This document shows positions 1-49,237 of a stretch of DNA of 49,237 nucleotides, one piece after another; the stretch's first letter is position 1; the number at the start of each line of letters is the position of its first letter. The DNA is from a virus: positions 1 through 49,237 of IMG/VR virus record IMGVR_UViG_3300032288_001331. The stretch is one strand, 5' to 3'. Made by a program: the position numbers and the translations under genes. The notes beneath the pieces were generated by a model. It saw only the letters and a list, made by a program, of their open reading frames with translations, made no database searches and had not been told where the DNA came from.

Positions 1-55
1 ACGCACAGGTCTGCAAAACCTTGGGAATCCGGTTCGACTCCGGAAGGGAACTCCA
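1..55 (+). tRNA. tRNA-Cys (GCA), 5' part missing
   Basis: The 3' half of a tRNA cut by the window edge. The anticodon loop CTGCAAA gives anticodon GCA. The T arm is TCCGG-TTCGACT-CCGGA, followed by acceptor strand AGGGAAC, discriminator T (U73 is the known cysteine identity base) and an encoded CCA at 53-55. First of eight tRNAs before 4750. Confidence 0.85.
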
Positions 56-70
56 ATAATAAGAGGTAAA

Positions 71-412
71 ATGATAAAACATCTAACTCTAGCCAGCACT
101 CTTCTTTTAGCTGGCTGTGCAACCACGGAATCAGGTGTATATAAAGGTGAAATGGTTGCGACATGGTATATGCACGGAACAAGAACTGCTAATGGTGAAC
201 GTTTTGATCCTAATGGTATGACAGCAGCCCATAAAACTTTACCATTCGGAACAAAACTTCGGTTGACACATGGCGATAAGTCTGTTATAGTCAGAGTTAA
301 TGATCGTGGTCCGTTTGTCAAGGGAAGAGATATCGACCTTGCAAGAGGTGCAGCACAGGCCTTAGGTTGTCCAGGTATTTGTCGTTTGAAGGTTGAAGAA
401 TTGGTCCCTTAG
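71..412 (+). CDS. RlpA-like double-psi beta-barrel lipoprotein
   Basis: A 113-residue exported lipoprotein. A short signal peptide ends in the lipobox LLAGC, so the mature protein should be acylated at Cys16. The rest is a minimal RlpA-like domain: WY near the start, TANGE, TAAHKTLPFGT, VRVNDRGPF and a closing DIDLARGAA. Bacterial RlpA proteins bind or cleave denuded peptidoglycan glycans. This copy lacks the SPOR domain of full-length RlpA, so it is the catalytic core alone. It could remodel the wall during infection or lysis; that is inference. The start follows AAGAGGTAAA. Its stop codon is nucleotides 8-10 of the following tRNA-Asp, so tRNA maturation would cut the 3' end off this mRNA. 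Confidence 0.85.
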   Translation: MIKHLTLASTLLLAGCATTESGVYKGEMVATWYMHGTRTANGERFDPNGMTAAHKTLPFGTKLRLTHGDKSVIVRVNDRGPFVKGRDIDLARGAAQALGCPGICRLKVEELVP

Positions 413-479
413 TCGAGTTGGTTAAGACGCTAGCCTGTCACGCTAGAAATCAGGGGTTCGAGCCCCCTAGGGATCGCCA
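403..479 (+). tRNA. tRNA-Asp (GTC)
   Basis: Full cloverleaf. Acceptor GGTCCCT pairs with AGGGATC, anticodon stem CTAGC/GCTAG holds loop CTGTCAC (anticodon GTC), and the T arm is AGGGG-TTCGAGC-CCCCT. G73 fits aspartate and CCA is encoded. The first 10 bases are also the end of the upstream lipoprotein gene. Confidence 0.93.
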
Positions 480-495
480 CTATAAAGGTGATGAG

Positions 496-936
496 ATGAG
501 TGAAGAAAGAGACCTCGGTAAAATCTTAGAAAACCTGCGTGGTGCTTTTGATCAATTAGACGCAGACATGGAAAAAATGGCCGATGAATGTGATCCTGAG
601 ATCAAATTAGCTGTTACTAAATGGGTGTTCAGAAAACTTATTGAACACGCACAAGAAGGTGGCACTTATCGTTATCTGATTTATGATCGCCTTGGTTTTG
701 GTTCTGAGGCTTATGCTCCTCTTTGTTCTGACGGCATGACTATCTCTAATGAGTTTGATCTTAATTTGAAAAAACAGTTGCGAGAGGTTGCCAAGACTGA
801 GGGATATGATAAAATAAAACCTATCGTAGGGTTATGTGATGAGCCAGGATGTTATGACTATATAAGTTGTGGCTGGCCTTCTGATGATGGATATCGTCAA
901 ACTTGTGGAAAACATTATATCAAATTGGAGAAGTAA
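496..936 (+). CDS. conserved phage protein with C-terminal Cys cluster
   Basis: A 146-residue acidic protein of unknown function. The N-terminal two thirds look helical. The last 35 residues hold a cysteine/histidine cluster (LCDEPGC, SCGWP, TCGKHY) that would suit a small zinc-binding module. The ATG at 496 is preferred over the upstream in-frame TTG at 418, which lies inside tRNA-Asp; AAAGGTGATGAG supplies the ribosome site. It sits directly before the outer-membrane protein gene, 1 nt apart, so the two are probably translated from one message. Confidence 0.75.
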   Translation: MSEERDLGKILENLRGAFDQLDADMEKMADECDPEIKLAVTKWVFRKLIEHAQEGGTYRYLIYDRLGFGSEAYAPLCSDGMTISNEFDLNLKKQLREVAKTEGYDKIKPIVGLCDEPGCYDYISCGWPSDDGYRQTCGKHYIKLEK

Positions 937-937
937 A

Positions 938-1462
938 ATGAAGTGTGTAAAGTATGCTCTTATTGCTACCTTAATCGGTGGTTCGGCTATTGCATCTGAT
1001 CTACCTAGCAGAGATATGCCAAAGGCACCAACAATGCCTTCGATTGAACAAAATTCTTGGTATACTGGTCTTGCTCTTGGTGGCGTTGCGAGTGATCGTA
1101 CATGGTATAATAATGCTCGCGTGAGTGCTTCTTTTGGTTATGAGTTCGGTACGTTCTTGCGGGCTGAGGCTACATATGATTATAAGCACAGCAATCGTTC
1201 GAGTGAGCGGGCACATACAGGTATGGTAAATGCGATTGGTCAGATCAACTTACCATTTGTGAATGTTGTTCCTTATGTTCTTGCTGGTACAGGCTATCGT
1301 CTTTCAGATGTAAAGAATGAACCTGTCTGGAACGTTGGTAGTGGTGTTCGTTTTGAAGTTTCACCATCTATTGAATTAGATGCTCGTTTTCGTTATCTCT
1401 CTGATTTTAAGATTCAAAGAGATGAAAATATTTTCACTGTTGGTGTAAACTACAAGTTTTAA
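938..1462 (+). CDS. outer-membrane beta-barrel protein (Omp25/OmpW-like)
   Basis: A 174-residue protein with a Sec signal peptide (MKCVKYALIATLIGGSAIASDL, likely cut after ASA/IAS) followed by a proline-rich linker and alternating-hydrophobic strands with glycine-aromatic turns (NSWYTGLALGGV, ASFGYEFG). It ends in NYKF, a terminal phenylalanine typical of BAM-inserted barrels. Size fits an eight-stranded barrel like the alphaproteobacterial Omp25/Omp31 porin-like proteins. A virus making an outer-membrane barrel could mask the receptor or alter permeability (superinfection exclusion); this is inference. ATG 938 follows TTGGAGAAGTAAA. Probably acquired from a host. Confidence 0.8.
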   Translation: MKCVKYALIATLIGGSAIASDLPSRDMPKAPTMPSIEQNSWYTGLALGGVASDRTWYNNARVSASFGYEFGTFLRAEATYDYKHSNRSSERAHTGMVNAIGQINLPFVNVVPYVLAGTGYRLSDVKNEPVWNVGSGVRFEVSPSIELDARFRYLSDFKIQRDENIFTVGVNYKF

Positions 1463-1470
1463 GGATACAT

Positions 1471-1698
1471 ATGAGTAGAATTATTTTAATTTCTTTGGCG
1501 GCTCTAACACTTGCTGGTTGTCAAACAACCGCATATGTAGAAGATCCTTCATATTATCGCAACAATAGACATCGTTATGTTGACATCGGCCCTCCTTACT
1601 ATACACCAGGAAGAGCCATTTCAGCACCGATTGTTCACTGTCACATGTTGTACAGACCTGGGTTTAGACCTGAGAGAGTTTGTCGCAGAGTTTACTGA
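1471..1698 (+). CDS. small lipoprotein
   Basis: A 75-residue protein with an N-terminal signal and lipobox LTLAGC (Cys17). The mature part is rich in Tyr, Arg and Pro (DPSYYRNNRHRYV, GPPYYTPGR) with two later cysteines (VHCHML, RVCRRVY) that could form a disulfide in the periplasm. No known family recognised. It lies 8 nt after the barrel gene and may be co-translated with it, suggesting a joint envelope role. Confidence 0.75.
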   Translation: MSRIILISLAALTLAGCQTTAYVEDPSYYRNNRHRYVDIGPPYYTPGRAISAPIVHCHMLYRPGFRPERVCRRVY

Positions 1699-1720
1699 TT
1701 TGTTGCGTACGGTTGGTCGC

Positions 1721-1728
1721 GATAAATA
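1721..1728 (+). promoter_or_regulatory. late-promoter-like box GATAAATA
   Basis: Matches 7 of 8 bases of the T4 late promoter TATAAATA. It precedes a hairpin (GAGGCAC 1736-1742 with GTGCCTC 1751-1757, no T-run) and tRNA-Thr. The same TAAATA core recurs upstream of several late-type genes in this window. Confidence 0.4.
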
Positions 1729-1768
1729 GACCCGCGAGGCACCACGGTTAGTGCCTCACCTAAGTTTC

Positions 1769-1844
<76 letters not shown>

Positions 1845-1849
1845 GTTAA

Positions 1850-1941
1850 GGAGAGTTGGCTGAGTCAGGTCGAAAGCAGCTCATTGCTAACGAGTCGTAC
1901 CCTAACCGGTACCATAGGTTCGAATCCTATACTCTCCGCCA
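1850..1941 (+). tRNA. tRNA-Ser (GCT)
   Basis: A class II tRNA of 92 nt with the long variable arm expected for serine (GTACC...GGTAC). Acceptor GGAGAGT/ACTCTCC, anticodon loop TTGCTAA (GCT, codons AGC/AGU), T arm ATAGG-TTCGAAT-CCTAT, G73 and encoded CCA. Five bases after tRNA-Thr, so likely one precursor. Confidence 0.9.
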
Positions 1942-1953
1942 AATGAGGTGAAT

Positions 1954-2166
1954 ATGCTTATAAGTACATACGATAAAGATGGTCGTAAAGCGGAAATATA
2001 CAGAGAGAACAATCAGTTCTTTGTGAGACTTTATGAGCATGGTGTTCTAGTGAACGAACAGTTACTATCTGGTCATAGCATTCATTATGCAGAAAGTCTG
2101 GCTGAGAATTATGTAGAGCGTATTGGTTCTTCTTATACAAGCACCAAACACTTTCTACGAGACTGA
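1954..2166 (+). CDS. small conserved phage protein
   Basis: A 70-residue protein of unknown function that looks like a small beta-rich fold (KAEIYRENNQFFVRLYEHGVLV) followed by a helix (HYAESLAENYVERI). ATG 1954 is chosen over an in-frame GTG at 1948, because TGAGGTG is then a well-placed ribosome site. It begins 13 nt after tRNA-Ser and is probably read from the same transcript. Confidence 0.65.
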   Translation: MLISTYDKDGRKAEIYRENNQFFVRLYEHGVLVNEQLLSGHSIHYAESLAENYVERIGSSYTSTKHFLRD

Positions 2167-2170
2167 GTGC

Positions 2171-2240
2171 CTTCCAAGGGTTGGGCGGCCTTATATGCCG
2201 CCAACTACTGCACAACAGGTTTACTGTAATCCTGTGGAAG
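2171..2240 (+). other. structured RNA-like element, possible tRNA relic
   Basis: Between the small gene and tRNA-Gly the sequence can fold as a closed multi-branch structure. The closing stem is CTTCCA (2171-2176) with TGGAAG (2235-2240). Inside are a perfect 6-bp hairpin GGCGGC/GCCGCC (2184-2189/2197-2202) with a 7-base loop CTTATAT and a second hairpin CAGG/CCTG. The first loop resembles an anticodon loop (T33, TAT), but there is no D arm, canonical T loop or CCA, so a functional tRNA is unlikely. Confidence 0.35.
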
Positions 2241-2257
2241 ATAAAACAGTCAAGTTT

Positions 2258-2331
2258 GCGGGGGTGATGTAGTGGTAGCCTGGAACCTTGCCAAGGTTTT
2301 CGTATGGGTTCGATTCCCGTTCCCCGCTCCA
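2258..2331 (+). tRNA. tRNA-Gly (GCC)
   Basis: Acceptor GCGGGGG/TCCCCGC, anticodon stem GAACC/GGTTT around loop TTGCCAA (GCC), T arm ATGGG-TTCGATT-CCCGT, T73 and encoded CCA. It is followed at once by a strong terminator. Confidence 0.92.
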
Positions 2332-2333
2332 AT

Positions 2334-2366
2334 AAATCTTCAGGTCAAGGCCTGAAGATTTTTTTC
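2334..2366 (+). terminator. rho-independent terminator
   Basis: Perfect 11-bp stem AAATCTTCAGG (2334-2344) and CCTGAAGATTT (2351-2361), 6-nt loop, then a run of T. It ends the first tRNA/envelope transcript. Confidence 0.9.
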
Positions 2367-2392
2367 ATCTCTAATATAGGAGTTCTCATGAG

Positions 2393-2758
2393 ATGGCATA
2401 CTGGGGTTATCACCTTCTTCTAGATTGCGCGGAACTAAGTCACGATGCAATCACCTCTTACGATACAATACATGCTTTCACGAAACGCCTTGTGAAAGAT
2501 ATCGACATGGTAGCATATGGTGAGCCACAAATCGTGAACTTCGGTTCCGGCAACAAGGCAGGTTATACTCTGGTTCAGTTGATTGAGACTTCTAATATCG
2601 TCGCACATTTTGTTCCTGATGACGGAATGGGTGGTAATGCAATGTATCTTGACGTTTTCTCTTGTAAAGAGTATGATGATCAAGTGGTAATTAAACTAGT
2701 AAAGGACTATTTTGGTGCGAAGTATATTCGACCAAACTATCTAACACGACAGGCTTGA
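2393..2758 (+). CDS. S-adenosylmethionine decarboxylase-like protein (SpeD family)
   Basis: A 121-residue protein with the layout of small bacterial/phage AdoMet decarboxylases: a first strand YHLLLDCAEL, a central IETSNIVAHF corresponding to the self-cleaving ESHI..H segment, and YLDVFSCKEYD corresponding to the DxFTC motif. Authentic enzymes cleave before the serine to make a pyruvoyl cofactor and supply decarboxylated AdoMet for spermidine. Here the cleavage segment reads E-T-S rather than E-S-H, so activity is uncertain. Polyamines neutralise packaged DNA, and T4-like phages often carry this family. Start ATG 2393 follows TAGGAGTTCTC. First gene after the terminator. Confidence 0.7.
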   Translation: MAYWGYHLLLDCAELSHDAITSYDTIHAFTKRLVKDIDMVAYGEPQIVNFGSGNKAGYTLVQLIETSNIVAHFVPDDGMGGNAMYLDVFSCKEYDDQVVIKLVKDYFGAKYIRPNYLTRQA

Positions 2759-2759
2759 C

Positions 2760-3101
2760 ATGAAGATTGAAACGAAATATAATGTTGGTGATTTGATCTG
2801 GGTCCCTCGTTGTTATCGTACATTCGACCGAGAAGAACTCAGCTTCGAAGGTGAAACATGGTTCAGAGACGTTGAAGTTTACAAAGGCTTTGCAAAACAA
2901 AAACGCATCGTCAAAATTGAAGCGTCTGTGAATGAGATTGAAAAAATACATATCTCATATTACATGATCAATGAAGGTGAAGGTGATGGTCAAATGTCTT
3001 CAGTATATGCAGAAGATTTGATTCCAAAATATACCGAAGAAGAAGCTTTGAAGATTGCGAAAGAGTATGAGCGAAAGCAAGAAGAATATTTCGGGCTTTG
3101 A
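2760..3101 (+). CDS. conserved phage protein of unknown function
   Basis: A 113-residue, charged protein. The first half looks like a small beta-barrel (YNVGDLIWVPRCY, KQKRIVKIEASV, HISYYMI) resembling SH3/KOW-like folds seen in small phage regulatory proteins; the second half is a helix rich in Glu and Lys (TEEEALKIAKEYERKQEEYF). No catalytic motif is visible. It starts 1 nt after the SpeD stop, so the two are coupled. Confidence 0.6.
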   Translation: MKIETKYNVGDLIWVPRCYRTFDREELSFEGETWFRDVEVYKGFAKQKRIVKIEASVNEIEKIHISYYMINEGEGDGQMSSVYAEDLIPKYTEEEALKIAKEYERKQEEYFGL

Positions 3102-3318
3102 TTTCTGGGCCGAGTGGATATCGACGGGTATTCTGATGGTTGGTATTCTTCTGACCGCGTACAACGTCTATCCACTCGGCATATGGTTTTCATTGGCTGG
3201 TAATCTTGGTTGGCTCATTGTCGCTTATATCTGGAATAAATGGTCTCTTATTGCCATTCAGGCCATTGCTGTTATAATATACATCAGTGGTCTAGTCAAT
3301 CACTACGGAGTTTTGTGA
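3067..3318 (+). CDS. small multi-pass membrane protein
   Basis: An 83-residue protein with three predicted membrane helices (about residues 17-35, 38-56 and 60-78) after a charged N-terminus. It resembles the very small PnuC-like or DUF-type membrane proteins common in T4-like phages; no function can be assigned. ATG 3067 is the first good start and overlaps the previous gene by 35 nt. Confidence 0.6.
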   Translation: MSESKKNISGFDFWAEWISTGILMVGILLTAYNVYPLGIWFSLAGNLGWLIVAYIWNKWSLIAIQAIAVIIYISGLVNHYGVL

Positions 3319-3494
3319 TGACTGATAAAGAAAGAATGGAATTAGTTAGAGCATACGCTGATCTTGAATGGGTCGTTGACATATTGAAGCGTATCGAAGA
3401 AATTGTAGATAAAGATCCTTTTATCGGCAATGATAGTAATGAAGCTATAAAATGGCTGATTAAGCAAGGCATGAAGGTAAGGCGAGAAGAATAA
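3318..3494 (+). CDS. small acidic helical protein
   Basis: A 58-residue helical protein with no recognisable motif, starting with MTDKERMELVRAYADLEW. Its ATG overlaps the previous stop (TGATG) and its last base is the A of the next start, so it sits in a coupled four-gene string (2760-3913). Confidence 0.55.
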   Translation: MTDKERMELVRAYADLEWVVDILKRIEEIVDKDPFIGNDSNEAIKWLIKQGMKVRREE

Positions 3495-3913
3495 TGTTAG
3501 ACTGTTTGGTTATGGGTGACAGCATTGCTGTTGGCATTGGTCAAGCAAGACCTGATTGTTTTACAGTCGCTAAAGTTGGTATAAGTAGTGATAAATGGTT
3601 CAATCAATACAATCCTAAACTAGATAAACAGTTTAAGGTTGTTGTGATTAGTCTTGGTACAAACGACTACTATGGTGTCACAGCCGAGTATCTATATAAA
3701 ATTAGAAAGAACGTGAAAGCCAACGCTGTCGTCTGGATTCTTCCAAGCTATTCATTAAAACCAAAACAAAGAGTTATAATTCGAGAAATCTCAAATGAGT
3801 TTGGTGACAAGGTACTTGATATAACCGAACACATTGGTAGAGACGGTATTCACCCACCATCACTAATTGAATATAGAAAGATTGGTGATAAAATTCGCAA
3901 ATTGGGGCCGTAG
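3494..3913 (+). CDS. small SGNH/GDSL-type hydrolase
   Basis: A 139-residue minimal SGNH-fold protein. Visible blocks are GDSIAVG (nucleophile Ser10), GTNDYY (block III Asn near 57) and DGIHPP (catalytic Asp/His near 117-120). The family removes acyl groups from sugars, lipids or peptidoglycan. The minus-strand hub gene at 46091-48214 carries a similar domain. There is no signal peptide, so this copy would act in the cytoplasm or in the virion. The stop codon TAG is made by bases 8-10 of tRNA-Ala, the same arrangement as the RlpA-like gene and tRNA-Asp. Confidence 0.75.
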   Translation: MLDCLVMGDSIAVGIGQARPDCFTVAKVGISSDKWFNQYNPKLDKQFKVVVISLGTNDYYGVTAEYLYKIRKNVKANAVVWILPSYSLKPKQRVIIREISNEFGDKVLDITEHIGRDGIHPPSLIEYRKIGDKIRKLGP

Positions 3914-3979
3914 CTCAGTTGGGAGAGCGGTAGCTTTGCAAGCTTCAGGTCTGCGGTTCGATCCCGCACGGCTCCACCA
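3904..3979 (+). tRNA. tRNA-Ala (TGC)
   Basis: Acceptor GGGGCCG/CGGCTCC contains the G3-U70 pair that identifies alanine tRNA. D stem GCTC/GAGC, anticodon loop TTTGCAA (TGC), T arm TGCGG-TTCGATC-CCGCA, A73 and encoded CCA. Overlaps the end of the SGNH gene by 10 nt. Confidence 0.93.
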
Positions 3980-3999
3980 CTTAAAGAAAGAAGAAGAAA

Positions 4000-4125
4000 A
4001 TGCAAATCACTCCATCAAAAGTTTATCGTAAAACAGAAGCGGCTTGGAATCTAGCTTGGGTATTTGGTCTGATCTTTTGGATGCCAATCCTAGCGATGGC
4101 TTTCTTAGCCTACTTCGTAAACTAA
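4000..4125 (+). CDS. 41-residue membrane protein
   Basis: A very short gene between two tRNAs: MQITPSKVYRKTEAAWNLAW then a hydrophobic stretch (VFGLIFWMPILAMAFLAYFV) forming one membrane helix, ending VN. The ribosome site is AAAGAAAGAAGAAG. Its stop lies 2 nt before tRNA-Leu. Function unknown; a single-pass microprotein with an N-in topology is likely from the basic N-terminus. Confidence 0.55.
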   Translation: MQITPSKVYRKTEAAWNLAWVFGLIFWMPILAMAFLAYFVN

Positions 4126-4126
4126 C

Positions 4127-4203
4127 GCCCTTGTAGCCCAATTGGTAGAGGTATCAGTCTTAGAAACTGAGGGTTGTCCGTTCGAATCGGACCAGGGGCA
4201 CCA
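4127..4203 (+). tRNA. tRNA with anticodon TAG (Leu), class I shape
   Basis: Acceptor GCCCTTG/CAGGGGC, perfect anticodon stem TCAGT/ACTGA with loop CTTAGAA (anticodon TAG, codon CTA), T arm GTCCG-TTCGAAT-CGGAC, A73 and encoded CCA. The variable loop is only GGGTT, whereas bacterial leucine tRNAs normally have a long arm. The D stem is short (GCC/GGT). Confidence 0.82.
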
Positions 4204-4217
4204 ATTCAGAGGTTGTT

Positions 4218-4688
4218 ATGATCCATATAATTGATAATTTTTTCAATGACCATCTTGATGAAGCGAAGGACTGGTCTTCTTCGCTGAACAAATATGATAC
4301 ATGGTATGACAAATACAGTCTCGACCTTGGACTAAATCTCGTGGCCAAAGCTGGTGAGTTCTTTGATCTGACTGGTTTCTCTGGCTGCGAGATGCACATC
4401 AACTATCACACTCCTACCCGTCACTACGACAAAGATGAAGTTCTGTTTGCAGGAACGGGCAAACTGGTTTTTCCATTGTGTGGCATCGTTTGGTATAAAC
4501 ACATAGATATGATAGGTGGTGAAATTGTTTTTCCTGAAGTTGGTGTCAGCATCATGCCGAAAACCGACAGATTAATCATCTTCAAAGGTGATCTGTTGCA
4601 TCAAGGAAATCCATTTCAGGGAGTGAGATTGTCTGTGGGTATTAACCCATGGTTGGAGAAACCATTAGCATATGCTGTCTTAGTGTAA
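4218..4688 (+). CDS. 2-oxoglutarate/Fe(II)-dependent oxygenase-like protein
   Basis: A 156-residue protein with a compact double-stranded beta-helix pattern. Candidate iron ligands are HYD in TRHYDKDE and the distal His in GDLLHQGNPF, followed by an Arg in VRLSVG that would bind 2-oxoglutarate. GGEIVFPE is the usual strand between them. Such phage enzymes hydroxylate proteins or nucleobases; the substrate here is unknown. ATG 4218 follows CAGAGGTTGTT. The last 15 bases, including the TAA stop, lie within tRNA-His. Confidence 0.7.
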   Translation: MIHIIDNFFNDHLDEAKDWSSSLNKYDTWYDKYSLDLGLNLVAKAGEFFDLTGFSGCEMHINYHTPTRHYDKDEVLFAGTGKLVFPLCGIVWYKHIDMIGGEIVFPEVGVSIMPKTDRLIIFKGDLLHQGNPFQGVRLSVGINPWLEKPLAYAVLV

Positions 4689-4747
4689 TGGTAGCACCCG
4701 AGTTTGTGGATCTCGGAGCGTTGGATCGTAACCAACAGACAGTACCA
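4674..4747 (+). tRNA. tRNA-His (GTG), no G-1, A73
   Basis: Acceptor GCTGTCT pairs with AGACAGT (first pair G-U), D stem GTGT/GCAC, anticodon loop TTGTGGA (GTG), T stem GTTGG/CCAAC, A73 and encoded CCA. The base before position 1 is T and the discriminator is A, so the usual G-1:C73 histidine mark is missing. The T loop ATCGTAA is unusual (A54 and T58 rather than T54 and A58). Confidence 0.85.
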
Positions 4748-4764
4748 TAAGCAGAGAAAAAGTC

Positions 4765-5238
4765 ATGAAAAAGTTTGATATTGAAGAAGTGAGAGATTTT
4801 ATTCGTAACAGTAGTGATACAACCAAGATTTATATTGGTGCTGATAGTTACCGTTATCGTGATAAAAATGACCGTTGGCAGGCCATGTACACAGTGGCTA
4901 TTGTTGTTCATCATGACGGCAATCGTGGATGTAAAGTTTTTGGTGAAGCATCATCAGAACCAGACTATGATCGGCGCCATGACAGGCCGTCTTTTCGCCT
5001 CATGAACGAAGTATATCGTGCCTCTCAAATGTATCTTGACCTTTTCGATGCGATTGGTGAACGACATTGTGAAGTTCATCTTGATATCAATCCTGATGAA
5101 ATGCACGGTTCATCATGTGTTATTCAGCAAGCCACAGGCTACATAAGAGGCCTCTGTGGTTTTCCACCAAAAGTGAAACCAGAAGCATTTGCTGCATCAT
5201 ACGCAGCCGATAGACTTACTGAAATTCTAGCAGCTTAG
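4765..5238 (+). CDS. YkuK-type RNase H-fold nuclease (DUF458 family)
   Basis: A 157-residue protein matching the YkuK/DUF458 pattern: a first strand with the acidic residue IYIGADSY, a second strand TVAIVVHHDGNRGCKVF, HLDINPDE with the second acidic cluster, an SS helix (MHGSSCVIQQATGYIRGLCGF) and the ending KPEAFAASYAADRLTE. The family is a predicted RNase H-like nuclease of unknown target. Start ATG 4765 has weak upstream AGCAGAGAAA. It lies between tRNA-His and the BI-1 gene, 9 nt apart from the latter, and may be read with it. Confidence 0.75.
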   Translation: MKKFDIEEVRDFIRNSSDTTKIYIGADSYRYRDKNDRWQAMYTVAIVVHHDGNRGCKVFGEASSEPDYDRRHDRPSFRLMNEVYRASQMYLDLFDAIGERHCEVHLDINPDEMHGSSCVIQQATGYIRGLCGFPPKVKPEAFAASYAADRLTEILAA

Positions 5239-5247
5239 GAGTAAATA

Positions 5248-5952
5248 ATGGAACATCAATACGTTTCTAATGCTTATGAAGCCAATTTGAAGTATGATGA
5301 AGGTCTACGAAACTTCATGCTTCAAGTCTATAACTACATGACTGTTGCTCTTGCTCTGAGCGGTCTTGTTTCTCTCGGTGTCTCAATGTCACCAGCACTT
5401 ATGGCGACCATCTGGGCAACACCATTGAAGTGGGTTGTAGTTTTTGCACCATTAGTCATGAGTGTTGGTTTTATGTTCATGGCCGAAAAGATTAGTTCTT
5501 CTGGTGCTAAGGTTTTTCTATTCGCATTTGCCTTTGCGATGGGTCTTAGCCTGAGTTCTATCTTTGCAATCTATAAGATGGGTAGTATCGTTCAGGTATT
5601 CTTCATCTCTGCGGCCACTTTTGGTGCAGCCTCAATTTATGGTTATACAACTAAGAAAGACTTGACTTCTTTTGGTTCTTTCTTGATTATGGGTGCCTTG
5701 GGTCTTGTCATTGCTGGTGTTGTCAATCTGTTTCTACAGAGTTCGGTGTTTGCGTTCGCTATTAGCTGTCTTGCTGTTCTGATCTTTACTGGTCTGACAG
5801 CCTATGACACTCAGCAAATCAAGAGCCATTATGACTACAGCGAAGGTGACGAAAGAGAGAAGGCTGGTGTAATTGGTGCGCTTCAGTTGTACCTAGACTT
5901 TATCAACATCTTCGTCAGCCTGCTTCAGATCATTGGTGATAAGAAAGAGTGA
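5248..5952 (+). CDS. Bax inhibitor-1/YccA family membrane protein
   Basis: A 234-residue protein with seven hydrophobic helices, the length and shape of bacterial BI-1 family proteins (YccA, YbhL). Family marks include the N-terminal FMLQVYNYMTVALALSG, the internal YGYTTKKDL between helices 4 and 5, FTGLTAYDTQQIK and the end LYLDFINIFVSLLQIIG. In Escherichia coli YccA is a substrate and inhibitor-like modulator of the FtsH protease. A phage copy could protect new viral membrane proteins or shift lysis control; this is inference. Ribosome site TTAGGAGTAAATA. It ends in a GTGA overlap with the next gene. Confidence 0.88.
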   Translation: MEHQYVSNAYEANLKYDEGLRNFMLQVYNYMTVALALSGLVSLGVSMSPALMATIWATPLKWVVVFAPLVMSVGFMFMAEKISSSGAKVFLFAFAFAMGLSLSSIFAIYKMGSIVQVFFISAATFGAASIYGYTTKKDLTSFGSFLIMGALGLVIAGVVNLFLQSSVFAFAISCLAVLIFTGLTAYDTQQIKSHYDYSEGDEREKAGVIGALQLYLDFINIFVSLLQIIGDKKE

Positions 5953-6170
5953 CAGAATCCGTATTTGCTAGGCGAAAGCGAATAGCCGACCTCAGGTTGG
6001 CTATTTGTGCTTCATGTGAATATTTTACAGCCAGCATAAGCAGGTGTCGGGCCTGTGGTTGTGTAATGGTATTCAAAGCAATGTTACCTGATTCTGATTG
6101 CCCATTCAGAAAATGGGATGAGATAAATAAACTAGAAGCCGAAAAGGAGAAGACTGATGGCATCGGATGA
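5949..6170 (+). CDS. small Cys-rich zinc-ribbon-like phage protein
   Basis: A 73-residue protein with CASC, CRACGC and a later CPFRKW: the five or six cysteines would bind one zinc. This pattern (IC..C, RC..CGC, CP..KW) is common to a small phage protein of unknown role. The start is GTG 5949, overlapping the BI-1 stop by 4 nt; a later in-frame ATG would remove the first CxxC. Confidence 0.7.
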   Translation: MTESVFARRKRIADLRLAICASCEYFTASISRCRACGCVMVFKAMLPDSDCPFRKWDEINKLEAEKEKTDGIG

Positions 6171-6609
6171 ATTAATTGAAAAGTCCAAGAAGTGCCTTGG
6201 TAATACTTTTGTATATTATATGAAAGCACACAGTTATCATTGGAATGTCATTGGTCCTGACTTCCCTCAGTTACATGATTTCTTTGGTGATCTTTACGAA
6301 GAACTTCACGGTTCTCTCGACACGCTTGCAGAAGGTATCCGTACATTGGATTCTTTTGCTCCTTCTACACTCGGTCGTATGATTGAATTGGCTGATGATA
6401 TTCAAGAAGATGAAAAGATTCCACAGCCAGCGAAGATGGTCACAAACCTTCTTGATGCAAACGATAAACTCTATAACTGTATCCAAGAATGCTATACGAT
6501 GGCAGAAAACGAAAATGAATTTGCCATTTCAAATCTTTTACAAGATCGCCTACAAACCCTCGCAAAGCATCGCTGGATGTTGAAGGCTCTGGCTGGCCAG
6601 AAATCATAA
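6157..6609 (+). CDS. Dps-like ferritin-fold protein
   Basis: A 150-residue four-helix protein. The ferroxidase motif of Dps is clear: HSYHWNVIGPDFPQLHDFF...YEELHGSLDTLAEGIRTL, giving His at the first helix and Asp/Glu of the neighbouring subunit. Dps dodecamers oxidise and store iron and can bind DNA. A phage copy may protect the replicating DNA from oxidative damage, or supply iron for the 2OG-type oxygenase; these are inferences. Ribosome site AAAAGGAGAAG. Overlaps the previous gene by 14 nt and is followed by a palindrome and a terminator. Confidence 0.82.
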   Translation: MASDELIEKSKKCLGNTFVYYMKAHSYHWNVIGPDFPQLHDFFGDLYEELHGSLDTLAEGIRTLDSFAPSTLGRMIELADDIQEDEKIPQPAKMVTNLLDANDKLYNCIQECYTMAENENEFAISNLLQDRLQTLAKHRWMLKALAGQKS

Positions 6610-6613
6610 GATT

Positions 6614-6632
6614 TGTAACATAAACTGTTACA
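6614..6632 (+). promoter_or_regulatory. palindrome TGTAACA-N5-TGTTACA
   Basis: Perfect 7-bp inverted repeat with a 5-bp centre, immediately 5' of the Dps terminator. Identical arms and spacing occur at 25568-25586 and 34076-34094, so it looks like a protein-binding site rather than a chance hairpin. Confidence 0.5.
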
Positions 6633-6634
6633 GA

Positions 6635-6663
6635 GGGTGCGTCAGCTTGTCGCACCCTTTTTT
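6635..6663 (+). terminator. rho-independent terminator after dps
   Basis: GGGTGCG (6635-6641) pairs with CGCACCC (6651-6657), followed by six T. It separates the tRNA/dps transcript from the SWIM gene. Confidence 0.9.
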
Positions 6664-6664
6664 A

Positions 6665-6692
6665 TTGACTTCCTAGCTGGTTCTGCTAGGAT
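6665..6692 (+). promoter_or_regulatory. sigma70-like promoter with internal inverted repeat
   Basis: TTGACT (6665-6670), 16-bp spacer and TAGGAT (6687-6692), just before the ATG at 6699. The spacer holds an inverted repeat CCTAGC/GCTAGG that could be an operator. The -10 is weak, and the start codon would be within a few bases of the transcript start. Confidence 0.45.
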
Positions 6693-6698
6693 AACAGA

Positions 6699-7124
6699 AT
6701 GACAAAGATATTTGCAAAGCCCAAGGTCGGCTCTACCGTGACCGTCACCACCGATTATACTGACTATATGAAAGGTTTTGCGGCCAACGTTCCGCGCACC
6801 CAGATGTATCGTGGTCAGGTGGTCGCATCGGCTAGCTATGATGACCCTCAAAGCTTCCGCATGACCACTGGAGACCGCTCCTTTCCAATTCGTGTGGTAC
6901 CACTCGAAAACGTCACAAGTCTTGTAAACTCAGACGGAACAAATGTAACACAGACTGAAAAGAAAAAAGTCGAGGTGACCGCATGGGAGGTCAAGTCTGA
7001 TAGCCGCAAAGGTGGCATCTATACGGTGACCCGCGAAGGCAACCACTTCTCATGTACCTGTTTAGGTTTCACATATCGAAAAAGTTGTCGGCACACACTA
7101 GCCATCAAAGCTAAAGTTGCTTAA
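6699..7124 (+). CDS. SWIM zinc-finger protein
   Basis: A 141-residue protein. The C-terminal third has the SWIM signature CTCLGFTYRKSCRH (C-x-C-x8-C-x-H), a zinc finger used for DNA or protein contacts. The N-terminal part has a beta-rich domain (VGSTVTVTTDYTDYM, MYRGQVVASASYDD, RVVPLENV) that resembles small SH3-like phage proteins. It is flanked by two terminators and thus forms its own transcript, as expected for an independently regulated factor. GC content is a little higher than its neighbours. There is little room for a ribosome site upstream of ATG 6699, so the mRNA may have a very short leader. Confidence 0.75.
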   Translation: MTKIFAKPKVGSTVTVTTDYTDYMKGFAANVPRTQMYRGQVVASASYDDPQSFRMTTGDRSFPIRVVPLENVTSLVNSDGTNVTQTEKKKVEVTAWEVKSDSRKGGIYTVTREGNHFSCTCLGFTYRKSCRHTLAIKAKVA

Positions 7125-7146
7125 AGCTCCTTCGGGAGCTTTTTTG
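7124..7146 (+). terminator. rho-independent terminator
   Basis: AAGCTCC (7124-7130), TTCG tetraloop, GGAGCTT (7135-7141), then T5. Directly after the SWIM gene stop. Confidence 0.92.
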
Positions 7147-7153
7147 TTATGGT

Positions 7154-7160
7154 CTAAATA
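7154..7160 (+). promoter_or_regulatory. late-promoter-like box CTAAATA
   Basis: TAAATA core 27 nt upstream of the start of the 7188 gene and just after a terminator, a position that needs a promoter. No TTGACA-like -35 is present, which fits a T4-type late promoter. Confidence 0.45.
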
Positions 7161-7187
7161 CCATAAACTACTTTAGAGGACCATACT

Positions 7188-7916
7188 ATGGCAGGCGTAA
7201 GTGCAGAAAGACAAGAAACTGGTGTTGTGAAAGCGGTTAATTCGGCCGTTAAAAAGAATAAAAATATTCCTATCACTGTCGTTGCTGGTGGTGTTAGAAT
7301 ATCAAATGTAAGTGGTGCTCGCAAATACACAGGTCGTCAGGCTAGTGGTTCAGAACCATATACAGATGTTATATTGGAGTCAAAAAACAAAAAAGGTATA
7401 AACTTGTCTCTGAAAGGTGAGGCTGCACCCTCTCTTGCTGGTGGTGGTCTTCGTGGTCTTGAAGCTATTGTTCCTGGTCTGGCTGGTCGTTTTATGAAGG
7501 CAGCCTATGATGCTCTGATTGAACAGGGTCTCAAAAAAGGTGATAAAGTTCCAGATGTTTACGGTAAGATTGGTCCAAAGACAAAAGAAAAGATTGTTGT
7601 TGGTACACAAGCTATGGGTGGTCCAATCGACTATATGTATATTGGTGGTATGGATGTTAAGTCAACTTACGATGAAAAGAAAGCTGTTCTGACGTTTACT
7701 AATGCCAATCTTACAGGTTCAAAAGAATATGCAAAAACACACGAACTATACTTTCGTCTAAGAGCCAGAAGAGAAGACCAGCGTTTTGATCCTGATGCAG
7801 AACAAGGTGGTATCCCTAAAATTTATGGTAAATCACCATCTAAAGGTGATAGTGCAGGTCGTATCGTCGTAACAGACAGTGTTCCTAAAAATGCAATGAT
7901 AGTACAGGTCAAATGA
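7188..7916 (+). CDS. phage protein, possible PD-(D/E)XK-like fold
   Basis: A 242-residue protein of unknown function. An early block, PYTDVILESKNKKGINLSLKG, has the spacing of an acidic residue followed by an S-x-K strand, as in restriction-endonuclease-like nucleases, and is followed by a Gly-rich helix start (SLAGGGLRGLEAIVPG). A later block has conserved-looking YMYIGGMD and RLRARREDQRFDP. The nuclease reading is tentative. It opens the late-type block and overlaps the HAD gene by 4 nt (ATGA), so both are likely co-expressed. Ribosome site TAGAGGACC. Confidence 0.6.
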   Translation: MAGVSAERQETGVVKAVNSAVKKNKNIPITVVAGGVRISNVSGARKYTGRQASGSEPYTDVILESKNKKGINLSLKGEAAPSLAGGGLRGLEAIVPGLAGRFMKAAYDALIEQGLKKGDKVPDVYGKIGPKTKEKIVVGTQAMGGPIDYMYIGGMDVKSTYDEKKAVLTFTNANLTGSKEYAKTHELYFRLRARREDQRFDPDAEQGGIPKIYGKSPSKGDSAGRIVVTDSVPKNAMIVQVK

Positions 7917-8524
7917 AGACGTTCAAAGAATTTCTAGAAGAGTCCTCAAACGAAGGTCTACTTAACATCTTCGATATAGATGATACTTTGTTCCGTTCAA
8001 AAACGAGTGTTATCATCATGAAAGATGGTAAGAAGGTTCGTGAGTTAAAAACTGGTGAGTTCAACCACTATAAACTGAAACCTGGAGAAGAGTATAACTT
8101 TGACCAGTTCCGTTCTGGTGAACACTTTCGTAAAAATGCACAACCCATTGACCGTATGTTAGAGAGAGCCAGACAGGCCGTAAAGCAAGGTAAGACTATC
8201 ATAGTTACAGCCCGTTCAGACTTTTATGATAAAGAACCTTTCTTACAGAAGTTTAGAGATCATGGTTTTCCTATAGATGATGTTCATATCGAACGTGCTG
8301 GTAATCTTCAAAAGTTAAAATCTGATGCTAAAATCAATGTTACCAAAGCTGTTGTAATCAGAAAATATATAAATTCTGGTCAATTTAAGAAGATCAGAAT
8401 GTGGGATGATCATGCTAGTAATCTAGATATACTTCTCAAACTTGGTAAAATACACCCAGAGATTGATATCGAAGCATATCTTGTCAACCCAGAGACGGGT
8501 GAAAGCTCAAGGTATAAAAGATGA
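7913..8524 (+). CDS. HAD-superfamily phosphatase with capsid-targeting-like N-terminus
   Basis: A 203-residue protein. The HAD motifs are present: FDIDDTLF (D21, D23, T25), a motif-II-like VTARSD near residue 100 and the metal-binding WDDHASN near 163-165. The closest functional analogues are the 3'-phosphatase half of T4 polynucleotide kinase and nucleic-acid HAD phosphatases. Its first ten residues, MKTFKEFLEE, align without gaps to the T4 capsid-targeting peptide MKTYQEFIAE, which is cut after Glu10 by the gp21 prohead protease. The same prefix occurs on the genes at 15894 and 40270. It overlaps both neighbours by 4 nt. Packaging in the head is inferred. Confidence 0.8.
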   Translation: MKTFKEFLEESSNEGLLNIFDIDDTLFRSKTSVIIMKDGKKVRELKTGEFNHYKLKPGEEYNFDQFRSGEHFRKNAQPIDRMLERARQAVKQGKTIIVTARSDFYDKEPFLQKFRDHGFPIDDVHIERAGNLQKLKSDAKINVTKAVVIRKYINSGQFKKIRMWDDHASNLDILLKLGKIHPEIDIEAYLVNPETGESSRYKR

Positions 8525-8937
8525 ATAAACCAGAACAACCACAGATCGGTATGACTTTCTCGCGTAAGCTTATGCCACAGATTGATTCTATTGAGAACTT
8601 CCTGAAGCATCTTGACCAGCAGATCATAGCACACAAACAAGTCACCATTGATCCAAGAGACTTGAAGTCAACACAGTCAGAATTTGATATGAAAAAGGTA
8701 TCTGAGATGCCTTCTCGTAAAGGTCCGTCTGGTGTTATCATATCGAATGATAATTATATTCTAGACGGTCACCACCGCTGGCTGGCCCACCACAGAGATG
8801 GTGCTAAGATGTCGGTCATACAAGTCGATCTACCTATACTAGAACTTGTCCATACGGCCAGACGTATGCCAAATAATGTATTAGGTGCAATAAAAACTGT
8901 GGTAAAAGAATCTCTAATAAAGAAAAATACTAAATAA
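8521..8937 (+). CDS. ParB/sulfiredoxin-fold protein
   Basis: A 138-residue protein whose core VIISNDNYILDGHHRWLAHH matches the ParB-like nuclease/sulfiredoxin motif (strand, then G-H-H-R). The N-terminal segment (MTFSRKLMPQIDSIENFLKHL) and an early VTIDPRDL strand fit this fold. Real ParB proteins bind CTP and parS DNA, while phage single-domain versions are often predicted nucleases or ATPases; which applies here cannot be told. ATG overlaps the HAD stop (ATGA). Its stop TAA is part of the CTAAATA box for the next gene. Confidence 0.75.
   Translation: MNKPEQPQIGMTFSRKLMPQIDSIENFLKHLDQQIIAHKQVTIDPRDLKSTQSEFDMKKVSEMPSRKGPSGVIISNDNYILDGHHRWLAHHRDGAKMSVIQVDLPILELVHTARRMPNNVLGAIKTVVKESLIKKNTK
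8930..8936 (+). promoter_or_regulatory. late-promoter-like box CTAAATA
   Basis: Overlaps the ParB-like gene stop and lies 34 nt upstream of the 1214-residue fusion gene. No -35 element is visible. Confidence 0.35.
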
Positions 8938-8970
8938 TCAATAATAATACTGTTCCTGTAGAGGGGATGA

Positions 8971-11900
8971 ATGGCTAATTCGACAAGACCACCAGGCGTG
9001 GCATTCTATGGTAAAGTCAGAATACCTACCATAGGTCATAAAAAAGCAATAGAAACGGCAGCAAGTATCGCCAAGAAAACTGGCGGCCAACTTCGTATCG
9101 GTCTATCTGGCGCCTCTCATCCCCTTACAATCGAAACTAAAAAAGCCCATGCTGAGATGGTCTTCGGTCATCCAGTAGAGACTGGCGTACCTCACACCTC
9201 TAATCTCTTTTCATATCTTTCACACCTTCATCAACACCACGATGAGATACATCTGGTGGCTGGTTCTGACCGCGCACCTGAGTATCGCAAGACGCTTCAG
9301 CAATGGAATGGCAAGGCTGACAGGAACGGAAAAGTTGCTTTCAACTTCAAGAAATGGAAAGTTCACGAAGTTGAAGGTAAGCGTGAAGATGTTGACAAAC
9401 ATCCTACACAGATGAATAGAGATGAACTAGAACGTTCAGTCAGTGCCACTAAAGTAGAAGGTCTAGCTAAAGCAGGTGACTATGAAGGTTTCAGAGCCTA
9501 TCATCCTGGTCTACCCGAAAAGCATGTTAAAAAAGTATACAATCAGATCCGCATGGCGCCTTCTGAAGCACCAAAACCAAAGTCTGTAAAGGCTATCAAA
9601 GCTAAGGTCGTCAAAGAAGAAGAATCTCACGCCGAATACTGGCAAAAGAATCCACCACCTGAAAGCGCAATTACAAGAGCAGCCAGCAATCTACCTGTTA
9701 TCTCACAGGCCAAAGCAATCAAGAGTGCTGTCGATAATGTACGTCAAGGTAATTATGGAAGTGCGGCTTTAGATATTGCTGCTGAGATTCCAAAAGTAGG
9801 TGCTGCTGTTGGTGCTGCAAGAGGTGTCGCTGCTGCACTAAGAGAAGATCAGGTTGATAGTATTGGTGAACTTGACCATGAAAAGTTTGGGCCAATGCTC
9901 GACACATTTGTTCAGTTTGCATCGAAGAAACTTGGCATCAAATCAATGCCAACGATGCAACTACAAAAAGGTGAAATGGAAGCCTCAAGTTTCGGTGGTT
10001 ATAATCCACAAAATCAGTCCATTGTTGTAGTATCAAAGAATCGTCACCCAATGGATATCTTCAGAACAGTTGCACATGAACTTGTGCATCATAAGCAGAA
10101 AGAAGATGGTCGCATTGGCAAAGATATTTCCAATGAAGGTGCTACAGGAAGTCCCTTCGAAAATGAAGCCAACTCAGAAGCAGGAAAGATCATGCGCTGG
10201 TTTGGTCAAAAAAATCCTGAACTATTTAAGTCAGGTTATGTGGTCGAAGAAACACAACTGACAGAAGGCATCAATGATCCAGGTACATTCAAAGCTGTAT
10301 TCTTAGCCGGTGGTCCTGGTTCTGGTAAAGACTTTGTAATGAAGCAGACACTTGATGGTATGGGTCTGCAAGAAATCAATTCGGATGTTGCGTTTGAATA
10401 TCTAATGAAGAAGGCTGGTCTTGATTTTAAGATGCCTGAATCAGAAAGAGTTGAACGTGATATTGCTCGCGGTAAAGCAAAGAAACTCACCAAAGAGCGT
10501 GAGCGTCTTGCTCTTGCTGGTCGTCGTGGTTTGATCATCAACGGTACAGCCGACGATCCAGAAAAGATTGCATCAATCAAAAAAGAATTAGAAGCTCTCG
10601 GCTATGATACAATGATGGTATTTGTCAACACCTCAGATGAAGTATCAAAGTCTAGAAACGTATCACGCGGTGAAGAAGGTGGCAGAACTGTTCCTGAAGA
10701 TATCCGTAAAGACAAGTGGGATGCTGCACAGAAGGCCAGACCTGTATTCGAAAAGTTATTTGGTAAAGATAACTTTGTAGAAGTTGATAATAGTAATGAT
10801 CTACGCAAAGCTTCGCCTGAAGTTAAGAAAAAAGTTGAAGGTGAGTTTCAATCTATTTTTAAGATGGCCAAGAAGTTCGTTGCTCGTCAACCAATCGAAA
10901 ATGAAAAAGCTGCTGGTTGGATGCAAAATGAAATACAAAAACGCAACATGCAGTCATTTGTTCCTGCTAGTGCAACAGCATTCGGTACAGGTTCAGTTCA
11001 GCGTGGTGCTGTTCAATCAGTTGCATTGCCAAGCGATCAAGATGCTACACAAACCACATCACAAGCACCAACAACCGATGAAATTTCTCAAGCACAGCGT
11101 CTTGGTCTGACATACTATGGCTTTGGTCGCTATGGTACGACAATAAAAGGAAAACATACCGTGACTTATATCAGTCAAAACGGCAAACTAGTTCCTAAAC
11201 AACAACAAGTAGCCGAAGACCTTCGTAAGTGGTTTGATCCAAAACATCCAGAAGGTGGATGGAAGAGAATCAATTCTAAAGGTGAAGCAATTGGTCCTTG
11301 TGCAAGAGAGCCAGGTGAACCAAAGCCAAAATGTATGTCAAATGAAAAGAGAGCGAAACTCTCAAAGAAAGAAAGAGCATCTGCTGTTGCAGCAAAGCGC
11401 AAGCATGATCCAAATCCAGAAAGAAAAGGTGCACCTATCAACGTTTCAAACTTTGGTAAAGGTAAAATAGATGAGGCTAATGCGGCAGCTATTGCAGCCG
11501 CTACAGCAATAGCAAAGAAGAAATCTGGTAACTATGATAAAGATGGCCTGAGAGTAAAGCCATATAAAAATCCTGATGCACCAAATGTAAAATCAAATGA
11601 AGAGAGAAGAAGAGAAATGAAAAAAGAAGAATATCTTCAGGAGAAAAATGTGCCTACAAATCCAGAATTGTGGGCTCGCGCCAAGTCAATGGCCAAATCT
11701 AAGTTTGATGTTTATCCTTCAGCCTATGCAAATGGTTGGGCTGCAAAGTGGTATAAGTCAAAAGGTGGTGGTTGGAAAACTCAAGCAGATGAGAGTTTCG
11801 AACACATGGTCAACGAAAACAAACCATCAGATCGTGAGTTCGGTACAACAAGTCTTGCAAATATTTACAAAGCTTCAACACCAGGTCAAACTTTCCCTGC

Positions 11901-12615
11901 AAATCCACTTTCAGAAAAGATGGGTAAGAAAAAGATCATGAAGAAGGCTAAGAAGTTAGCTCAAGAAGATAACTCACTCGCACTAGGTTATGAGTTCGGT
12001 AACAACGGCATTGGTCAGGAGTTTGGTGTTGTTCGCTCACCTAACGGTCTTGGTTTTGGTTATTCTCTACCAATGGATGGTGGTGCATATAGACTTTCCG
12101 AATCGGTGCAGAACTGGATGAATAAAGAAAGCACAATCGAACGTTATATTTCAAAGTATGGTGAACAGGCTGAACGCAAACTATATGAAGCTGCTGTTCG
12201 TCTTAGCCAACTTGAAGAGACGAACAGTGGTGCAAAAGGTTTCGATGGTCTTCGCGAAGCATGGGAAGCACTCGGTGGTCGTGACATGGGAACTGTTGCA
12301 AAACAAGGTAGCAAAGAAGAAGTTGAAGAAGAAAAGAGCCCCGCATGGACTCGCAAAGAAGGTCAGAATCCAGAAGGTGGTTTGAATAAGAAAGGTATCG
12401 CTTCATATCGTCGCGAGAACCCAGGTTCTAAACTTTCTCTGGCCGTAACAACAAAGCCATCAAAGCTCAAGAAAGGTTCTAAAGCTGCAAATCGTCGCAA
12501 GTCATTCTGCGCCCGTATGGGTGGTATGAAGAAGCGTTTGACTTCTGCTAAGACGGCCAATGATCCAGATTCAAGAATTAACAAAGCCCTCCGCAAATGG
12601 AATTGCGAGGAATAA
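8971..12615 (+). CDS. giant multidomain protein: nucleotidyltransferase, metalloprotease, P-loop kinase and phage modules
   Basis: A 1214-residue fusion. Residues 1-190: cytidylyltransferase/NMN-adenylyltransferase-like domain with PTIGH (about 19-23), GSDRAPEY and the closing VSATKVEG (about 158-165). Residues 300-420: zinc metalloprotease-like domain with HELVHH (369-374). Residues 435-640: P-loop kinase of the polynucleotide-kinase/zeta type, GGPGSGKD with Lys453, then LIINGTADD and VFVNTSDE strands. Residues 750-820: a phage module with KWFDPKHPEGGWKR, GPCAREPGEPKPKC and KKERASA. Residues 894-935: PTNPELWARAKSMAKSKFDV module. Residues 1124-1214: AWTRKEGQNPEGGLNKKG...FCARMGGM module. Acid/lysine-rich linkers join them. 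In related phages these modules occur separately. It may be a virion polyprotein cut by the prohead protease (LTE near residue 430 is one possible site); that is a hypothesis. Confidence 0.85.
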   Translation: MANSTRPPGVAFYGKVRIPTIGHKKAIETAASIAKKTGGQLRIGLSGASHPLTIETKKAHAEMVFGHPVETGVPHTSNLFSYLSHLHQHHDEIHLVAGSDRAPEYRKTLQQWNGKADRNGKVAFNFKKWKVHEVEGKREDVDKHPTQMNRDELERSVSATKVEGLAKAGDYEGFRAYHPGLPEKHVKKVYNQIRMAPSEAPKPKSVKAIKAKVVKEEESHAEYWQKNPPPESAITRAASNLPVISQAKAIKSAVDNVRQGNYGSAALDIAAEIPKVGAAVGAARGVAAALREDQVDSIGELDHEKFGPMLDTFVQFASKKLGIKSMPTMQLQKGEMEASSFGGYNPQNQSIVVVSKNRHPMDIFRTVAHELVHHKQKEDGRIGKDISNEGATGSPFENEANSEAGKIMRWFGQKNPELFKSGYVVEETQLTEGINDPGTFKAVFLAGGPGSGKDFVMKQTLDGMGLQEINSDVAFEYLMKKAGLDFKMPESERVERDIARGKAKKLTKERERLALAGRRGLIINGTADDPEKIASIKKELEALGYDTMMVFVNTSDEVSKSRNVSRGEEGGRTVPEDIRKDKWDAAQKARPVFEKLFGKDNFVEVDNSNDLRKASPEVKKKVEGEFQSIFKMAKKFVARQPIENEKAAGWMQNEIQKRNMQSFVPASATAFGTGSVQRGAVQSVALPSDQDATQTTSQAPTTDEISQAQRLGLTYYGFGRYGTTIKGKHTVTYISQNGKLVPKQQQVAEDLRKWFDPKHPEGGWKRINSKGEAIGPCAREPGEPKPKCMSNEKRAKLSKKERASAVAAKRKHDPNPERKGAPINVSNFGKGKIDEANAAAIAAATAIAKKKSGNYDKDGLRVKPYKNPDAPNVKSNEERRREMKKEEYLQEKNVPTNPELWARAKSMAKSKFDVYPSAYANGWAAKWYKSKGGGWKTQADESFEHMVNENKPSDREFGTTSLANIYKASTPGQTFPANPLSEKMGKKKIMKKAKKLAQEDNSLALGYEFGNNGIGQEFGVVRSPNGLGFGYSLPMDGGAYRLSESVQNWMNKESTIERYISKYGEQAERKLYEAAVRLSQLEETNSGAKGFDGLREAWEALGGRDMGTVAKQGSKEEVEEEKSPAWTRKEGQNPEGGLNKKGIASYRRENPGSKLSLAVTTKPSKLKKGSKAANRRKSFCARMGGMKKRLTSAKTANDPDSRINKALRKWNCEE

Positions 12616-12621
12616 GGTTCA

Positions 12622-12629
12622 GATAAATA
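12622..12629 (+). promoter_or_regulatory. late-promoter-like box GATAAATA
   Basis: Seven of eight matches to TATAAATA, 29 nt before the next start codon in a 43-nt intergenic gap. Confidence 0.5.
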
Positions 12630-12658
12630 TAGATAAACCCTAATAAAGGAACTCTAAC

Positions 12659-13786
12659 ATGTTTGGTAACAATAAAAAAGATCCATTAGTTGATGCAGTT
12701 GCAAAGGTAATGCAAGAAAATCAGCTTCGTCGTGAAGTTGAGCGTCAGTTCAATGAAGACCTTGGTATACATTCAAAGAAGGCTCTTCCATTTGAGAAGC
12801 ACGCCGAGTATGACCGTGTTCTTGCAGAAAAGACACAGCAAGCTTTGAGTGAAGGTTATTCAATGAAGAAAGAAGCTCTTCATCCAAATCAACAGAAGTT
12901 GAATGTTCATGAGCCAGAAAAAGACGAACTAACAGCTAAAGACTTCGCAATGCTTCGTGCAAAGAAGAAGCAAATGGATGAATCGGATGATATGGGTCCA
13001 TCAAAGGCTAAATCGAAGAAGGCTCCAACATACCGTCACAAGACATCAGGTAAAGAAATTGTTTCAACAAAGAATCCTGGTGATGAATGGGAACTCGTAA
13101 AAGAAGCTGCACCACCAATGCCACCAAGAAGACCACAACCAGGTGATATTGAAGGAACAGCCGGAACTCTGAAGAAAGACGGTAAAGATTATATCGCTCC
13201 AGAGACACGCAATAATCCTCACATGCAGGCTTCAGATGGCCCTTCACAGGCCGATAAGAAAGCTCTTGATGATAAGATTAAAGAGATTATGAAAGAAGCT
13301 TCAGAAGATCAGAAGAAGAACAATCCAATGGTTTTCCGTGATAAGAAGAGAGATAACCCAATGGTGTTCGGTGATAAAAAGAAGAACAATCCAATGGTGT
13401 TCGGTGATAAGAAGAAATCTAATCCTCTTGTTCATAAAGAAGAAGCTGAACTTGATGAAGCATCATACTCAGCAAAGGCTGCTCGCGCTGGTAAAGATAT
13501 TGGCAAGCCAGGTAAGATGTTTGCCAAAATTGCCAAGTCAGCTGGTGAAAAATACGGTTCAGAAGAGCGTGGTAAGAAAGTAGCCGGTGCTGTTCTTGCA
13601 AAACTTCGTGCTAAGAAAATGGAAGAAGAAACTCTTGCAGAAAAGGCTCCAGAAGGTGCTAAGTTCGAGCGCATGGTAAAGCACATTAAGGCCAAATATG
13701 CCAAAGATGGTCTGACCGATAAAGAAAAGTCAATCGCCTATGCAACAGCATGGAAAGCCAAGAATAAGGAAGAAAAAAATGACTGA
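12659..13786 (+). CDS. charged phage protein with NPMVF repeats
   Basis: A 375-residue, very Lys/Glu-rich protein, probably virion-associated. Residues 1-65 form a conserved-looking helical block (DPLVDAVAKVMQENQLRREV). The middle is low-complexity and proline-rich. Around residues 222-257 there are four tandem copies of an 11-residue unit, NPMVFxDKKxx. The C-terminal half has two more helical modules, SAKAARAGKDIGKPGKMF and FERMVKHIKAKYAKDGLTDKEK, of kinds that recur in T4-like phages and in the adjacent fusion gene. Start ATG 12659 follows AAAGGAAC. The last 8 nt overlap the next gene. Confidence 0.7.
   Translation: MFGNNKKDPLVDAVAKVMQENQLRREVERQFNEDLGIHSKKALPFEKHAEYDRVLAEKTQQALSEGYSMKKEALHPNQQKLNVHEPEKDELTAKDFAMLRAKKKQMDESDDMGPSKAKSKKAPTYRHKTSGKEIVSTKNPGDEWELVKEAAPPMPPRRPQPGDIEGTAGTLKKDGKDYIAPETRNNPHMQASDGPSQADKKALDDKIKEIMKEASEDQKKNNPMVFRDKKRDNPMVFGDKKKNNPMVFGDKKKSNPLVHKEEAELDEASYSAKAARAGKDIGKPGKMFAKIAKSAGEKYGSEERGKKVAGAVLAKLRAKKMEEETLAEKAPEGAKFERMVKHIKAKYAKDGLTDKEKSIAYATAWKAKNKEEKND
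13324..13431 (+). repeat. four tandem 33-bp repeats inside a coding region
   Basis: The repeat unit AAYCCAATGGT(K)TTCsGTGATAAGAAG encodes NPMVFxDKKxx, read four times (the last copy diverges to NPLVHKEE). Copies 2 and 3 are nearly identical at DNA level, so recent slippage is likely. Confidence 0.8.
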
Positions 13787-14789
13787 GCCAACACTCGAAT
13801 CTGTTCTAGAAGAACTTAAAAAAAATCTTGGTGAAGAAGCTGTTGAAGATATTCTGGCAGAACAAGAGCTAGGTAATTCTCTAGGCTTTAAACTTGGTGG
13901 TAGAAGAGTTGCACCAGGAAATGCACCTGCTTTGAATCCAGAAAGACAGGCTGCTGTTACCAAAGCCGGTGAAATTGGTATGGCATTAACACCACTAGGT
14001 CGTGGTATAGGTGCTGGTATACAGGCCGCTAAAAATTTTGGTTCAAATGTTGTCAAGGGTTTCACAGGTTCTTCAAGAAACGTGACGAGAGACCTTGGGG
14101 GTTCAGGTAAGTTTGCTGCCCCTGGTGGTGCATCGAAAGCAGGTGAAGCTGCTGGTAAGGCTGCTGCTAATCCTACAGTGCAAAAAGGAGCCGCTGCGGC
14201 TGGTGTTGCAGCTGGTGTAGGTGCTGTTGCTTCTACGGCTGGTAAAGATGATAAGCCAGAAGTTAAAGCAGACACAACTTCAGGTCCAAGAAAAGATATG
14301 CCTGGTTTCAAACCATCACCTGAACCTAGCGGTGATGATCTTTATAAGACACCAGAGAGTGAAAAGAATTTTCCAAGTACAAAATTTCCTGCTCAAACGC
14401 GCCCACCAGGAAAGACGCCACCAGAAGCACCAACGGCACCAGCGGCTAAAGAACCTCCAAAACCTCCTGCGCCACCACAAAGACCGCAGGGAAATAACAT
14501 TGCAGGTCCTCCAGAAACAGGTGGTAACATTGCAGCACCTTCTGCACCTGCAAAACCTTCTGCGCCTGCTAGACCAGCTGCGCCTGCGAAGCCAGCTGCA
14601 CCTGCAAAACCTGAAGGTAATTTTTCGACAAACAATCAAAGCCCATATGGTTTTGCTAGACCTGGTTCTGATGAAGACACCGCGGCCAATTTCTTTGCCT
14701 CTGATGCAAGAATGAGAGCCGCACAGCAAAAAAATATGCAAGAAAACTTTGATCAGTTCGTTAAGAAGTTCATAAAGGAAAATAGATGA
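13779..14789 (+). CDS. Ala/Pro-rich structural-type protein
   Basis: A 336-residue protein. It begins with an acidic helix (LESVLEELKKNLGEEAVEDILAEQELG), then a Gly/Ala-rich region with hydrophobic helices (AAAGVAAGVGAVAST), then a long Pro/Ala/Lys tract of PAKPAAPAKP type between about 205 and 285, and a helical end (NFDQFVKKFIKENR). The tract suggests a flexible rod or linker. DILAEQ resembles a prohead-protease site. No enzyme motif. ATG 13779 overlaps the previous stop by 8 nt; the earlier in-frame ATG at 13740 has no ribosome site. Confidence 0.65.
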   Translation: MTEPTLESVLEELKKNLGEEAVEDILAEQELGNSLGFKLGGRRVAPGNAPALNPERQAAVTKAGEIGMALTPLGRGIGAGIQAAKNFGSNVVKGFTGSSRNVTRDLGGSGKFAAPGGASKAGEAAGKAAANPTVQKGAAAAGVAAGVGAVASTAGKDDKPEVKADTTSGPRKDMPGFKPSPEPSGDDLYKTPESEKNFPSTKFPAQTRPPGKTPPEAPTAPAAKEPPKPPAPPQRPQGNNIAGPPETGGNIAAPSAPAKPSAPARPAAPAKPAAPAKPEGNFSTNNQSPYGFARPGSDEDTAANFFASDARMRAAQQKNMQENFDQFVKKFIKENR

Positions 14790-15238
14790 GCTTGAAAGAA
14801 CAAACAATCACTCCTGAAAAGCTTAGAAAGCAGGAGAGATTAAAGATTGATATTGGTGGTGAACCACACGATCCTACCAGCCCAAATAAAAGTCACATTG
14901 AAGAAGAACAACTAGATGAAGTTCCTGTCAATGTGCCTATTGGTCATAATCGTAGGAGAGCGAAGAAAACATCTTTTTCTTATACCTCACTAGGCGGCGA
15001 TAAACAAAAGGTAAGAGCATCTGCTCAACGTCAAGGTAATCAAAAGATGGCCAACAGATATGAAGAAATTGATTATAAGAGCAAGTGTGCTATGTATGCT
15101 GAAGAAGCTACAAAGAAAGTCATGAAAAAGCTCAAAGAGAAAAAAGGTGAACAACCGGCCGGCAAGACAGCGACAGGCCAATCTGGTGATATCGTAGATA
15201 CGGCACCAGAAAAACAAGAATTAACTGGTTACCACTAA
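14786..15238 (+). CDS. basic phage protein of unknown function
   Basis: A 150-residue, charged protein starting MSLKEQTITPEKLRKQERLK. It has an acidic patch (HIEEEQLDEVPVNVP) followed by a basic one (IGHNRRRAKKTSF) and a Lys-rich helix (EEATKKVMKKLKEKK). Low-complexity composition and place in the late block suggest a virion or head-assembly protein. ATG overlaps the previous TGA (ATGA). Confidence 0.6.
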   Translation: MSLKEQTITPEKLRKQERLKIDIGGEPHDPTSPNKSHIEEEQLDEVPVNVPIGHNRRRAKKTSFSYTSLGGDKQKVRASAQRQGNQKMANRYEEIDYKSKCAMYAEEATKKVMKKLKEKKGEQPAGKTATGQSGDIVDTAPEKQELTGYH

Positions 15239-15246
15239 CATAAATA
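15239..15246 (+). promoter_or_regulatory. late-promoter-like box CATAAATA
   Basis: Seven of eight matches to TATAAATA, 22 nt upstream of the 15269 start in a 30-nt gap. Confidence 0.5.
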
Positions 15247-15268
15247 AAAAGAAACAGGAGTACTACAA

Positions 15269-15877
15269 ATGCTTTGGGGAAATAAAGACTACGTTACAAG
15301 CAATAACAAGCCGCTGTGGGCAAATACCACAAACGCTTCATCTAACTCAGTAATCAACAGCACAAAGGCCAATACAAACAAGTATTATGGTATTGTTGCT
15401 GGTGTTTCTGCAACAGAACGAGATGCTGCAACAACTAATGATCTGGCACAACAGCCAGCACATGCTGGTTGGGTATCTCTGAAGGTTGGCACAGGTCCAA
15501 TTTCAGGTATCAGTGTTTCTGGCGGTACAGGCATCAACGCCGCTGGTTATCTGACAATTACAGACGGTAGTGTTTTAGGTTCAGGCACAGGTGCAAACAT
15601 TTCGTTCACCACAGCCAATGCTCAGAATGCTCTTCAGTCATATTCAACAAACTCAACTCTGAACACATTCGGTACATTTACTATCGTTAATGGTGGTTCA
15701 GGATATTCAAACGCCTCTGCTATCACAATAAGAACAAACGGTGCAAATACCTCACTCGGTACTTTCACTATAGCTCTTGGTGGTCGTGGTGGTCGTATTC
15801 AAACAGAAACACTAGTTGCTATGGGTTCAATCACATTTGATGATCCACGCGATAACGTTTGGTTCGCTGGCATCTAA
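15269..15877 (+). CDS. Gly/Ser/Thr-rich virion surface-type protein
   Basis: A 202-residue protein poor in charged residues and rich in Gly, Ser, Thr and Asn, with repeated beta-strand patterns (GISVSGGTGINAAGYLTI, FTIVNGGSGYSNASAITI). The N-terminus MLWGNKDYVTSNNKPLWANT is like a conserved start found in structural proteins of T4-like phages. The composition suits a decoration or fibre-associated protein. No motif gives the exact role. Ribosome site CAGGAGTACTACAA. Confidence 0.65.
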   Translation: MLWGNKDYVTSNNKPLWANTTNASSNSVINSTKANTNKYYGIVAGVSATERDAATTNDLAQQPAHAGWVSLKVGTGPISGISVSGGTGINAAGYLTITDGSVLGSGTGANISFTTANAQNALQSYSTNSTLNTFGTFTIVNGGSGYSNASAITIRTNGANTSLGTFTIALGGRGGRIQTETLVAMGSITFDDPRDNVWFAGI

Positions 15878-15893
15878 TAAAGGATAGAAAGAT

Positions 15894-16934
15894 ATGAAAA
15901 GTTTCAAGCAGTTCGTAAAAGAAGAAACGATGCCATATGCTGGCACCAAAAGCGGTGTCATTGATATTCGCGATGCGGCCGTCAGAGATGGTCTCAATCA
16001 GCAACTTGCAGGTGTAACAGCCGGTAAGTTTGTCACACCATATATTGCTTTTGAGCGTGTATGTAAGGCTCTTGCAAACTTTCATATCTTTCCTCCTCGT
16101 ACATCATATCTTGAAGGTGATTCTGGTGCAGTAAACTTCCGTATTGATCAGTTCGGCTCTAAGATGGGTATGACTGATGACGGTCGGGTTGTTTCTGCAC
16201 CTGAAGATCCTCATCATCTCTATTTTGAATATCGTCAGTCTGATTGTGGTATGTTCATGGTATTCTGTGAAGTTGTTGATCAAGAAGAACTTGAAGAAAT
16301 TCTTGATGACGTTGAAGCAGAAATGAATGATGATACTGTTGAAGACGAACGTGAAGATAAGTTAGATGAAGAAATGCAGCCTGCATTACCTGAAGTTGGT
16401 TCTAGAATGACTCCTGGTTCTAATCAACCGGTAATTACTACGGGCGTTACTATTCCTGACGAACTTGAAGGTAAAAATAGAGACAAGATGAAGGCCAAAC
16501 TTGAGAAGAAGTCAATAGAGGAAGATAACATTCCTTATATTGCCGATCCAGAAAGCTCAAGCACAGCCGACTATAAGCCAGCATCTAAGTTGGCTGAAGC
16601 ATCAGTAGAAAAGATGCGTAGATATATCAGAAAAGCAAATGATGAATTAGATAACACTCCTGAAAAAGATGAAAAAACATCAAAGAAGCTTGATAATCGT
16701 CAACATGGTATTCGTCTTGCTTCCATGAAGAAAAACGCTTCAAAGTATGTTAAAGTAAAAGCAACAAACGAAGAAACAAAAATTGATGAAGTATCAGCCG
16801 AAATGGTAGGTAAAGTAAACAAGGCTCGTCTCGAAAAGCCAGCAAAGACTGCAAAGGCTGACGAAACTCGCGGCAAGGCTGTCAAAAAGGCTTGGCTTGC
16901 TTCTAGAGTGGGCGAACTTAAAAAAAAAGACTAG
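15894..16934 (+). CDS. virion-type protein with capsid-targeting-like N-terminus (zero-frame product)
   Basis: A 346-residue acidic protein. It begins MKSFKQFVKE, aligned position by position to the T4 capsid-targeting peptide MKTYQEFIAE with Glu at position 10. Residues 20-130 form a mixed alpha/beta domain (IDIRDAAVRDGLNQQLAG, YFEYRQSDCGMFMVF). A strongly acidic segment (EELEEILDDVEAEMNDD) follows, then Lys-rich helical modules ending VGKVNKARLEKPAKTAK and WLASRVGELKKKD. The reading frame stops at TAG 16932-16934, immediately after nine A residues. An open -1 frame without a start codon continues to 17191, so a longer product is likely. Confidence 0.75.
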   Translation: MKSFKQFVKEETMPYAGTKSGVIDIRDAAVRDGLNQQLAGVTAGKFVTPYIAFERVCKALANFHIFPPRTSYLEGDSGAVNFRIDQFGSKMGMTDDGRVVSAPEDPHHLYFEYRQSDCGMFMVFCEVVDQEELEEILDDVEAEMNDDTVEDEREDKLDEEMQPALPEVGSRMTPGSNQPVITTGVTIPDELEGKNRDKMKAKLEKKSIEEDNIPYIADPESSSTADYKPASKLAEASVEKMRRYIRKANDELDNTPEKDEKTSKKLDNRQHGIRLASMKKNASKYVKVKATNEETKIDEVSAEMVGKVNKARLEKPAKTAKADETRGKAVKKAWLASRVGELKKKD

Positions 16935-17191
16935 ATGAAACTAACTTCTCTAGTCTAGGTGGTATAAGAGGTTTAGGTGCTGTTACTGGTGAGTCTGGTG
17001 GTCCAGGTGTTGGTGGCAACACCGGCGTAAATGTTGGATGGGTCAATCAAACTTCGGCTGAACAGGGTCAACATACTAACTTTGTTCAGAGTTTGATTGA
17101 CAACCACAACGATCTTCACACCGAGATTGAAAGTAATGATCTCAATCCAAAAGACGGTAACAAAAAGGTAAAAGTTGTAATTGAAAAATGA
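16928..17191 (+). CDS. -1 frame extension of the 15894 gene (programmed frameshift or assembly indel)
   Basis: An uninterrupted 87-codon frame with no ATG near its start, reading RLDETNFSSLGGIRGLGAV then a Gly-rich stretch and QSLIDNHNDLHTEIES. It joins the upstream gene through A9 (16920-16928; A AAA AAA slip), which is followed at once by an 8-bp stem AGACTAGA/TCTAGTCT (16928-16935 with 16949-16956). Its stop TGA overlaps the next ATG (ATGA), the usual coupling in this genome, so translation probably reaches it. Either ribosomal or polymerase slippage joins the parts, or one A is missing from the assembled run. Confidence 0.65.
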   Translation, partial: RLDETNFSSLGGIRGLGAVTGESGGPGVGGNTGVNVGWVNQTSAEQGQHTNFVQSLIDNHNDLHTEIESNDLNPKDGNKKVKVVIEK

Positions 17192-17580
17192 TTGATGATC
17201 TAAATGATGATAACTTTATGATCTTTGCGATGAAGGCTTATGACAAACCAAATTGTGTCATGAGTGAATTTGAAGAAGACTTGAAGCGCATAAAGTATAT
17301 CAAGAGATTGATAAAAAGATATAAAGTATGGGGTGAGGAAGAGTTGAAAGAAAGGCTCATACTCAATCACATTATAGTACTATCTAATGTGTTTGGTATA
17401 GATTCAACAGTAAAAATGCTATTCTTCAAATTTGATCCTGAAGATTACCCCATTCTAAAATCATTTCTTATCTTCTTGAACTTCATGCCACAATATGTAA
17501 AAGGTATCAAAGGAACTTCTATAAACTCCATTGATATACCAGTTGATGTTTTGATATTGACCAAACTAAGGTCCATATAG
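17188..17580 (+). CDS. conserved T4-like phage protein (DUF7207-like)
   Basis: A 130-residue protein of a pattern widespread in T4-like phages: MIDDLNDDNFMIFAMKAYD, a basic segment LKRIKYIKRLIKRYK, then ERLILNHIIVLSNVFG and KMLFFKFDPEDYPILKSFLIFLNFMP. No function known; the family is usually in the structural region. Its ATG overlaps the stop of the frameshifted extension, which supports that stop being used. Confidence 0.75.
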   Translation: MIDDLNDDNFMIFAMKAYDKPNCVMSEFEEDLKRIKYIKRLIKRYKVWGEEELKERLILNHIIVLSNVFGIDSTVKMLFFKFDPEDYPILKSFLIFLNFMPQYVKGIKGTSINSIDIPVDVLILTKLRSI

Positions 17581-17643
17581 GTATTATTTCAACCGGCACA
17601 TTGCTAATATAGATGTTTGGCAAGGGCCTGTCAAGAGGGTAGT

Positions 17644-18669
17644 ATGAAAAAGATACAAGAAGATGCTCCTGCAAATGCAACTGGTGCTGCTGTGCCTGGT
17701 ACAGGTGATGACGCACAAGCATTTCCTAAAGGTGATCCCCTCAGAAAATATAAAAAGAAGAATGAAAAAGGCCAGGAGTCACAAGAAGCTGGCATATCAC
17801 TGCTGCGCCGCAAAACACCAATGATGGAAGAAAAGACTGGTATGTTTGCAGGTAATCAAACCTTTGTTGTGCCTTCTAATGTATTTCATAAAGCAAAACT
17901 TGAGAAACGTAAAGGTAAACATTGGAAGACCTACATCGGTGAAGATGAACACGGTCAGGCTATTCGTGAATATGATCGTAAACACAAAGGCAAGAAGCCA
18001 ATCATTCTTCAAGACGAAAGCACAGGTGCAATGTGCTATGCCAAGTACGGCAAAGAGAGAGACTTACAAGAAGCACCTCTTCTACCAGATATCGGTAAAA
18101 AAGCCAAATTCAATCCTGAAACAGGAAGAAAGTTTTCAAAGTCTGATATTGAAAATACCAGAATGTTGGGTAAGAAGATAGGATCTTTAGATAAAGACCA
18201 TGATCTATATCATAAAAGCCAGTGGAGCTGGCTACACGCAAATCACTATGATTCCTATCATGTGGTTCACAGAGATTCTGGTAAAGTAACAACTACAGTT
18301 CATGGTAAGAGAAATCCTAAAACAAAGACTTTTAATATTTCAACTACCGACTCGACGGGCACAGGACCCAAAGCACACAAGGTTTATCGTAAGATACTTC
18401 AGACAGGTCACTCAAATGCTCTTGTCGGCTCTTCACACTCTGAAGGCGGTCAAAAGATTTGGCAGAAACTTTCTTCTGAGAAAGGTGTTTCTGTTCATGG
18501 TTGGAGAGCAGGCAAACCTGTTAATATTGATCCAAAAGATCCTGAAGAGACACACGTTTCTTCAGACGAAGCAAGAAAAGGTTATCTGAGAGGTAAAAAA
18601 GATCCTGCTGGTAAAGCAATCTATAAAATGAAACTTGTAGCCTCATTACATAAAAGAAAGACAGTATAA
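17644..18669 (+). CDS. conserved phage protein, two domains, function unknown
   Basis: A 341-residue basic protein. The N-terminal 50 residues are Gly/Ala/Pro-rich (APANATGAAVPGTGDDAQAF). Residues 60-130 have a conserved beta-rich core with MFVVPSNVF-like motif (QTFVVPSNVFHKAKLEKRKGKHWKTYIG) and IILQDESTGAMCYAKYG. The second half (from about 140) is a different domain with YHKSQWSWLHANHYDSYHVVHRDSG and SHSEGGQKIWQKL, reminiscent of small transferase-type folds. ATG 17644 with AAGAGGGTAGT is chosen over an upstream TTG. The stop overlaps the endolysin start. Confidence 0.65.
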   Translation: MKKIQEDAPANATGAAVPGTGDDAQAFPKGDPLRKYKKKNEKGQESQEAGISLLRRKTPMMEEKTGMFAGNQTFVVPSNVFHKAKLEKRKGKHWKTYIGEDEHGQAIREYDRKHKGKKPIILQDESTGAMCYAKYGKERDLQEAPLLPDIGKKAKFNPETGRKFSKSDIENTRMLGKKIGSLDKDHDLYHKSQWSWLHANHYDSYHVVHRDSGKVTTTVHGKRNPKTKTFNISTTDSTGTGPKAHKVYRKILQTGHSNALVGSSHSEGGQKIWQKLSSEKGVSVHGWRAGKPVNIDPKDPEETHVSSDEARKGYLRGKKDPAGKAIYKMKLVASLHKRKTV

Positions 18670-19289
18670 TGGCATTAGTAACATTCGATCAACTCAACGA
18701 GTTCTTTGAAGACACGGACGAAAACATCATTGAACCTTTTGTAGAACCCTTGAATGAAGTGATGGAGTTCTACGAGATTAATACACCACAACGTATTTCT
18801 ATGTTTCTTGCTCAAGTAGGTCACGAATCAGGTGGATTAAGAGCAAGAAAAGAAAATCTAAACTACAGAGCAGAAACGCTCATGAAAGTTTTCCCGAAGT
18901 ATTTTCGAGGTAAAAATCCAAATGATTATGCAAAACAACCAGCAAAGATCGCAAATCTCGTCTATGCAAATAGAATGGGTAACGGTCCTCCTGAGTCTGG
19001 GGATGGCTATCGCTACTGCGGTCGCGGTCTTATCCAGCTGACAGGTAAGAGCAACTATCAAGCATTCGCTTCTGATATGAATATGGATCTTGCTGAAGCG
19101 ACTGAGTGGTTGGAAAACGAAGAGGGTGCTGCTTGGTCAGCTGGTTGGTTCTGGGATTCCCGTGAACTTAATCAGTGGGCAGACAAAGGTGACATACTTA
19201 CAGTAACTAAGAAGATCAACGGTGGAACAATCGGTCTTGAAGATCGTAAGCATCATTATGAAGCGGCCTTAGAAATTTTTGGAGGATAA
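18669..19289 (+). CDS. endolysin, GH19 chitinase-like muramidase
   Basis: A 206-residue peptidoglycan hydrolase of glycoside hydrolase family 19. The catalytic Glu is in QVGHESGGLRARKENLNYRA (about residue 54), and the family segment YCGRGLIQLTGKSNYQ is present. No signal peptide or membrane anchor, so it needs the holin to cross the membrane. Length is normal for single-domain phage GH19 lysins. First gene of a compact lysis cassette; TAATG overlaps link both ends (previous gene stop/start at 18667-18671 and holin start at 19289). Confidence 0.9.
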   Translation: MALVTFDQLNEFFEDTDENIIEPFVEPLNEVMEFYEINTPQRISMFLAQVGHESGGLRARKENLNYRAETLMKVFPKYFRGKNPNDYAKQPAKIANLVYANRMGNGPPESGDGYRYCGRGLIQLTGKSNYQAFASDMNMDLAEATEWLENEEGAAWSAGWFWDSRELNQWADKGDILTVTKKINGGTIGLEDRKHHYEAALEIFGG

Positions 19290-19768
19290 TGATGCCACGT
19301 TTCTCAATAGAGACAGACGAACCAGCGCCAAAGCCAGCAATGGATATGTTACCACCTGCTACAAAAGGTGCAGGTGCAGCCATTCAAACTAATTGGGTAG
19401 ATCCTTCACCACGCAGCAGCTACGGCGCTGCACCTGCGGCTCCTCAACTATCTGAGGCTGCACAGTTGGCCAAGATTGAACTTGAAAAGAAACAGTGGGA
19501 AGCAGAAAACGCAAAGCAGAATGAAGACTGGATGGTCAAGAAGTGGCGTCCAGCAATGGGTTGGTGTTATATGGTTATCTGTGTTCTTGATATGGCAATC
19601 TTCCCTGTTTTGTGGTCAGTAGCTCAAGTTATGGTTAAAATGCCACTCACACAATGGAATCCACTCACACTGCAAGGTGCAGGTCTATTTCATCTAGCAA
19701 TGGGTGCTGTTCTTGGTATCGCTGCTTGGTCAAGAGGCCAAGAAAAGATTCAAGGCGTAACGAAGTAA
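19289..19768 (+). CDS. holin, 3-TM gene-transfer-agent type
   Basis: A 159-residue protein. The first 75 residues are Pro/Ala-rich and charged, with a helix QLAKIELEKKQWEAENAKQNEDW. Then come WRPAMGWCYMVICVLDMAIFPVLW and a second hydrophobic block GAGLFHLAMGAVLGIAAWSRGQEK: the WRPxxGW...FP.LW and QWNPLTLQGAGLF marks are those of the 3-TM holins used by alphaproteobacterial gene-transfer agents and many phages. It forms the membrane lesion that releases the endolysin. Confidence 0.85.
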   Translation: MMPRFSIETDEPAPKPAMDMLPPATKGAGAAIQTNWVDPSPRSSYGAAPAAPQLSEAAQLAKIELEKKQWEAENAKQNEDWMVKKWRPAMGWCYMVICVLDMAIFPVLWSVAQVMVKMPLTQWNPLTLQGAGLFHLAMGAVLGIAAWSRGQEKIQGVTK

Positions 19769-19778
19769 AAGGTGTAAT

Positions 19779-20249
19779 ATGGGCTTGAAGATCAAACTTA
19801 TTCTAGCATTGATTGTAGTCTGTGTGATGACAACAGGTTACTTTTATATTCAGGCCCTGCAAGGTAAACTTGAAGCGGCTGTCGAGGTTCAGCAAAGACT
19901 TGAAGATGTAATCAATCAACAACAAAAAGTCCTTGAGCGTAATGCTGAAGATATGAAAAAGATGCAAGAAGTAAATAGAAAACTTTCCGATTCTTTTGCC
20001 GATAGTCAGACACAGTTGAGTGATCTAAACGCTAGATTTAACAAATATAATCTGGCTGAAAGAGCCGCTGCAAATCCTACTGAAGCGGAAATGAAAGTCA
20101 ACAGAGGAACAGTTGATGCTCTTCGTTGCAATGAACTTGTGACTGGTGCAAGATTGACAGCCGATGAAAAATCTGGTAAAGTAACAAATTCAATCTGTGG
20201 TGATTTACTAAAAAGACTGATTGCGAAGGAACCTAACAATGCTAAATAA
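19779..20249 (+). CDS. inner-membrane spanin (i-spanin, Rz-like)
   Basis: A 156-residue protein with one N-terminal membrane helix (IKLILALIVVCVMTTGYFYIQ) and a long periplasmic coiled coil (residues 30-95, rich in Glu, Gln, Lys). Cys near 119 and 142 could form a disulfide. The design is that of phage i-spanins, which pair with an outer-membrane lipoprotein to fuse the membranes. The next gene starts inside it, as is common for Rz/Rz1 pairs. Confidence 0.8.
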   Translation: MGLKIKLILALIVVCVMTTGYFYIQALQGKLEAAVEVQQRLEDVINQQQKVLERNAEDMKKMQEVNRKLSDSFADSQTQLSDLNARFNKYNLAERAAANPTEAEMKVNRGTVDALRCNELVTGARLTADEKSGKVTNSICGDLLKRLIAKEPNNAK

Positions 20250-20589
20250 GATTATCATCATAAGTTCCGTTTCGCTATTGCTTGCTGGTTGTGCCGCTAA
20301 ACAACCGAAGATTATTGATAAACCAGTACTCTATGAAAGACCTGAATTGGTTCTTCCTAAAGTACAACCGGTGACACAATCAAAGGTAGAGTGGGTTGTT
20401 ATCACGGCTGCAAATGCTGAAGAGAAACTCAACTATCTGAAAACAAAGCCAAATGTAACTTACTTTGCCCTTACTGCACAGGGCTATCAAAATCTTAGTA
20501 TGAATGTGGCCGAGCTTCGTCGTTATATCGAACAACAAAATGCTGTGGTTGCTGCATATCAAGCATACTATGCCAATCTACCAAAATAA
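20239..20589 (+). CDS. outer-membrane spanin lipoprotein (o-spanin, Rz1-like)
   Basis: A 116-residue lipoprotein. The signal peptide ends in lipobox LLLAGC (Cys16), followed by a Pro-rich stretch (QPKIIDKPVLYERPELVLPKVQP) and a C-terminal helix (MNVAELRRYIEQQNAVVAAYQAYY). It starts 11 nt before the i-spanin stop in another frame. It completes the endolysin-holin-spanin set needed for Gram-negative hosts. Confidence 0.82.
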   Translation: MLNKIIIISSVSLLLAGCAAKQPKIIDKPVLYERPELVLPKVQPVTQSKVEWVVITAANAEEKLNYLKTKPNVTYFALTAQGYQNLSMNVAELRRYIEQQNAVVAAYQAYYANLPK

Positions 20590-20598
20590 TAAAAAAAG

Positions 20599-21078
20599 AT
20601 GCCACAAGATCAACGTGTAGAGATCGAACTACTTAAAAAAGACGTAAACATAATTACGAATCTTTGTGAGAAGTTTGACACAACTATTGACAAGATGCAA
20701 GAGATTGCATCTAATTTATCACGCATGGTTTCTTTACAAGAACAAAGAATTGAAATACAAGAGAAAACAACAAAAGAAGTGCAGAGTGTATTAGAGATGA
20801 GAAGAATAGAACATAACGAAGATATCAAGGAACTGCACTCTCGCATCACTACGGTTAATCGTGAACTATCAAACAAGATAGATGAGTCTGAAAATAAAAT
20901 CTTAGCCGAACTTCAGTGCCTTAAAAACGAACTCATCAAAGAAAAGAAAACACTTGGCGGAAGACTAGCCGAAGTTGAGGCATGGAAGTATACCATGGTT
21001 GGTGCCTTGATGGTCATAACATGGATTCTAGCCAAAGTAGATTTCAACGCACTAATAAAAGTGCTTTTCACTCGTTGA
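20599..21078 (+). CDS. coiled-coil protein with C-terminal membrane anchor
   Basis: A 159-residue protein: a long coiled coil over residues 1-125 (heptads rich in Ile, Leu, Lys, Glu) followed by a single membrane helix (YTMVGALMVITWILAKV) and a short basic tail. It resembles tail-anchored XhlA-like proteins found next to lysis genes; a role in lysis timing is plausible from position only. The start ATG 20599 follows AATAAAAAAAG, with no strong ribosome site. Confidence 0.7.
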   Translation: MPQDQRVEIELLKKDVNIITNLCEKFDTTIDKMQEIASNLSRMVSLQEQRIEIQEKTTKEVQSVLEMRRIEHNEDIKELHSRITTVNRELSNKIDESENKILAELQCLKNELIKEKKTLGGRLAEVEAWKYTMVGALMVITWILAKVDFNALIKVLFTR

Positions 21079-21103
21079 TTTCCTGTACAATCTGATATAT
21101 AAT
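21075..21103 (+). promoter_or_regulatory. sigma70-like promoter before primase
   Basis: TTGATT (21075-21080), 17-bp spacer, TATAAT (21098-21103), 26 nt before the primase ATG. Starts the DNA metabolism block. Confidence 0.7.
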
Positions 21104-21129
21104 ACATCCTCTTGAAGGATTGTATAGTC

Positions 21130-22143
21130 ATGTCTCTTTATATCGACAAAAAATATGTTTCGTTGATCTCACCTAGATTGGAAAGATTCCATCAGAAGAG
21201 TGAGTATCTATGGAACTTTCGTTGCCCTATCTGTGGTGATTCCTCACGAAATAAACTCAAAATGCGCGGCTATCTTTACCGTCGCAAGAGTGATCTATTC
21301 TTTACTTGTCATAACTGTGGCACCAGCACATCTTTTGGTAACTTCATCAAAACAGTTGATCGTTCACTGTATAGTGCATATCAGATGGAACGTTTCAAGA
21401 ATGAGAATGCAGGTAATGTGGCCAAGCCAGACTTTTCAATGGCGCAAGGTTTGCCTGTGTTTGAAAAGAAAATTGATATCAACTTACCGTCAATCGAAAG
21501 TTTAGATGATAGACATGCAGCAAAAGGTTATGTGAAAGATCGCAAGATACCAAAAGAAAAGTGGAATGTTTTGTATTATGCAGAAGATTTTGAGGCTTTT
21601 GTGAAAGAGGTCTTACCTGACTATGATAAAAATCTTTATGCTGAACCCCGTCTTGTGTTACCGTTCTATGATGAAAAAAATATTTTGCTTGGCTTTCAAG
21701 GAAGAGCGTTGGTGAACTCTAAGGTAAAATATATAACCATAAAGGTCTCCGACGACAGCAAGAAGGTCTACGGTCTTAATACGCTAGACAAGAGTAAGAA
21801 AACATACGTTGTCGAGGGACCAATTGATTCGCTCTTCTTACAGAATTGCATTGCAGCGATGGACGCATCACTGTATAATGTAATTTCGTCCGTAGGCAAT
21901 CTCAACTATACATTCATATATGATAACGAACCGAGAAACAAAGATATCGTCAAGCATATGCAGAAAACGATTGATCTCGGCAAGGATATCTGTGTCTGGC
22001 CAAAACTTATGGATGGTTGTAAAGACATCAATGAGATGGTTCAGAGAAGAGGTTTATCTGCTGCAATACAGGCTATTATAGATAACAATACATATAGTGG
22101 GCTCAAAGCGAAACTACAGTTTGAACAATGGAGAAAGATATGA
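21130..22143 (+). CDS. 61: DNA primase, T4 gp61-like
   Basis: A 337-residue primase of the T4 size class (gp61 is 342). The N-terminal zinc-binding domain shows CPICGDSSRNK and CHNCGTS. The Toprim-like core follows, with the glycine segment LGFQGRAL and VVEGPIDSLFL, and YDNEPRNKDIV as the acidic metal site. It makes RNA primers with the gp41 helicase at the replication fork. ATG 21130 (MSLYIDKKYV) is chosen over an upstream start at 21112, because AAGGATTGTATAGTC then lies upstream. The TGA stop overlaps the next gene by 4 nt. Confidence 0.9.
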   Translation: MSLYIDKKYVSLISPRLERFHQKSEYLWNFRCPICGDSSRNKLKMRGYLYRRKSDLFFTCHNCGTSTSFGNFIKTVDRSLYSAYQMERFKNENAGNVAKPDFSMAQGLPVFEKKIDINLPSIESLDDRHAAKGYVKDRKIPKEKWNVLYYAEDFEAFVKEVLPDYDKNLYAEPRLVLPFYDEKNILLGFQGRALVNSKVKYITIKVSDDSKKVYGLNTLDKSKKTYVVEGPIDSLFLQNCIAAMDASLYNVISSVGNLNYTFIYDNEPRNKDIVKHMQKTIDLGKDICVWPKLMDGCKDINEMVQRRGLSAAIQAIIDNNTYSGLKAKLQFEQWRKI

Positions 22144-22358
22144 TGATTAAACTCACTAATGCAACAGTAGAACATTTAGGTAATCCAATTTGGATTAATG
22201 TATATCAGATAACGGCGGTTTTTCCTCAGGTTAGTCCAGAAGGTGGTAGTCAATCAACGATTGTGTTTGGAGGCCAAACAGGCGTTACATGGTTCGTTGA
22301 AGAAGGTGTTGAAGAAGTTGTGAAGATGATCAATAAAGCTAAAGACAGAGGTATTTGA
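22140..22358 (+). CDS. small phage protein, beta-rich
   Basis: A 72-residue protein (MMIKLTNATVEHLGNPIWIN...) with several short strands and a helix at the end (VEEVVKMINKAKDRG). The pattern of a residue-level loop after GNPIWINVYQITAV is like the small DUF-type phage proteins with a 'flagellar-like' fold. Function unknown. It is translationally linked to the primase (ATGATG overlap) and to thyX (TGATG). Confidence 0.65.
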   Translation: MMIKLTNATVEHLGNPIWINVYQITAVFPQVSPEGGSQSTIVFGGQTGVTWFVEEGVEEVVKMINKAKDRGI

Positions 22359-23047
22359 TGAATAGCGCGAAGATTATTGCTGTCACTAGACCAACTTTGA
22401 AATTACAAAAAGATAATGAAGATGGTACTTTTTCTTTGATGAGTGTTGACGAGTTCATTGCCTATGTTGCAAGAGTATCAAATCCATCTAATCAAATGAA
22501 TACAGAGACGGCACCAAAGCTTCTGCGCTATCTCGCAAAGCACAAGCATTGGTCACCATTTGAAATGGTAAACATCGTCATGGAAATCGAAACGACCCGT
22601 GACATTGCAAGACAAATTCTAAGACACCGTTCATTTAGTTTTCAAGAGTTCAGTCAACGTTATGCTGATCCTACTCAAGACTTAGGTTTTGAAACACGCG
22701 AGGCTCGTTTGCAGGATCAGAAGAACCGTCAAAATAGTATTGAAACCGATGATGATGATATTCTAGAATGGTGGAGCGTAGCACAAACCGTTTCTCAACA
22801 GCAAGCACAAGCATTATATACACAGGCTATCAAAAGAGGCATCGCCAAAGAACAGGCTCGCGCCCTTCTACCAGAAGGTCTTACAGTTTCTCGTATGTAT
22901 ATGAATGGTACGCTTCGTTCATGGATTCATTATTGTCAGTTGCGAATGGGTGTTGAAACACAGAAAGAACACCGTCAAATTGCCACTGACGCATGGTATG
23001 AAATCACTAAAGTATTCCCCTCACTAAAAGACGCATTAGATATTTAA
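22358..23047 (+). CDS. thyX: flavin-dependent thymidylate synthase ThyX
   Basis: A 229-residue protein. The ThyX signature appears as RHRSFSFQEFSQRYAD (about 88-103; the family consensus is RHRxxSxNExSxR), with His-rich HKHWSPFEM before it and ARALLPEGLTVSRMYMNGTLRSWIHY near the C-terminus. The enzyme makes dTMP from dUMP using FAD, NADPH and methylene-tetrahydrofolate. Next to the ribonucleotide reductase it supplies DNA precursors. ATG 22358 overlaps the previous stop. Confidence 0.95.
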   Translation: MNSAKIIAVTRPTLKLQKDNEDGTFSLMSVDEFIAYVARVSNPSNQMNTETAPKLLRYLAKHKHWSPFEMVNIVMEIETTRDIARQILRHRSFSFQEFSQRYADPTQDLGFETREARLQDQKNRQNSIETDDDDILEWWSVAQTVSQQQAQALYTQAIKRGIAKEQARALLPEGLTVSRMYMNGTLRSWIHYCQLRMGVETQKEHRQIATDAWYEITKVFPSLKDALDI

Positions 23048-23067
23048 GTTTCAGGAGTCAATCAACA

Positions 23068-24981
23068 ATGAATAATTATCTTCCAACTCTCTATCAACAG
23101 TTCATTCACAAGTCACGCTATGCTCGCTGGCTCTGGGATGAAAATCGCCGTGAAACATGGGATGAAACTGTAGCACGTTACTTTGACTTCTTTGAAGAAC
23201 ATCTATCCGAAAACAACAACTTTATTCTAGACGAAGATGTGCGTAAAGAGTTAGAAGAAAGTGTTCTGTCACTCAAGACAATGCCATCAATGCGCTGCTT
23301 GATGACCGCTGGTGAAGCATTGAAGCGTGAGAACGTTGCAGGCTATAACTGTTCATATGTTGCTGTAGATAACATTCGTTCATTCGATGAAATTCTCTAC
23401 ATTCTCATGAACGGTACTGGTGTTGGTTTCTCCGTTGAAAGCAAGTACACAGAGCAGCTGCCTATCGTTGCAGAAGACTTCCACGATTCAGAAACAACCA
23501 TCGTCGTTGCAGACAGTAAGCTTGGTTGGGCAAAGGCCTTGAAAGAATTGATCGGCATGTTGTATGTTGGTCAGGTGCCAAAGTGGGATCTAACTAAGGT
23601 TCGCCCCGCTGGTGCACCATTGAAGACATTCGGTGGTCGTGCATCTGGGCCTGCTCCTTTGCGTGATCTGTTTGCTTTTTGCGTTTCTACTTTTCGTAAA
23701 GCGGCTGGTCGCCGCCTGACAACTATGGAGTGCCATGACATTGTTTGTAAGATCGCTGAGATTGTCGTTGTCGGCGGTGTTCGCCGTTCTGCTCTTATTA
23801 GTCTTTCCGATCTATCTGATGATAGGATGCGTGTGGCTAAGTCTGGTGAATGGTGGAAAGACAATATTCAACGCGCTCTCGCGAACAATTCGTATGTAGC
23901 CAAAGATAACGTTGACGTTGGTATCTTCATGAAAGAATGGCTCTCACTCTATGAAAGTCATTCTGGTGAACGTGGTATCTTCTCTCGTCAGGCCTCAAAG
24001 AAGCAGGCCGAGAAGTTTGGTCGTCGTGATGCTAGCCATGATTTTGGTACTAACCCATGTTCTGAAATCATTTTGCGTTCGCGTGAGTTCTGTAATCTAA
24101 CAGAAGTTGTTGTTCGTGGAGATGATACACTCGCGACATTGAAGGAGAAAGTTCGCAATGCAACTATACTCGGAATTTTTCAATCTACTCTTACCAACTT
24201 TAGATACCTATCCAAGAAGTGGAAAGAAAATTGCGAAGAGGAGAGGCTTCTTGGCGTTTCACTCACGGGCATTATGGATAATGAGTTTACGAACGGCAAG
24301 GCGGGTGATCTCGAAAGTCTCCTGAATACACTTCGCTTTGTTGCTCAGGCTACAGCGAAAGAATGGTCAGATAAGTTGGGTATTCCAATGCCAGCCGCAA
24401 TCACTTGCGTCAAGCCATCTGGCACCGTTTCGCAGTTGGTTGATGCTGCATCTGGCATTCACACCAGACACTCACCATACTATGTTCGCACTGTTCGCGC
24501 AGACAAAAAAGATCCTCTCGCAAAGATGATGATTGAGATGGGTTTCCCCGCAGAAGATGATGTGACAAAGCCAGATCATACCTATGTCTTCTCATTCCCA
24601 ATCAAGGCTCCTGAAAATGCTATATATCGTAAGGACATGTCTGCTATTCAACAACTAGAAATGTGGCTTGCATATCAGCGTCATTGGTGTGAACACAAAC
24701 CATCTATTACTGTATCTGTGAAAGAGAATGAATGGCCGGAAGTTGGTGCATGGGTGTGGAAGCACTTTGATGAAATGAGTGGCGTTTCGTTCTTGCCATT
24801 CTCCGATCACGTTTATGCTCAAGCACCATATCAGGATTGCACAAGAGAAGAATATGAAACTCTTGCCGCAAAGATGCCTAAGAATGTTGATTGGGCAAAG
24901 TTGGCTGAATATGAAAAGCAAGACATGACCATTGGTAGTCAGGAGTTGGCCTGTGTGGCAGGCGCCTGTGAATTAGTATAA
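23068..24981 (+). CDS. nrdJ: adenosylcobalamin-dependent (class II) ribonucleotide reductase
   Basis: A 637-residue monomeric class II enzyme of the Lactobacillus leichmannii RTPR type. The active-site segment NPCSEIIL (about residue 330) contains the radical Cys and the Glu. An upstream Cys in NVAGYNCSYV (about 95) is the disulfide partner. A glycine-rich NGTGVGFSVE and PSGTVSQLVDAASGIH are also typical. The C-terminal pair Cys629/Cys634 (CVAGAC) is the swinging redox tail that reloads the active site. It is about 100 residues shorter than the Lactobacillus enzyme. No separate small subunit is needed, but host B12 is; alphaproteobacteria commonly make it. Ribosome site CAGGAGTC. Confidence 0.95.
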   Translation: MNNYLPTLYQQFIHKSRYARWLWDENRRETWDETVARYFDFFEEHLSENNNFILDEDVRKELEESVLSLKTMPSMRCLMTAGEALKRENVAGYNCSYVAVDNIRSFDEILYILMNGTGVGFSVESKYTEQLPIVAEDFHDSETTIVVADSKLGWAKALKELIGMLYVGQVPKWDLTKVRPAGAPLKTFGGRASGPAPLRDLFAFCVSTFRKAAGRRLTTMECHDIVCKIAEIVVVGGVRRSALISLSDLSDDRMRVAKSGEWWKDNIQRALANNSYVAKDNVDVGIFMKEWLSLYESHSGERGIFSRQASKKQAEKFGRRDASHDFGTNPCSEIILRSREFCNLTEVVVRGDDTLATLKEKVRNATILGIFQSTLTNFRYLSKKWKENCEEERLLGVSLTGIMDNEFTNGKAGDLESLLNTLRFVAQATAKEWSDKLGIPMPAAITCVKPSGTVSQLVDAASGIHTRHSPYYVRTVRADKKDPLAKMMIEMGFPAEDDVTKPDHTYVFSFPIKAPENAIYRKDMSAIQQLEMWLAYQRHWCEHKPSITVSVKENEWPEVGAWVWKHFDEMSGVSFLPFSDHVYAQAPYQDCTREEYETLAAKMPKNVDWAKLAEYEKQDMTIGSQELACVAGACELV

Positions 24982-24990
24982 GGGTCAAAA

Positions 24991-25149
24991 ATGTCAAGAG
25001 AAGTAAGCAAAGTCATCTGTAGAGATTGTGAAAGTGAATACAAGTTGATGTATGATCTTGATGACACATCTGGGCATCCTAAGTTTTGCCCATTTTGTGC
25101 CGCTGAAGTCTATGATGATAGTGATGAGGAAGAACAAGAAGAAGAGTGA
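24991..25149 (+). CDS. small zinc-ribbon protein
   Basis: A 52-residue protein with two CxxC knuckles (CRDC and CPFC) about 28 residues apart and a Glu/Asp-rich tail (DSDEEEQEEE). The zinc ribbon resembles rubredoxin-like or transcription-type ribbons. It lies 9 nt after nrdJ and may be co-expressed with it; a role as a reductant or adaptor is possible but unproven. Confidence 0.75.
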   Translation: MSREVSKVICRDCESEYKLMYDLDDTSGHPKFCPFCAAEVYDDSDEEEQEEE

Positions 25150-25152
25150 CAT

Positions 25153-25175
25153 ATATACTCCGCGAAGGAGTATAT
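25153..25175 (+). promoter_or_regulatory. hairpin that hides the ribosome binding site
   Basis: ATATACTCC (25153-25161) pairs perfectly with GGAGTATAT (25167-25175), loop GCGAA. The GGAG is the ribosome site for the ATG at 25177. T4 uses such hairpins to block translation from early read-through transcripts. No TATAAATA lies within the hairpin. Confidence 0.6.
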
Positions 25176-25176
25176 T

Positions 25177-25572
25177 ATGTGGCTATATCAAGGTAAAGAG
25201 ATAGATGAAGATCAAATCAACGGTTATATTGGCTTCGTCTATCTCATCACCAATCACACCAATAATCGGTGTTACATCGGTAAGAAACTCTTTAAATCAA
25301 CGCGAACCAAAGTTATTAAAGGTAAGCGAAAGAAAGTCCGAAAAGACTCCGACTGGCGAGACTACTATGGATCAAACGCCGCTCTCAAAGAGGACGTGGC
25401 TAGCCTAGGTCCAGAGAATTTTACTCGCGAAATTCTACATCTCTGCAAATCAAAAGGTACGGCCAACTATCTGGAAATGAAAGAACAGATAGACCGTCGA
25501 GTATTGGAGTCGGAAGACTGGTACAACGACTGGATCATGGTCAAAGTGCATCGTTCTCATATAAAATTGTAA
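25177..25572 (+). CDS. GIY-YIG-type endonuclease-like protein
   Basis: A 131-residue protein. The start of the GIY-YIG fold is visible as GFVYLITNHTNNRCYIGKK, with the catalytic Arg/Lys helix region WRDYYGSNAALKEDVASLGPENFTREIL and a conserved Glu in NYLEMKEQ. The end matches a T4-like phage family (YNDWIMVKVHRSH). It could be a repair or homing type nuclease, but lacks a specific DNA-binding domain. Translation is probably controlled by the upstream hairpin. Confidence 0.78.
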   Translation: MWLYQGKEIDEDQINGYIGFVYLITNHTNNRCYIGKKLFKSTRTKVIKGKRKKVRKDSDWRDYYGSNAALKEDVASLGPENFTREILHLCKSKGTANYLEMKEQIDRRVLESEDWYNDWIMVKVHRSHIKL

Positions 25573-25586
25573 CAATCTATGTTACA
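25568..25586 (+). promoter_or_regulatory. palindrome TGTAACA-N5-TGTTACA
   Basis: Second copy, overlapping the stop of the GIY-YIG gene. A further inverted repeat CCAGGAA/TTCCTGG (25588-25594 with 25612-25618) follows, then the 36-bp module. Together they fill the 158-nt gap up to 25731. Confidence 0.55.
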
Positions 25587-25617
25587 TCCAGGAAGCCTTA
25601 TTTTTCAATGGTTCCTG

Positions 25618-25653
25618 GTGTGGCATTTTTGCAACATTAGACTAAAGTATTAG
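25618..25653 (+). repeat. 36-bp upstream promoter module, copy A
   Basis: A 36-bp sequence with core TTAGACTAAAGTATTAG, shared with 33913-33948 and 34765-34800 (at most a few differences). It contains the palindrome TTAGACTAA. It ends 20 bp before the -35-like hexamer of the promoter for 25731. Confidence 0.85.
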
Positions 25654-25673
25654 ATAAAAACTGAAAATAGTTC

Positions 25674-25701
25674 TTGTACCGCCTTCCAGAACCTTTATAG
25701 T
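25674..25701 (+). promoter_or_regulatory. sigma70-like promoter downstream of module A
   Basis: TTGTAC (25674-25679), 16-bp spacer, TATAGT (25696-25701). The CCTTTATAGTC segment is identical to that at copy C. It drives 25731 and probably the whole string to 26995. Confidence 0.6.
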
Positions 25702-25730
25702 CTATCTGTAAGTTGATGACAGGAGACAAC

Positions 25731-26078
25731 ATGACTAACACGGTTCCCGCTTTCGCCGCTCCCCTCACTAAGTATCTCGAATACATTCGCCAAGACTATC
25801 GTAATTGGCAAGGCCGTTTTGATGCTAAGAATGATACGATACGTCAAGAGATGCTGGCCGAGTTCGAGGCCGGTGTCAGGTACGAAGTTGGTAGCAAGTT
25901 TATCAAAGTTATCACTGGTGGTTCTGTCCACTCTTTCATTGTTCGCGAAGATGATGGTAAGTTCAAGCGTGGTGACATTCTGAAGGCCGCATCATGGCGT
26001 GCGCCTGCTAAGAATTTTGCCCGTGGTAACATTCTGAATGGTACCCTTGATCGTGTTCGTTGGACTGGAGCTATGTGA
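25731..26078 (+). CDS. early-type phage protein of unknown function
   Basis: A 115-residue protein starting MTNTVPAFAAPLTKYLEYIRQDYRNWQ. It has a helical first half and a beta-rich second half (YEVGSKFIKVITGGSVHSFIVREDDGKF, KRGDILKAASW) that resembles small SH3-like domains. The gene stands behind the 36-bp module and a sigma70-like promoter, an arrangement expected for immediate-early expression. ATG 25731 follows CAGGAGACAAC; the upstream in-frame ATGs at 25713 and 25716 are weaker. Confidence 0.65.
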   Translation: MTNTVPAFAAPLTKYLEYIRQDYRNWQGRFDAKNDTIRQEMLAEFEAGVRYEVGSKFIKVITGGSVHSFIVREDDGKFKRGDILKAASWRAPAKNFARGNILNGTLDRVRWTGAM

Positions 26079-26284
26079 TGTTTGTGCCGTTTGCTGAAAT
26101 GAAGATCGCACCTTTCAAATGTTATGAGGAGATTCCACAGCTTACGAAAGAATACATTGTCTATGTGAGTGGTGAGACCGACCTCGAAAACGTTCCTCTT
26201 GAAGATATCAATTCGTTCATGGAGCTGCTCTATAGCATCGAAGAACGCCGCCGTGAAGAATATGAAGATGGATGGGTGATCTGA
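26078..26284 (+). CDS. small acidic phage protein
   Basis: A 68-residue protein starting MFVPFAEMKIAPFKCYEE and ending in an acidic helix (MELLYSIEERRREEYEDGW). No motif recognised. TGATG overlap with the previous gene and the next start overlaps its stop, so it is in the coupled string 25731-26995. Confidence 0.6.
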   Translation: MFVPFAEMKIAPFKCYEEIPQLTKEYIVYVSGETDLENVPLEDINSFMELLYSIEERRREEYEDGWVI

Positions 26285-26484
26285 TGGCTAAACAGTTTAA
26301 GATCAAAGAGATTACAGGTCCGTGTTTCGCTAAGCCGAAACTCATTACTAACTTTGGTATGAAAGAGTTTGAGACAGGCAAAGCTGCTGCAAAGTATCTT
26401 GAAGCTGTGACCGGCTATAAGATGTCTGTTATTGATTGGCAGATGATTGGTAAGATCGTGGAAAAGGAGAACGCAAATGCCTAA
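26284..26484 (+). CDS. small basic phage protein
   Basis: A 66-residue protein (MAKQFKIKEITGPCFAKPKL...), Lys-rich, with a helix toward the end (AAAKYLEAVTGYKMSVIDWQMIGKIVEKE). No family recognised. ATG 26284 overlaps the previous TGA. Confidence 0.58.
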   Translation: MAKQFKIKEITGPCFAKPKLITNFGMKEFETGKAAAKYLEAVTGYKMSVIDWQMIGKIVEKENANA

Positions 26485-26995
26485 TTGGTGCTCGAATAGT
26501 CTCTTTGTTGCTCACAAAGATCCTGAAATGATGAAGAAGTTTAATGAAGGTGTCAAGAACGGTAATCTGTTCGAGACTTTGTTGCCTCTGCCAACAAAAG
26601 ACGGTGAGTGGGACTATGGTACAGCCATTGAACATTGGGGTACCAAGTGGGATGTTTCAAACGGTGACTTCTGGCTTGATGAAGACAGTTTGAATGGTAA
26701 TGGTTCTTTTGATACAGCATGGGGACCTCCGACAGAGGCCTATGAAAAGTTGAAAGACCTTGGTTTTGAAATCTCTGCAACATATTTTGAACCAGGCATG
26801 GCTTTTGCTGGTGCATGGACGAATGAAACAGGTGATGACTGTTACGAATATGATTTTGAAGATGAAGATTGGCGTGACAGTATCGACAACGAAGATGTTC
26901 TTGATATTCTCGAAAGCGAGTATGAATGTTGGAAAGAATATCAAGATGAAATGGAAGATGAAGAAGAATCCGACGAAGACGAAAAGAAGGAGTAA
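26477..26995 (+). CDS. YubB ferredoxin-like domain protein (DUF1281/Api92-like)
   Basis: A 172-residue protein that opens with MPNWCSNSLFVA and has IEHWGTKWDV, the two marks of the Api92/YubB (DUF1281) family common in plasmids and phages. The middle (SFDTAWGPPTEAYEKLKDLGFEISATYFEPGMAFAG) completes the ferredoxin-like fold. The last 60 residues are extremely acidic (EDEDWRDS, EDEEESDEDEKKE), like a DNA-mimic tail. Function unknown. ATG 26477 overlaps the previous gene by 8 nt and follows AAAAGGAGAAC. Confidence 0.82.
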   Translation: MPNWCSNSLFVAHKDPEMMKKFNEGVKNGNLFETLLPLPTKDGEWDYGTAIEHWGTKWDVSNGDFWLDEDSLNGNGSFDTAWGPPTEAYEKLKDLGFEISATYFEPGMAFAGAWTNETGDDCYEYDFEDEDWRDSIDNEDVLDILESEYECWKEYQDEMEDEEESDEDEKKE

Positions 26996-26998
26996 ATC

Positions 26999-27217
26999 AT
27001 GTTGCAACACCTCAAATATCTTGGTGTAGGTCTGATTATCTTTGGTACAGGATTGGCGCTTGTAATGAGTGCTTATCTTGGGTTTGTTTTGATTACTGAC
27101 TATCTGACACCTGAGTATATGTTGCTCGGTTTCTATATGGCCTGTTTTGTCTTTCTTTCCTACATGATGGGTAAGATTTACTTGGACATTACGGAATACA
27201 AGAAAAACCGCTATTGA
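26999..27217 (+). CDS. small two-helix membrane protein
   Basis: A 72-residue protein with two membrane helices (about 8-32 and 41-62: LGVGLIIFGTGLALVMSAYLGFVLI and MLLGFYMACFVFLSYMMG) and a basic C-terminus. No family recognised. The stop lies inside the promoter for the next gene. The start follows AAGGAGTAAATC. Confidence 0.6.
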   Translation: MLQHLKYLGVGLIIFGTGLALVMSAYLGFVLITDYLTPEYMLLGFYMACFVFLSYMMGKIYLDITEYKKNRY

Positions 27218-27242
27218 CAAGACACTCAAACTTTGATATGGT
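27214..27242 (+). promoter_or_regulatory. sigma70-like promoter
   Basis: TTGACA (27214-27219), 17-bp spacer, TATGGT (27237-27242), 6 nt before the ATG at 27249, so the transcript would be nearly leaderless. Confidence 0.5.
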
Positions 27243-27248
27243 AGTCTC

Positions 27249-27611
27249 ATGTTGATCTATGGACGGAACACATCAAAGCGCAAGAAGCCGTCGAAGAAGA
27301 CCTTAGAATTGCGACAACAACGCAAAGACTTCTTCGCGGCTATTCTTGCAAACAAGACAAAACAAAGACCAAATACAATGCCTGATCTCTCTTGTGAGTC
27401 CAAGGCTGCGCCTCTTTCTAACTCTATTCCCGGTTATGGTTTCAAGAAGTCTGTTGATGACTGGAAGTGGAAGCGTGATCGTGAAGAAACCGCAGAGACA
27501 ATCAAAGAGATTGAACGTAAGAAGACCCGTGTTGCACCGGCTTACAACAAAGGCGCCACACAGTATATCACAGATGGTGCAGATCCTACAACTCTAGGAC
27601 GCAAAGTATGA
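27249..27611 (+). CDS. basic conserved phage protein
   Basis: A 120-residue protein with a very basic N-terminus (RNTSKRKKPSKKTLELRQQRKDF) and a conserved-looking middle (IPGYGFKKSVDDWKWKRDREETAETIKEIERKK). It ends with ATQYITDGADPTTLGRKV, a tail typical of a family widespread in T4-like phages of marine and soil hosts. The role is unknown; the basic start suggests nucleic-acid binding. ATGA overlap with the next gene. Confidence 0.65.
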   Translation: MLIYGRNTSKRKKPSKKTLELRQQRKDFFAAILANKTKQRPNTMPDLSCESKAAPLSNSIPGYGFKKSVDDWKWKRDREETAETIKEIERKKTRVAPAYNKGATQYITDGADPTTLGRKV

Positions 27612-27820
27612 ATGACCGAGTTCCAAGAGCCGTCTTGCCTTTGCGAGATGAATACATATATGTCGGTCGAGTGCTTGAGAAGTATAATGTATATGATATG
27701 ACCATCAATGAGTTTATCGGTACGGTTATGTTGGAATCTCACGGTTGTATGAACCCAAATGTCCTTCACCTCATTTATGATGCGCTGATGGATGATGCTG
27801 GATTGGAGAGAAAAGAATGA
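27608..27820 (+). CDS. small phage protein of unknown function
   Basis: A 70-residue protein (MNDRVPRAVLPLRDEYIYVG...) with a predicted central helix and no recognisable motif. Coupled on both sides by ATGA overlaps, within the string 27249-28719. Confidence 0.55.
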   Translation: MNDRVPRAVLPLRDEYIYVGRVLEKYNVYDMTINEFIGTVMLESHGCMNPNVLHLIYDALMDDAGLERKE

Positions 27821-28020
27821 AAAAGATGATAACATATATCGACCCACCTTCTGGTTGGAAGTATGGCTTTCCTATGGCTGTGCCTGATCCTCAACCTGAA
27901 AATATGTTGAAGTGGTTACTCGAACAAGGTTATCCTCAGAAAGAGATTGATGCTTGTGGTAAACATTTTTATTGCCGGTATTGGCAAGAAGAAGTAGAAG
28001 AAGATGCAACTGTTTCTTGA
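27817..28020 (+). CDS. small phage protein of unknown function
   Basis: A 67-residue acidic protein with a Pro-rich start (IDPPSGWKYGFPMAVPDPQPENM) and ACGKHFYC near the end, two cysteines that may bind metal. ATGA overlap with the previous gene and a 17-nt overlap with the HAD gene. Confidence 0.55.
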   Translation: MKKMITYIDPPSGWKYGFPMAVPDPQPENMLKWLLEQGYPQKEIDACGKHFYCRYWQEEVEEDATVS

Positions 28021-28468
28021 TTGTGATGGTGTTCTAGCAGACTTTGTTGGTGGTGCAACCAAGGTTCTTGGTATGCACCCAAATGAGTTTGAGAATACTT
28101 ATGGTGAGGCTGAGATGTGGAATATCATCGAAAGTCATCACGACTTCTTTGGCAATCTTGAACCTTTGCCGGACTCTTATGAGTTGTTCGATGCTGTCAA
28201 GCACCTTGATCCTATCATTCTAACTGGCCGGCCTCGCGGTGAATGGGCTGTCGGACAGAAATATAGGTTTCGTGATAAATACTACCCAAACACAGATATG
28301 ATTGTCTGCCGTTCAGCCGATAAGATCAACCACGCCAATCCTGGTGATGTGATCGTGGATGATTGGAAGAAGTATCAACATATTTGGGTCAATGGTGGTG
28401 GTATCTGGGTGATGCACACCAGCGCAAAGGATTCTATCCGTCAACTCAAAGAGTTAGGTGTAATATAA
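28004..28468 (+). CDS. HAD-family phosphatase, 5'(3')-deoxyribonucleotidase-like
   Basis: A 154-residue protein. HAD motif I is LFLDCDGVLADF (D6, D8), motif II-like ILTGRPRGEW (about 72-80), and the metal-binding DVIVDDW. The size and the DGVLADF pattern fit the NT5C-type deoxyribonucleotidases, which dephosphorylate dNMPs. It could salvage host nucleotides or trim the dNTP pool alongside NrdJ and ThyX. ATG 28004 overlaps the previous gene by 17 nt. Confidence 0.78.
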   Translation: MQLFLDCDGVLADFVGGATKVLGMHPNEFENTYGEAEMWNIIESHHDFFGNLEPLPDSYELFDAVKHLDPIILTGRPRGEWAVGQKYRFRDKYYPNTDMIVCRSADKINHANPGDVIVDDWKKYQHIWVNGGGIWVMHTSAKDSIRQLKELGVI

Positions 28469-28719
28469 TGACATATAAATTGTACACTAAACAAAATTGC
28501 CCATGGTGTGTAAAAGCAAAAGAATTACTAAATAGTATAGGTATTCCATTCGAAGAACTTCACTACGATAAAGATTTTACCAAAGATGATCTCAGGGAAC
28601 TTATCGGTCCCAATCTCCCTCTGACTGTTCCACAAATAGTTGTTAGAAACCATCGTATCGGTGGTTATGAAGACCTTGTAGAATACATGGAGTCACATGG
28701 GATCACCGGTCCAGGTTAA
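28468..28719 (+). CDS. glutaredoxin
   Basis: An 83-residue thioredoxin-fold protein with the redox site CPWCVKAKELL (Cys11 and Cys14), the TVPQIVV cis-Pro loop and GGYEDL. This is the standard glutaredoxin length (T4 NrdC is similar). It may re-reduce the ribonucleotide reductase tail. ATG 28468 overlaps the HAD stop (TAATG). A terminator begins at its stop. Confidence 0.9.
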   Translation: MTYKLYTKQNCPWCVKAKELLNSIGIPFEELHYDKDFTKDDLRELIGPNLPLTVPQIVVRNHRIGGYEDLVEYMESHGITGPG

Positions 28720-28757
28720 TTGCAACATTTAAAGGGTTTGTGTTGCAATTTGTTTTA
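28718..28757 (+). terminator. rho-independent terminator after glutaredoxin
   Basis: AATTGCAACA (28718-28727) pairs with TGTTGCAATT (28741-28750), 13-nt loop, then TGTTTT. The GCAACA/TGTTGC arms resemble the palindrome family, but the T-run favours a terminator. Confidence 0.75.
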
Positions 28758-28788
28758 GTAAAACCTGTAATTAGAAAGGAAAATTATT

Positions 28789-29064
28789 ATGGCACCTTTT
28801 GCAATCGTTGCAGTTGTTGCTGCTGGTCTGTTTGCTACAGGCACAGTAATTAAGGATAAAGAACCAGTTGTTGGTCAGGTTATGCAGGGCGCCGCTGTTG
28901 GTGCTGTTGTTGGTGGTGGCCTTGGTGCTGCTGCTGGCACCGCTGCTGGCACGGCTAATGTTCTTGGCACGGTCGGTACTGTCAGCACCGTAACATCAGC
29001 CTCACTCATCGGTGGTGGTCTTGGTGCTACTGTTGGTGGCTGGTTCGCACCTTCAAAGAAGTAA
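28789..29064 (+). CDS. glycine-zipper membrane protein
   Basis: A 91-residue hydrophobic protein. The N-terminal helix (FAIVAVVAAGLFATGTVI) is followed by a charged loop (KDKEP) and two long Gly/Ala helices with repeated GxxxG spacing (GAAVGAVVGGGLGAAAGTAAGTA and SLIGGGLGATVGGWF). Glycine zippers pack into membrane oligomers; comparable sequences are found in pore-forming peptides and outer-membrane assembly lipoproteins. No signal cleavage site or lipobox. It is a single-gene transcript with its own terminator. Ribosome site AGAAAGGAAAA. Confidence 0.65.
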   Translation: MAPFAIVAVVAAGLFATGTVIKDKEPVVGQVMQGAAVGAVVGGGLGAAAGTAAGTANVLGTVGTVSTVTSASLIGGGLGATVGGWFAPSKK

Positions 29065-29090
29065 TTTTTCTTCTTTATTCGGAATGGAAA

Positions 29091-29116
29091 AGAGGGACCT
29101 TTGTGTCCCTCTTTTT
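29091..29116 (+). terminator. rho-independent terminator
   Basis: AGAGGGAC (29091-29098) pairs with GTCCCTCT (29105-29112), loop CTTTGT, then T5. It ends the glycine-zipper transcript. Confidence 0.9.
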
Positions 29117-29120
29117 GCTA

Positions 29121-29149
29121 TTGACTATGCGCCTGTGATAATATATAAT
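29121..29149 (+). promoter_or_regulatory. strong sigma70-like promoter
   Basis: TTGACT (29121-29126), 17-bp spacer, TATAAT (29144-29149). It immediately follows a terminator and starts the string 29174-31961. Confidence 0.85.
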
Positions 29150-29173
29150 GAAGCCATCAAGTAGGAGATCGTT

Positions 29174-29413
29174 ATGTATAAGATTGAAGTAAGTGACAAC
29201 ACCGTTGACATGATCTTTCGAGATATCCTTGTCGAAGATTATATCCGTCTTTGTCAGGATATCAAGGATCTTGAACATCGGTATCTTGAGGCTTGGGAGA
29301 TCGAAGACCTTGAGAATAACAAGAAATACAAGAAAGCCTTCAAAACTATCTTGCGTTATTACCTCACACACGACGAAGCGAATGAACTCATCGAAAGGAT
29401 GAAGAAGCAATGA
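29174..29413 (+). CDS. small helical phage protein
   Basis: A 79-residue helical protein (MYKIEVSDNTVDMIFRDILVEDY...) of a kind frequent in T4-like phages; it resembles short transcription-associated helical proteins but has no known motif. First gene behind the strong promoter at 29121. ATGATGG overlap with the next gene. Confidence 0.62.
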   Translation: MYKIEVSDNTVDMIFRDILVEDYIRLCQDIKDLEHRYLEAWEIEDLENNKKYKKAFKTILRYYLTHDEANELIERMKKQ

Positions 29414-29661
29414 TGGATCGTTACACTCTTAAAGAAACTCTTGTTAGTGGTATTGCCACAGTCACGTTTGAAAAGGCCGACGGCTCTTTGCGTGAGATGC
29501 GTTGCACACTACAACCAACATATCTGCCTCAGCCACAGTTGCTTCAAGAAGGTGCAATACCTCGCAAAGAAAACCTTGATGTTCTTGCTGTATGGGACAT
29601 TGATGCTGGCGGCTGGCGTTCGTTCCGAATGGATTCAATCAAGAGCATTGTGGTGGGATAA
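29410..29661 (+). CDS. WYL/SH3-like DUF2693-family protein
   Basis: An 83-residue protein. The pattern of TVTFEKADGSLREMRCTLQPTYLP and a later AVWDIDAGGWRSFRMDSI is the signature of the DUF2693 family, small beta-barrel proteins of phages thought to bind nucleic acids or RNA polymerase partners. ATG overlaps the previous stop and its own stop overlaps the next start (TAATG). Confidence 0.72.
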   Translation: MMDRYTLKETLVSGIATVTFEKADGSLREMRCTLQPTYLPQPQLLQEGAIPRKENLDVLAVWDIDAGGWRSFRMDSIKSIVVG

Positions 29662-29888
29662 TGTCTGATACAATTACACAGTTGAATCCTCCAATCCCTC
29701 TGATGACACCAAAAGGCCGTGCGATGGCCCATTTCATTATTGACTATGGTGTTGAAAACGATCTGATGTGGGTTTGCTTTCAAGATGATACAGGTGAATG
29801 TTGGACATGGGAGAACGCCTACATTCGTGCAAGAGTAAATGCCACAATCGGTCGTAAGAAGATGAGTAAGATCAATGTTAATCAGTAA
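29661..29888 (+). CDS. small phage protein of unknown function
   Basis: A 75-residue protein with FIIDYGVENDLMWVCFQDDTGECWTWEN, a beta-rich core that is common to short phage proteins. Overlaps both neighbours. No function can be suggested. Confidence 0.6.
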   Translation: MSDTITQLNPPIPLMTPKGRAMAHFIIDYGVENDLMWVCFQDDTGECWTWENAYIRARVNATIGRKKMSKINVNQ

Positions 29889-30033
29889 GCGATGGACAAT
29901 TGAATATATTGGTTGGAAAGGTTCGCTGTTCATTTGGAATGATTTTCGTTTGAATGGCGCTGGATCTATGTATGGTTATTCTCCATATAATTGTTGGAGA
30001 CTTGGCCCTGTTATCGTAAAGAGGTACAAGTGA
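29875..30033 (+). CDS. 52-residue aromatic-rich protein
   Basis: A short gene, MLISKRWTIEYIGWKGSLFIWN..., rich in Trp and Tyr (five Trp/five Tyr-type aromatics), ending VIVKRYK. It fills what would otherwise be the only gap in the string, overlaps the previous gene by 14 nt and ends in TGATG with the next. Function unknown. Confidence 0.5.
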   Translation: MLISKRWTIEYIGWKGSLFIWNDFRLNGAGSMYGYSPYNCWRLGPVIVKRYK

Positions 30034-30206
30034 TGAACAAACTTGTTAAGAAACTCAGATATCTTGGAACACACGCCTCATATGAACCACATATGTATCT
30101 TATTGCCGCCGAGAGAATTATCGTATTAGAATTTATTGTTTTTGTTCTAACGTTTAGTCTCTTTTTAGCCGTACTTATAATCATGAAAATGGCAGGAAGT
30201 ATCTAA
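30033..30206 (+). CDS. 57-residue single-pass membrane protein
   Basis: A basic N-terminus (MNKLVKKLRYLG) is followed by one membrane helix (IIVLEFIVFVLTFSLFLAVLIIM). N-in topology is expected. Coupled to both neighbours by one-base overlaps. No family recognised. Confidence 0.6.
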   Translation: MNKLVKKLRYLGTHASYEPHMYLIAAERIIVLEFIVFVLTFSLFLAVLIIMKMAGSI

Positions 30207-30496
30207 TGAGTGCAGACAACGGAATTTTTATTCTTGAAACCGCAGGCCCAGAGTTCCGTGTAGCATACGGTCAAGGTATAGATAATATTTACGGAAAGTT
30301 TAATGATGACACTCTTCACTGGGAAGGTGATGTTGACAGCATGATTGACTTCTTCGGAACAAGTACCGTATATAAAAGGATCGAAGATGCTCTTGACGAG
30401 GCTGAACGTATGAGCTATAATCATGAATATCTCGAATACGGAATCTGTGTCATTCCAGACTTTAAGGAAATGAAGTTTGGAGCGATCTACGACTGA
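30206..30496 (+). CDS. conserved phage protein (MSADNGIFI family)
   Basis: A 96-residue protein opening MSADNGIFILETAGPEFRVAYGQGI, a highly recognisable start of a small protein widespread in bacteria and T4-like phages, with a closing helix and YNHEYLEYGICVI. Function unknown. ATG overlaps the previous TAA. Confidence 0.7.
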   Translation: MSADNGIFILETAGPEFRVAYGQGIDNIYGKFNDDTLHWEGDVDSMIDFFGTSTVYKRIEDALDEAERMSYNHEYLEYGICVIPDFKEMKFGAIYD

Positions 30497-30507
30497 AAGG
30501 AAATCTT

Positions 30508-31605
30508 GTGGCAAAGCGTCTCGCAAAACTCGAAGACGAAAAGTATATGGGTCCAGAACCTATATTGGAAGAAGGCTGCACGGACTCTGATCTGGCCAAA
30601 GCCTTTAACTGGTACAATTATGTTTGTGATAATTCCCAAGCCAAAGATTTTGTTATTGAGTATCTGAAGCGTATCAAATATAACAAAGATGATATCAAGA
30701 AGATTAGCCGTGCCAAGATGAACAACAGCACAGGCTGGATGGCTCGTATTCTGACCAACGGTGGTTCCCTGCCTGAAGGTTATGGTGAACGTATGGGTGC
30801 ATCTATCAAAGCGGCTCTTGCGTCTGTCGAAACTATCGTCGAAGAAGACGAAGAAGATCCTGCACCTGTCAAGAATGTAATCTCTATTCAAGAACGCATC
30901 GCTAACAAGACAGCCGATCTTATCGGTGATCTCGAACAGCAGATTGACGTTTTCATTCTTCAAGGTAAAAACTCATTTAACATCGGCAACTGGCTTCGTG
31001 ATAAGAACGTAAAGCCTGCTATCGCACAGAGCATTGCCGATTACTACAAGCCGCTTTATGCAGAACTCTTCGATGCCTATGAAGGCAAAGACGAAGAGTT
31101 GAAAGAAGCGTATAGTCACCTTAAAAAGATCCAACTCAAGAACTATATGGAATTTGTGCGTAGCATTGTGGCCGCATCTGAGGTTCGTGCCACTGTTGAG
31201 AAGGCGGCTCGCAAACCTCGCAAGAAGAAAGAAAAGCCGATCACTGTCATTGTTGGTAAGATGAAGTATCTTGCAGAAGACAAAGAAAGCGGTCTGAAGA
31301 GCGTTAAGCCTACTGATGTGGTTGGTGCTCAACAACTCTGGGTCTATAACGTCAAGTATCGTAATCTGTCGGTCTATAATGCGATGAGCCATGCTGGTTT
31401 GTCCGTGAAAGGCACCACGATTACTGGCTATGATGAAAAGACTTCGGTGACCAAGAAGTTGCGTAAGCCTGAGGTCGCACTCAAGACTGTTCTTGATGGT
31501 GGTAAGGTGATCTTGCGTAAAGCGATGGACAATATCAAATGTAAGCCTAAGGCCGCAAACGGCCGTATAAATAATGAAACCATCCTTTTGAAAGTTGTGA
31601 AATGA
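30508..31605 (+). CDS. large conserved T4-like phage protein, function unknown
   Basis: A 365-residue protein that T4-like phages of diverse hosts share. The N-terminal half is helical (FNWYNYVCDNSQAKDFVIEYLKR; GWMARILTNGGSLPEGY). A basic linker (AARKPRKKKEKP) leads into a C-terminal region (MKYLAEDKESGLKSVKPTDVVGAQQLWVYNVKYRNLSVY). No catalytic motif is clear. The start is GTG 30508 with AAAGGAAATCTT upstream. Its end contains a TATAAATA sequence (31566-31573) 28 nt before the next gene, which may act as a late promoter. ATGA overlap with the next gene. Confidence 0.75.
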   Translation: MAKRLAKLEDEKYMGPEPILEEGCTDSDLAKAFNWYNYVCDNSQAKDFVIEYLKRIKYNKDDIKKISRAKMNNSTGWMARILTNGGSLPEGYGERMGASIKAALASVETIVEEDEEDPAPVKNVISIQERIANKTADLIGDLEQQIDVFILQGKNSFNIGNWLRDKNVKPAIAQSIADYYKPLYAELFDAYEGKDEELKEAYSHLKKIQLKNYMEFVRSIVAASEVRATVEKAARKPRKKKEKPITVIVGKMKYLAEDKESGLKSVKPTDVVGAQQLWVYNVKYRNLSVYNAMSHAGLSVKGTTITGYDEKTSVTKKLRKPEVALKTVLDGGKVILRKAMDNIKCKPKAANGRINNETILLKVVK

Positions 31606-31961
31606 GCAAGATCGTAGAATTTCCAAAACATAAGATCGTCCGCGAAATACCAACAAACGAAGGTGCTGTAGAACAGGCCAAGATAAAAGGTAAAATTAAT
31701 TATGCGGAAAACATCGTAGAGGATCTGGTTGATATCATAGTCGAAGAACTTGAGAACCAGGGAATTGATGTTGAGAATGAATTTTTCCTCCGAGACTTTA
31801 GTTTAACGGTCGATGCTTTGAGAGCCACACTTTACCGTCAATTTAACGTTGAACATGGGCTTCACAACTTCATTGATGAGAATGTGAAGATAGTTGACAA
31901 GAAAACGGGTAAGGTAATAGAATTGCCTAAAGACCCTACTGACGTTGACAACGAAGACTGA
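31602..31961 (+). CDS. acidic conserved phage protein
   Basis: A 119-residue acidic protein (MSKIVEFPKHKIVREIPTNE...) with a helix NYAENIVEDLVDIIVEELENQ and LTVDALRATLYRQFNVEHGLHNFID. This is a recurrent T4-like phage family of unknown function. The promoter for RNase H overlaps its 3' end. ATGA overlap with the previous gene. Confidence 0.68.
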   Translation: MSKIVEFPKHKIVREIPTNEGAVEQAKIKGKINYAENIVEDLVDIIVEELENQGIDVENEFFLRDFSLTVDALRATLYRQFNVEHGLHNFIDENVKIVDKKTGKVIELPKDPTDVDNED

Positions 31962-31983
31962 CTGCTATATAATAAGTATAGCA
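31945..31983 (+). promoter_or_regulatory. consensus sigma70 promoter with operator-like palindrome
   Basis: TTGACA (31945-31950), 17-bp spacer, TATAAT (31968-31973), all consensus. An inverted repeat TGCTATA/TATAGCA (31963-31969, 31977-31983) surrounds the -10 and start site. It drives the RNase H gene. Confidence 0.82.
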
Positions 31984-31996
31984 ATAAGGAAACATT

Positions 31997-32848
31997 ATGA
32001 TTTTGATCGACCTAAACCAGGTTCTTATCTCGAACCTGATGCAACAAATCGGTGGTAATCCTAACGTAAAGTTAGACGAAGCCCTCATCCGCCACATGGT
32101 TCTCAACTCTCTCCGTTCGTATGCCAAACAATTCAAGTCCAAGTATGGTGAGATTGTGGTGGCCTGTGATTCCAAGAAGTACTGGCGCCGTGAAGTTTTT
32201 CCCTTCTATAAGGCCCATCGTAAGTCTGACCGTGAAAAATCGGCCTTCGACTGGCATCTGATCTTTGATACCCTGAACAAGATCCGTGACGAACTGAAAG
32301 AAAACTTTCCGTACAAGGTTCTTGAGGTCGAAGGAGCTGAGGCTGACGATATCATCGCGGTCTTGGCTGGTCGATTGTCGCCGACCGAAGACATTCTCAT
32401 TTTGTCGTCGGACAAAGACTTTGTACAGCTCCAGAAATACCCTAATGTGGCTCAATATAGCCCCATCCTGAAGCGGTTCGTCAAGACCGAGAACCCCCAA
32501 GAATATATCAAGGAGCATATCATTCGTGGTGACCGTGGAGACGGTATTCCTAACTTCTTGTCTCCTGATAACGTTTTCGTGTTGGGTGAGCGTCAGAAGG
32601 TTATCTCCAAGAAGAAACTTCAAGAATGGATAAATAAGAGTGCAGAAGACTTCTGTACCACGGATACCATGCTCCGAGGCTACAAGCGAAACCAGATGCT
32701 TGTGGACTTAGACTTCGTTCCTGAAGCAATTAAGGAACGTATTGTAGAAGCCTATAATCAGCCCAAGGCTGGTACAAGACAGAAGATGTTGAACTATTTT
32801 ATTACTAACCGACTCAAGAACCTTCTTGAAGTCATTGATGAGTTCTGA
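31997..32848 (+). CDS. rnh: T4-type RNase H / 5'-3' exonuclease (FEN family)
   Basis: A 283-residue protein of the T4 Rnh family (T4: 305), which removes RNA primers from Okazaki fragments. Metal-binding acidic residues appear in order: LIDLNQVL, VVACDSKKYWRR, EGAEADDIIAVLA, LSSDKDFVQLQ and RGDRGDGIPN (the helix-hairpin-helix start). The basic FYKAHRK helix gate is also visible. The C-terminal part (KIHGL-type contact) is shorter than in T4. ATG 31997 follows AATAAGGAAACATT. Coupled to the next gene by TGATATG. Confidence 0.92.
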   Translation: MILIDLNQVLISNLMQQIGGNPNVKLDEALIRHMVLNSLRSYAKQFKSKYGEIVVACDSKKYWRREVFPFYKAHRKSDREKSAFDWHLIFDTLNKIRDELKENFPYKVLEVEGAEADDIIAVLAGRLSPTEDILILSSDKDFVQLQKYPNVAQYSPILKRFVKTENPQEYIKEHIIRGDRGDGIPNFLSPDNVFVLGERQKVISKKKLQEWINKSAEDFCTTDTMLRGYKRNQMLVDLDFVPEAIKERIVEAYNQPKAGTRQKMLNYFITNRLKNLLEVIDEF

Positions 32849-32849
32849 T

Positions 32850-33269
32850 ATGAAAAATCTATATGAAATTTTTGACGAGTTCGAGGCCGCACCATCCCGT
32901 CAGGGTCGGATTGAGGTTCTCCGTAATAATGCTGGTTACGCATTGCGAGAGGTTTTGCGCGGTGCTTTTCATCCTAATATCAAGTTTGTTATTGATAAGG
33001 TACCGTACTACAAGCCCTCCGATGCTCCGCCTGGATTAGGTTATACCTCAATCCACCAGGAACTCGGCAGGGCTTATTTGTTTGAAGAGGATAATCCTAA
33101 GGTATCACCAAATCTATCCTATCAAAGAAAAGAACAGGTCTTGATCCAGATACTTGAGGCCCTCGAAAAACGTGAAGCAGAAATCTATATGAATATGCTT
33201 TTGAAGAACCTGAAGATTAAAGGTTTGGATTCTAAGATTGTACGAGAAGCGTTTCCCGATTTACTCTAA
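32850..33269 (+). CDS. DUF6433-family phage protein
   Basis: A 139-residue protein with a strong family pattern: MKNLYEIFDEFEAAPSRQGRI, then HPNIKFVIDKVPYYKPSDAPPGLGYTSI and ELGRAYLFEEDNPKV, ending KNLKIKGLDSKIVREAFPDLL. It is one of the most conserved small proteins of T4-like phages and stands after RNase H there too. Function unknown. ATG 32850 is taken, 1 nt after the RNase H stop; an upstream ATG at 32838 is weaker. Confidence 0.8.
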   Translation: MKNLYEIFDEFEAAPSRQGRIEVLRNNAGYALREVLRGAFHPNIKFVIDKVPYYKPSDAPPGLGYTSIHQELGRAYLFEEDNPKVSPNLSYQRKEQVLIQILEALEKREAEIYMNMLLKNLKIKGLDSKIVREAFPDLL

Positions 33270-33286
33270 CCCGTGAAATCTACATT

Positions 33287-33304
33287 ATGCTCCTTAGGGA
33301 GTAT
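33287..33304 (+). promoter_or_regulatory. hairpin over ribosome site of sprT-like gene
   Basis: ATGCTCCT (from 33287) pairs with GGGAGTAT (to 33304) with G-U pairs. The GGGAG is the ribosome site for ATG 33307, so translation may be held off until this is opened, as at 25153-25175. Confidence 0.45.
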
Positions 33305-33306
33305 GG

Positions 33307-33723
33307 ATGAAGAAAAGAAAAGTATCGAAGTTACAAAAGTTATTAAACAGTAAAGAAGATACTACCTATGAGACAACTCTTGAGGATTGTCAAAAGTGGT
33401 TTCGCATACTCAATAAAGAAATATTCGACAGCAAACTACCTCCTGTCGATGACATTGATATACGATGGCGCAGAAACACATATGCGTTTTATTATTATGA
33501 AATAGATACAGATGATCCCAACTACATGGTATGTAAACTCTGCATGAACAAGCGATATAAATCTAAAAAGTTTTTCGTAGAAGTTTTGGCTCATGAAATG
33601 GTACATCACTATCAATTCATGTACGATGAACCTGTGAGCCACGGCCAATCTTTCACCGCATGGTGTGAGAAGTTTAACAAGAAAGGGCTAAACCTAGTCA
33701 GGGCATATGCAGATGAAGACTAA
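33307..33723 (+). CDS. SprT-like zinc metalloprotease
   Basis: A 138-residue protein of the SprT-like family. The zinc site is VLAHEMVHHYQ (H96, E97, H100), with the third ligand in SHGQSFTAWCEKFN. The N-terminal WFRILNKEIFDSKLPPVDDIDIRW is also diagnostic. Cellular relatives (Spartan/SprT) digest proteins crosslinked to DNA. Translation is probably held by the hairpin 33287-33304. Its 3' end overlaps the next gene by 17 nt. Confidence 0.88.
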   Translation: MKKRKVSKLQKLLNSKEDTTYETTLEDCQKWFRILNKEIFDSKLPPVDDIDIRWRRNTYAFYYYEIDTDDPNYMVCKLCMNKRYKSKKFFVEVLAHEMVHHYQFMYDEPVSHGQSFTAWCEKFNKKGLNLVRAYADED

Positions 33724-33913
33724 GCGAACAAACAACGACTATGATGATTTTGATTATGAACCCTATGAAGAACGCAAAGGTAGAATAAAGAAAGTGGACT
33801 CCGAGCATCACAAGCGCCGTGAGATCCGCAACTGGAAGAAAGCATGGGTCGAACACTCGGACGAGGCTGACGAGATGGATGACTTCTATGCAAAACCAGT
33901 GCCTCGCAAGTAG
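33707..33913 (+). CDS. small charged conserved phage protein
   Basis: A 68-residue protein, acidic at the start (NDYDDFDYEPYEERKG) and basic in the middle (KRREIRNWKKAW). A conserved phage family of unknown function. It may start at 33707 or, with a better ribosome site, at ATG 33713. Its stop touches the 36-bp module copy B. Confidence 0.65.
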   Translation: MQMKTKRTNNDYDDFDYEPYEERKGRIKKVDSEHHKRREIRNWKKAWVEHSDEADEMDDFYAKPVPRK

Positions 33914-33948
33914 TGTGGCATTTTTGTCACATTAGACTAAAGTATTAG
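33913..33948 (+). repeat. 36-bp upstream promoter module, copy B
   Basis: Same module as at 25618 (core TTAGACTAAAGTATTAG), with GTCACA in place of GCAACA. It ends 21 bp upstream of a consensus-like -35. Confidence 0.85.
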
Positions 33949-33969
33949 TCTTTCCCTGCCACTTTTTGG

Positions 33970-34004
33970 TTGACCTTTTCGGTCGACTCCTGTATAACGG
34001 AGTC
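33970..34004 (+). promoter_or_regulatory. sigma70-like promoter with palindrome around the -10
   Basis: TTGACC (33970-33975), 17-bp spacer, TATAAC (33993-33998). GACTCC (33985-33990) and GGAGTC (33999-34004) form a perfect inverted repeat that brackets the -10. Confidence 0.75.
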
Positions 34005-34028
34005 AAGATTGATGAAGGAGACTAAAGC

Positions 34029-34658
34029 ATGGCTATTACCCTCACGAAGTCCACCTATACCGCGGATTCAAAGTATGTAACAGAAGATGTTACAGTCGGA
34101 GTCGGCGCCACCCTCAAGTCTTGGCAGGGTTCGATCCAGGTCATGTCTGACGTATGGGAGACCACCACATACGCCACCTATTGGGACGAAGCTCTGGGGC
34201 GTCTCCAGACCGTCGAATGGGTCAAGGCCGCCACGGTCGATGCGACCCCCGAGGTGCTCGAAAAAGTCAAGTCCTTTTTGTATCAGGTCGAGTTACAAAC
34301 CGCGGTTGCTCAGGCCACGAACGAGGCCTATCGTATCGTCAAGGGCTCGGTGGTCAAGGTGACCAAGGGTCGGAACGGTAAGGGAACGGTCGGTAAGGTG
34401 GCCGTCATGATTGAGCGACCCTACCAGATGGGCTGGAAGTCTAGCATGGCCACCAAGCTCGGGATCGCGACCTCCGATGAGAAGGTCAAGGTCGCTGCGG
34501 CTAACGGTAAGGTTTACGAAAATTACAAAGATGTTACATGGGCTTGGGCGATGAACTGCGAACTGGTCGAAGTCCCGTCCATTAACATGCAGGAAGCTCA
34601 GGAAAGGGCGGAGAATGGTGCGGCGTGGAAATTCAAAGACCTCTATCGTGCGGCGTAA
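34029..34658 (+). CDS. KOW-like early protein, GC-rich
   Basis: A 209-residue protein. A central KOW-like segment (VKGSVVKVTKGRNGKGTVGKVAVMIE, about 104-129) suggests a nucleic-acid or ribosome/RNA polymerase-binding beta-barrel. The N-terminal part is a beta-rich domain with many Thr and Trp. The gene is clearly higher in GC than its surroundings (third positions mostly G/C), like a host gene or a gene tuned to host codon use. It follows the module-B promoter and ribosome site GAAGGAGACTAAAGC, so strong early expression is likely. A TGTAACA palindrome lies in its first 65 bases. Confidence 0.72.
   Translation: MAITLTKSTYTADSKYVTEDVTVGVGATLKSWQGSIQVMSDVWETTTYATYWDEALGRLQTVEWVKAATVDATPEVLEKVKSFLYQVELQTAVAQATNEAYRIVKGSVVKVTKGRNGKGTVGKVAVMIERPYQMGWKSSMATKLGIATSDEKVKVAAANGKVYENYKDVTWAWAMNCELVEVPSINMQEAQERAENGAAWKFKDLYRAA
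34076..34094 (+). promoter_or_regulatory. palindrome TGTAACA-N5-TGTTACA within coding sequence
   Basis: Third perfect copy, 47 bp into the 34029 gene and about 80 bp downstream of its promoter. A downstream roadblock operator is possible. Confidence 0.5.
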
Positions 34659-34770
34659 CCCTGTCGCCAAGGCGCTTCGGAATGGCGCCCTCCGACCTCG
34701 GATTGTCGTGTCCAAGCGTATCTATAAACGTTACAAATGTAACAAGCTTAGTTACACTCAGGATGTGTGA
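34648..34770 (+). CDS. 40-residue basic protein
   Basis: A small gene from GTG 34648 to TGA 34770, overlapping the previous gene by 11 nt. The product starts MRRNPVAKALRNGALRPRIV, matching a frequent small basic phage protein with an RNPVAKxLR start. The rest is Lys/Arg/Tyr-rich. The imperfect palindrome lies inside it, and its stop is inside module C. Confidence 0.6.
   Translation: MRRNPVAKALRNGALRPRIVVSKRIYKRYKCNKLSYTQDV
34738..34756 (+). promoter_or_regulatory. imperfect palindrome TGTAACA-N5-AGTTACA
   Basis: Fourth member of the palindrome family, one mismatch, 9 bp upstream of module C. An overlapping inverted repeat GTTACA-AA-TGTAAC starts at 34730. Confidence 0.45.
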
Positions 34771-34800
34771 CATTCCTGCAACATTAGACTAAAGTATTAG
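34765..34800 (+). repeat. 36-bp upstream promoter module, copy C
   Basis: Third copy (starts GTGTGACATTCC, same 20-bp 3' part). It ends 21 bp before the -35 hexamer, as in copy B. Confidence 0.85.
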
Positions 34801-34821
34801 AAGATTTCTGCCGATTTATGG

Positions 34822-34849
34822 TTGACCCTCTCCACCGTTCCTTTATAGT
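34822..34849 (+). promoter_or_regulatory. sigma70-like promoter downstream of module C
   Basis: TTGACC (34822-34827), 16-bp spacer, TATAGT (34844-34849), with upstream CTGCCGATTTATGG similar to copy B. Confidence 0.7.
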
Positions 34850-34877
34850 CAGTCCGTAATCAGTTAGGAGATGTTGT

Positions 34878-35165
34878 ATGACGTATGCCCGTGCCCGTAA
34901 GACTGTCCCTGTCCAGCCCTTGCTGGACTACGCAAACAACTTCCTTGCTGCTAAGGGCGGTACGCCTGAAGCTCGCAAGGCTGTCATCGGCTTTATTGAG
35001 TCCGTGCTTTTCAAGGCTGACAGGTATCGTGGCTTCACCTACCTGACCCAAGATCAGTTGGATGCCGATGACCTTCCTGGCATTCGCTGGATCGAACGGG
35101 TGCCTGGTATGGTCGGTGATCCGTGGTTCGAGAAGTCTGACGATACTCGCCGCAACTACAAGTGA
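34878..35165 (+). CDS. early-type phage protein of unknown function
   Basis: A 95-residue protein (MTYARARKTVPVQPLLDYANN...) with a conserved-looking LFKADRYRGFTYLTQDQLDADDLPGIRW. No motif of known function. Strong ribosome site (TTAGGAGATGTTGT) and its own module-C promoter indicate abundant early expression. Confidence 0.65.
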   Translation: MTYARARKTVPVQPLLDYANNFLAAKGGTPEARKAVIGFIESVLFKADRYRGFTYLTQDQLDADDLPGIRWIERVPGMVGDPWFEKSDDTRRNYK

Positions 35166-35172
35166 AGATAAA

Positions 35173-35352
35173 ATGGGTATTATGAAAGACTTCCTCATGA
35201 CGGTAGAAGAATTGGTCTATGACGCTATTGAGGCGGGCGCCAAGACTGACGAAGATGTTTACGCCTTTGTAACCATGCGAACTGGCCGCGAGGTCGTGAC
35301 CCTTGAAACTATCAAGCAAATCACAAAAAAGTTTGCAAATGAATGGATGTGA
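35173..35352 (+). CDS. small acidic phage protein
   Basis: A 59-residue helical protein (MGIMKDFLMTVEELVYDAIEAGAKT...), possibly a small helix-turn-helix like fold (DEDVYAFVTMRTGREVVTLETIKQITKKF). The start may be 35173 or 35182. Seven nt after the previous stop. Function unknown. Confidence 0.55.
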   Translation: MGIMKDFLMTVEELVYDAIEAGAKTDEDVYAFVTMRTGREVVTLETIKQITKKFANEWM

Positions 35353-35355
35353 CGG

Positions 35356-35383
35356 TTGCCATCGGCTCCGTTCCTGCTATAAT
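35356..35383 (+). promoter_or_regulatory. sigma70-like promoter
   Basis: TTGCCA (35356-35361), 16-bp spacer, TATAAT (35378-35383), 34 nt before ATG 35418. A TGTAACA half-site follows at 35392. Confidence 0.7.
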
Positions 35384-35417
35384 TCTCGTATTGTAACACA
35401 CACAGAAAGGACACAAT

Positions 35418-35966
35418 ATGCCTATCGTTGCTGCTTCTAATGGTATCCGCCCTGAGATCCGCGCCCTTGCGGTTCTCAAGCTTAACAAGACTGTTACGCC
35501 TAAAGAAATCAATGACTATGTTGGTACTGGCGACTATGCCGCCAAGTACGTTTCGTTCCTGAATACCCGCTACGGCTTCACCATCACTGCTCAGAAAGAT
35601 GGTCGCCGTGTCGTGTCTTACACTTGCATCGCCGAGCCGGCCAATGCTGCTGATCTTCGTGCTGCAAAGCCTAAGACTAAGACTGCAAAGCCCACCAAGC
35701 AGGTTGCAGATCCGGTGGCCGCAAAGCAGAACAAACTCAAGCCTGCGACTCCTGAACAGATCAAGGCCCTCAATCTCGCAAAGATGAAGGCGGTCTCCGC
35801 AAAACAGAGTGGCAAGAAGATCGTGGCTAAGGCTGCGGCTAAGAAGATCAAGGTCGACCCTGTTGAACAGGCCCTTGGCTCTACTGGTGAAGTTGCCACC
35901 TCTTTCACCGTTGATGCTGGTTGGGACTCCATGGAAAATGTGAATGTGAAGGACTTCCTTCGCTAA
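35418..35966 (+). CDS. Lys/Ala-rich DNA-binding-type protein
   Basis: A 182-residue protein. Residues 10-65 look like a winged helix (RPEIRALAVLKLNKTVTPKEINDYVG, then YVSFLNTRYGFTITAQKDGRRV). A long Lys/Ala/Pro-rich tail (KPKTKTAKPTKQ, KKIVAKAAAKKIK) resembles histone H1 or HU-type tails, and the end is acidic (DAGWDSMENVNVKDFL). A role in coating DNA or as an early transcription regulator is likely. Single-gene transcript: promoter at 35356 and terminator at 35986. Moderately GC-rich. Confidence 0.7.
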   Translation: MPIVAASNGIRPEIRALAVLKLNKTVTPKEINDYVGTGDYAAKYVSFLNTRYGFTITAQKDGRRVVSYTCIAEPANAADLRAAKPKTKTAKPTKQVADPVAAKQNKLKPATPEQIKALNLAKMKAVSAKQSGKKIVAKAAAKKIKVDPVEQALGSTGEVATSFTVDAGWDSMENVNVKDFLR

Positions 35967-35985
35967 TCGGTTCAAACCAAACTTG

Positions 35986-36011
35986 GCGGGGTCAAAAGCC
36001 CCGCTTTTTTT
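35986..36011 (+). terminator. rho-independent terminator
   Basis: GCGGGG (35986-35991) pairs with CCCCGC (35999-36004), then seven T. Confidence 0.92.
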
Positions 36012-36025
36012 ATAGGACAAAAGCG

Positions 36026-36238
36026 ATGACTGATAGTCCAGAAGAAGAAGCATCATTAGATGCAGATGTCAAAGCATATCGTGATGATTATATCAAAGAA
36101 TTAGAAACGGCGCTTCGACAATGCCACACTGCACTGGAAGTGGCTTTTGATTATGATGACGGCGATGTTTTCGGTATTCACCACAATGATGCTGTTGATG
36201 CCATCATAGCCGCTAAAAATCTGCTGGGAGAAAAGTGA
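36026..36238 (+). CDS. small acidic phage protein
   Basis: A 70-residue acidic protein (MTDSPEEEASLDADVKAYRDDY...) with helices and a short HHNDAVDAIIAAKNLLG end. No motif recognised. ATG 36026 follows TAGGACAAAAGC. TGATG overlap with the next gene; no clear promoter lies between the terminator and the start, so read-through is possible. Confidence 0.58.
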   Translation: MTDSPEEEASLDADVKAYRDDYIKELETALRQCHTALEVAFDYDDGDVFGIHHNDAVDAIIAAKNLLGEK

Positions 36239-36429
36239 TGTTGAAGAGAATGCACGAACTGTTTGAAGAGTACCGTGAAGAACATGGTATCATCACCGCA
36301 AGGAAGATGGCTAAGAAAGAATGCCTTGATGAATTGATTGATGAACTCTGCGAAGAGAATTTGACAACCACAGAAAAGGTTGATAAGATTATCGAAGTAC
36401 TCGAACTCATGAATATGAAGGTCGATTAA
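36238..36429 (+). CDS. small helical phage protein
   Basis: A 63-residue helical acidic protein (MLKRMHELFEEYREEHGIITARKMAKKECLDEL...) with a short heptad pattern. It overlaps the stop of one neighbour and the start of the other (TAATG), so all three (36026-36971) are co-translated. Function unknown. Confidence 0.58.
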   Translation: MLKRMHELFEEYREEHGIITARKMAKKECLDELIDELCEENLTTTEKVDKIIEVLELMNMKVD

Positions 36430-36971
36430 TGAACATCTTCTACATCGACAAAAGCCCCGCCAAATGCGCCGAGCAAATGGTCGACAAGCACGTTGTCAAG
36501 ATGATCCTTGAGACGGCGCAACTCTTGTCAACCGCTCATCGCCTTCTTGACGGTGAAGAGTATGTTGGTCAGACCGCAACAGGCCGCAAAGCAAAACGTT
36601 GGCGATTGAATGATGAACGTGAGACCATTCTTTATTCGGCTACACATATCAATCATCCTTCTGCGGTGTGGTGCCGTCAATCTAACAACAACTACAACTG
36701 GCTCTTCGCACACTTTCTCTCATTGCTGAACGAATACACCTATCGTTATGGTAAACGACATAAGTGTAGTGATCCGGCTTTCGTTGATGCTCTTCGTCAG
36801 ACACCACGCAACATACCTGTTGGTTATTTTACACCTGTCACACCAGCAATGGCTGAACAATATATCGTTTCAGATGACAGTGTGACCAACTATCGCAACT
36901 ATTACCGTCAAGGCAAGATCCACCTTCATAAATGGACAAAAAGACAGCCACCAGAATGGCTGGCAGCCTAA
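36429..36971 (+). CDS. conserved T4-like phage protein, function unknown
   Basis: A 180-residue protein widespread in T4-like phages. It begins MNIFYIDKSPAKCAEQMVDKHVVKMILETAQLLSTAHR and has HPSAVWCRQSNNNYNWLFAHFLSL, with many conserved His, Asp, Trp and Tyr. The pattern suggests an enzyme but none is known. The stop codon is part of a CTAAATA box. Confidence 0.72.
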   Translation: MNIFYIDKSPAKCAEQMVDKHVVKMILETAQLLSTAHRLLDGEEYVGQTATGRKAKRWRLNDERETILYSATHINHPSAVWCRQSNNNYNWLFAHFLSLLNEYTYRYGKRHKCSDPAFVDALRQTPRNIPVGYFTPVTPAMAEQYIVSDDSVTNYRNYYRQGKIHLHKWTKRQPPEWLAA

Positions 36972-36974
36972 ATA
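36968..36974 (+). promoter_or_regulatory. late-promoter-like box CTAAATA
   Basis: Overlaps the previous stop and lies 72 nt before the secreted CHAP-type gene. A small hairpin GTTTC-GGT-GAAAC follows (from 36989). Another CTAAATA at 37708-37714 is too near its gene to be a simple promoter. Confidence 0.35.
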
Positions 36975-37046
36975 CCAAATACATTATGTTTCGGTGAAAC
37001 TTTTCTCAAAGGAGAAAAATATCTTCAACAACTAAAAGGTAAAACT

Positions 37047-37703
37047 ATGTCCAATCTCAAAATAGTCGCCGGAGCCGGCGCTATTCTTTTTGCGTTTGCA
37101 ATGAATAGCACCACAGCAAAAGCGACGACGATACAGAAAGGAACAAGTTCAACGTATAGTTGCACAGTTCATGAAAATGGTTATGAAGTTTGTACAAAGC
37201 GAAAACAAAAAAAGAAGAAAAAACAATACAGAAATACACAACAAAATATTGGCGTTATTGATCTAAACACACAAATACCTATAATGCGACAGGCCGAATG
37301 GCCTCAACCTTATGAAGCCAGTAATGCAAAGATCGTAAAAGAGGCTGAACGCCTAGTTGGTCTTCATGAGCGAAAAGACAGAAGCACCCTCCAGTCTATG
37401 TTCAATATTGATCCAGCGAAAATACCTTGGTGCGCTGCATTTGTGAACACAGTCTTAGAAAAGGCTGGATTGAGAGGTTCAGGTTCTCTACATGCCATGA
37501 GTTTCGCAGACTATGGTAAGAGAACGAACAATCCTAAACAAGGTGACATTGTTGTGATGCGTAGCCACGTTGGCTTTTTTGATGGTTACGAGTATGTGAA
37601 TGGTACTAAGTATGTAAGGGTTCTGGGTGGCAACCAGAACAACATGGTTACAAAAACATATTATCTGGCCAGCCGTGTGGTTTCTTACCGTACGGTTGCT
37701 TGA
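37047..37703 (+). CDS. secreted CHAP/TIGR02594-type cysteine peptidase
   Basis: A 218-residue protein with a Sec signal peptide (LKIVAGAGAILFAFAMNSTTAKA, cut near residue 26). A basic linker (KQKKKKKQ) precedes the catalytic domain from about 90: Cys in IPWCAAFVNTVLEKAG, His in RSHVGFF, polar residue in LGGNQNN. The family cleaves peptide cross-links of peptidoglycan. Since the signal peptide takes it to the periplasm, its action must be delayed or its target limited; it could be a virion or takeover-phase wall hydrolase rather than the main lysin. Two Cys early in the mature protein could form a disulfide. Confidence 0.8.
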   Translation: MSNLKIVAGAGAILFAFAMNSTTAKATTIQKGTSSTYSCTVHENGYEVCTKRKQKKKKKQYRNTQQNIGVIDLNTQIPIMRQAEWPQPYEASNAKIVKEAERLVGLHERKDRSTLQSMFNIDPAKIPWCAAFVNTVLEKAGLRGSGSLHAMSFADYGKRTNNPKQGDIVVMRSHVGFFDGYEYVNGTKYVRVLGGNQNNMVTKTYYLASRVVSYRTVA

Positions 37704-37723
37704 TTAACTAAATAGAGGTGGTT

Positions 37724-37984
37724 ATGCCAACATATACTTTTGAAGATACCGAAACACAAGAACAGTTTGAGATGGTCATGTCTTATGACGACCTTGAACC
37801 ATTCTTAAAAGATAATCCTAAACTGAACCAAGTGTTCAAGATGAACATCGTGGATCCAGTGGGCATCGGTGTCTCTAAACCGCCAGTCGATTTTCAAAAA
37901 TATGTTCTGAACAAGGTCAAGCATGTGCCTGGTGCAAGGACAGATGTTATTGAGAAGAGATGGCAAATAGCAAAAGAAGTATAA
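37724..37984 (+). CDS. small conserved protein upstream of phoH
   Basis: An 86-residue protein (MPTYTFEDTETQEQFEMVMSYDDLEPFLKDNP) of a well conserved family in T4-like phages, ending DVIEKRWQIAKEV. The start is FmdB-like but no zinc cysteines are present. Function unknown. ATG 37724 follows AGAGGTGGTT; the GTG at 37718 would overlap the ribosome site. Confidence 0.68.
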   Translation: MPTYTFEDTETQEQFEMVMSYDDLEPFLKDNPKLNQVFKMNIVDPVGIGVSKPPVDFQKYVLNKVKHVPGARTDVIEKRWQIAKEV

Positions 37985-38019
37985 TTTGAGAAGACGTAAA
38001 AGATTTTCAATGAGTAACG

Positions 38020-38054
38020 AAAGAGGGTCTATCAGAAATGGTAGGCTCTCTTTT
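38020..38054 (+). terminator. likely rho-independent terminator
   Basis: AAAGAGGGTCTA (38020-38031) pairs with TAGGCTCTCTTT (38042-38053) using two G-U pairs, then TTTTG. It lies in the 88-nt gap before phoH, so phoH may depend on read-through or its own start. Confidence 0.6.
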
Positions 38055-38072
38055 GCGTTTAAAGGAGCAAAC

Positions 38073-38777
38073 ATGAGCAAAAAGCTGAAGAATAACTCAA
38101 ACAAGAACCCACAGCAGAATAACCACTTTGAACTTCGTTCGATAAAACCACTTACAGCAAATCAACAACAAACATTTGATGCTTATAGAAACGGATATAA
38201 TCTAATGCTGCACGGTTATGCAGGAACAGGCAAAACATTTTGTGCCATGTATCTCGCACTAGAAGAGTTATTGACAGGCCGCTCAAACTATGATAAGATT
38301 GTTCTTATTCGTTCGGTCGTACCATCAAGAGATATAGGATTTCTTCCTGGTTCGATCAAAGATAAGATCGCTGTCTATGAAGAACCATACAAAGAAATCT
38401 GCGACGACCTGTTTGGTCGTGGTGATGGTTTCAATATACTGAAGCTGAAGGGTCTGATACAGTTTACAACCACCTCATTCCTTCGCGGTATGACATTCAA
38501 CAATGCTATCGTAATCGTGGATGAGACCAATAACATGACTTTCCAAGAGATCGACACGGTCATGACAAGACTAGGAAACGAGAGCCGTGTCATCTTTTGT
38601 GGTGATTACAGACAGACCGATCTGACCAAGCCACACGAAAGAACAGGCATCCGTGAGTTTATGGCGATTACAAAGCGTATAAATACCTTCAGACACGTTG
38701 AGTTTGAGAAGGAAGATATTGTCCGCTCAGGCATCGTTCGTGATTATATAATCAACAAAACGGAACTGGGGCTATGA
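38073..38777 (+). CDS. phoH: PhoH-like ATPase
   Basis: A 234-residue P-loop protein. Walker A is GYAGTGKT (about 48-55) and Walker B is AIVIVDETNN, with RSVVPSRDIGFLPG and CGDYRQTD as the family motifs. PhoH proteins are ATPases linked to RNA metabolism and are frequent in T4-like phages. ATG 38073 with AAAGGAGCAAAC is used; an upstream TTG at 37986 is unlikely because a terminator lies between. ATGA overlap with the next gene. Confidence 0.9.
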   Translation: MSKKLKNNSNKNPQQNNHFELRSIKPLTANQQQTFDAYRNGYNLMLHGYAGTGKTFCAMYLALEELLTGRSNYDKIVLIRSVVPSRDIGFLPGSIKDKIAVYEEPYKEICDDLFGRGDGFNILKLKGLIQFTTTSFLRGMTFNNAIVIVDETNNMTFQEIDTVMTRLGNESRVIFCGDYRQTDLTKPHERTGIREFMAITKRINTFRHVEFEKEDIVRSGIVRDYIINKTELGL

Positions 38778-40273
38778 GCAATCTAATTTCGGGCGTCCTT
38801 GCCCATCTAGATCATATGACAAGATTTAGTCGTAATGAGGAAGAGTATCTGACGGAAGAGGTTGCTTACACGCCACCTGAAGACGATGAGCTTCCTGAAG
38901 GTATTCCAAAGAACATTCACGACTTCCTCTTTCATCTGTCTGGCCCTAGTGATCCAACAGGTAATCACAACCGCTCTCTGAGCGAAGCCACACTCTTTGA
39001 CATTAAGCGTGGTGATCGACCTGGCGCTATCCAACCACCTACCGCTCTAGCCCATAAGAACATGGGTATGCCTAAGACCGCTCTTATGATTAGTAGATCA
39101 CACGAAGAAGGTCTTGGTCATTCAGAAAACCTACACAAGAAGATTGGTGCAGGTTTCCGTAAAGCGTTTGATGAGATGACAACAGAACATCCAACAGACA
39201 CAAAAGCAAAACTGAAACAGGCTAGAGCCGCTTTCCGTGACTTTGCTCAAAGCCGTGGTCTGAAAGCTAAGACTGCACCTAAGATGATGGGTGGTAACAT
39301 GAAGACTGAAAAGTCCTCAGGTGAAGGTGTTCTCACAACTGGTTTGAACCTTGCACCACATGCTACATCAGGTCTTCATAACTTTGACACTTGCCCAAAT
39401 TCTTCACATGAATGTCGCAAGAATTGCCTTGGTACAGAAGCAGGCGGCAATCGCCAGTATCCAGATGCCGCAATGTCTGCAAAGGTTCTTCGTACACATT
39501 TCATTGCTGCACATCCAGAACATGCTGCTCGTATTATTGATCATGAGATCACACAGCACAAGAAAGATGCCAAGAAAAAAGGCATGATTCCTGGTGTTCG
39601 TATGAATGTAACCTCAGACATTTCTTGGGAGCATCATGCACCAAAGATGTTTGAACGCCATAAGGATGTACAATTCTATGATTACACTAAGCTACACAAT
39701 CGCGTTCTTCGTTCTCTTGCTCCTAAAAAAGCAGATAGCCACTTCAACGAAATGGGTCATCCTTCCAATTACCATCTCACACTCTCACACACAGGCACAG
39801 GCCATGATGAGAGTAATGACAAAGCAGCATCACAAGTATTAAGAAAAGGTGGTGTTGTTGCCATGGTGTTCCAGCGTGGTAAAAAGAAAGGTGGATTACC
39901 AGCACACATTACCGATCATGAAACAGGTCACAAGTATCCTGTTGTTAACGGTGATGATGATGACAATACATTTGACCGTCATACAACTGTTGGTCGCCAT
40001 GAAGGTAAAGCACACCAAGGTGTTGTTTCAGGTCTTATGCTCAAGGGCGTCAAGAACGAAGCAGCAGGTCACTTTGCAAATGCTGTCGATGAAAATGGTG
40101 AAGGCCATATCAATAAGCCAGCAAAAGCAATGTCAGAGGCTATCGACAAGATGATTGCATTCCGTCAGAAGATTGATGCAAAGCGTCTCGTACCATCTCG
40201 CTCAGGTTCAAAGGGTGGTGATGCAAGTGGTGGTAATGGTGGCGGTGATGGCGCCGGGGGCAACGGCGCGTGA
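38774..40273 (+). CDS. Cys-rich GP88-like phage protein
   Basis: A 499-residue protein. A central CPNSSHECRKNCLG (about 211-224) has the spacing seen in the mycobacteriophage GP88 family (CP.A...C...C), followed by GVRMNVTSDISWE, VQFYDYTKLHNRV and HPSNYHLTLSHTG, which suggests a TIM-barrel-like fold with a metal or Fe-S site; some authors compare this to radical SAM folds, but no CxxxCxxC is present. The first 40 residues include EEEYLTEE, a possible prohead-protease site, and the C-terminal 25 are Gly-rich. It may be virion-packaged. GTGA overlap with the ligase-like gene and ATGA overlap with phoH. Confidence 0.68.
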   Translation: MSNLISGVLAHLDHMTRFSRNEEEYLTEEVAYTPPEDDELPEGIPKNIHDFLFHLSGPSDPTGNHNRSLSEATLFDIKRGDRPGAIQPPTALAHKNMGMPKTALMISRSHEEGLGHSENLHKKIGAGFRKAFDEMTTEHPTDTKAKLKQARAAFRDFAQSRGLKAKTAPKMMGGNMKTEKSSGEGVLTTGLNLAPHATSGLHNFDTCPNSSHECRKNCLGTEAGGNRQYPDAAMSAKVLRTHFIAAHPEHAARIIDHEITQHKKDAKKKGMIPGVRMNVTSDISWEHHAPKMFERHKDVQFYDYTKLHNRVLRSLAPKKADSHFNEMGHPSNYHLTLSHTGTGHDESNDKAASQVLRKGGVVAMVFQRGKKKGGLPAHITDHETGHKYPVVNGDDDDNTFDRHTTVGRHEGKAHQGVVSGLMLKGVKNEAAGHFANAVDENGEGHINKPAKAMSEAIDKMIAFRQKIDAKRLVPSRSGSKGGDASGGNGGGDGAGGNGA

Positions 40274-41490
40274 AGACCTTCAAACAATATATCACAGAGA
40301 TGGCCTCGTCTGTTGAAGATGAGGCTCTCGGCCATCTAACACATGTCAAAGATATTGCACATGAAGAGCCACGTTTTGGTGGGCTCTCTCATGAACTTCT
40401 CACAAAGTTTCATCAACATCGTATGGGTCAAACACCTGAAGGTTTTGGTGCAAGTCTAAAGCACGATGGTGGTGCATCTGTTCTTATAAGCCACGATGAA
40501 CATGGCGTTGGTATCACAGATAAACACCGTGAAAAGCGTGGTGTTGTGGCTCGAACTGATGCTGATATTGACAAGCATTTCGGTCATGCACCAGGATATG
40601 CCGCAGGTCTGAAACATCTTCTCAAACATGGTCATGAATTGGTGCCTAAAGGTAAAAAAGTTCAAGGTGATCTTCTGTTCACACCAGGTGACGGAACAAC
40701 AGAAGTACATGGAGAACACACTCACTATACACCAAACAGAATTACAGGCAAGGCTAAGACAAGAGCACCTATTGGCATTGCAATTCACACAGAAGTTAAG
40801 AAAGGTGTTGCTCAGTCTCTTGGTAAAGGAGCAATCAAGAAAACTCCTAACATCTTCGTTCCTCATCACGACTATAACAAGCCAGATCCTTCGACATATT
40901 CCGCAGAAGATCGTAAGGCTGTTGAGCATCATCTTGCCAAAGCGAAAGAAATGTTAGATAATCATACCTCGGAGCATCTAACGCCGGAACATATTCAGCA
41001 ATTCACTATCTATAATAATCGCACAACTCGCGCTGGTACGACACCTAGCAGAGCCGGTTATATCAAGCATCTTGAAGGTGAACGTGACAAGGCCGCAGGT
41101 AAGTTGAAGACAGAAAAAGGTAGAGCAAGGGTTCAAGCACAATATGGATCTATGATACAGCATGTGCATAATAATGCTGAACACTTTGATCGTTCGATTG
41201 GAATTCGTCATCATCTTGAACAGGCCACGGAGCATTTACTGAAAGGTGTTTCACACCCTGACATCGAAACGTCAATCGACGGTAAGAAATCCGCAGGTGA
41301 AGGCGTTGTTCTTCAACAGAAAGATGCCAAGGGTAGAATGAGACCTGTAGGCAAACTTGTACCAAAGGCTGTATCGAAGGCTCTTCTGAATAATCCTAGA
41401 TTTGGTCGAGAAGAACTCAAAGAGAATATCATGAACATTATTGAAAGAGTGAGAAGTGAAAACATTCAACTACAAAGAGGGATTGCCTGA
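40270..41490 (+). CDS. KxDG ligase/nucleotidyltransferase-like protein with capsid-targeting-like N-terminus
   Basis: A 406-residue protein. The core resembles the covalent nucleotidyltransferase superfamily: motif I LKHDGG with Lys64 and Asp66, a motif III-like VQGDLLF (about 132-138), motif IV GEGVVL (about 343-348) and motif V GKLVPK (about 361-366). These enzymes form a lysyl-AMP and ligate RNA or DNA ends. The middle is His/Lys-rich. The first ten residues, MKTFKQYITE, match the T4 capsid-targeting peptide with Glu10 for gp21 cleavage. Start is GTG 40270, overlapping the upstream stop. I infer a packaged ligase; substrate unknown. Confidence 0.75.
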   Translation: MKTFKQYITEMASSVEDEALGHLTHVKDIAHEEPRFGGLSHELLTKFHQHRMGQTPEGFGASLKHDGGASVLISHDEHGVGITDKHREKRGVVARTDADIDKHFGHAPGYAAGLKHLLKHGHELVPKGKKVQGDLLFTPGDGTTEVHGEHTHYTPNRITGKAKTRAPIGIAIHTEVKKGVAQSLGKGAIKKTPNIFVPHHDYNKPDPSTYSAEDRKAVEHHLAKAKEMLDNHTSEHLTPEHIQQFTIYNNRTTRAGTTPSRAGYIKHLEGERDKAAGKLKTEKGRARVQAQYGSMIQHVHNNAEHFDRSIGIRHHLEQATEHLLKGVSHPDIETSIDGKKSAGEGVVLQQKDAKGRMRPVGKLVPKAVSKALLNNPRFGREELKENIMNIIERVRSENIQLQRGIA

Positions 41491-42136
41491 GTTGCAGTCC
41501 CTTCCTACCGAAGAGATCGGTGGGAAAAGATATTATATAACACCTAACGGCAAGAAACTACCTTCAGTTACTACCGTTCTTGGTCATTTCAAGAAAGAAA
41601 AGATCAATGAGTGGCGAAACCGAATTGGCCACGAAGAAGCCCAAAAGATTTCCACCCGTGCCTCAATCCGTGGCACGAAATTCCACAATATGCTTGAAAA
41701 GTATGTCAGCAATGATCGGACATTGTTCGAGAATGTTATGCCTGATATGAAACAAGCTTTCTACAATATTCAACCCACACTTGACAGGATCGACAATATA
41801 CATTATATTGAAAGCCCTCTTTGGTCAGAAAGGCTTGGTCTTGCAGGTAGAACAGATGTCATCGGTGAATTTGACGGCACACTTTCTATCATCGACTTCA
41901 AGACCTCTCTAAAAGAAAAGAAAGAAGAATGGATTGACAACTACTTTGAACAAGGAACGGCCTACTCACTCATGTATAAAGAAAGAGTTGGTAATCCTAT
42001 TTCACAAGTTGTCATTATTATCTCCGTTGACAATATCACAGAGCCACAAATCTTCATAAAGAAAACTTCTGACTATGTGGACTCACTCATAAAGAAGATT
42101 TGGCTCTATAACAAGGAACACACAAATGTACGTTGA
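41456..42136 (+). CDS. Cas4/RecB-like PD-(D/E)XK exonuclease
   Basis: A 226-residue protein. The nuclease motifs are LGLAGRTDVIGEF (first acidic residue), LSIIDFKTSLKEKKE (D-x-K) and the following YFEQGTAYSLMYKE helix, the Q...Y motif of the RecB/Cas4 family; HNMLEKY in the N-terminal half completes it. No Fe-S cysteines are present, unlike true Cas4. T4-like phages use such proteins in recombination. Start is GTG 41456, in a 35-nt overlap with the ligase-like gene. Confidence 0.82.
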   Translation: MKTFNYKEGLPELQSLPTEEIGGKRYYITPNGKKLPSVTTVLGHFKKEKINEWRNRIGHEEAQKISTRASIRGTKFHNMLEKYVSNDRTLFENVMPDMKQAFYNIQPTLDRIDNIHYIESPLWSERLGLAGRTDVIGEFDGTLSIIDFKTSLKEKKEEWIDNYFEQGTAYSLMYKERVGNPISQVVIIISVDNITEPQIFIKKTSDYVDSLIKKIWLYNKEHTNVR

Positions 42137-42326
42137 TCTTTGGGTTTTTGGTATCTTCGCAGTTCTCTTTGGTGTCTGTGCAGTATGGAATCGTATGAGA
42201 GGCATCACACAAGGCATTGAGGCTACACTAGACAAGTTAGAGAGTGACAAGATCATTGAGATTATCGGTGATGATATCATCCCATATCGCCGTGATATTC
42301 GCCGCCGTAAGAAGAAGCTGGCTTGA
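42126..42326 (+). CDS. small membrane-anchored protein
   Basis: A 66-residue protein with one N-terminal membrane helix (LWVFGIFAVLFGVCAVWN) and a charged tail ending in a basic stretch (YRRDIRRRKKKLA). The ATG lies 11 nt inside the previous gene. Its stop overlaps the tmRNA promoter -35. Function unknown. Confidence 0.6.
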   Translation: MYVDLWVFGIFAVLFGVCAVWNRMRGITQGIEATLDKLESDKIIEIIGDDIIPYRRDIRRRKKKLA

Positions 42327-42353
42327 CTTTCAAAGAACAATATGCTATAAATA
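42323..42353 (+). promoter_or_regulatory. dual promoter: sigma70-like and T4-late-type TATAAATA
   Basis: TTGACT (42323-42328), 17-bp spacer and TATAAA (42346-42351). The same -10 reads as a perfect T4 late box TATAAATA (42346-42353). Either or both can start just before the tmRNA acceptor piece (about 42360). Confidence 0.75.
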
Positions 42354-42359
42354 ATATGC

Positions 42360-42424
42360 TTAGGTCGTTGAGGCGTATAGAATAAACGTATCGGACGCGG
42401 GGGCAGTACCCGCCGCCTCCACCA
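42360..42424 (+). ncRNA. ssrA: tmRNA, acceptor piece (permuted)
   Basis: Contains the 3' end of a tmRNA located upstream of the coding piece. GGAC, T arm GCGGG-GGCAGTA-CCCGC (42397-42413), acceptor strand CGCCTCC (42414-42420) and ACCA (42421-42424). CGCCTCC pairs with GGGGGCG at 42521-42527, the third pair being the G-U that AlaRS needs. The T loop differs from TTCRA as in alphaproteobacterial tmRNAs. The 5' end is estimated. Permuted order defines the two-piece type. Confidence 0.85.
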
Positions 42425-42520
42425 CAAGCACAGATAGACGATATGTTGGCTAGCGGTGCGCAACTAGCTGGAATATACGAGACAAAGTTACTCTTGCGGG
42501 AGTTATTCTGTGCTTTTGAT
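42425..42520 (+). ncRNA. intervening segment of permuted tmRNA precursor
   Basis: 96 nt between the CCA end and the 5' end of the coding piece, presumably removed during maturation. I see no coding sequence of its own; the open frame across it is only the tag frame extended upstream. Confidence 0.55.
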
Positions 42521-42690
42521 GGGGGCGAAATAGGATCGACGAGCGCAGTAAAGATGCGAGGAGACCGAAAGCAACGTTTAGATGCAAACGATAATGCACC
42601 AATCGCAATGGCACTAGCTGCCTAAGCATGAGTTTTCGGTGGGTTTGACTTGGAAACAGAATAAACCCACCACTCACACAAACACATGAG
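42521..42690 (+). ncRNA. ssrA: tmRNA, coding piece with tag ANDNAPIAMALAA
   Basis: Starts GGGGGCG (acceptor 5' strand), then a D-like GATCGACG. The tag frame runs from the resume codon GCA 42584 to TAA 42623-42625: Ala-Asn-Asp-Asn-Ala-Pro-Ile-Ala-Met-Ala-Leu-Ala-Ala. ANDN is the alphaproteobacterial tag start and the LAA end is the ClpXP degron. A strong hairpin follows (GGTGGGTTT/AAACCCACC, about 42639-42672). 3' end estimated. It rescues stalled ribosomes by adding the tag to the nascent protein. Confidence 0.88.
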
Positions 42691-42698
42691 GTTACATT

Positions 42699-42935
42699 AT
42701 GGCTAAGACTCCATTTGAAATCCGACTAGACCTTCTACAAATGGCTAACGGCATTCTCTCCGATAAGAATTGGGCTGAACGCAATCGTATCGAAAACGAT
42801 TGGAACACTCAGCGCGATATTGCCATGAAAAGTGAAATCATCAATATTCCTCCAGCGCCATTTGTACCATCCGTCAACGAAGATGAAATCATCACTCTCG
42901 CTAAGAAGCTGAATGAGTTTGTCTCCAATGGCTAA
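42699..42935 (+). CDS. small conserved T4-like phage protein
   Basis: A 78-residue protein (MAKTPFEIRLDLLQMANGILSDKNW) of a family found in many T4-like phages near genes 33/59. Helical start and Pro-rich centre (INIPPAPFVPS). No known function. Start ATG 42699 follows GAGGTTACATT; overlaps gp33 by 8 nt. Confidence 0.72.
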   Translation: MAKTPFEIRLDLLQMANGILSDKNWAERNRIENDWNTQRDIAMKSEIINIPPAPFVPSVNEDEIITLAKKLNEFVSNG

Positions 42936-43155
42936 CAGAGAAGAAATCACCACATTCTCTCTTGCTATTGAAATGATGGCCAAAGAGAAGAACACATCCT
43001 ACATGGATGCAATCATTCTATACTGTGAAAACACAGGGCTTGAAGTTGAAGTCGCAGCCAAGATGATCTCTGGTGCTTTGAAATCGAAGATCAAGATCGA
43101 AGCAGAAGAACTAAACTTTCTACCTAAATCTAACACAACGAAGTTACCACTATGA
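42928..43155 (+). CDS. 33: late-transcription coactivator, gp33-like
   Basis: A 75-residue protein. MSYMDAIILYCENTGLEVEVAAKMISGALKSKIKIEAEELNFLP-type segment is the late-coactivator signature (SYMDAI...CE..G.....A.LIS..LK.KI..EA..LN.LPK). T4 gp33 bridges RNA polymerase and the gp45 clamp so that gp55 recognises TATAAATA. It matches the late-type boxes in this window. ATG 42928 precedes MANREEITTF; the upstream TTG is ignored. ATGA overlap with the next gene. Confidence 0.82.
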   Translation: MANREEITTFSLAIEMMAKEKNTSYMDAIILYCENTGLEVEVAAKMISGALKSKIKIEAEELNFLPKSNTTKLPL

Positions 43156-44228
43156 GTGTTATAGGTAAATTTCAAACTTTTGATCTTCATATGAAAACTG
43201 TTTCAGACTATTATAAAGGTCTGTTTGGTATTGAAATTCAACATCAGCATAACGTTTTGACTGATGGTGTGCATATCTATGCAAAGATGAAAAACAGCAA
43301 AGGTGTTACATATACCGCTTCTGTTGTCATCTCAAGAATTGATATTGAAGATGAACACTCAGACGAAATCATTAGTAATATGGTTCGACGTTTGATACAA
43401 GATGTGAAGGATTCTGAAATGACTGTGAATGTTGGTTCTTTTAAGACTGTAATTAAAGATGCTTTACTTGATGTCAGCGATATGAACAAAACTGTCGGCA
43501 TTTCGATGGGTGGCGGCGGTAGTATTCCAACCGCAATCGGCGGCGGCGGTGCGCTTGGAGCAACTGGTCATATAACTGGTCACCAATTCACTAGCGCATA
43601 TGTTGATGATCAGAGTGATCTGCCAACACTAGATGAAGTTCAGAAGATGGGTATGTCTATTGAGGATCTAAGCCGCATCGCTCCTTTGAAGAATGCGGCC
43701 AGAGGCGCACACGAATTGATGTTTAGTTATTTACCGAAACTCACCTTTTCGTATAATAGAATGAGGATTGAACAGTCTATTGTTCTTGCAGGAGGATTTT
43801 TTGCTTCTGAGTTTCACGCAGAAAATCCTAAAGACATTGATATATTCATACTCAATTCACCTGTTATACACAAAGCATTTCATGATGCAATTATTGAACT
43901 CCATGGTGAGGACGATAATCGTTTCAAATTTAGTGAAGGTTCATATTTAACAGCTATGAACAACAAAATCAAACATGTTGTTCTTGACACCAAGACAACC
44001 ATACAGTATATTTTTACAGAGTATAATACAAGAGAGGAACTGATCAGTCATTTTGATGCTGAACATGCCTGTGTTTCATATCATAAAGGCACTCTATTTG
44101 CCAGCCCTCTCACTATTGATTGTATCAAAAACAAAATTCTAAAGTCTCACAAAGGTAATACCATCGCACAGTGGCGTGTTGACAAGTTCATTAAGAAAGG
44201 ATTCAACCTTGCGGCTAACCGCGTTTGA
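43152..44228 (+). CDS. nucleotidyltransferase-like phage protein
   Basis: A 358-residue protein. The second half holds the polymerase-beta-type nucleotidyltransferase core: SIVLAGGFFASEFHAENPKDIDIFIL (GG...S and two Asp in KDIDIF, about 213-237). The N-terminal half (residues 1-150) has SH3-like beta strands and a Gly-rich linker (SMGGGGSIPTAIGGGG). It could be a tRNA or DNA-end transferase. In T4-like phages it lies between gp33 and gp59. ATGA overlap with gp33; gp59 starts inside it. Confidence 0.72.
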   Translation: MSVIGKFQTFDLHMKTVSDYYKGLFGIEIQHQHNVLTDGVHIYAKMKNSKGVTYTASVVISRIDIEDEHSDEIISNMVRRLIQDVKDSEMTVNVGSFKTVIKDALLDVSDMNKTVGISMGGGGSIPTAIGGGGALGATGHITGHQFTSAYVDDQSDLPTLDEVQKMGMSIEDLSRIAPLKNAARGAHELMFSYLPKLTFSYNRMRIEQSIVLAGGFFASEFHAENPKDIDIFILNSPVIHKAFHDAIIELHGEDDNRFKFSEGSYLTAMNNKIKHVVLDTKTTIQYIFTEYNTREELISHFDAEHACVSYHKGTLFASPLTIDCIKNKILKSHKGNTIAQWRVDKFIKKGFNLAANRV

Positions 44229-44871
44229 TACTTACGCATTATTCCTAGCCTTGAAGCAACACTTCACACAGGATAATTACGACTTCTTCAAGTATCATGG
44301 TAAGACGAGAGCCAACAAGGAGTCTTTCATTCAACGCAAAGACCGCTTTCAGTTTCAAAAACTGTCACGCAAGTATGATGCAAATGAGATGCAAGATTTC
44401 CTTGTTGCTAATCTTCTGAAAGGTAAATCGTGGATAGGTGAGTTTCTTGATGATGAGGCTCATGATAACTATATGGCCTATATGAAGCGCAAGCAGGCTC
44501 TCACCTACACTTTCACCAACGAACTTGATACTTTCTTTTCAAAAGAACCACCTGAACATGCTTTCAGAGTTGGTGAGATGTGGCGTTCTATTCCACCAAT
44601 TCTAAATTACCGTATGTGTGGTGATCTCTCTGTCGAGACATATATCATTCTTGATGACTTTCTAGGCTTCTCAAAAGTTCTAGACAGAAAGATGTCCGAA
44701 GATTATCTATGGCATAACTACAATAAGCCAGCCCAAAAGTTTCGTCCTTTCCTCAAGTATGATAAAGAAAAGATGAAACTGATACTGAAGGAGAAACTGC
44801 ATGAGTATAGACTTCCCTCAGAAAAACAAGAAGCGAGCTTTACGCCGCAAAGAGAAACACAACAAAGTTGA
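44209..44871 (+). CDS. 59: loader of replicative helicase, gp59-like
   Basis: A 220-residue protein aligned throughout with T4 gp59 (217 residues): FDTYALFLALKQHF, FKYHGKTRANKESFIQRKDRFQFQKLSRKY, IGEFLDDEAHDNYMAYMKRKQAL, MWRSIPPILNYRMCGDLSVETYIILDDFLGF. It loads gp41 helicase onto gp32-coated forks. The best start is TTG 44209, since AAAGGATTCAACC lies 7 nt upstream; GTG 44176 adds 11 residues. The C-terminal end overlaps the next gene by 71 nt. Confidence 0.88.
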   Translation: MRLTAFDTYALFLALKQHFTQDNYDFFKYHGKTRANKESFIQRKDRFQFQKLSRKYDANEMQDFLVANLLKGKSWIGEFLDDEAHDNYMAYMKRKQALTYTFTNELDTFFSKEPPEHAFRVGEMWRSIPPILNYRMCGDLSVETYIILDDFLGFSKVLDRKMSEDYLWHNYNKPAQKFRPFLKYDKEKMKLILKEKLHEYRLPSEKQEASFTPQRETQQS

Positions 44872-45067
44872 TAGAGCAAGAGAGATTGCCCATCAACTCT
44901 TTCCAGACTTACCAGTAGATAAAGAATGGGAAGAGCAATGGGCAGTAAGACACGCCGACAACATGAAGTCTTGTGCTTGTTGGATGTGTCAAAACCCTAG
45001 AAGGTGGTCCAAGAAAAGTGAAACACTCCAAGAAAAAAAATTCAAGGAGTCTCCTTGGTGCGACTAA
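44801..45067 (+). CDS. small conserved basic protein with CxCxxC
   Basis: An 88-residue protein. A basic start (QKNKKRALRRKEKHNKVDRAREI) leads to SCACWMCQNPRRW, a Cys pattern conserved in many small bacterial and phage proteins of unknown role. It may bind a metal. ATG 44801 follows GAAGGAGAAACTGC, deep inside gp59's 3' end in another frame. Its stop TAA lies within a CTAAATA (45064-45070). Confidence 0.7.
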   Translation: MSIDFPQKNKKRALRRKEKHNKVDRAREIAHQLFPDLPVDKEWEEQWAVRHADNMKSCACWMCQNPRRWSKKSETLQEKKFKESPWCD

Positions 45068-45072
45068 ATAGG

Positions 45073-45101
45073 TTGACAGAACGAGATTGTTCTGTTATTA
45101 T
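45073..45101 (+). promoter_or_regulatory. consensus sigma70 promoter with spacer palindrome before gene 32
   Basis: TTGACA (45073-45078), 17-bp spacer, TATTAT (45096-45101). The spacer contains a perfect 7-bp inverted repeat ACAGAAC/GTTCTGT (45076-45082, 45089-45095), which also covers the -35 end. Confidence 0.85.
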
Positions 45102-45136
45102 ACAACGATCATACAACGTTTACACGGAGAAAACAT

Positions 45137-46063
45137 ATGTCTAATTTTGCAACCCTCAAGAAGTCCTCTTCTACCCTCGACCGCCTCACCAAAGAAATCG
45201 AAAAGGCTAATGCACCCGCTGAAACCAGCAAGAAGGGTGATGATCGCTTTTGGAAACTCGAACGTGATAAGTCAGGCAATGGTGCTGCGGTTATCCGCTT
45301 CCTTCCTACACCTGCTGTCGATGGTGAAGATGGTCTGCCTTGGGTTCGTATCTTTGATCACGGCTTCAAGGGCCCAACTGGTAAGTGGTACATTGAAAAC
45401 TCACTGACCACTCTTGGCGGTAAGGTCAAAGATCCTGTGAGTGAGTATAACAGCCAACTCTGGAACTCCACACAGGATGATAACTCACCGGCTCGTAAGC
45501 AGGCCCGTGAGCAGAAGCGCCGCCTTCATTATATCAGCAACATCTATGTGGTCTCTGACCCAAAGAATCCTGAAAATGAAGGTAAGGTCTTTCTGTTCAA
45601 GTTTGGTAAGAAGATTTTCGACAAGATCACTATGGCTATGAATCCTGAATTTGAAGGTGATAGCCCTGTGAATCCTTTCGATCTTTGGAATGGTGCCAAC
45701 TTCAAGTTGCGTATCCGCACCGTCGATAATTATCCGAACTACGATCAGTCGGTCTTTGATGCACCGAAGGCTCTTAGCGATGATGATGCTGAACTCGAAC
45801 GTATCTGGCAGAAGGAATATTCTCTGAAGGAGTTTATTGCACCTTCTAACTTCAAGTCTTACGAAGAACTCAAGGCTCGCCTCAATGAGGTTCTTGGTCT
45901 TGATGAAGATGCACCTCAGATGCAGGTTGCTACACCTTCATTCAAGCAGGCTGCTATGAATACACCTATGCCGTCAGCCAAGAAGGCTGCTGAAATTCCC
46001 TCTATTGATGATGAAGATGATGATGAGGAACTTCAGGCCTTTAAGAACATGGCTCTAGGCTGA
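45137..46063 (+). CDS. 32: single-stranded DNA-binding protein, gp32-like
   Basis: A 308-residue T4 gp32 homologue. The basic N-terminal (LKKSSSTLDRL) LAST-like motif, the OB-fold core (AAVIRFLPTPAVDGEDGLPWVRIFDHGF, NPFDLWNGANFKLRI) and an acidic C-terminal tail (IPSIDDEDDDEELQAFKNM) are all there. The zinc ligands of T4 gp32 (one His, three Cys) are missing: the loop reads ENSLTTLGGKVKDPVSEYN with no cysteine. ATG follows ACGGAGAAAACAT. It protects ssDNA and recruits gp59; its gene sits just beyond gp59, as in T4. Confidence 0.93.
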   Translation: MSNFATLKKSSSTLDRLTKEIEKANAPAETSKKGDDRFWKLERDKSGNGAAVIRFLPTPAVDGEDGLPWVRIFDHGFKGPTGKWYIENSLTTLGGKVKDPVSEYNSQLWNSTQDDNSPARKQAREQKRRLHYISNIYVVSDPKNPENEGKVFLFKFGKKIFDKITMAMNPEFEGDSPVNPFDLWNGANFKLRIRTVDNYPNYDQSVFDAPKALSDDDAELERIWQKEYSLKEFIAPSNFKSYEELKARLNEVLGLDEDAPQMQVATPSFKQAAMNTPMPSAKKAAEIPSIDDEDDDEELQAFKNMALG

Positions 46064-46068
46064 TGAAG

Positions 46069-46092
46069 AAGGGGGCGAAAGCCCCCTTTTTT
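46069..46092. terminator. bidirectional rho-independent terminator
   Basis: AAGGGGGC-GAAA-GCCCCCTT with T-runs on both strands. It separates convergent genes: gp32 on + and the hub gene on -, whose TAA overlaps it. Confidence 0.93.
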
Positions 46093-48214
46093 ATACCATG
46101 TTGGCTGCGCCAAAGTCGAAATTACCACCCAAGGCACTATCACCAACATTTTGAAATCTAGCTCTTGCTACAGCACGTTCAAAGCTGGGTGACTTGAACA
46201 CCTTTTCTGTCGCGGCAGCAGACGCATCAAGTGAATTATAACTTTCACCAGAATTTGTATATGTTGGCATCGGTGGGCTTATAGGTTGTGTTTGTTCAGG
46301 TATGGTATTCTGCTGCACGACAACTTCTGCTGCTCTCTGAGGTTCAGGTCCAATTTCATTTGGATTATTTCTATAACCCTTCGAACCATTATCAACCTCT
46401 ACTTTACCTGTATTAGGATCAAACTTCATGGATTCTTTCGAGTTCATGGTGAAAGCTGGTTTGCCTTGACCATCAAAAGCAATCATATCATCACGACGAA
46501 GTTTGTTCTTGTCGAGTGCATAGACCTGTAGTTTATCCGCATCGGTCTCTAAATCACCACCATCAGCCATAGAAGGCATTTCTTCTATCGTTGGTGCAGA
46601 TACAACATTGTGTTGTGCAATTCTACCATATGCTCTACCAGAAAAATGCACACCATCTTCAGCATCGGCTGTGAATGATCTATTACTTCTATATGTCAGA
46701 CCGCTATCTTGTGCAGACTGTCTCATAATAGCATCAATCTGTTCAGAGTTGGCATCCCATGTCTTTGTTGATTTGGCTGGACCATGAACACTGACATTGA
46801 AGCCTCTTTCATCAGCCAGTTTCTTGATGCGAGCCATCTGTTCTGCATAGAGTTTAGGGTCTACAACGCCGCCAGCCGCATCGTTTGTGCCACCATAAAT
46901 CTGTACAGTCGCACCTCTCGGTACGTTTTGTAGTTGACTGAGCAAACCAGGATCAGTAAATCTCTTACCACTTACAGCCAGATTATTTGCTCTTGATGCC
47001 ATGGCCACACCTTGACCAATGCTATCACCAGCCACATAAAGATTTGAGTTTCTACCTCTTGAGGCTGTAACATCTACAGTGGCTTGTGGTGCTCTCTGTC
47101 TTTCAAGTGCGCCAGCCAATTGCTGTTCTTGCTGACCTCTTGTTCTTGCAATGATCGCTTCTCTCACTTGCTCATCAGTAGCTTCTGTACCAAAGTTATA
47201 GCTGCGAGTGGCTGCATACGCATTAGGTATTTCTCTTTGTGCATGGCCTGTTCTTGCAATCGTGTTATTTACCTTTTCGCGAGGATTCTCAAATTCATAA
47301 GTTAATGTTCTTGAACCGTCGGCTATAGTATCTTTTGTGGCATTTCTCAATGCACTAGCAGATTTTGGAAATTTACCAGAGAAGGCTTCATGAACCATAT
47401 AGCGACCTTGACCTTCGGCGCTGTTTCGATCATAACCATTCTCTTCAAGCCACTTAAACATGTCTGTTTTTCTACCAACACCTGGTCTAGGGTCGCGAGC
47501 ACCATAGATACCATAACCAGTATCATTATCATGTCTGAGTGTAGGATTGAATCCGCTTTCCTGTTGAACTTGACCTGAGAGTAGAGCCACAGCATAAGGA
47601 ATATTTTCGTCAGGTACACCTTTTTTACGGAGTTCGTCTGCAAAGGCTTTCTGAATGATTTCTTTGTTGCTTCGTCCTGTTATCAAATTCTTTCTAGCAA
47701 CATCAATATCAGTTTGAGTTGGTTCGATTGCTGTCATTCTATAGCTTTCTTTACCACCCTCACCTGTGACCTTTTCAATACCAGCTCTCTTCAGATCATC
47801 AACCGATATGTCTTTGAGAAAGGCTACGCGAGGGTCATCTACAGATATGGTACCCTTCTTAAGTTCTTCGTATGCGGCCTTTTGTTCTGATGTGAGTGAG
47901 GCTATTTTTTGCTGTACAGCAGGGTTTGATCCACCACCGCCAAGGTCTCTCTTTGTTCCTACACTGACATCACTCTTGTCACCTGGTTGTTTATTTTGCC
48001 ATGTGCCTGTTGTCAGACTTTCTAATTTTCTACGATTGTCTGTACCTGGTGTATAGGGGAAAGCATTGGCCAGTTCTACGGGCGTGAAGCTAGAAAGAAG
48101 TCTTCTACCCTCAGTTGAGTCAAGAAGCTCAAATCGTCTTGAGACGTTGAGGTCCATCAATTTTCTATAGTCAATGGTTAGATTTTGAAATCTATTATCT
48201 TTGGTTCTTGCCAT
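46091..48214 (-). CDS. virion hub protein with phage tail lysozyme and SGNH hydrolase domains
   Basis: A 707-residue protein. The N-terminal 160 residues are structural and charged. Residues about 195-330 form a phage tail lysozyme domain: VPYAVALLSGQVQQESGFNP (catalytic Glu), HDNDTGYGIYGARDPRPG, GRYMVHEAF. Residues about 390-540 form an SGNH hydrolase: AGDSIGQGV (Ser nucleophile), YGGTNDAAGG, DGVHFSGRAYG (Asp-His). The rest is a flexible acidic tail. Such proteins sit at the baseplate or tail tip and cut the wall during DNA entry; the SGNH part may remove acyl groups from surface sugars or peptidoglycan. Directly downstream of the tail-chaperone pair. Confidence 0.82.
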   Translation of the reverse strand: MARTKDNRFQNLTIDYRKLMDLNVSRRFELLDSTEGRRLLSSFTPVELANAFPYTPGTDNRRKLESLTTGTWQNKQPGDKSDVSVGTKRDLGGGGSNPAVQQKIASLTSEQKAAYEELKKGTISVDDPRVAFLKDISVDDLKRAGIEKVTGEGGKESYRMTAIEPTQTDIDVARKNLITGRSNKEIIQKAFADELRKKGVPDENIPYAVALLSGQVQQESGFNPTLRHDNDTGYGIYGARDPRPGVGRKTDMFKWLEENGYDRNSAEGQGRYMVHEAFSGKFPKSASALRNATKDTIADGSRTLTYEFENPREKVNNTIARTGHAQREIPNAYAATRSYNFGTEATDEQVREAIIARTRGQQEQQLAGALERQRAPQATVDVTASRGRNSNLYVAGDSIGQGVAMASRANNLAVSGKRFTDPGLLSQLQNVPRGATVQIYGGTNDAAGGVVDPKLYAEQMARIKKLADERGFNVSVHGPAKSTKTWDANSEQIDAIMRQSAQDSGLTYRSNRSFTADAEDGVHFSGRAYGRIAQHNVVSAPTIEEMPSMADGGDLETDADKLQVYALDKNKLRRDDMIAFDGQGKPAFTMNSKESMKFDPNTGKVEVDNGSKGYRNNPNEIGPEPQRAAEVVVQQNTIPEQTQPISPPMPTYTNSGESYNSLDASAAATEKVFKSPSFERAVARARFQNVGDSALGGNFDFGAANMV

Positions 48215-48412
48215 TTATTTTCTTCTTGCTGAGGCCATCTGATCACGGCGCTGTTCATCTACTTTCTTGATATGTTCTTTTAGCATATCAAGGTATATAA
48301 ATCTCTCCCAAGGCATCATTTCTTCTAGCTCATTTAAGCTATATTTGTGATGCTGCATCATGGCAAAATTAGTCTTAAAGAAATTTGTCAGCCTGTCATA
48401 GCTAAACATCAT
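48215..48412 (-). CDS. small tail assembly chaperone-type protein (gp51-like), probable frameshift partner
   Basis: A 65-residue protein (MMFSYDRLTNFFKTNFAMMQHHKYSLNELEEMMPWERFIYLDMLKEH) of a family adjacent to gp26 in T4-like phages. Its own ATG overlaps the upstream stop (ATGA), but a T7 slippery run just before that stop puts this frame in -1 register, so a gp26 fusion is also possible. The T4 equivalents gp26/gp51 act in hub assembly. Confidence 0.72.
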   Translation of the reverse strand: MMFSYDRLTNFFKTNFAMMQHHKYSLNELEEMMPWERFIYLDMLKEHIKKVDEQRRDQMASARRK

Positions 48413-49134
48413 TGAAAAAAACTTGAGAAATCTCGGTACTCCTTCCTGTGCTTAGTCTTGCACTTTGGGCATTCTGTGTCGATATCGACCACAAAATAAG
48501 GAAAGTTATCTATAAACATCTCAAGTTTTGAATACTGGTTTTCTGACAGATTCTCAATAAACTCTACTATCTCTTTCTTCGTCACATCTTTAAGGGTATA
48601 GATATCATCACCCTTCTGTATCATCTCAATACAAGATGCGATGATCTTAATCTTTCTATCAAAAACATCTTCACCAACTTCAATGATCTTCATGATAGAA
48701 TAGTTCGGATACTTCATCTTCACAAACATACCACCACCAAGGTTTATGTTCGATTCTATACCTTCTTGTTTGACCACTCTACAATTAGTGAGGTCTAGCT
48801 CACCATCATAGACATGACCACATTTCTTATCATCAATAACAGCATTGCAAGTAAACTCTAATGCTATTGATTCACCCACAGACTTCGCTCTGAGTGCGAT
48901 GAAAAGAAAATCAACATCAAAGAATGGCAACTTCTCTACATCAACACCTTCAGTCAATATACAATTATTGATGACCTGTTTGGTCGTGTTGACGATATCG
49001 TTTACATCGTTTGATTCAGCCGCAATGAGCAGCATCTTCTCTTCTTTAACCTTGAACGGGCGAACTTTGATCTCTTGCCCAGTAGAAGGAATTTTCAAGT
49101 CATAGATAGGTAAGTCTATCTTCGGTAAAGCCAT
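48409..49134 (-). CDS. 26: gp26-like baseplate hub/tail chaperone
   Basis: A 241-residue protein with the pattern of T4-like gp26/T4_baseplate proteins: MALPKIDLPIYDLKIPSTGQEIKVRPFKVKEEKMLLIAAES, VINNCILTEGVDVEKLPFFDVDFLFIALRAKSVGE. A zinc-binding part is suggested by CNAV...KKCGH and CPKCKTKH. It assists assembly of the central hub or tape measure. Ribosome site GAGAGGTTATT before ATG 49134. The end CAAGTTTTTTTCAATGATG has T7 at 48415-48421. Confidence 0.85.
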   Translation of the reverse strand: MALPKIDLPIYDLKIPSTGQEIKVRPFKVKEEKMLLIAAESNDVNDIVNTTKQVINNCILTEGVDVEKLPFFDVDFLFIALRAKSVGESIALEFTCNAVIDDKKCGHVYDGELDLTNCRVVKQEGIESNINLGGGMFVKMKYPNYSIMKIIEVGEDVFDRKIKIIASCIEMIQKGDDIYTLKDVTKKEIVEFIENLSENQYSKLEMFIDNFPYFVVDIDTECPKCKTKHRKEYRDFSSFFQ

Positions 49135-49151
49135 AATAACCTCTCATAATA

Positions 49152-49237
49152 TTAGAAAATATCGGTGCTGATAAATGTATAAGAACCGTTTGCATCCATT
49201 GAAGGTGTTGGGTCAAGACCAGGTCTCAACCATTTTG
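49152..49237 (-). CDS. partial gene, C-terminal end only
   Basis: Twenty-eight codons of a minus-strand gene that continues beyond the window, ending WLRPGLDPTPSMDANGSYTFISTDIF-stop at 49152-49154. The Gly/Ser/Thr/Phe end would suit a virion protein. Too little to name. 17 nt lie between it and gp26. Confidence 0.6.
   Translation of the reverse strand, partial: KWLRPGLDPTPSMDANGSYTFISTDIF

Follow-up and report, generated by a model that had tools for sequence, protein, structure and literature searches.

A viral two-piece tmRNA gene with predicted early and late promoter signals in a T4-like phage

Phage-borne tmRNA genes have been described in several settings. The T4-like Methylophilales phage Melnitz (MZ577095.1), reported in 2022, has an annotated two-piece tmRNA 5′ of gp33 (PMC9004378). 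Its tmRNA is of the permuted alphaproteobacterial type and lies between an exonuclease gene and gp33, and gp55 is also annotated in its genome. The Melnitz paper gives only an early promoter before this tmRNA, and proposes that the tmRNA acts early and spares viral proteins (PMC9004378). In the Pelagibacter phage Mosig (MT647606), the SsrA gene occupies a comparable place, in the order PD-(D/E)XK nuclease, ORF, tmRNA, gp33. The tmRNA of mycobacteriophage DS6A is also phage-borne but lacks a tag frame, and is reported to be inhibitory in E. coli (PMC11915505). Amongst bacteria, the two-piece tmRNA has known activity in Caulobacter (PMC3985003). For the T4-like phages RB49 and S-PM2, which lack MotA, a “middle” mode of expression from overlapping early and late promoters has been proposed, and such promoters are described there for homologues of T4 middle genes (PMC2984593). 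According to the literature that we found, the role of phage tmRNAs in infection has so far been a matter of guesswork.

We analysed a 49,237-nucleotide T4-like phage fragment from IMG/VR (IMGVR_UViG_3300032288_001331), hereafter the window. It encodes gp33, a gp59-type loader, gp32, a baseplate hub protein, PhoH, primase, ribonucleotide reductase and thymidylate synthase, amongst others. Its closest isolates by gp32 are cyanophages, at ~59% identity, and a megablast search of 25 kb against phages gave no match; similarity to Mosig is confined to short stretches of DNA. The first 5 kb contain seven tRNA genes (Asp, Thr, Ser, Gly, Ala, Leu and His, at 403–479, 1769–1941, 2258–2331, 3904–4203 and 4674–4747). 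Further along are a 234-aa protein with a Bax1-I match (5248–5952, + strand; PF01027, E 8e-60), an integral-membrane family that is unexpected in a T4-like core, and a ferritin-like (Dps-type) protein (6157–6609, + strand; PF00210, E 1e-20). A 1214-aa protein (8971–12615, + strand) combines a cytidylyltransferase-like start and an ATPase/kinase-like middle with a tail common to several PHROGs annotated without a function.

The tmRNA gene is located on the + strand at ~42363–42672, where it was identified by ARAGORN and by two Rfam models as complete, circularly permuted and two-piece. ARAGORN called a permuted tmRNA at 42332–42716 with the tag ANDNAPIAMALAA. The alpha_tmRNA model (RF01849) matched at 127 bits (E 2.2e-34) and the tmRNA_permuted model (RF04321) at 106.6 bits over 42363–42625, both above their gathering scores of 50 and 47, respectively. 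No other Rfam family, riboswitches included, matched within 42280–42760 at E ≤ 1, so that no glnA-type riboswitch was found with the window tmRNA, whereas a predicted glutamine riboswitch has been reported for Melnitz. The fold of the locus is better than those of all 100 shuffled sequences (z −3.9). A sequence-only reading of the window had already taken the gene for a permuted two-piece tmRNA of the alphaproteobacterial form, and the search with the alphaproteobacterial model bears this out: the gene is a genuine and intact member of an already described kind.

The permuted arrangement is evident from the order of the two pieces, with the acceptor piece lying 5′ of the coding piece. The 3′ (amino-acid acceptor) piece, defined by the RF04321 match and the sequence, occupies 42363–42424 and comprises the T arm and an encoded CCA that ends at 42424. 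The 5′ (coding) piece, supported by Rfam, pairing, fold and sequence, begins at 42521 with the acceptor strand GGGGGCG (42521–42527) and extends to 42672, ending in a 3′-terminal hairpin (42638–42672). The sequence-only reading had placed the acceptor end and the coding start at these same positions, while its coding end at 42690 is a guess; the 3′ end itself is uncertain, as the Rfam match stops at 42671 and the 10-bp hairpin closes at ~42672. The acceptor strand pairs with its partner CGCCTCC in 7 bp, G3-U70 included, as had been noted from the letters. When the acceptor helix was parsed by taking the best-pairing CCA end, all seven pairs were present in 81 of 82 distinct phage tmRNAs and in 76/76 bacterial tmRNAs, and G3-U70 was invariant (82/82 and 76/76). 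Amongst the parsed tmRNAs, pairs 5 and 6 vary through compensating changes that preserve the helix.

The two pieces are separated by an intervening segment (42425–42520) that is predicted, from the fold and the pairing of its ends, to be excised. These ends, AAGCACAGA and TCTGTGCTT, pair in 9 bp in the predicted fold and thereby extend the mature acceptor helix. Across 62 phages, a segment's own two ends form stronger pairing than either does with the ends from other phages (p 1e-24), which fits a precursor due for trimming. The window tmRNA shares with alphaproteobacterial ssrA (RF01849; the Caulobacter two-piece tmRNA) its permutation, acceptor helix, G3-U70 pair and ANDN-type tag. It differs in its intervening loop, the median of which is 86 nt in phages and 28 nt in alphaproteobacteria, and in its lower score on the bacterial model, the 127 bits falling below the range of the over-cutoff alphaproteobacterial matches listed (143–313 bits). 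This lower score may indicate altered function.

The tag reading frame, at 42584–42625 (+), encodes ANDNAPIAMALAA followed by TAA; ARAGORN and the sequence agree with the tag that had been read earlier. It contains a resume codon, a stop and a hydrophobic LAA-type end, and an LAA ending is found in 53 of 62 distinct phage tags. The sequence-only reading had further regarded the tag as the phage's own. This is upheld insofar as the exact tag with its TAA was present in no genome of an 84,980-species collection, in a scan of sampled species that is blind to other stop codons. Amongst the listed bacterial loci matching a short DNA pattern for ANDNAP-type tags, ARAGORN found no tmRNA. Sampled bacteria do have three of the tags encoded by other contigs of the viral set, and the Melnitz tag is ANDNYVPVDYALAA. 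In two contigs, L113 and L127, the tag is identical to that of the window over 39 nt and only the stop codon differs, while the whole tmRNAs are ~76% identical to the window tmRNA. Synonymous changes gave no evidence of purifying selection on the tag, as the copies that share a tag are too similar or are distinguished by the stop codon alone. Two other contigs (L036 and L080) encode two-piece phage tmRNAs with the 10-aa tags ANDERFALAA and ANDEVYALAA; these are not of the ANDN type, and their phages may belong to another host group. Tag length was considered as a viral hallmark and rejected: the median is 14 aa in phages versus 12 aa in high-scoring alphaproteobacteria, but the tags of low-scoring bacterial tmRNAs are longer again, so that length by itself is no sign of viral design.

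Upstream of the gene, a −35 box TTGACT (42323–42328, +), which overlaps the stop codon of an upstream 66-aa ORF, lies 17 nt 5′ of TATAAATA (42346–42353, +). The latter can be read, from its sequence and by comparison, both as a sigma70 −10 box (TATAAA) and as the T4 late-promoter box, of which NATAAATA is the cyanophage form (PMC2984593). The putative sigma70 promoter, TTGACT-17-TATAAA, has 10/12 matches and a spacing within the 16–18 nt criterion; a simple promoter scan missed it because that scan requires a T at the last −10 position. Melnitz has the corresponding arrangement TTGACA-17-TATAAATA before its tmRNA. Within the window, TATAAATA is not significantly enriched (three occurrences versus 1.44 expected); support for a composite promoter is comparative.

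For this comparison, we used 53 non-redundant regions upstream of T4-like phage tmRNAs and 96 bacterial control loci, with expectations derived from first-order Markov sequences; as the phage loci are related, their counts are not independent events. The late box NATAAATA was found upstream of the tmRNA in 42 of the 53 phage loci (2.95 expected) and a sigma70 promoter with at least 10/12 matches in 36 (1.99 expected). Both occurred together in 30 loci, where 0.14 were expected and at most 2 were seen in 300 simulated sets. The offset between the two boxes is 0 nt in 19 of these 30 loci, 3 nt in 10 and 5 nt in one. The remaining loci have only the late box (12), only the sigma70 promoter (6) or neither (5). 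One of TTGACA, TTGACT or TTTACA stands exactly 17 nt 5′ of TATAAATA in 20 of the 53. In contrast, the late box precedes only 2/96 bacterial tmRNA genes, and none of the 96 has both boxes (Fisher p 3e-24). These comparisons suggest that the tmRNA promoter joins a sigma70 early signal to a T4-like late box and that this design recurs across related phages, in keeping with the earlier proposal of a promoter that would work both early and late.

The Melnitz genome contains 25 TATAAATA sites (12.4 expected), many of them directly 5′ of structural genes, and only two have a −35 box with at least 5/6 matches, and one of these is that of the tmRNA. The other, MZ577095.1:10904, also at a spacing of 17 nt, lies 5′ of a hypothetical-protein gene at 10951. 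The 167-kb relative G042 has 37 TATAAATA sites, of which 3 are accompanied by such a −35 box: before the tmRNA, before gp32 (its position being taken from locus coordinates) and at 110128. The gp32 promoter of G042, TTGACA-17-TATAAATA, has the same early-plus-late design as that of the tmRNA, and gp32 in the window is preceded by a strong sigma70-like TTGACA-17-TATTAT (45073–45101, +). As in RB49 and S-PM2, early and late signals are found on one gene, but here that gene is the tmRNA and the boxes are mostly coincident or 3 nt apart. Our literature search found no report of a composite early/late promoter on a tmRNA, and it is this combination of early and late signals across many related phages that looks new.

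The surroundings of the gene are conserved. An exonuclease gene (41456–42136, +; phrog_298, E 6e-70) forms the 5′ boundary of the locus. On the 3′ side, a 78-aa ORF without a Pfam or PHROG match (42699–42935, +), homologues of which also lie 3′ of the tmRNA in relatives, is followed by a gene for a gp33-like late-transcription coactivator (42913–43155, +; PF16805, E 4e-21; phrog_254, E 2e-20). The stretch that separates the tmRNA from the 78-aa ORF has no listed terminator-like site on the + strand. The order phoH-exonuclease-tmRNA-gp33-gp59-gp32, interspersed with short ORFs, is found again in dozens of T4-like contigs as well as in Melnitz and Mosig, and the gp33 proteins of the syntenic contigs are mostly just 33–76% identical to that of the window. 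Two cyanophages, P-HM1 and S-ShM2, have no tmRNA at this place, their exonuclease and gp33 genes overlapping, which indicates that the tmRNA has been gained or lost at this junction.

The sequence-only reading had the phage capturing its tmRNA. Recent acquisition of the gene from the present host, for instance by way of a prophage lodged in the host tmRNA gene, finds some support in that tmRNA genes often serve as integration sites and that Buchholz et al. discuss temperate-phage transfer for Melnitz (PMC9004378). We nevertheless consider it very improbable, and already disfavoured by the data. The tree that we examined, with long branches removed, comprises 54 T4-like and 86 alphaproteobacterial tmRNA cores; 51 of the 54 phage sequences form a supported group apart from the bacterial ones, and placing all phage sequences in one clade is not rejected (p-AU 0.57). 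The tmRNA also stands at the same gene place in divergent phages. No integrase was found amongst the window ORFs scanned, and the possibility that the window is a prophage remnant was rejected on the same ground. Synteny and tree grouping together point to an old viral lineage, common to many T4-like phages, as the carrier of the tmRNA, although with few alignment columns and a non-exhaustive bacterial sample, one viral lineage is supported and not proven. Strict co-inheritance with the neighbouring genes was rejected: tmRNA distances correlate with those of gp32, gp59, exonuclease and PhoH (Spearman 0.20–0.35; 0/999 permutations as high), but these correlations are weak to moderate, and some exchange of tmRNAs between phages is therefore likely.

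On this evidence, we consider the window gene to be a working viral ssrA of the permuted two-piece alphaproteobacterial type that serves ribosome rescue throughout infection, with a probability of roughly 80%. Most likely, it sustains trans-translation with host SmpB and proteases; from the anatomy of the gene and the activity of the Caulobacter two-piece tmRNA we infer when it is transcribed, that its RNA is processed, charged and used for tagging, and what the phage gains by it. Early in infection, host RNA polymerase with sigma70 would start transcription just 5′ of 42363, and late in infection a phage gp55/gp33-type machinery would use the same TATAAATA. The precursor would fold, host tRNA-processing enzymes would cut out the 96-nt loop, and host AlaRS would charge the acceptor piece via G3-U70. 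Together with host SmpB and EF-Tu, the tmRNA would then rescue ribosomes stalled on broken mRNA all through infection. SmpB was found neither in the window nor in a further 32 phage records, several of which are incomplete, so that the host protein presumably serves. Tagging would add (A)ANDNAPIAMALAA, so that tagged proteins would end in AANDNAPIAMALAA, and the LAA end of the tag would suit host ClpXP-type proteases. Ribosome recycling and the redirection of proteins to ClpXP, both suggested from the sequence beforehand, are plausible as functions of a viral tmRNA.

Two other functional explanations have to be weighed. The tmRNA might be an interfering one, competing with host tmRNA for SmpB, AlaRS or ribosomes, or re-marking nascent proteins with a tag that is read differently. 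The inhibition reported for the DS6A tmRNA, which has no coding sequence, the absence of the window tag from sampled species and the longer tags of phages relative to high-scoring alphaproteobacteria all lean in this direction, yet the window gene retains a full frame with the LAA ending prevalent amongst phage tags, and the tags of low-scoring bacterial tmRNAs deprive length of its force; we regard interference as unlikely. Far less probable still is a decaying or silent remnant. Such a gene would account for a model score below those of bacterial tmRNAs, but the acceptor pairs, G3-U70, CCA, tag frame and promoter have all been kept, and the tag is unchanged in L113 and L127 despite the divergence of the tmRNAs around it.

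A more far-reaching version of the ribosome-rescue reading is one that we advance tentatively, as it seems to us rather doubtful. The viral tmRNA lineage may run its own trans-translation during the whole infection, with the overlapping sigma70/late promoter keeping the tmRNA transcribed together with gp33 after the late switch, and with tags absent from sequenced bacterial species altering the fate of tagged proteins. The presence of early and late promoter signals in 30 of the 53 relatives predicts expression throughout infection, a prediction open to testing in cultivated phages, for instance Melnitz on OM43 H5P1 or Mosig on HTCC1062. The composite promoter also bears on the proposal, made for Melnitz, of a tmRNA that acts early in infection.

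Follow-up and report, generated by a model that had tools for sequence, protein, structure and literature searches.

A conserved poly-T slip site and putative −1 frameshifting in a gp26/gp51-like tail assembly chaperone gene pair of an uncultivated virus

Two overlapping reading frames in the window (the whole stretch of DNA analyzed, an IMG/VR virus record of 49,237 bases) very probably encode tail assembly chaperones in two forms: a short TAC-N, homologous to phage T4 gp26, and a longer TAC-NC, to which a gp51-like domain would be added by −1 frameshifting. The arrangement has two of the features by which G/GT-type pairs are recognized: an in-register slippery sequence lies near the 3′ end of the short ORF, and the −1 frame continues from it without a stop into a second domain.

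Results

Slip site and predicted products

On the minus strand, the gp26 frame ends TCA AGT TTT TTT CAA TGA. The first T of the heptamer (48421) occupies codon position 3, the register required for X XXY YYZ slippage, and a −1 slip gives TCA ATG ATG TTT and then continues through the 65-residue ORF, for a predicted gp26/gp51-like fusion of 306 aa with the junction RDFSSFFSMMFSYD (Table 1). An earlier note on this DNA had proposed both the slip from the T-run into the 65-residue frame and a junction peptide ending SSFFSMMFSY; the first was confirmed in the sequence, and the second proved correct on translating the −1 join.

Table 1. Features of the putative frameshift locus (window coordinates)
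Feature	Position	Strand	Remarks
gp26 homologue, TAC-N (short form)	48409..49134	minus	241 aa; PF12322, phrog_150, AF2 model
Slippery heptamer T TTT TTT	48415..48421	minus	zero-frame register; first T 10 nt before gp26 stop
TAC-C (gp51-like), −1 frame extension	48215..48415	minus	66 aa counted from first shifted codon TCA; phrog_634, phrog_150 C-terminal columns
Annotatable 65-aa ORF inside TAC-C extension	starts ATG 48412, ends 48215	minus	
Shine-Dalgarno-like sequence AGGAAGGAG, candidate stimulator	48439..48447	minus	ends 17 nt before slip site
Next gene, 707-aa protein	46091..48214	minus	phage tail-lysozyme PF18013 and weak GDSL-lipase match

Runs of seven T are not rare in the window (16 observed, against 33 expected from shuffling); their number is below expectation, so the run itself proves nothing. 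The case therefore rests on position, register, and conservation, which, judged by sequence comparison, exceed chance.

Conservation of the slip site

The gp26 genes compared were drawn from named phage records as well as 80 IMG/VR loci and clustered at 70% identity, and conservation was counted over the 37 clusters (gp26 <70% identical) outside the Ackermannviridae. The note had named a T-run not conserved in relatives as a ground for refutation, and the comparison came out in favor of the slip site: a zero-frame T TTT TTN near the gp26 end, 7–31 nt before the stop, was kept in all 37, as TTTTTTT in 18, TTTTTTC in 17, and TTTTTTA and TTTTTTG in one each. In every one of these clusters the −1 frame is also open at the slip and into the homologous domain (L060 is cut by the contig end). 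They include cyanophages, a Pelagibacter phage, Sinorhizobium and Rhizobium phages, an Ochrobactrum phage, and a Vibrio phage. Phe-Phe pairs at other positions of these genes served as a control; 5/36 of them are encoded as T TTT TTN (Fisher p ~1e-15, not corrected for phylogeny). The codon preceding the conserved Phe-Phe always has T as its last base, whichever residue it encodes (S, D, N, R, G, A, F).

In Pelagibacter phage Mosig (L083:1294-2025), the zero frame continues for 8 more codons past T TTT TTC, and the overlap of the two reading frames is larger than in other phages.

Different sequences occupy the gp26 end in some relatives. Six loci from Ackermannviridae and related Vibrio phages (L086, L088, L090, L091, L092, L093) lack the T TTT TTN heptamer there and have NTTTTY before the stop (GTTTTT, CTTTTT, GTTTTC, ATTTTC, CTTTTC), with a −1 ORF carrying a TAC-C-like YS..EI..MPWH motif (hhalign E 7e-5, one sequence); this ORF is unannotated in phiMAM1 and Kuttervirus UTK0005. 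NTTTTY could be a shortened version of the slip site, comparable to that in Vandenendeviridae. In Streptococcus phage vB_SagM-GXN1 (L100:2600-3050), a gp26-like ORF ending CGT CCC CGA TTT GAC TAA may be a +1 frameshift version: past CCC C, the +1 frame stays open and leads into a protein whose YSVTDIESMS motif resembles that of TAC-C (hhalign E 2e-4).

Start codons of the −1 domain

If the second domain were normally translated on its own, it would need a start codon. In nine clusters (L066, L068, L072, L073, L080, L083, L094, L097, L098) there is no ATG, GTG, or TTG in the −1 frame for 14–19 residues after the slip, and for these nine slippage is the simplest route to the domain. A tenth cluster (L096, S-CAM1) has its earliest such codon, a TTG, at residue 8. 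GenBank annotations omit TAC-C in S-WAM1, S-CAM1, and ACG-2014e, and give it a late start in S-RIM2 and ACG-2014a.

In the window, TAC-C has its own ATG, overlapping the gp26 stop (CAATGATG). One alternative to frameshifting is translational coupling, in which ribosomes terminating on gp26 would be restarted by the ATGATG lying over its stop, releasing a free 65-aa gp51-like protein and leaving the T-run incidental. The TGA/ATG overlap is real, and most close relatives have an ATG 1–3 residues past the slip. This ATG in the window has no Shine-Dalgarno sequence at normal spacing, however, and in many relatives that lack any start codon there, the T-run is retained and the frame is still open. 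The codon before Phe-Phe is fixed for a final T despite the changing residue, and T4 carries both domains fused in gp51. Coupling as the whole explanation is thus improbable, but a free C domain may be produced by re-initiation in the window in addition to the fusion.

Slippage of RNA polymerase on the T-run, with fusion protein made from mRNAs of altered U number, is less probable still and was rejected: bacterial slippage is known at T or A tracts about nine bases long (Atkins et al., 2016), but the run here is seven, and in about half of the clusters, with T TTT TTC/A/G, it is six, too short for efficiency, while its conservation obeys the ribosomal heptamer rule.

Protein families and folds

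The gp26 homologue matches PF12322 (T4_baseplate, E=5e-56) and phrog_150 (E=3e-61), and the 65-aa protein has a match to phrog_634, annotated as “baseplate hub assembly catalyst” (E=3e-23). The latter also matches the gp26-family profile phrog_150, over its C-terminal columns 236–281 (E=4e-6), because T4 gp51 is itself an in-frame union of PF12322 and the C domain: in its 249 aa, PF12322 covers residues 1–201 (E=8e-55), and the C domain follows in frame (phrog_634, E=8e-24; hhalign E=6e-6). On these homologies, the window pair belongs to the T4 gp26/gp51 family, with both the PF12322 domain and the gp51 C-terminal domain present. T4 gp26 is of the same family but consists of PF12322 alone. As far as domain make-up indicates, gp26 and gp51 of T4 are the short and the long form, each with a gene of its own; the two genes are divergently placed, without the frameshift predicted for the window. 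Use of such a site by T4 itself was considered and rejected: downstream of gene 26 lies gene 25, the slip site is missing, and the −1 frame carries no C domain. T4 gp26 (L082:2486-3109) also weakly matches phrog_1140, the T4 gp28 “baseplate hub distal subunit” family (E 9e-4), which hints that the hub region holds a third relative.

Sequence searches of the PDB with both alignments gave no relevant match. For the N-terminal domain of an AlphaFold2 (AF2) model of gp26 (pLDDT 88), the best PDB match is 3fgx, an uncharacterised Bacillus protein (Z 8.0), and the HK97 tail assembly chaperone 2ob9 matches with Z 7.4 (Foldseek E 0.4, probability 0.85); Z values of 7.4–8.0 are moderate, in a range where chance arrangements occur. 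The resemblance of the modeled fold to the HK97 chaperone is support for a chaperone role, not proof of it. For the C domain alone, whose predicted structure is of low confidence (pLDDT 74, pTM 0.46), there was no convincing fold match, the top match in BFVD being an Acinetobacter phage “baseplate hub assembly catalyst” (E 0.84).

A Shine-Dalgarno-like element upstream of the slip site

A downstream stimulatory RNA structure was sought and rejected (window MFE z=−0.7; no consensus pairs in 36 homologues). Upstream, in 19 window-like clusters, a Shine-Dalgarno-like element pairs with the anti-Shine-Dalgarno sequence at a mean of −6.0 kcal/mol, compared with −2.1 for synonymous sequences; with z=−9.2, its strength goes beyond what the encoded amino acids demand. 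The element ends 17 nt before the slip site in these clusters. The V-R codons at the element are GTG AGG in 13/13 cases, against pooled usages of 0.17 and 0.15. In 18 cyanophage-like clusters, the element lies about 9 nt from the slip site (z=−3.7).

A tentative and somewhat doubtful proposal is that frameshifting in the window clade would be tuned by this conserved element 17 nt 5′ (GTG AGG TAT or AAG GAG TAC), with the roughly 9 nt of the cyanophages representing a second spacing class of one stimulator. The 17 nt of the window clade exceeds the spacing of E. coli dnaX, where the Shine-Dalgarno sequence is about 10 nt from the slip site. Stimulators of this kind are known for dnaX and for IS elements (Atkins et al., 2016). 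No report of such a conserved element upstream of the slip site came up in the literature searched, in which Vladimirov et al. (2022) is represented through citing papers. Alternatively, the element could help re-initiation at the overlapping ATG, giving three products from the locus.

Discussion

Relation to known systems

The earlier note had held that the gp26/gp51 pair is not usually described in terms of frameshifting in T4-like phages, which is outdated. Two later papers, on PRFect (PMC10885494) and on phage Adele (PMC12846349), credit the T4-like tail assembly chaperone genes to Vladimirov, Gautam, and Davidson (2022; Virology 566:9-15), citing that study for slip signals of the poly-T type in the TAC-N genes of T4-like phages and for the existence of T4-like phages with separate short and fused long genes. 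As those papers report it, the genes and the mechanism are the same as those proposed here; what differs is that the window is a diverged, uncultivated record, its gp26 <40% identical to the best-ranked phage records. The window site is a new example of an already published T4-like frameshift, not a new idea. The abstract of the 2022 study reportedly names T4 genes 26 and 51, with frameshifting kept in several T4-like groups.

The slip site of lambda, G GGA AAG, is unlike the T TTT TTT of the window. What the two systems would share is a short chaperone with a rare −1 frameshift extension, encoded by adjacent ORFs (lambda gpG/gpGT; Atkins et al., 2016, PMC5009743). They also differ downstream: the gene after the window pair, whose ATG directly abuts the TAC-C stop, is not clearly a tape measure gene but encodes the lysozyme/GDSL protein, and a tape measure gene was not identified elsewhere in the 49,237-base window either. 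A −1 frameshift at poly-T GTTTTT, at the end of TAC-N, has also been described for phage Adele and the Vandenendeviridae (PMC12846349), which are of another phage family and have a hexamer in place of the full T TTT TTN heptamer of the window.

Proposed mechanism

Assuming that the heptamer functions as its register suggests, most ribosomes would terminate at the TGA and release TAC-N, while a minority would slip −1 on T TTT TTT and produce TAC-NC, with the conserved C-terminal domain added. The roles suggested by lambda gpG/gpGT would be coating of the tape measure protein for the N domain and recruitment of tail-tube subunits for the C domain. Neither product would be retained in the virion; gpG and gpGT are both lost from the mature lambda virion (Atkins et al., 2016). 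From the arrangement of the pair and its relatives, we infer slippage at a low frequency and a chaperone function for both products. The original suggestion of fused and unfused tail assembly chaperones is supported by the conservation of the site, the missing start codons in relatives, the predicted gp26 fold, and the domain make-up of T4 gp51.

Implications

One practical consequence concerns annotation: in many cyanophages the “gp51” gene goes unannotated or is called too short, the domain having no start codon of its own. For the T4-like phages more generally, the window extends the tail-chaperone frameshift to a diverged, uncultivated lineage. Frameshifting in G-T genes has been described as widely conserved “except T4” (Atkins et al., 2016); the present locus lends support to the idea that the two genes of T4, formerly the exception, arose by division of a single frameshifting gene.
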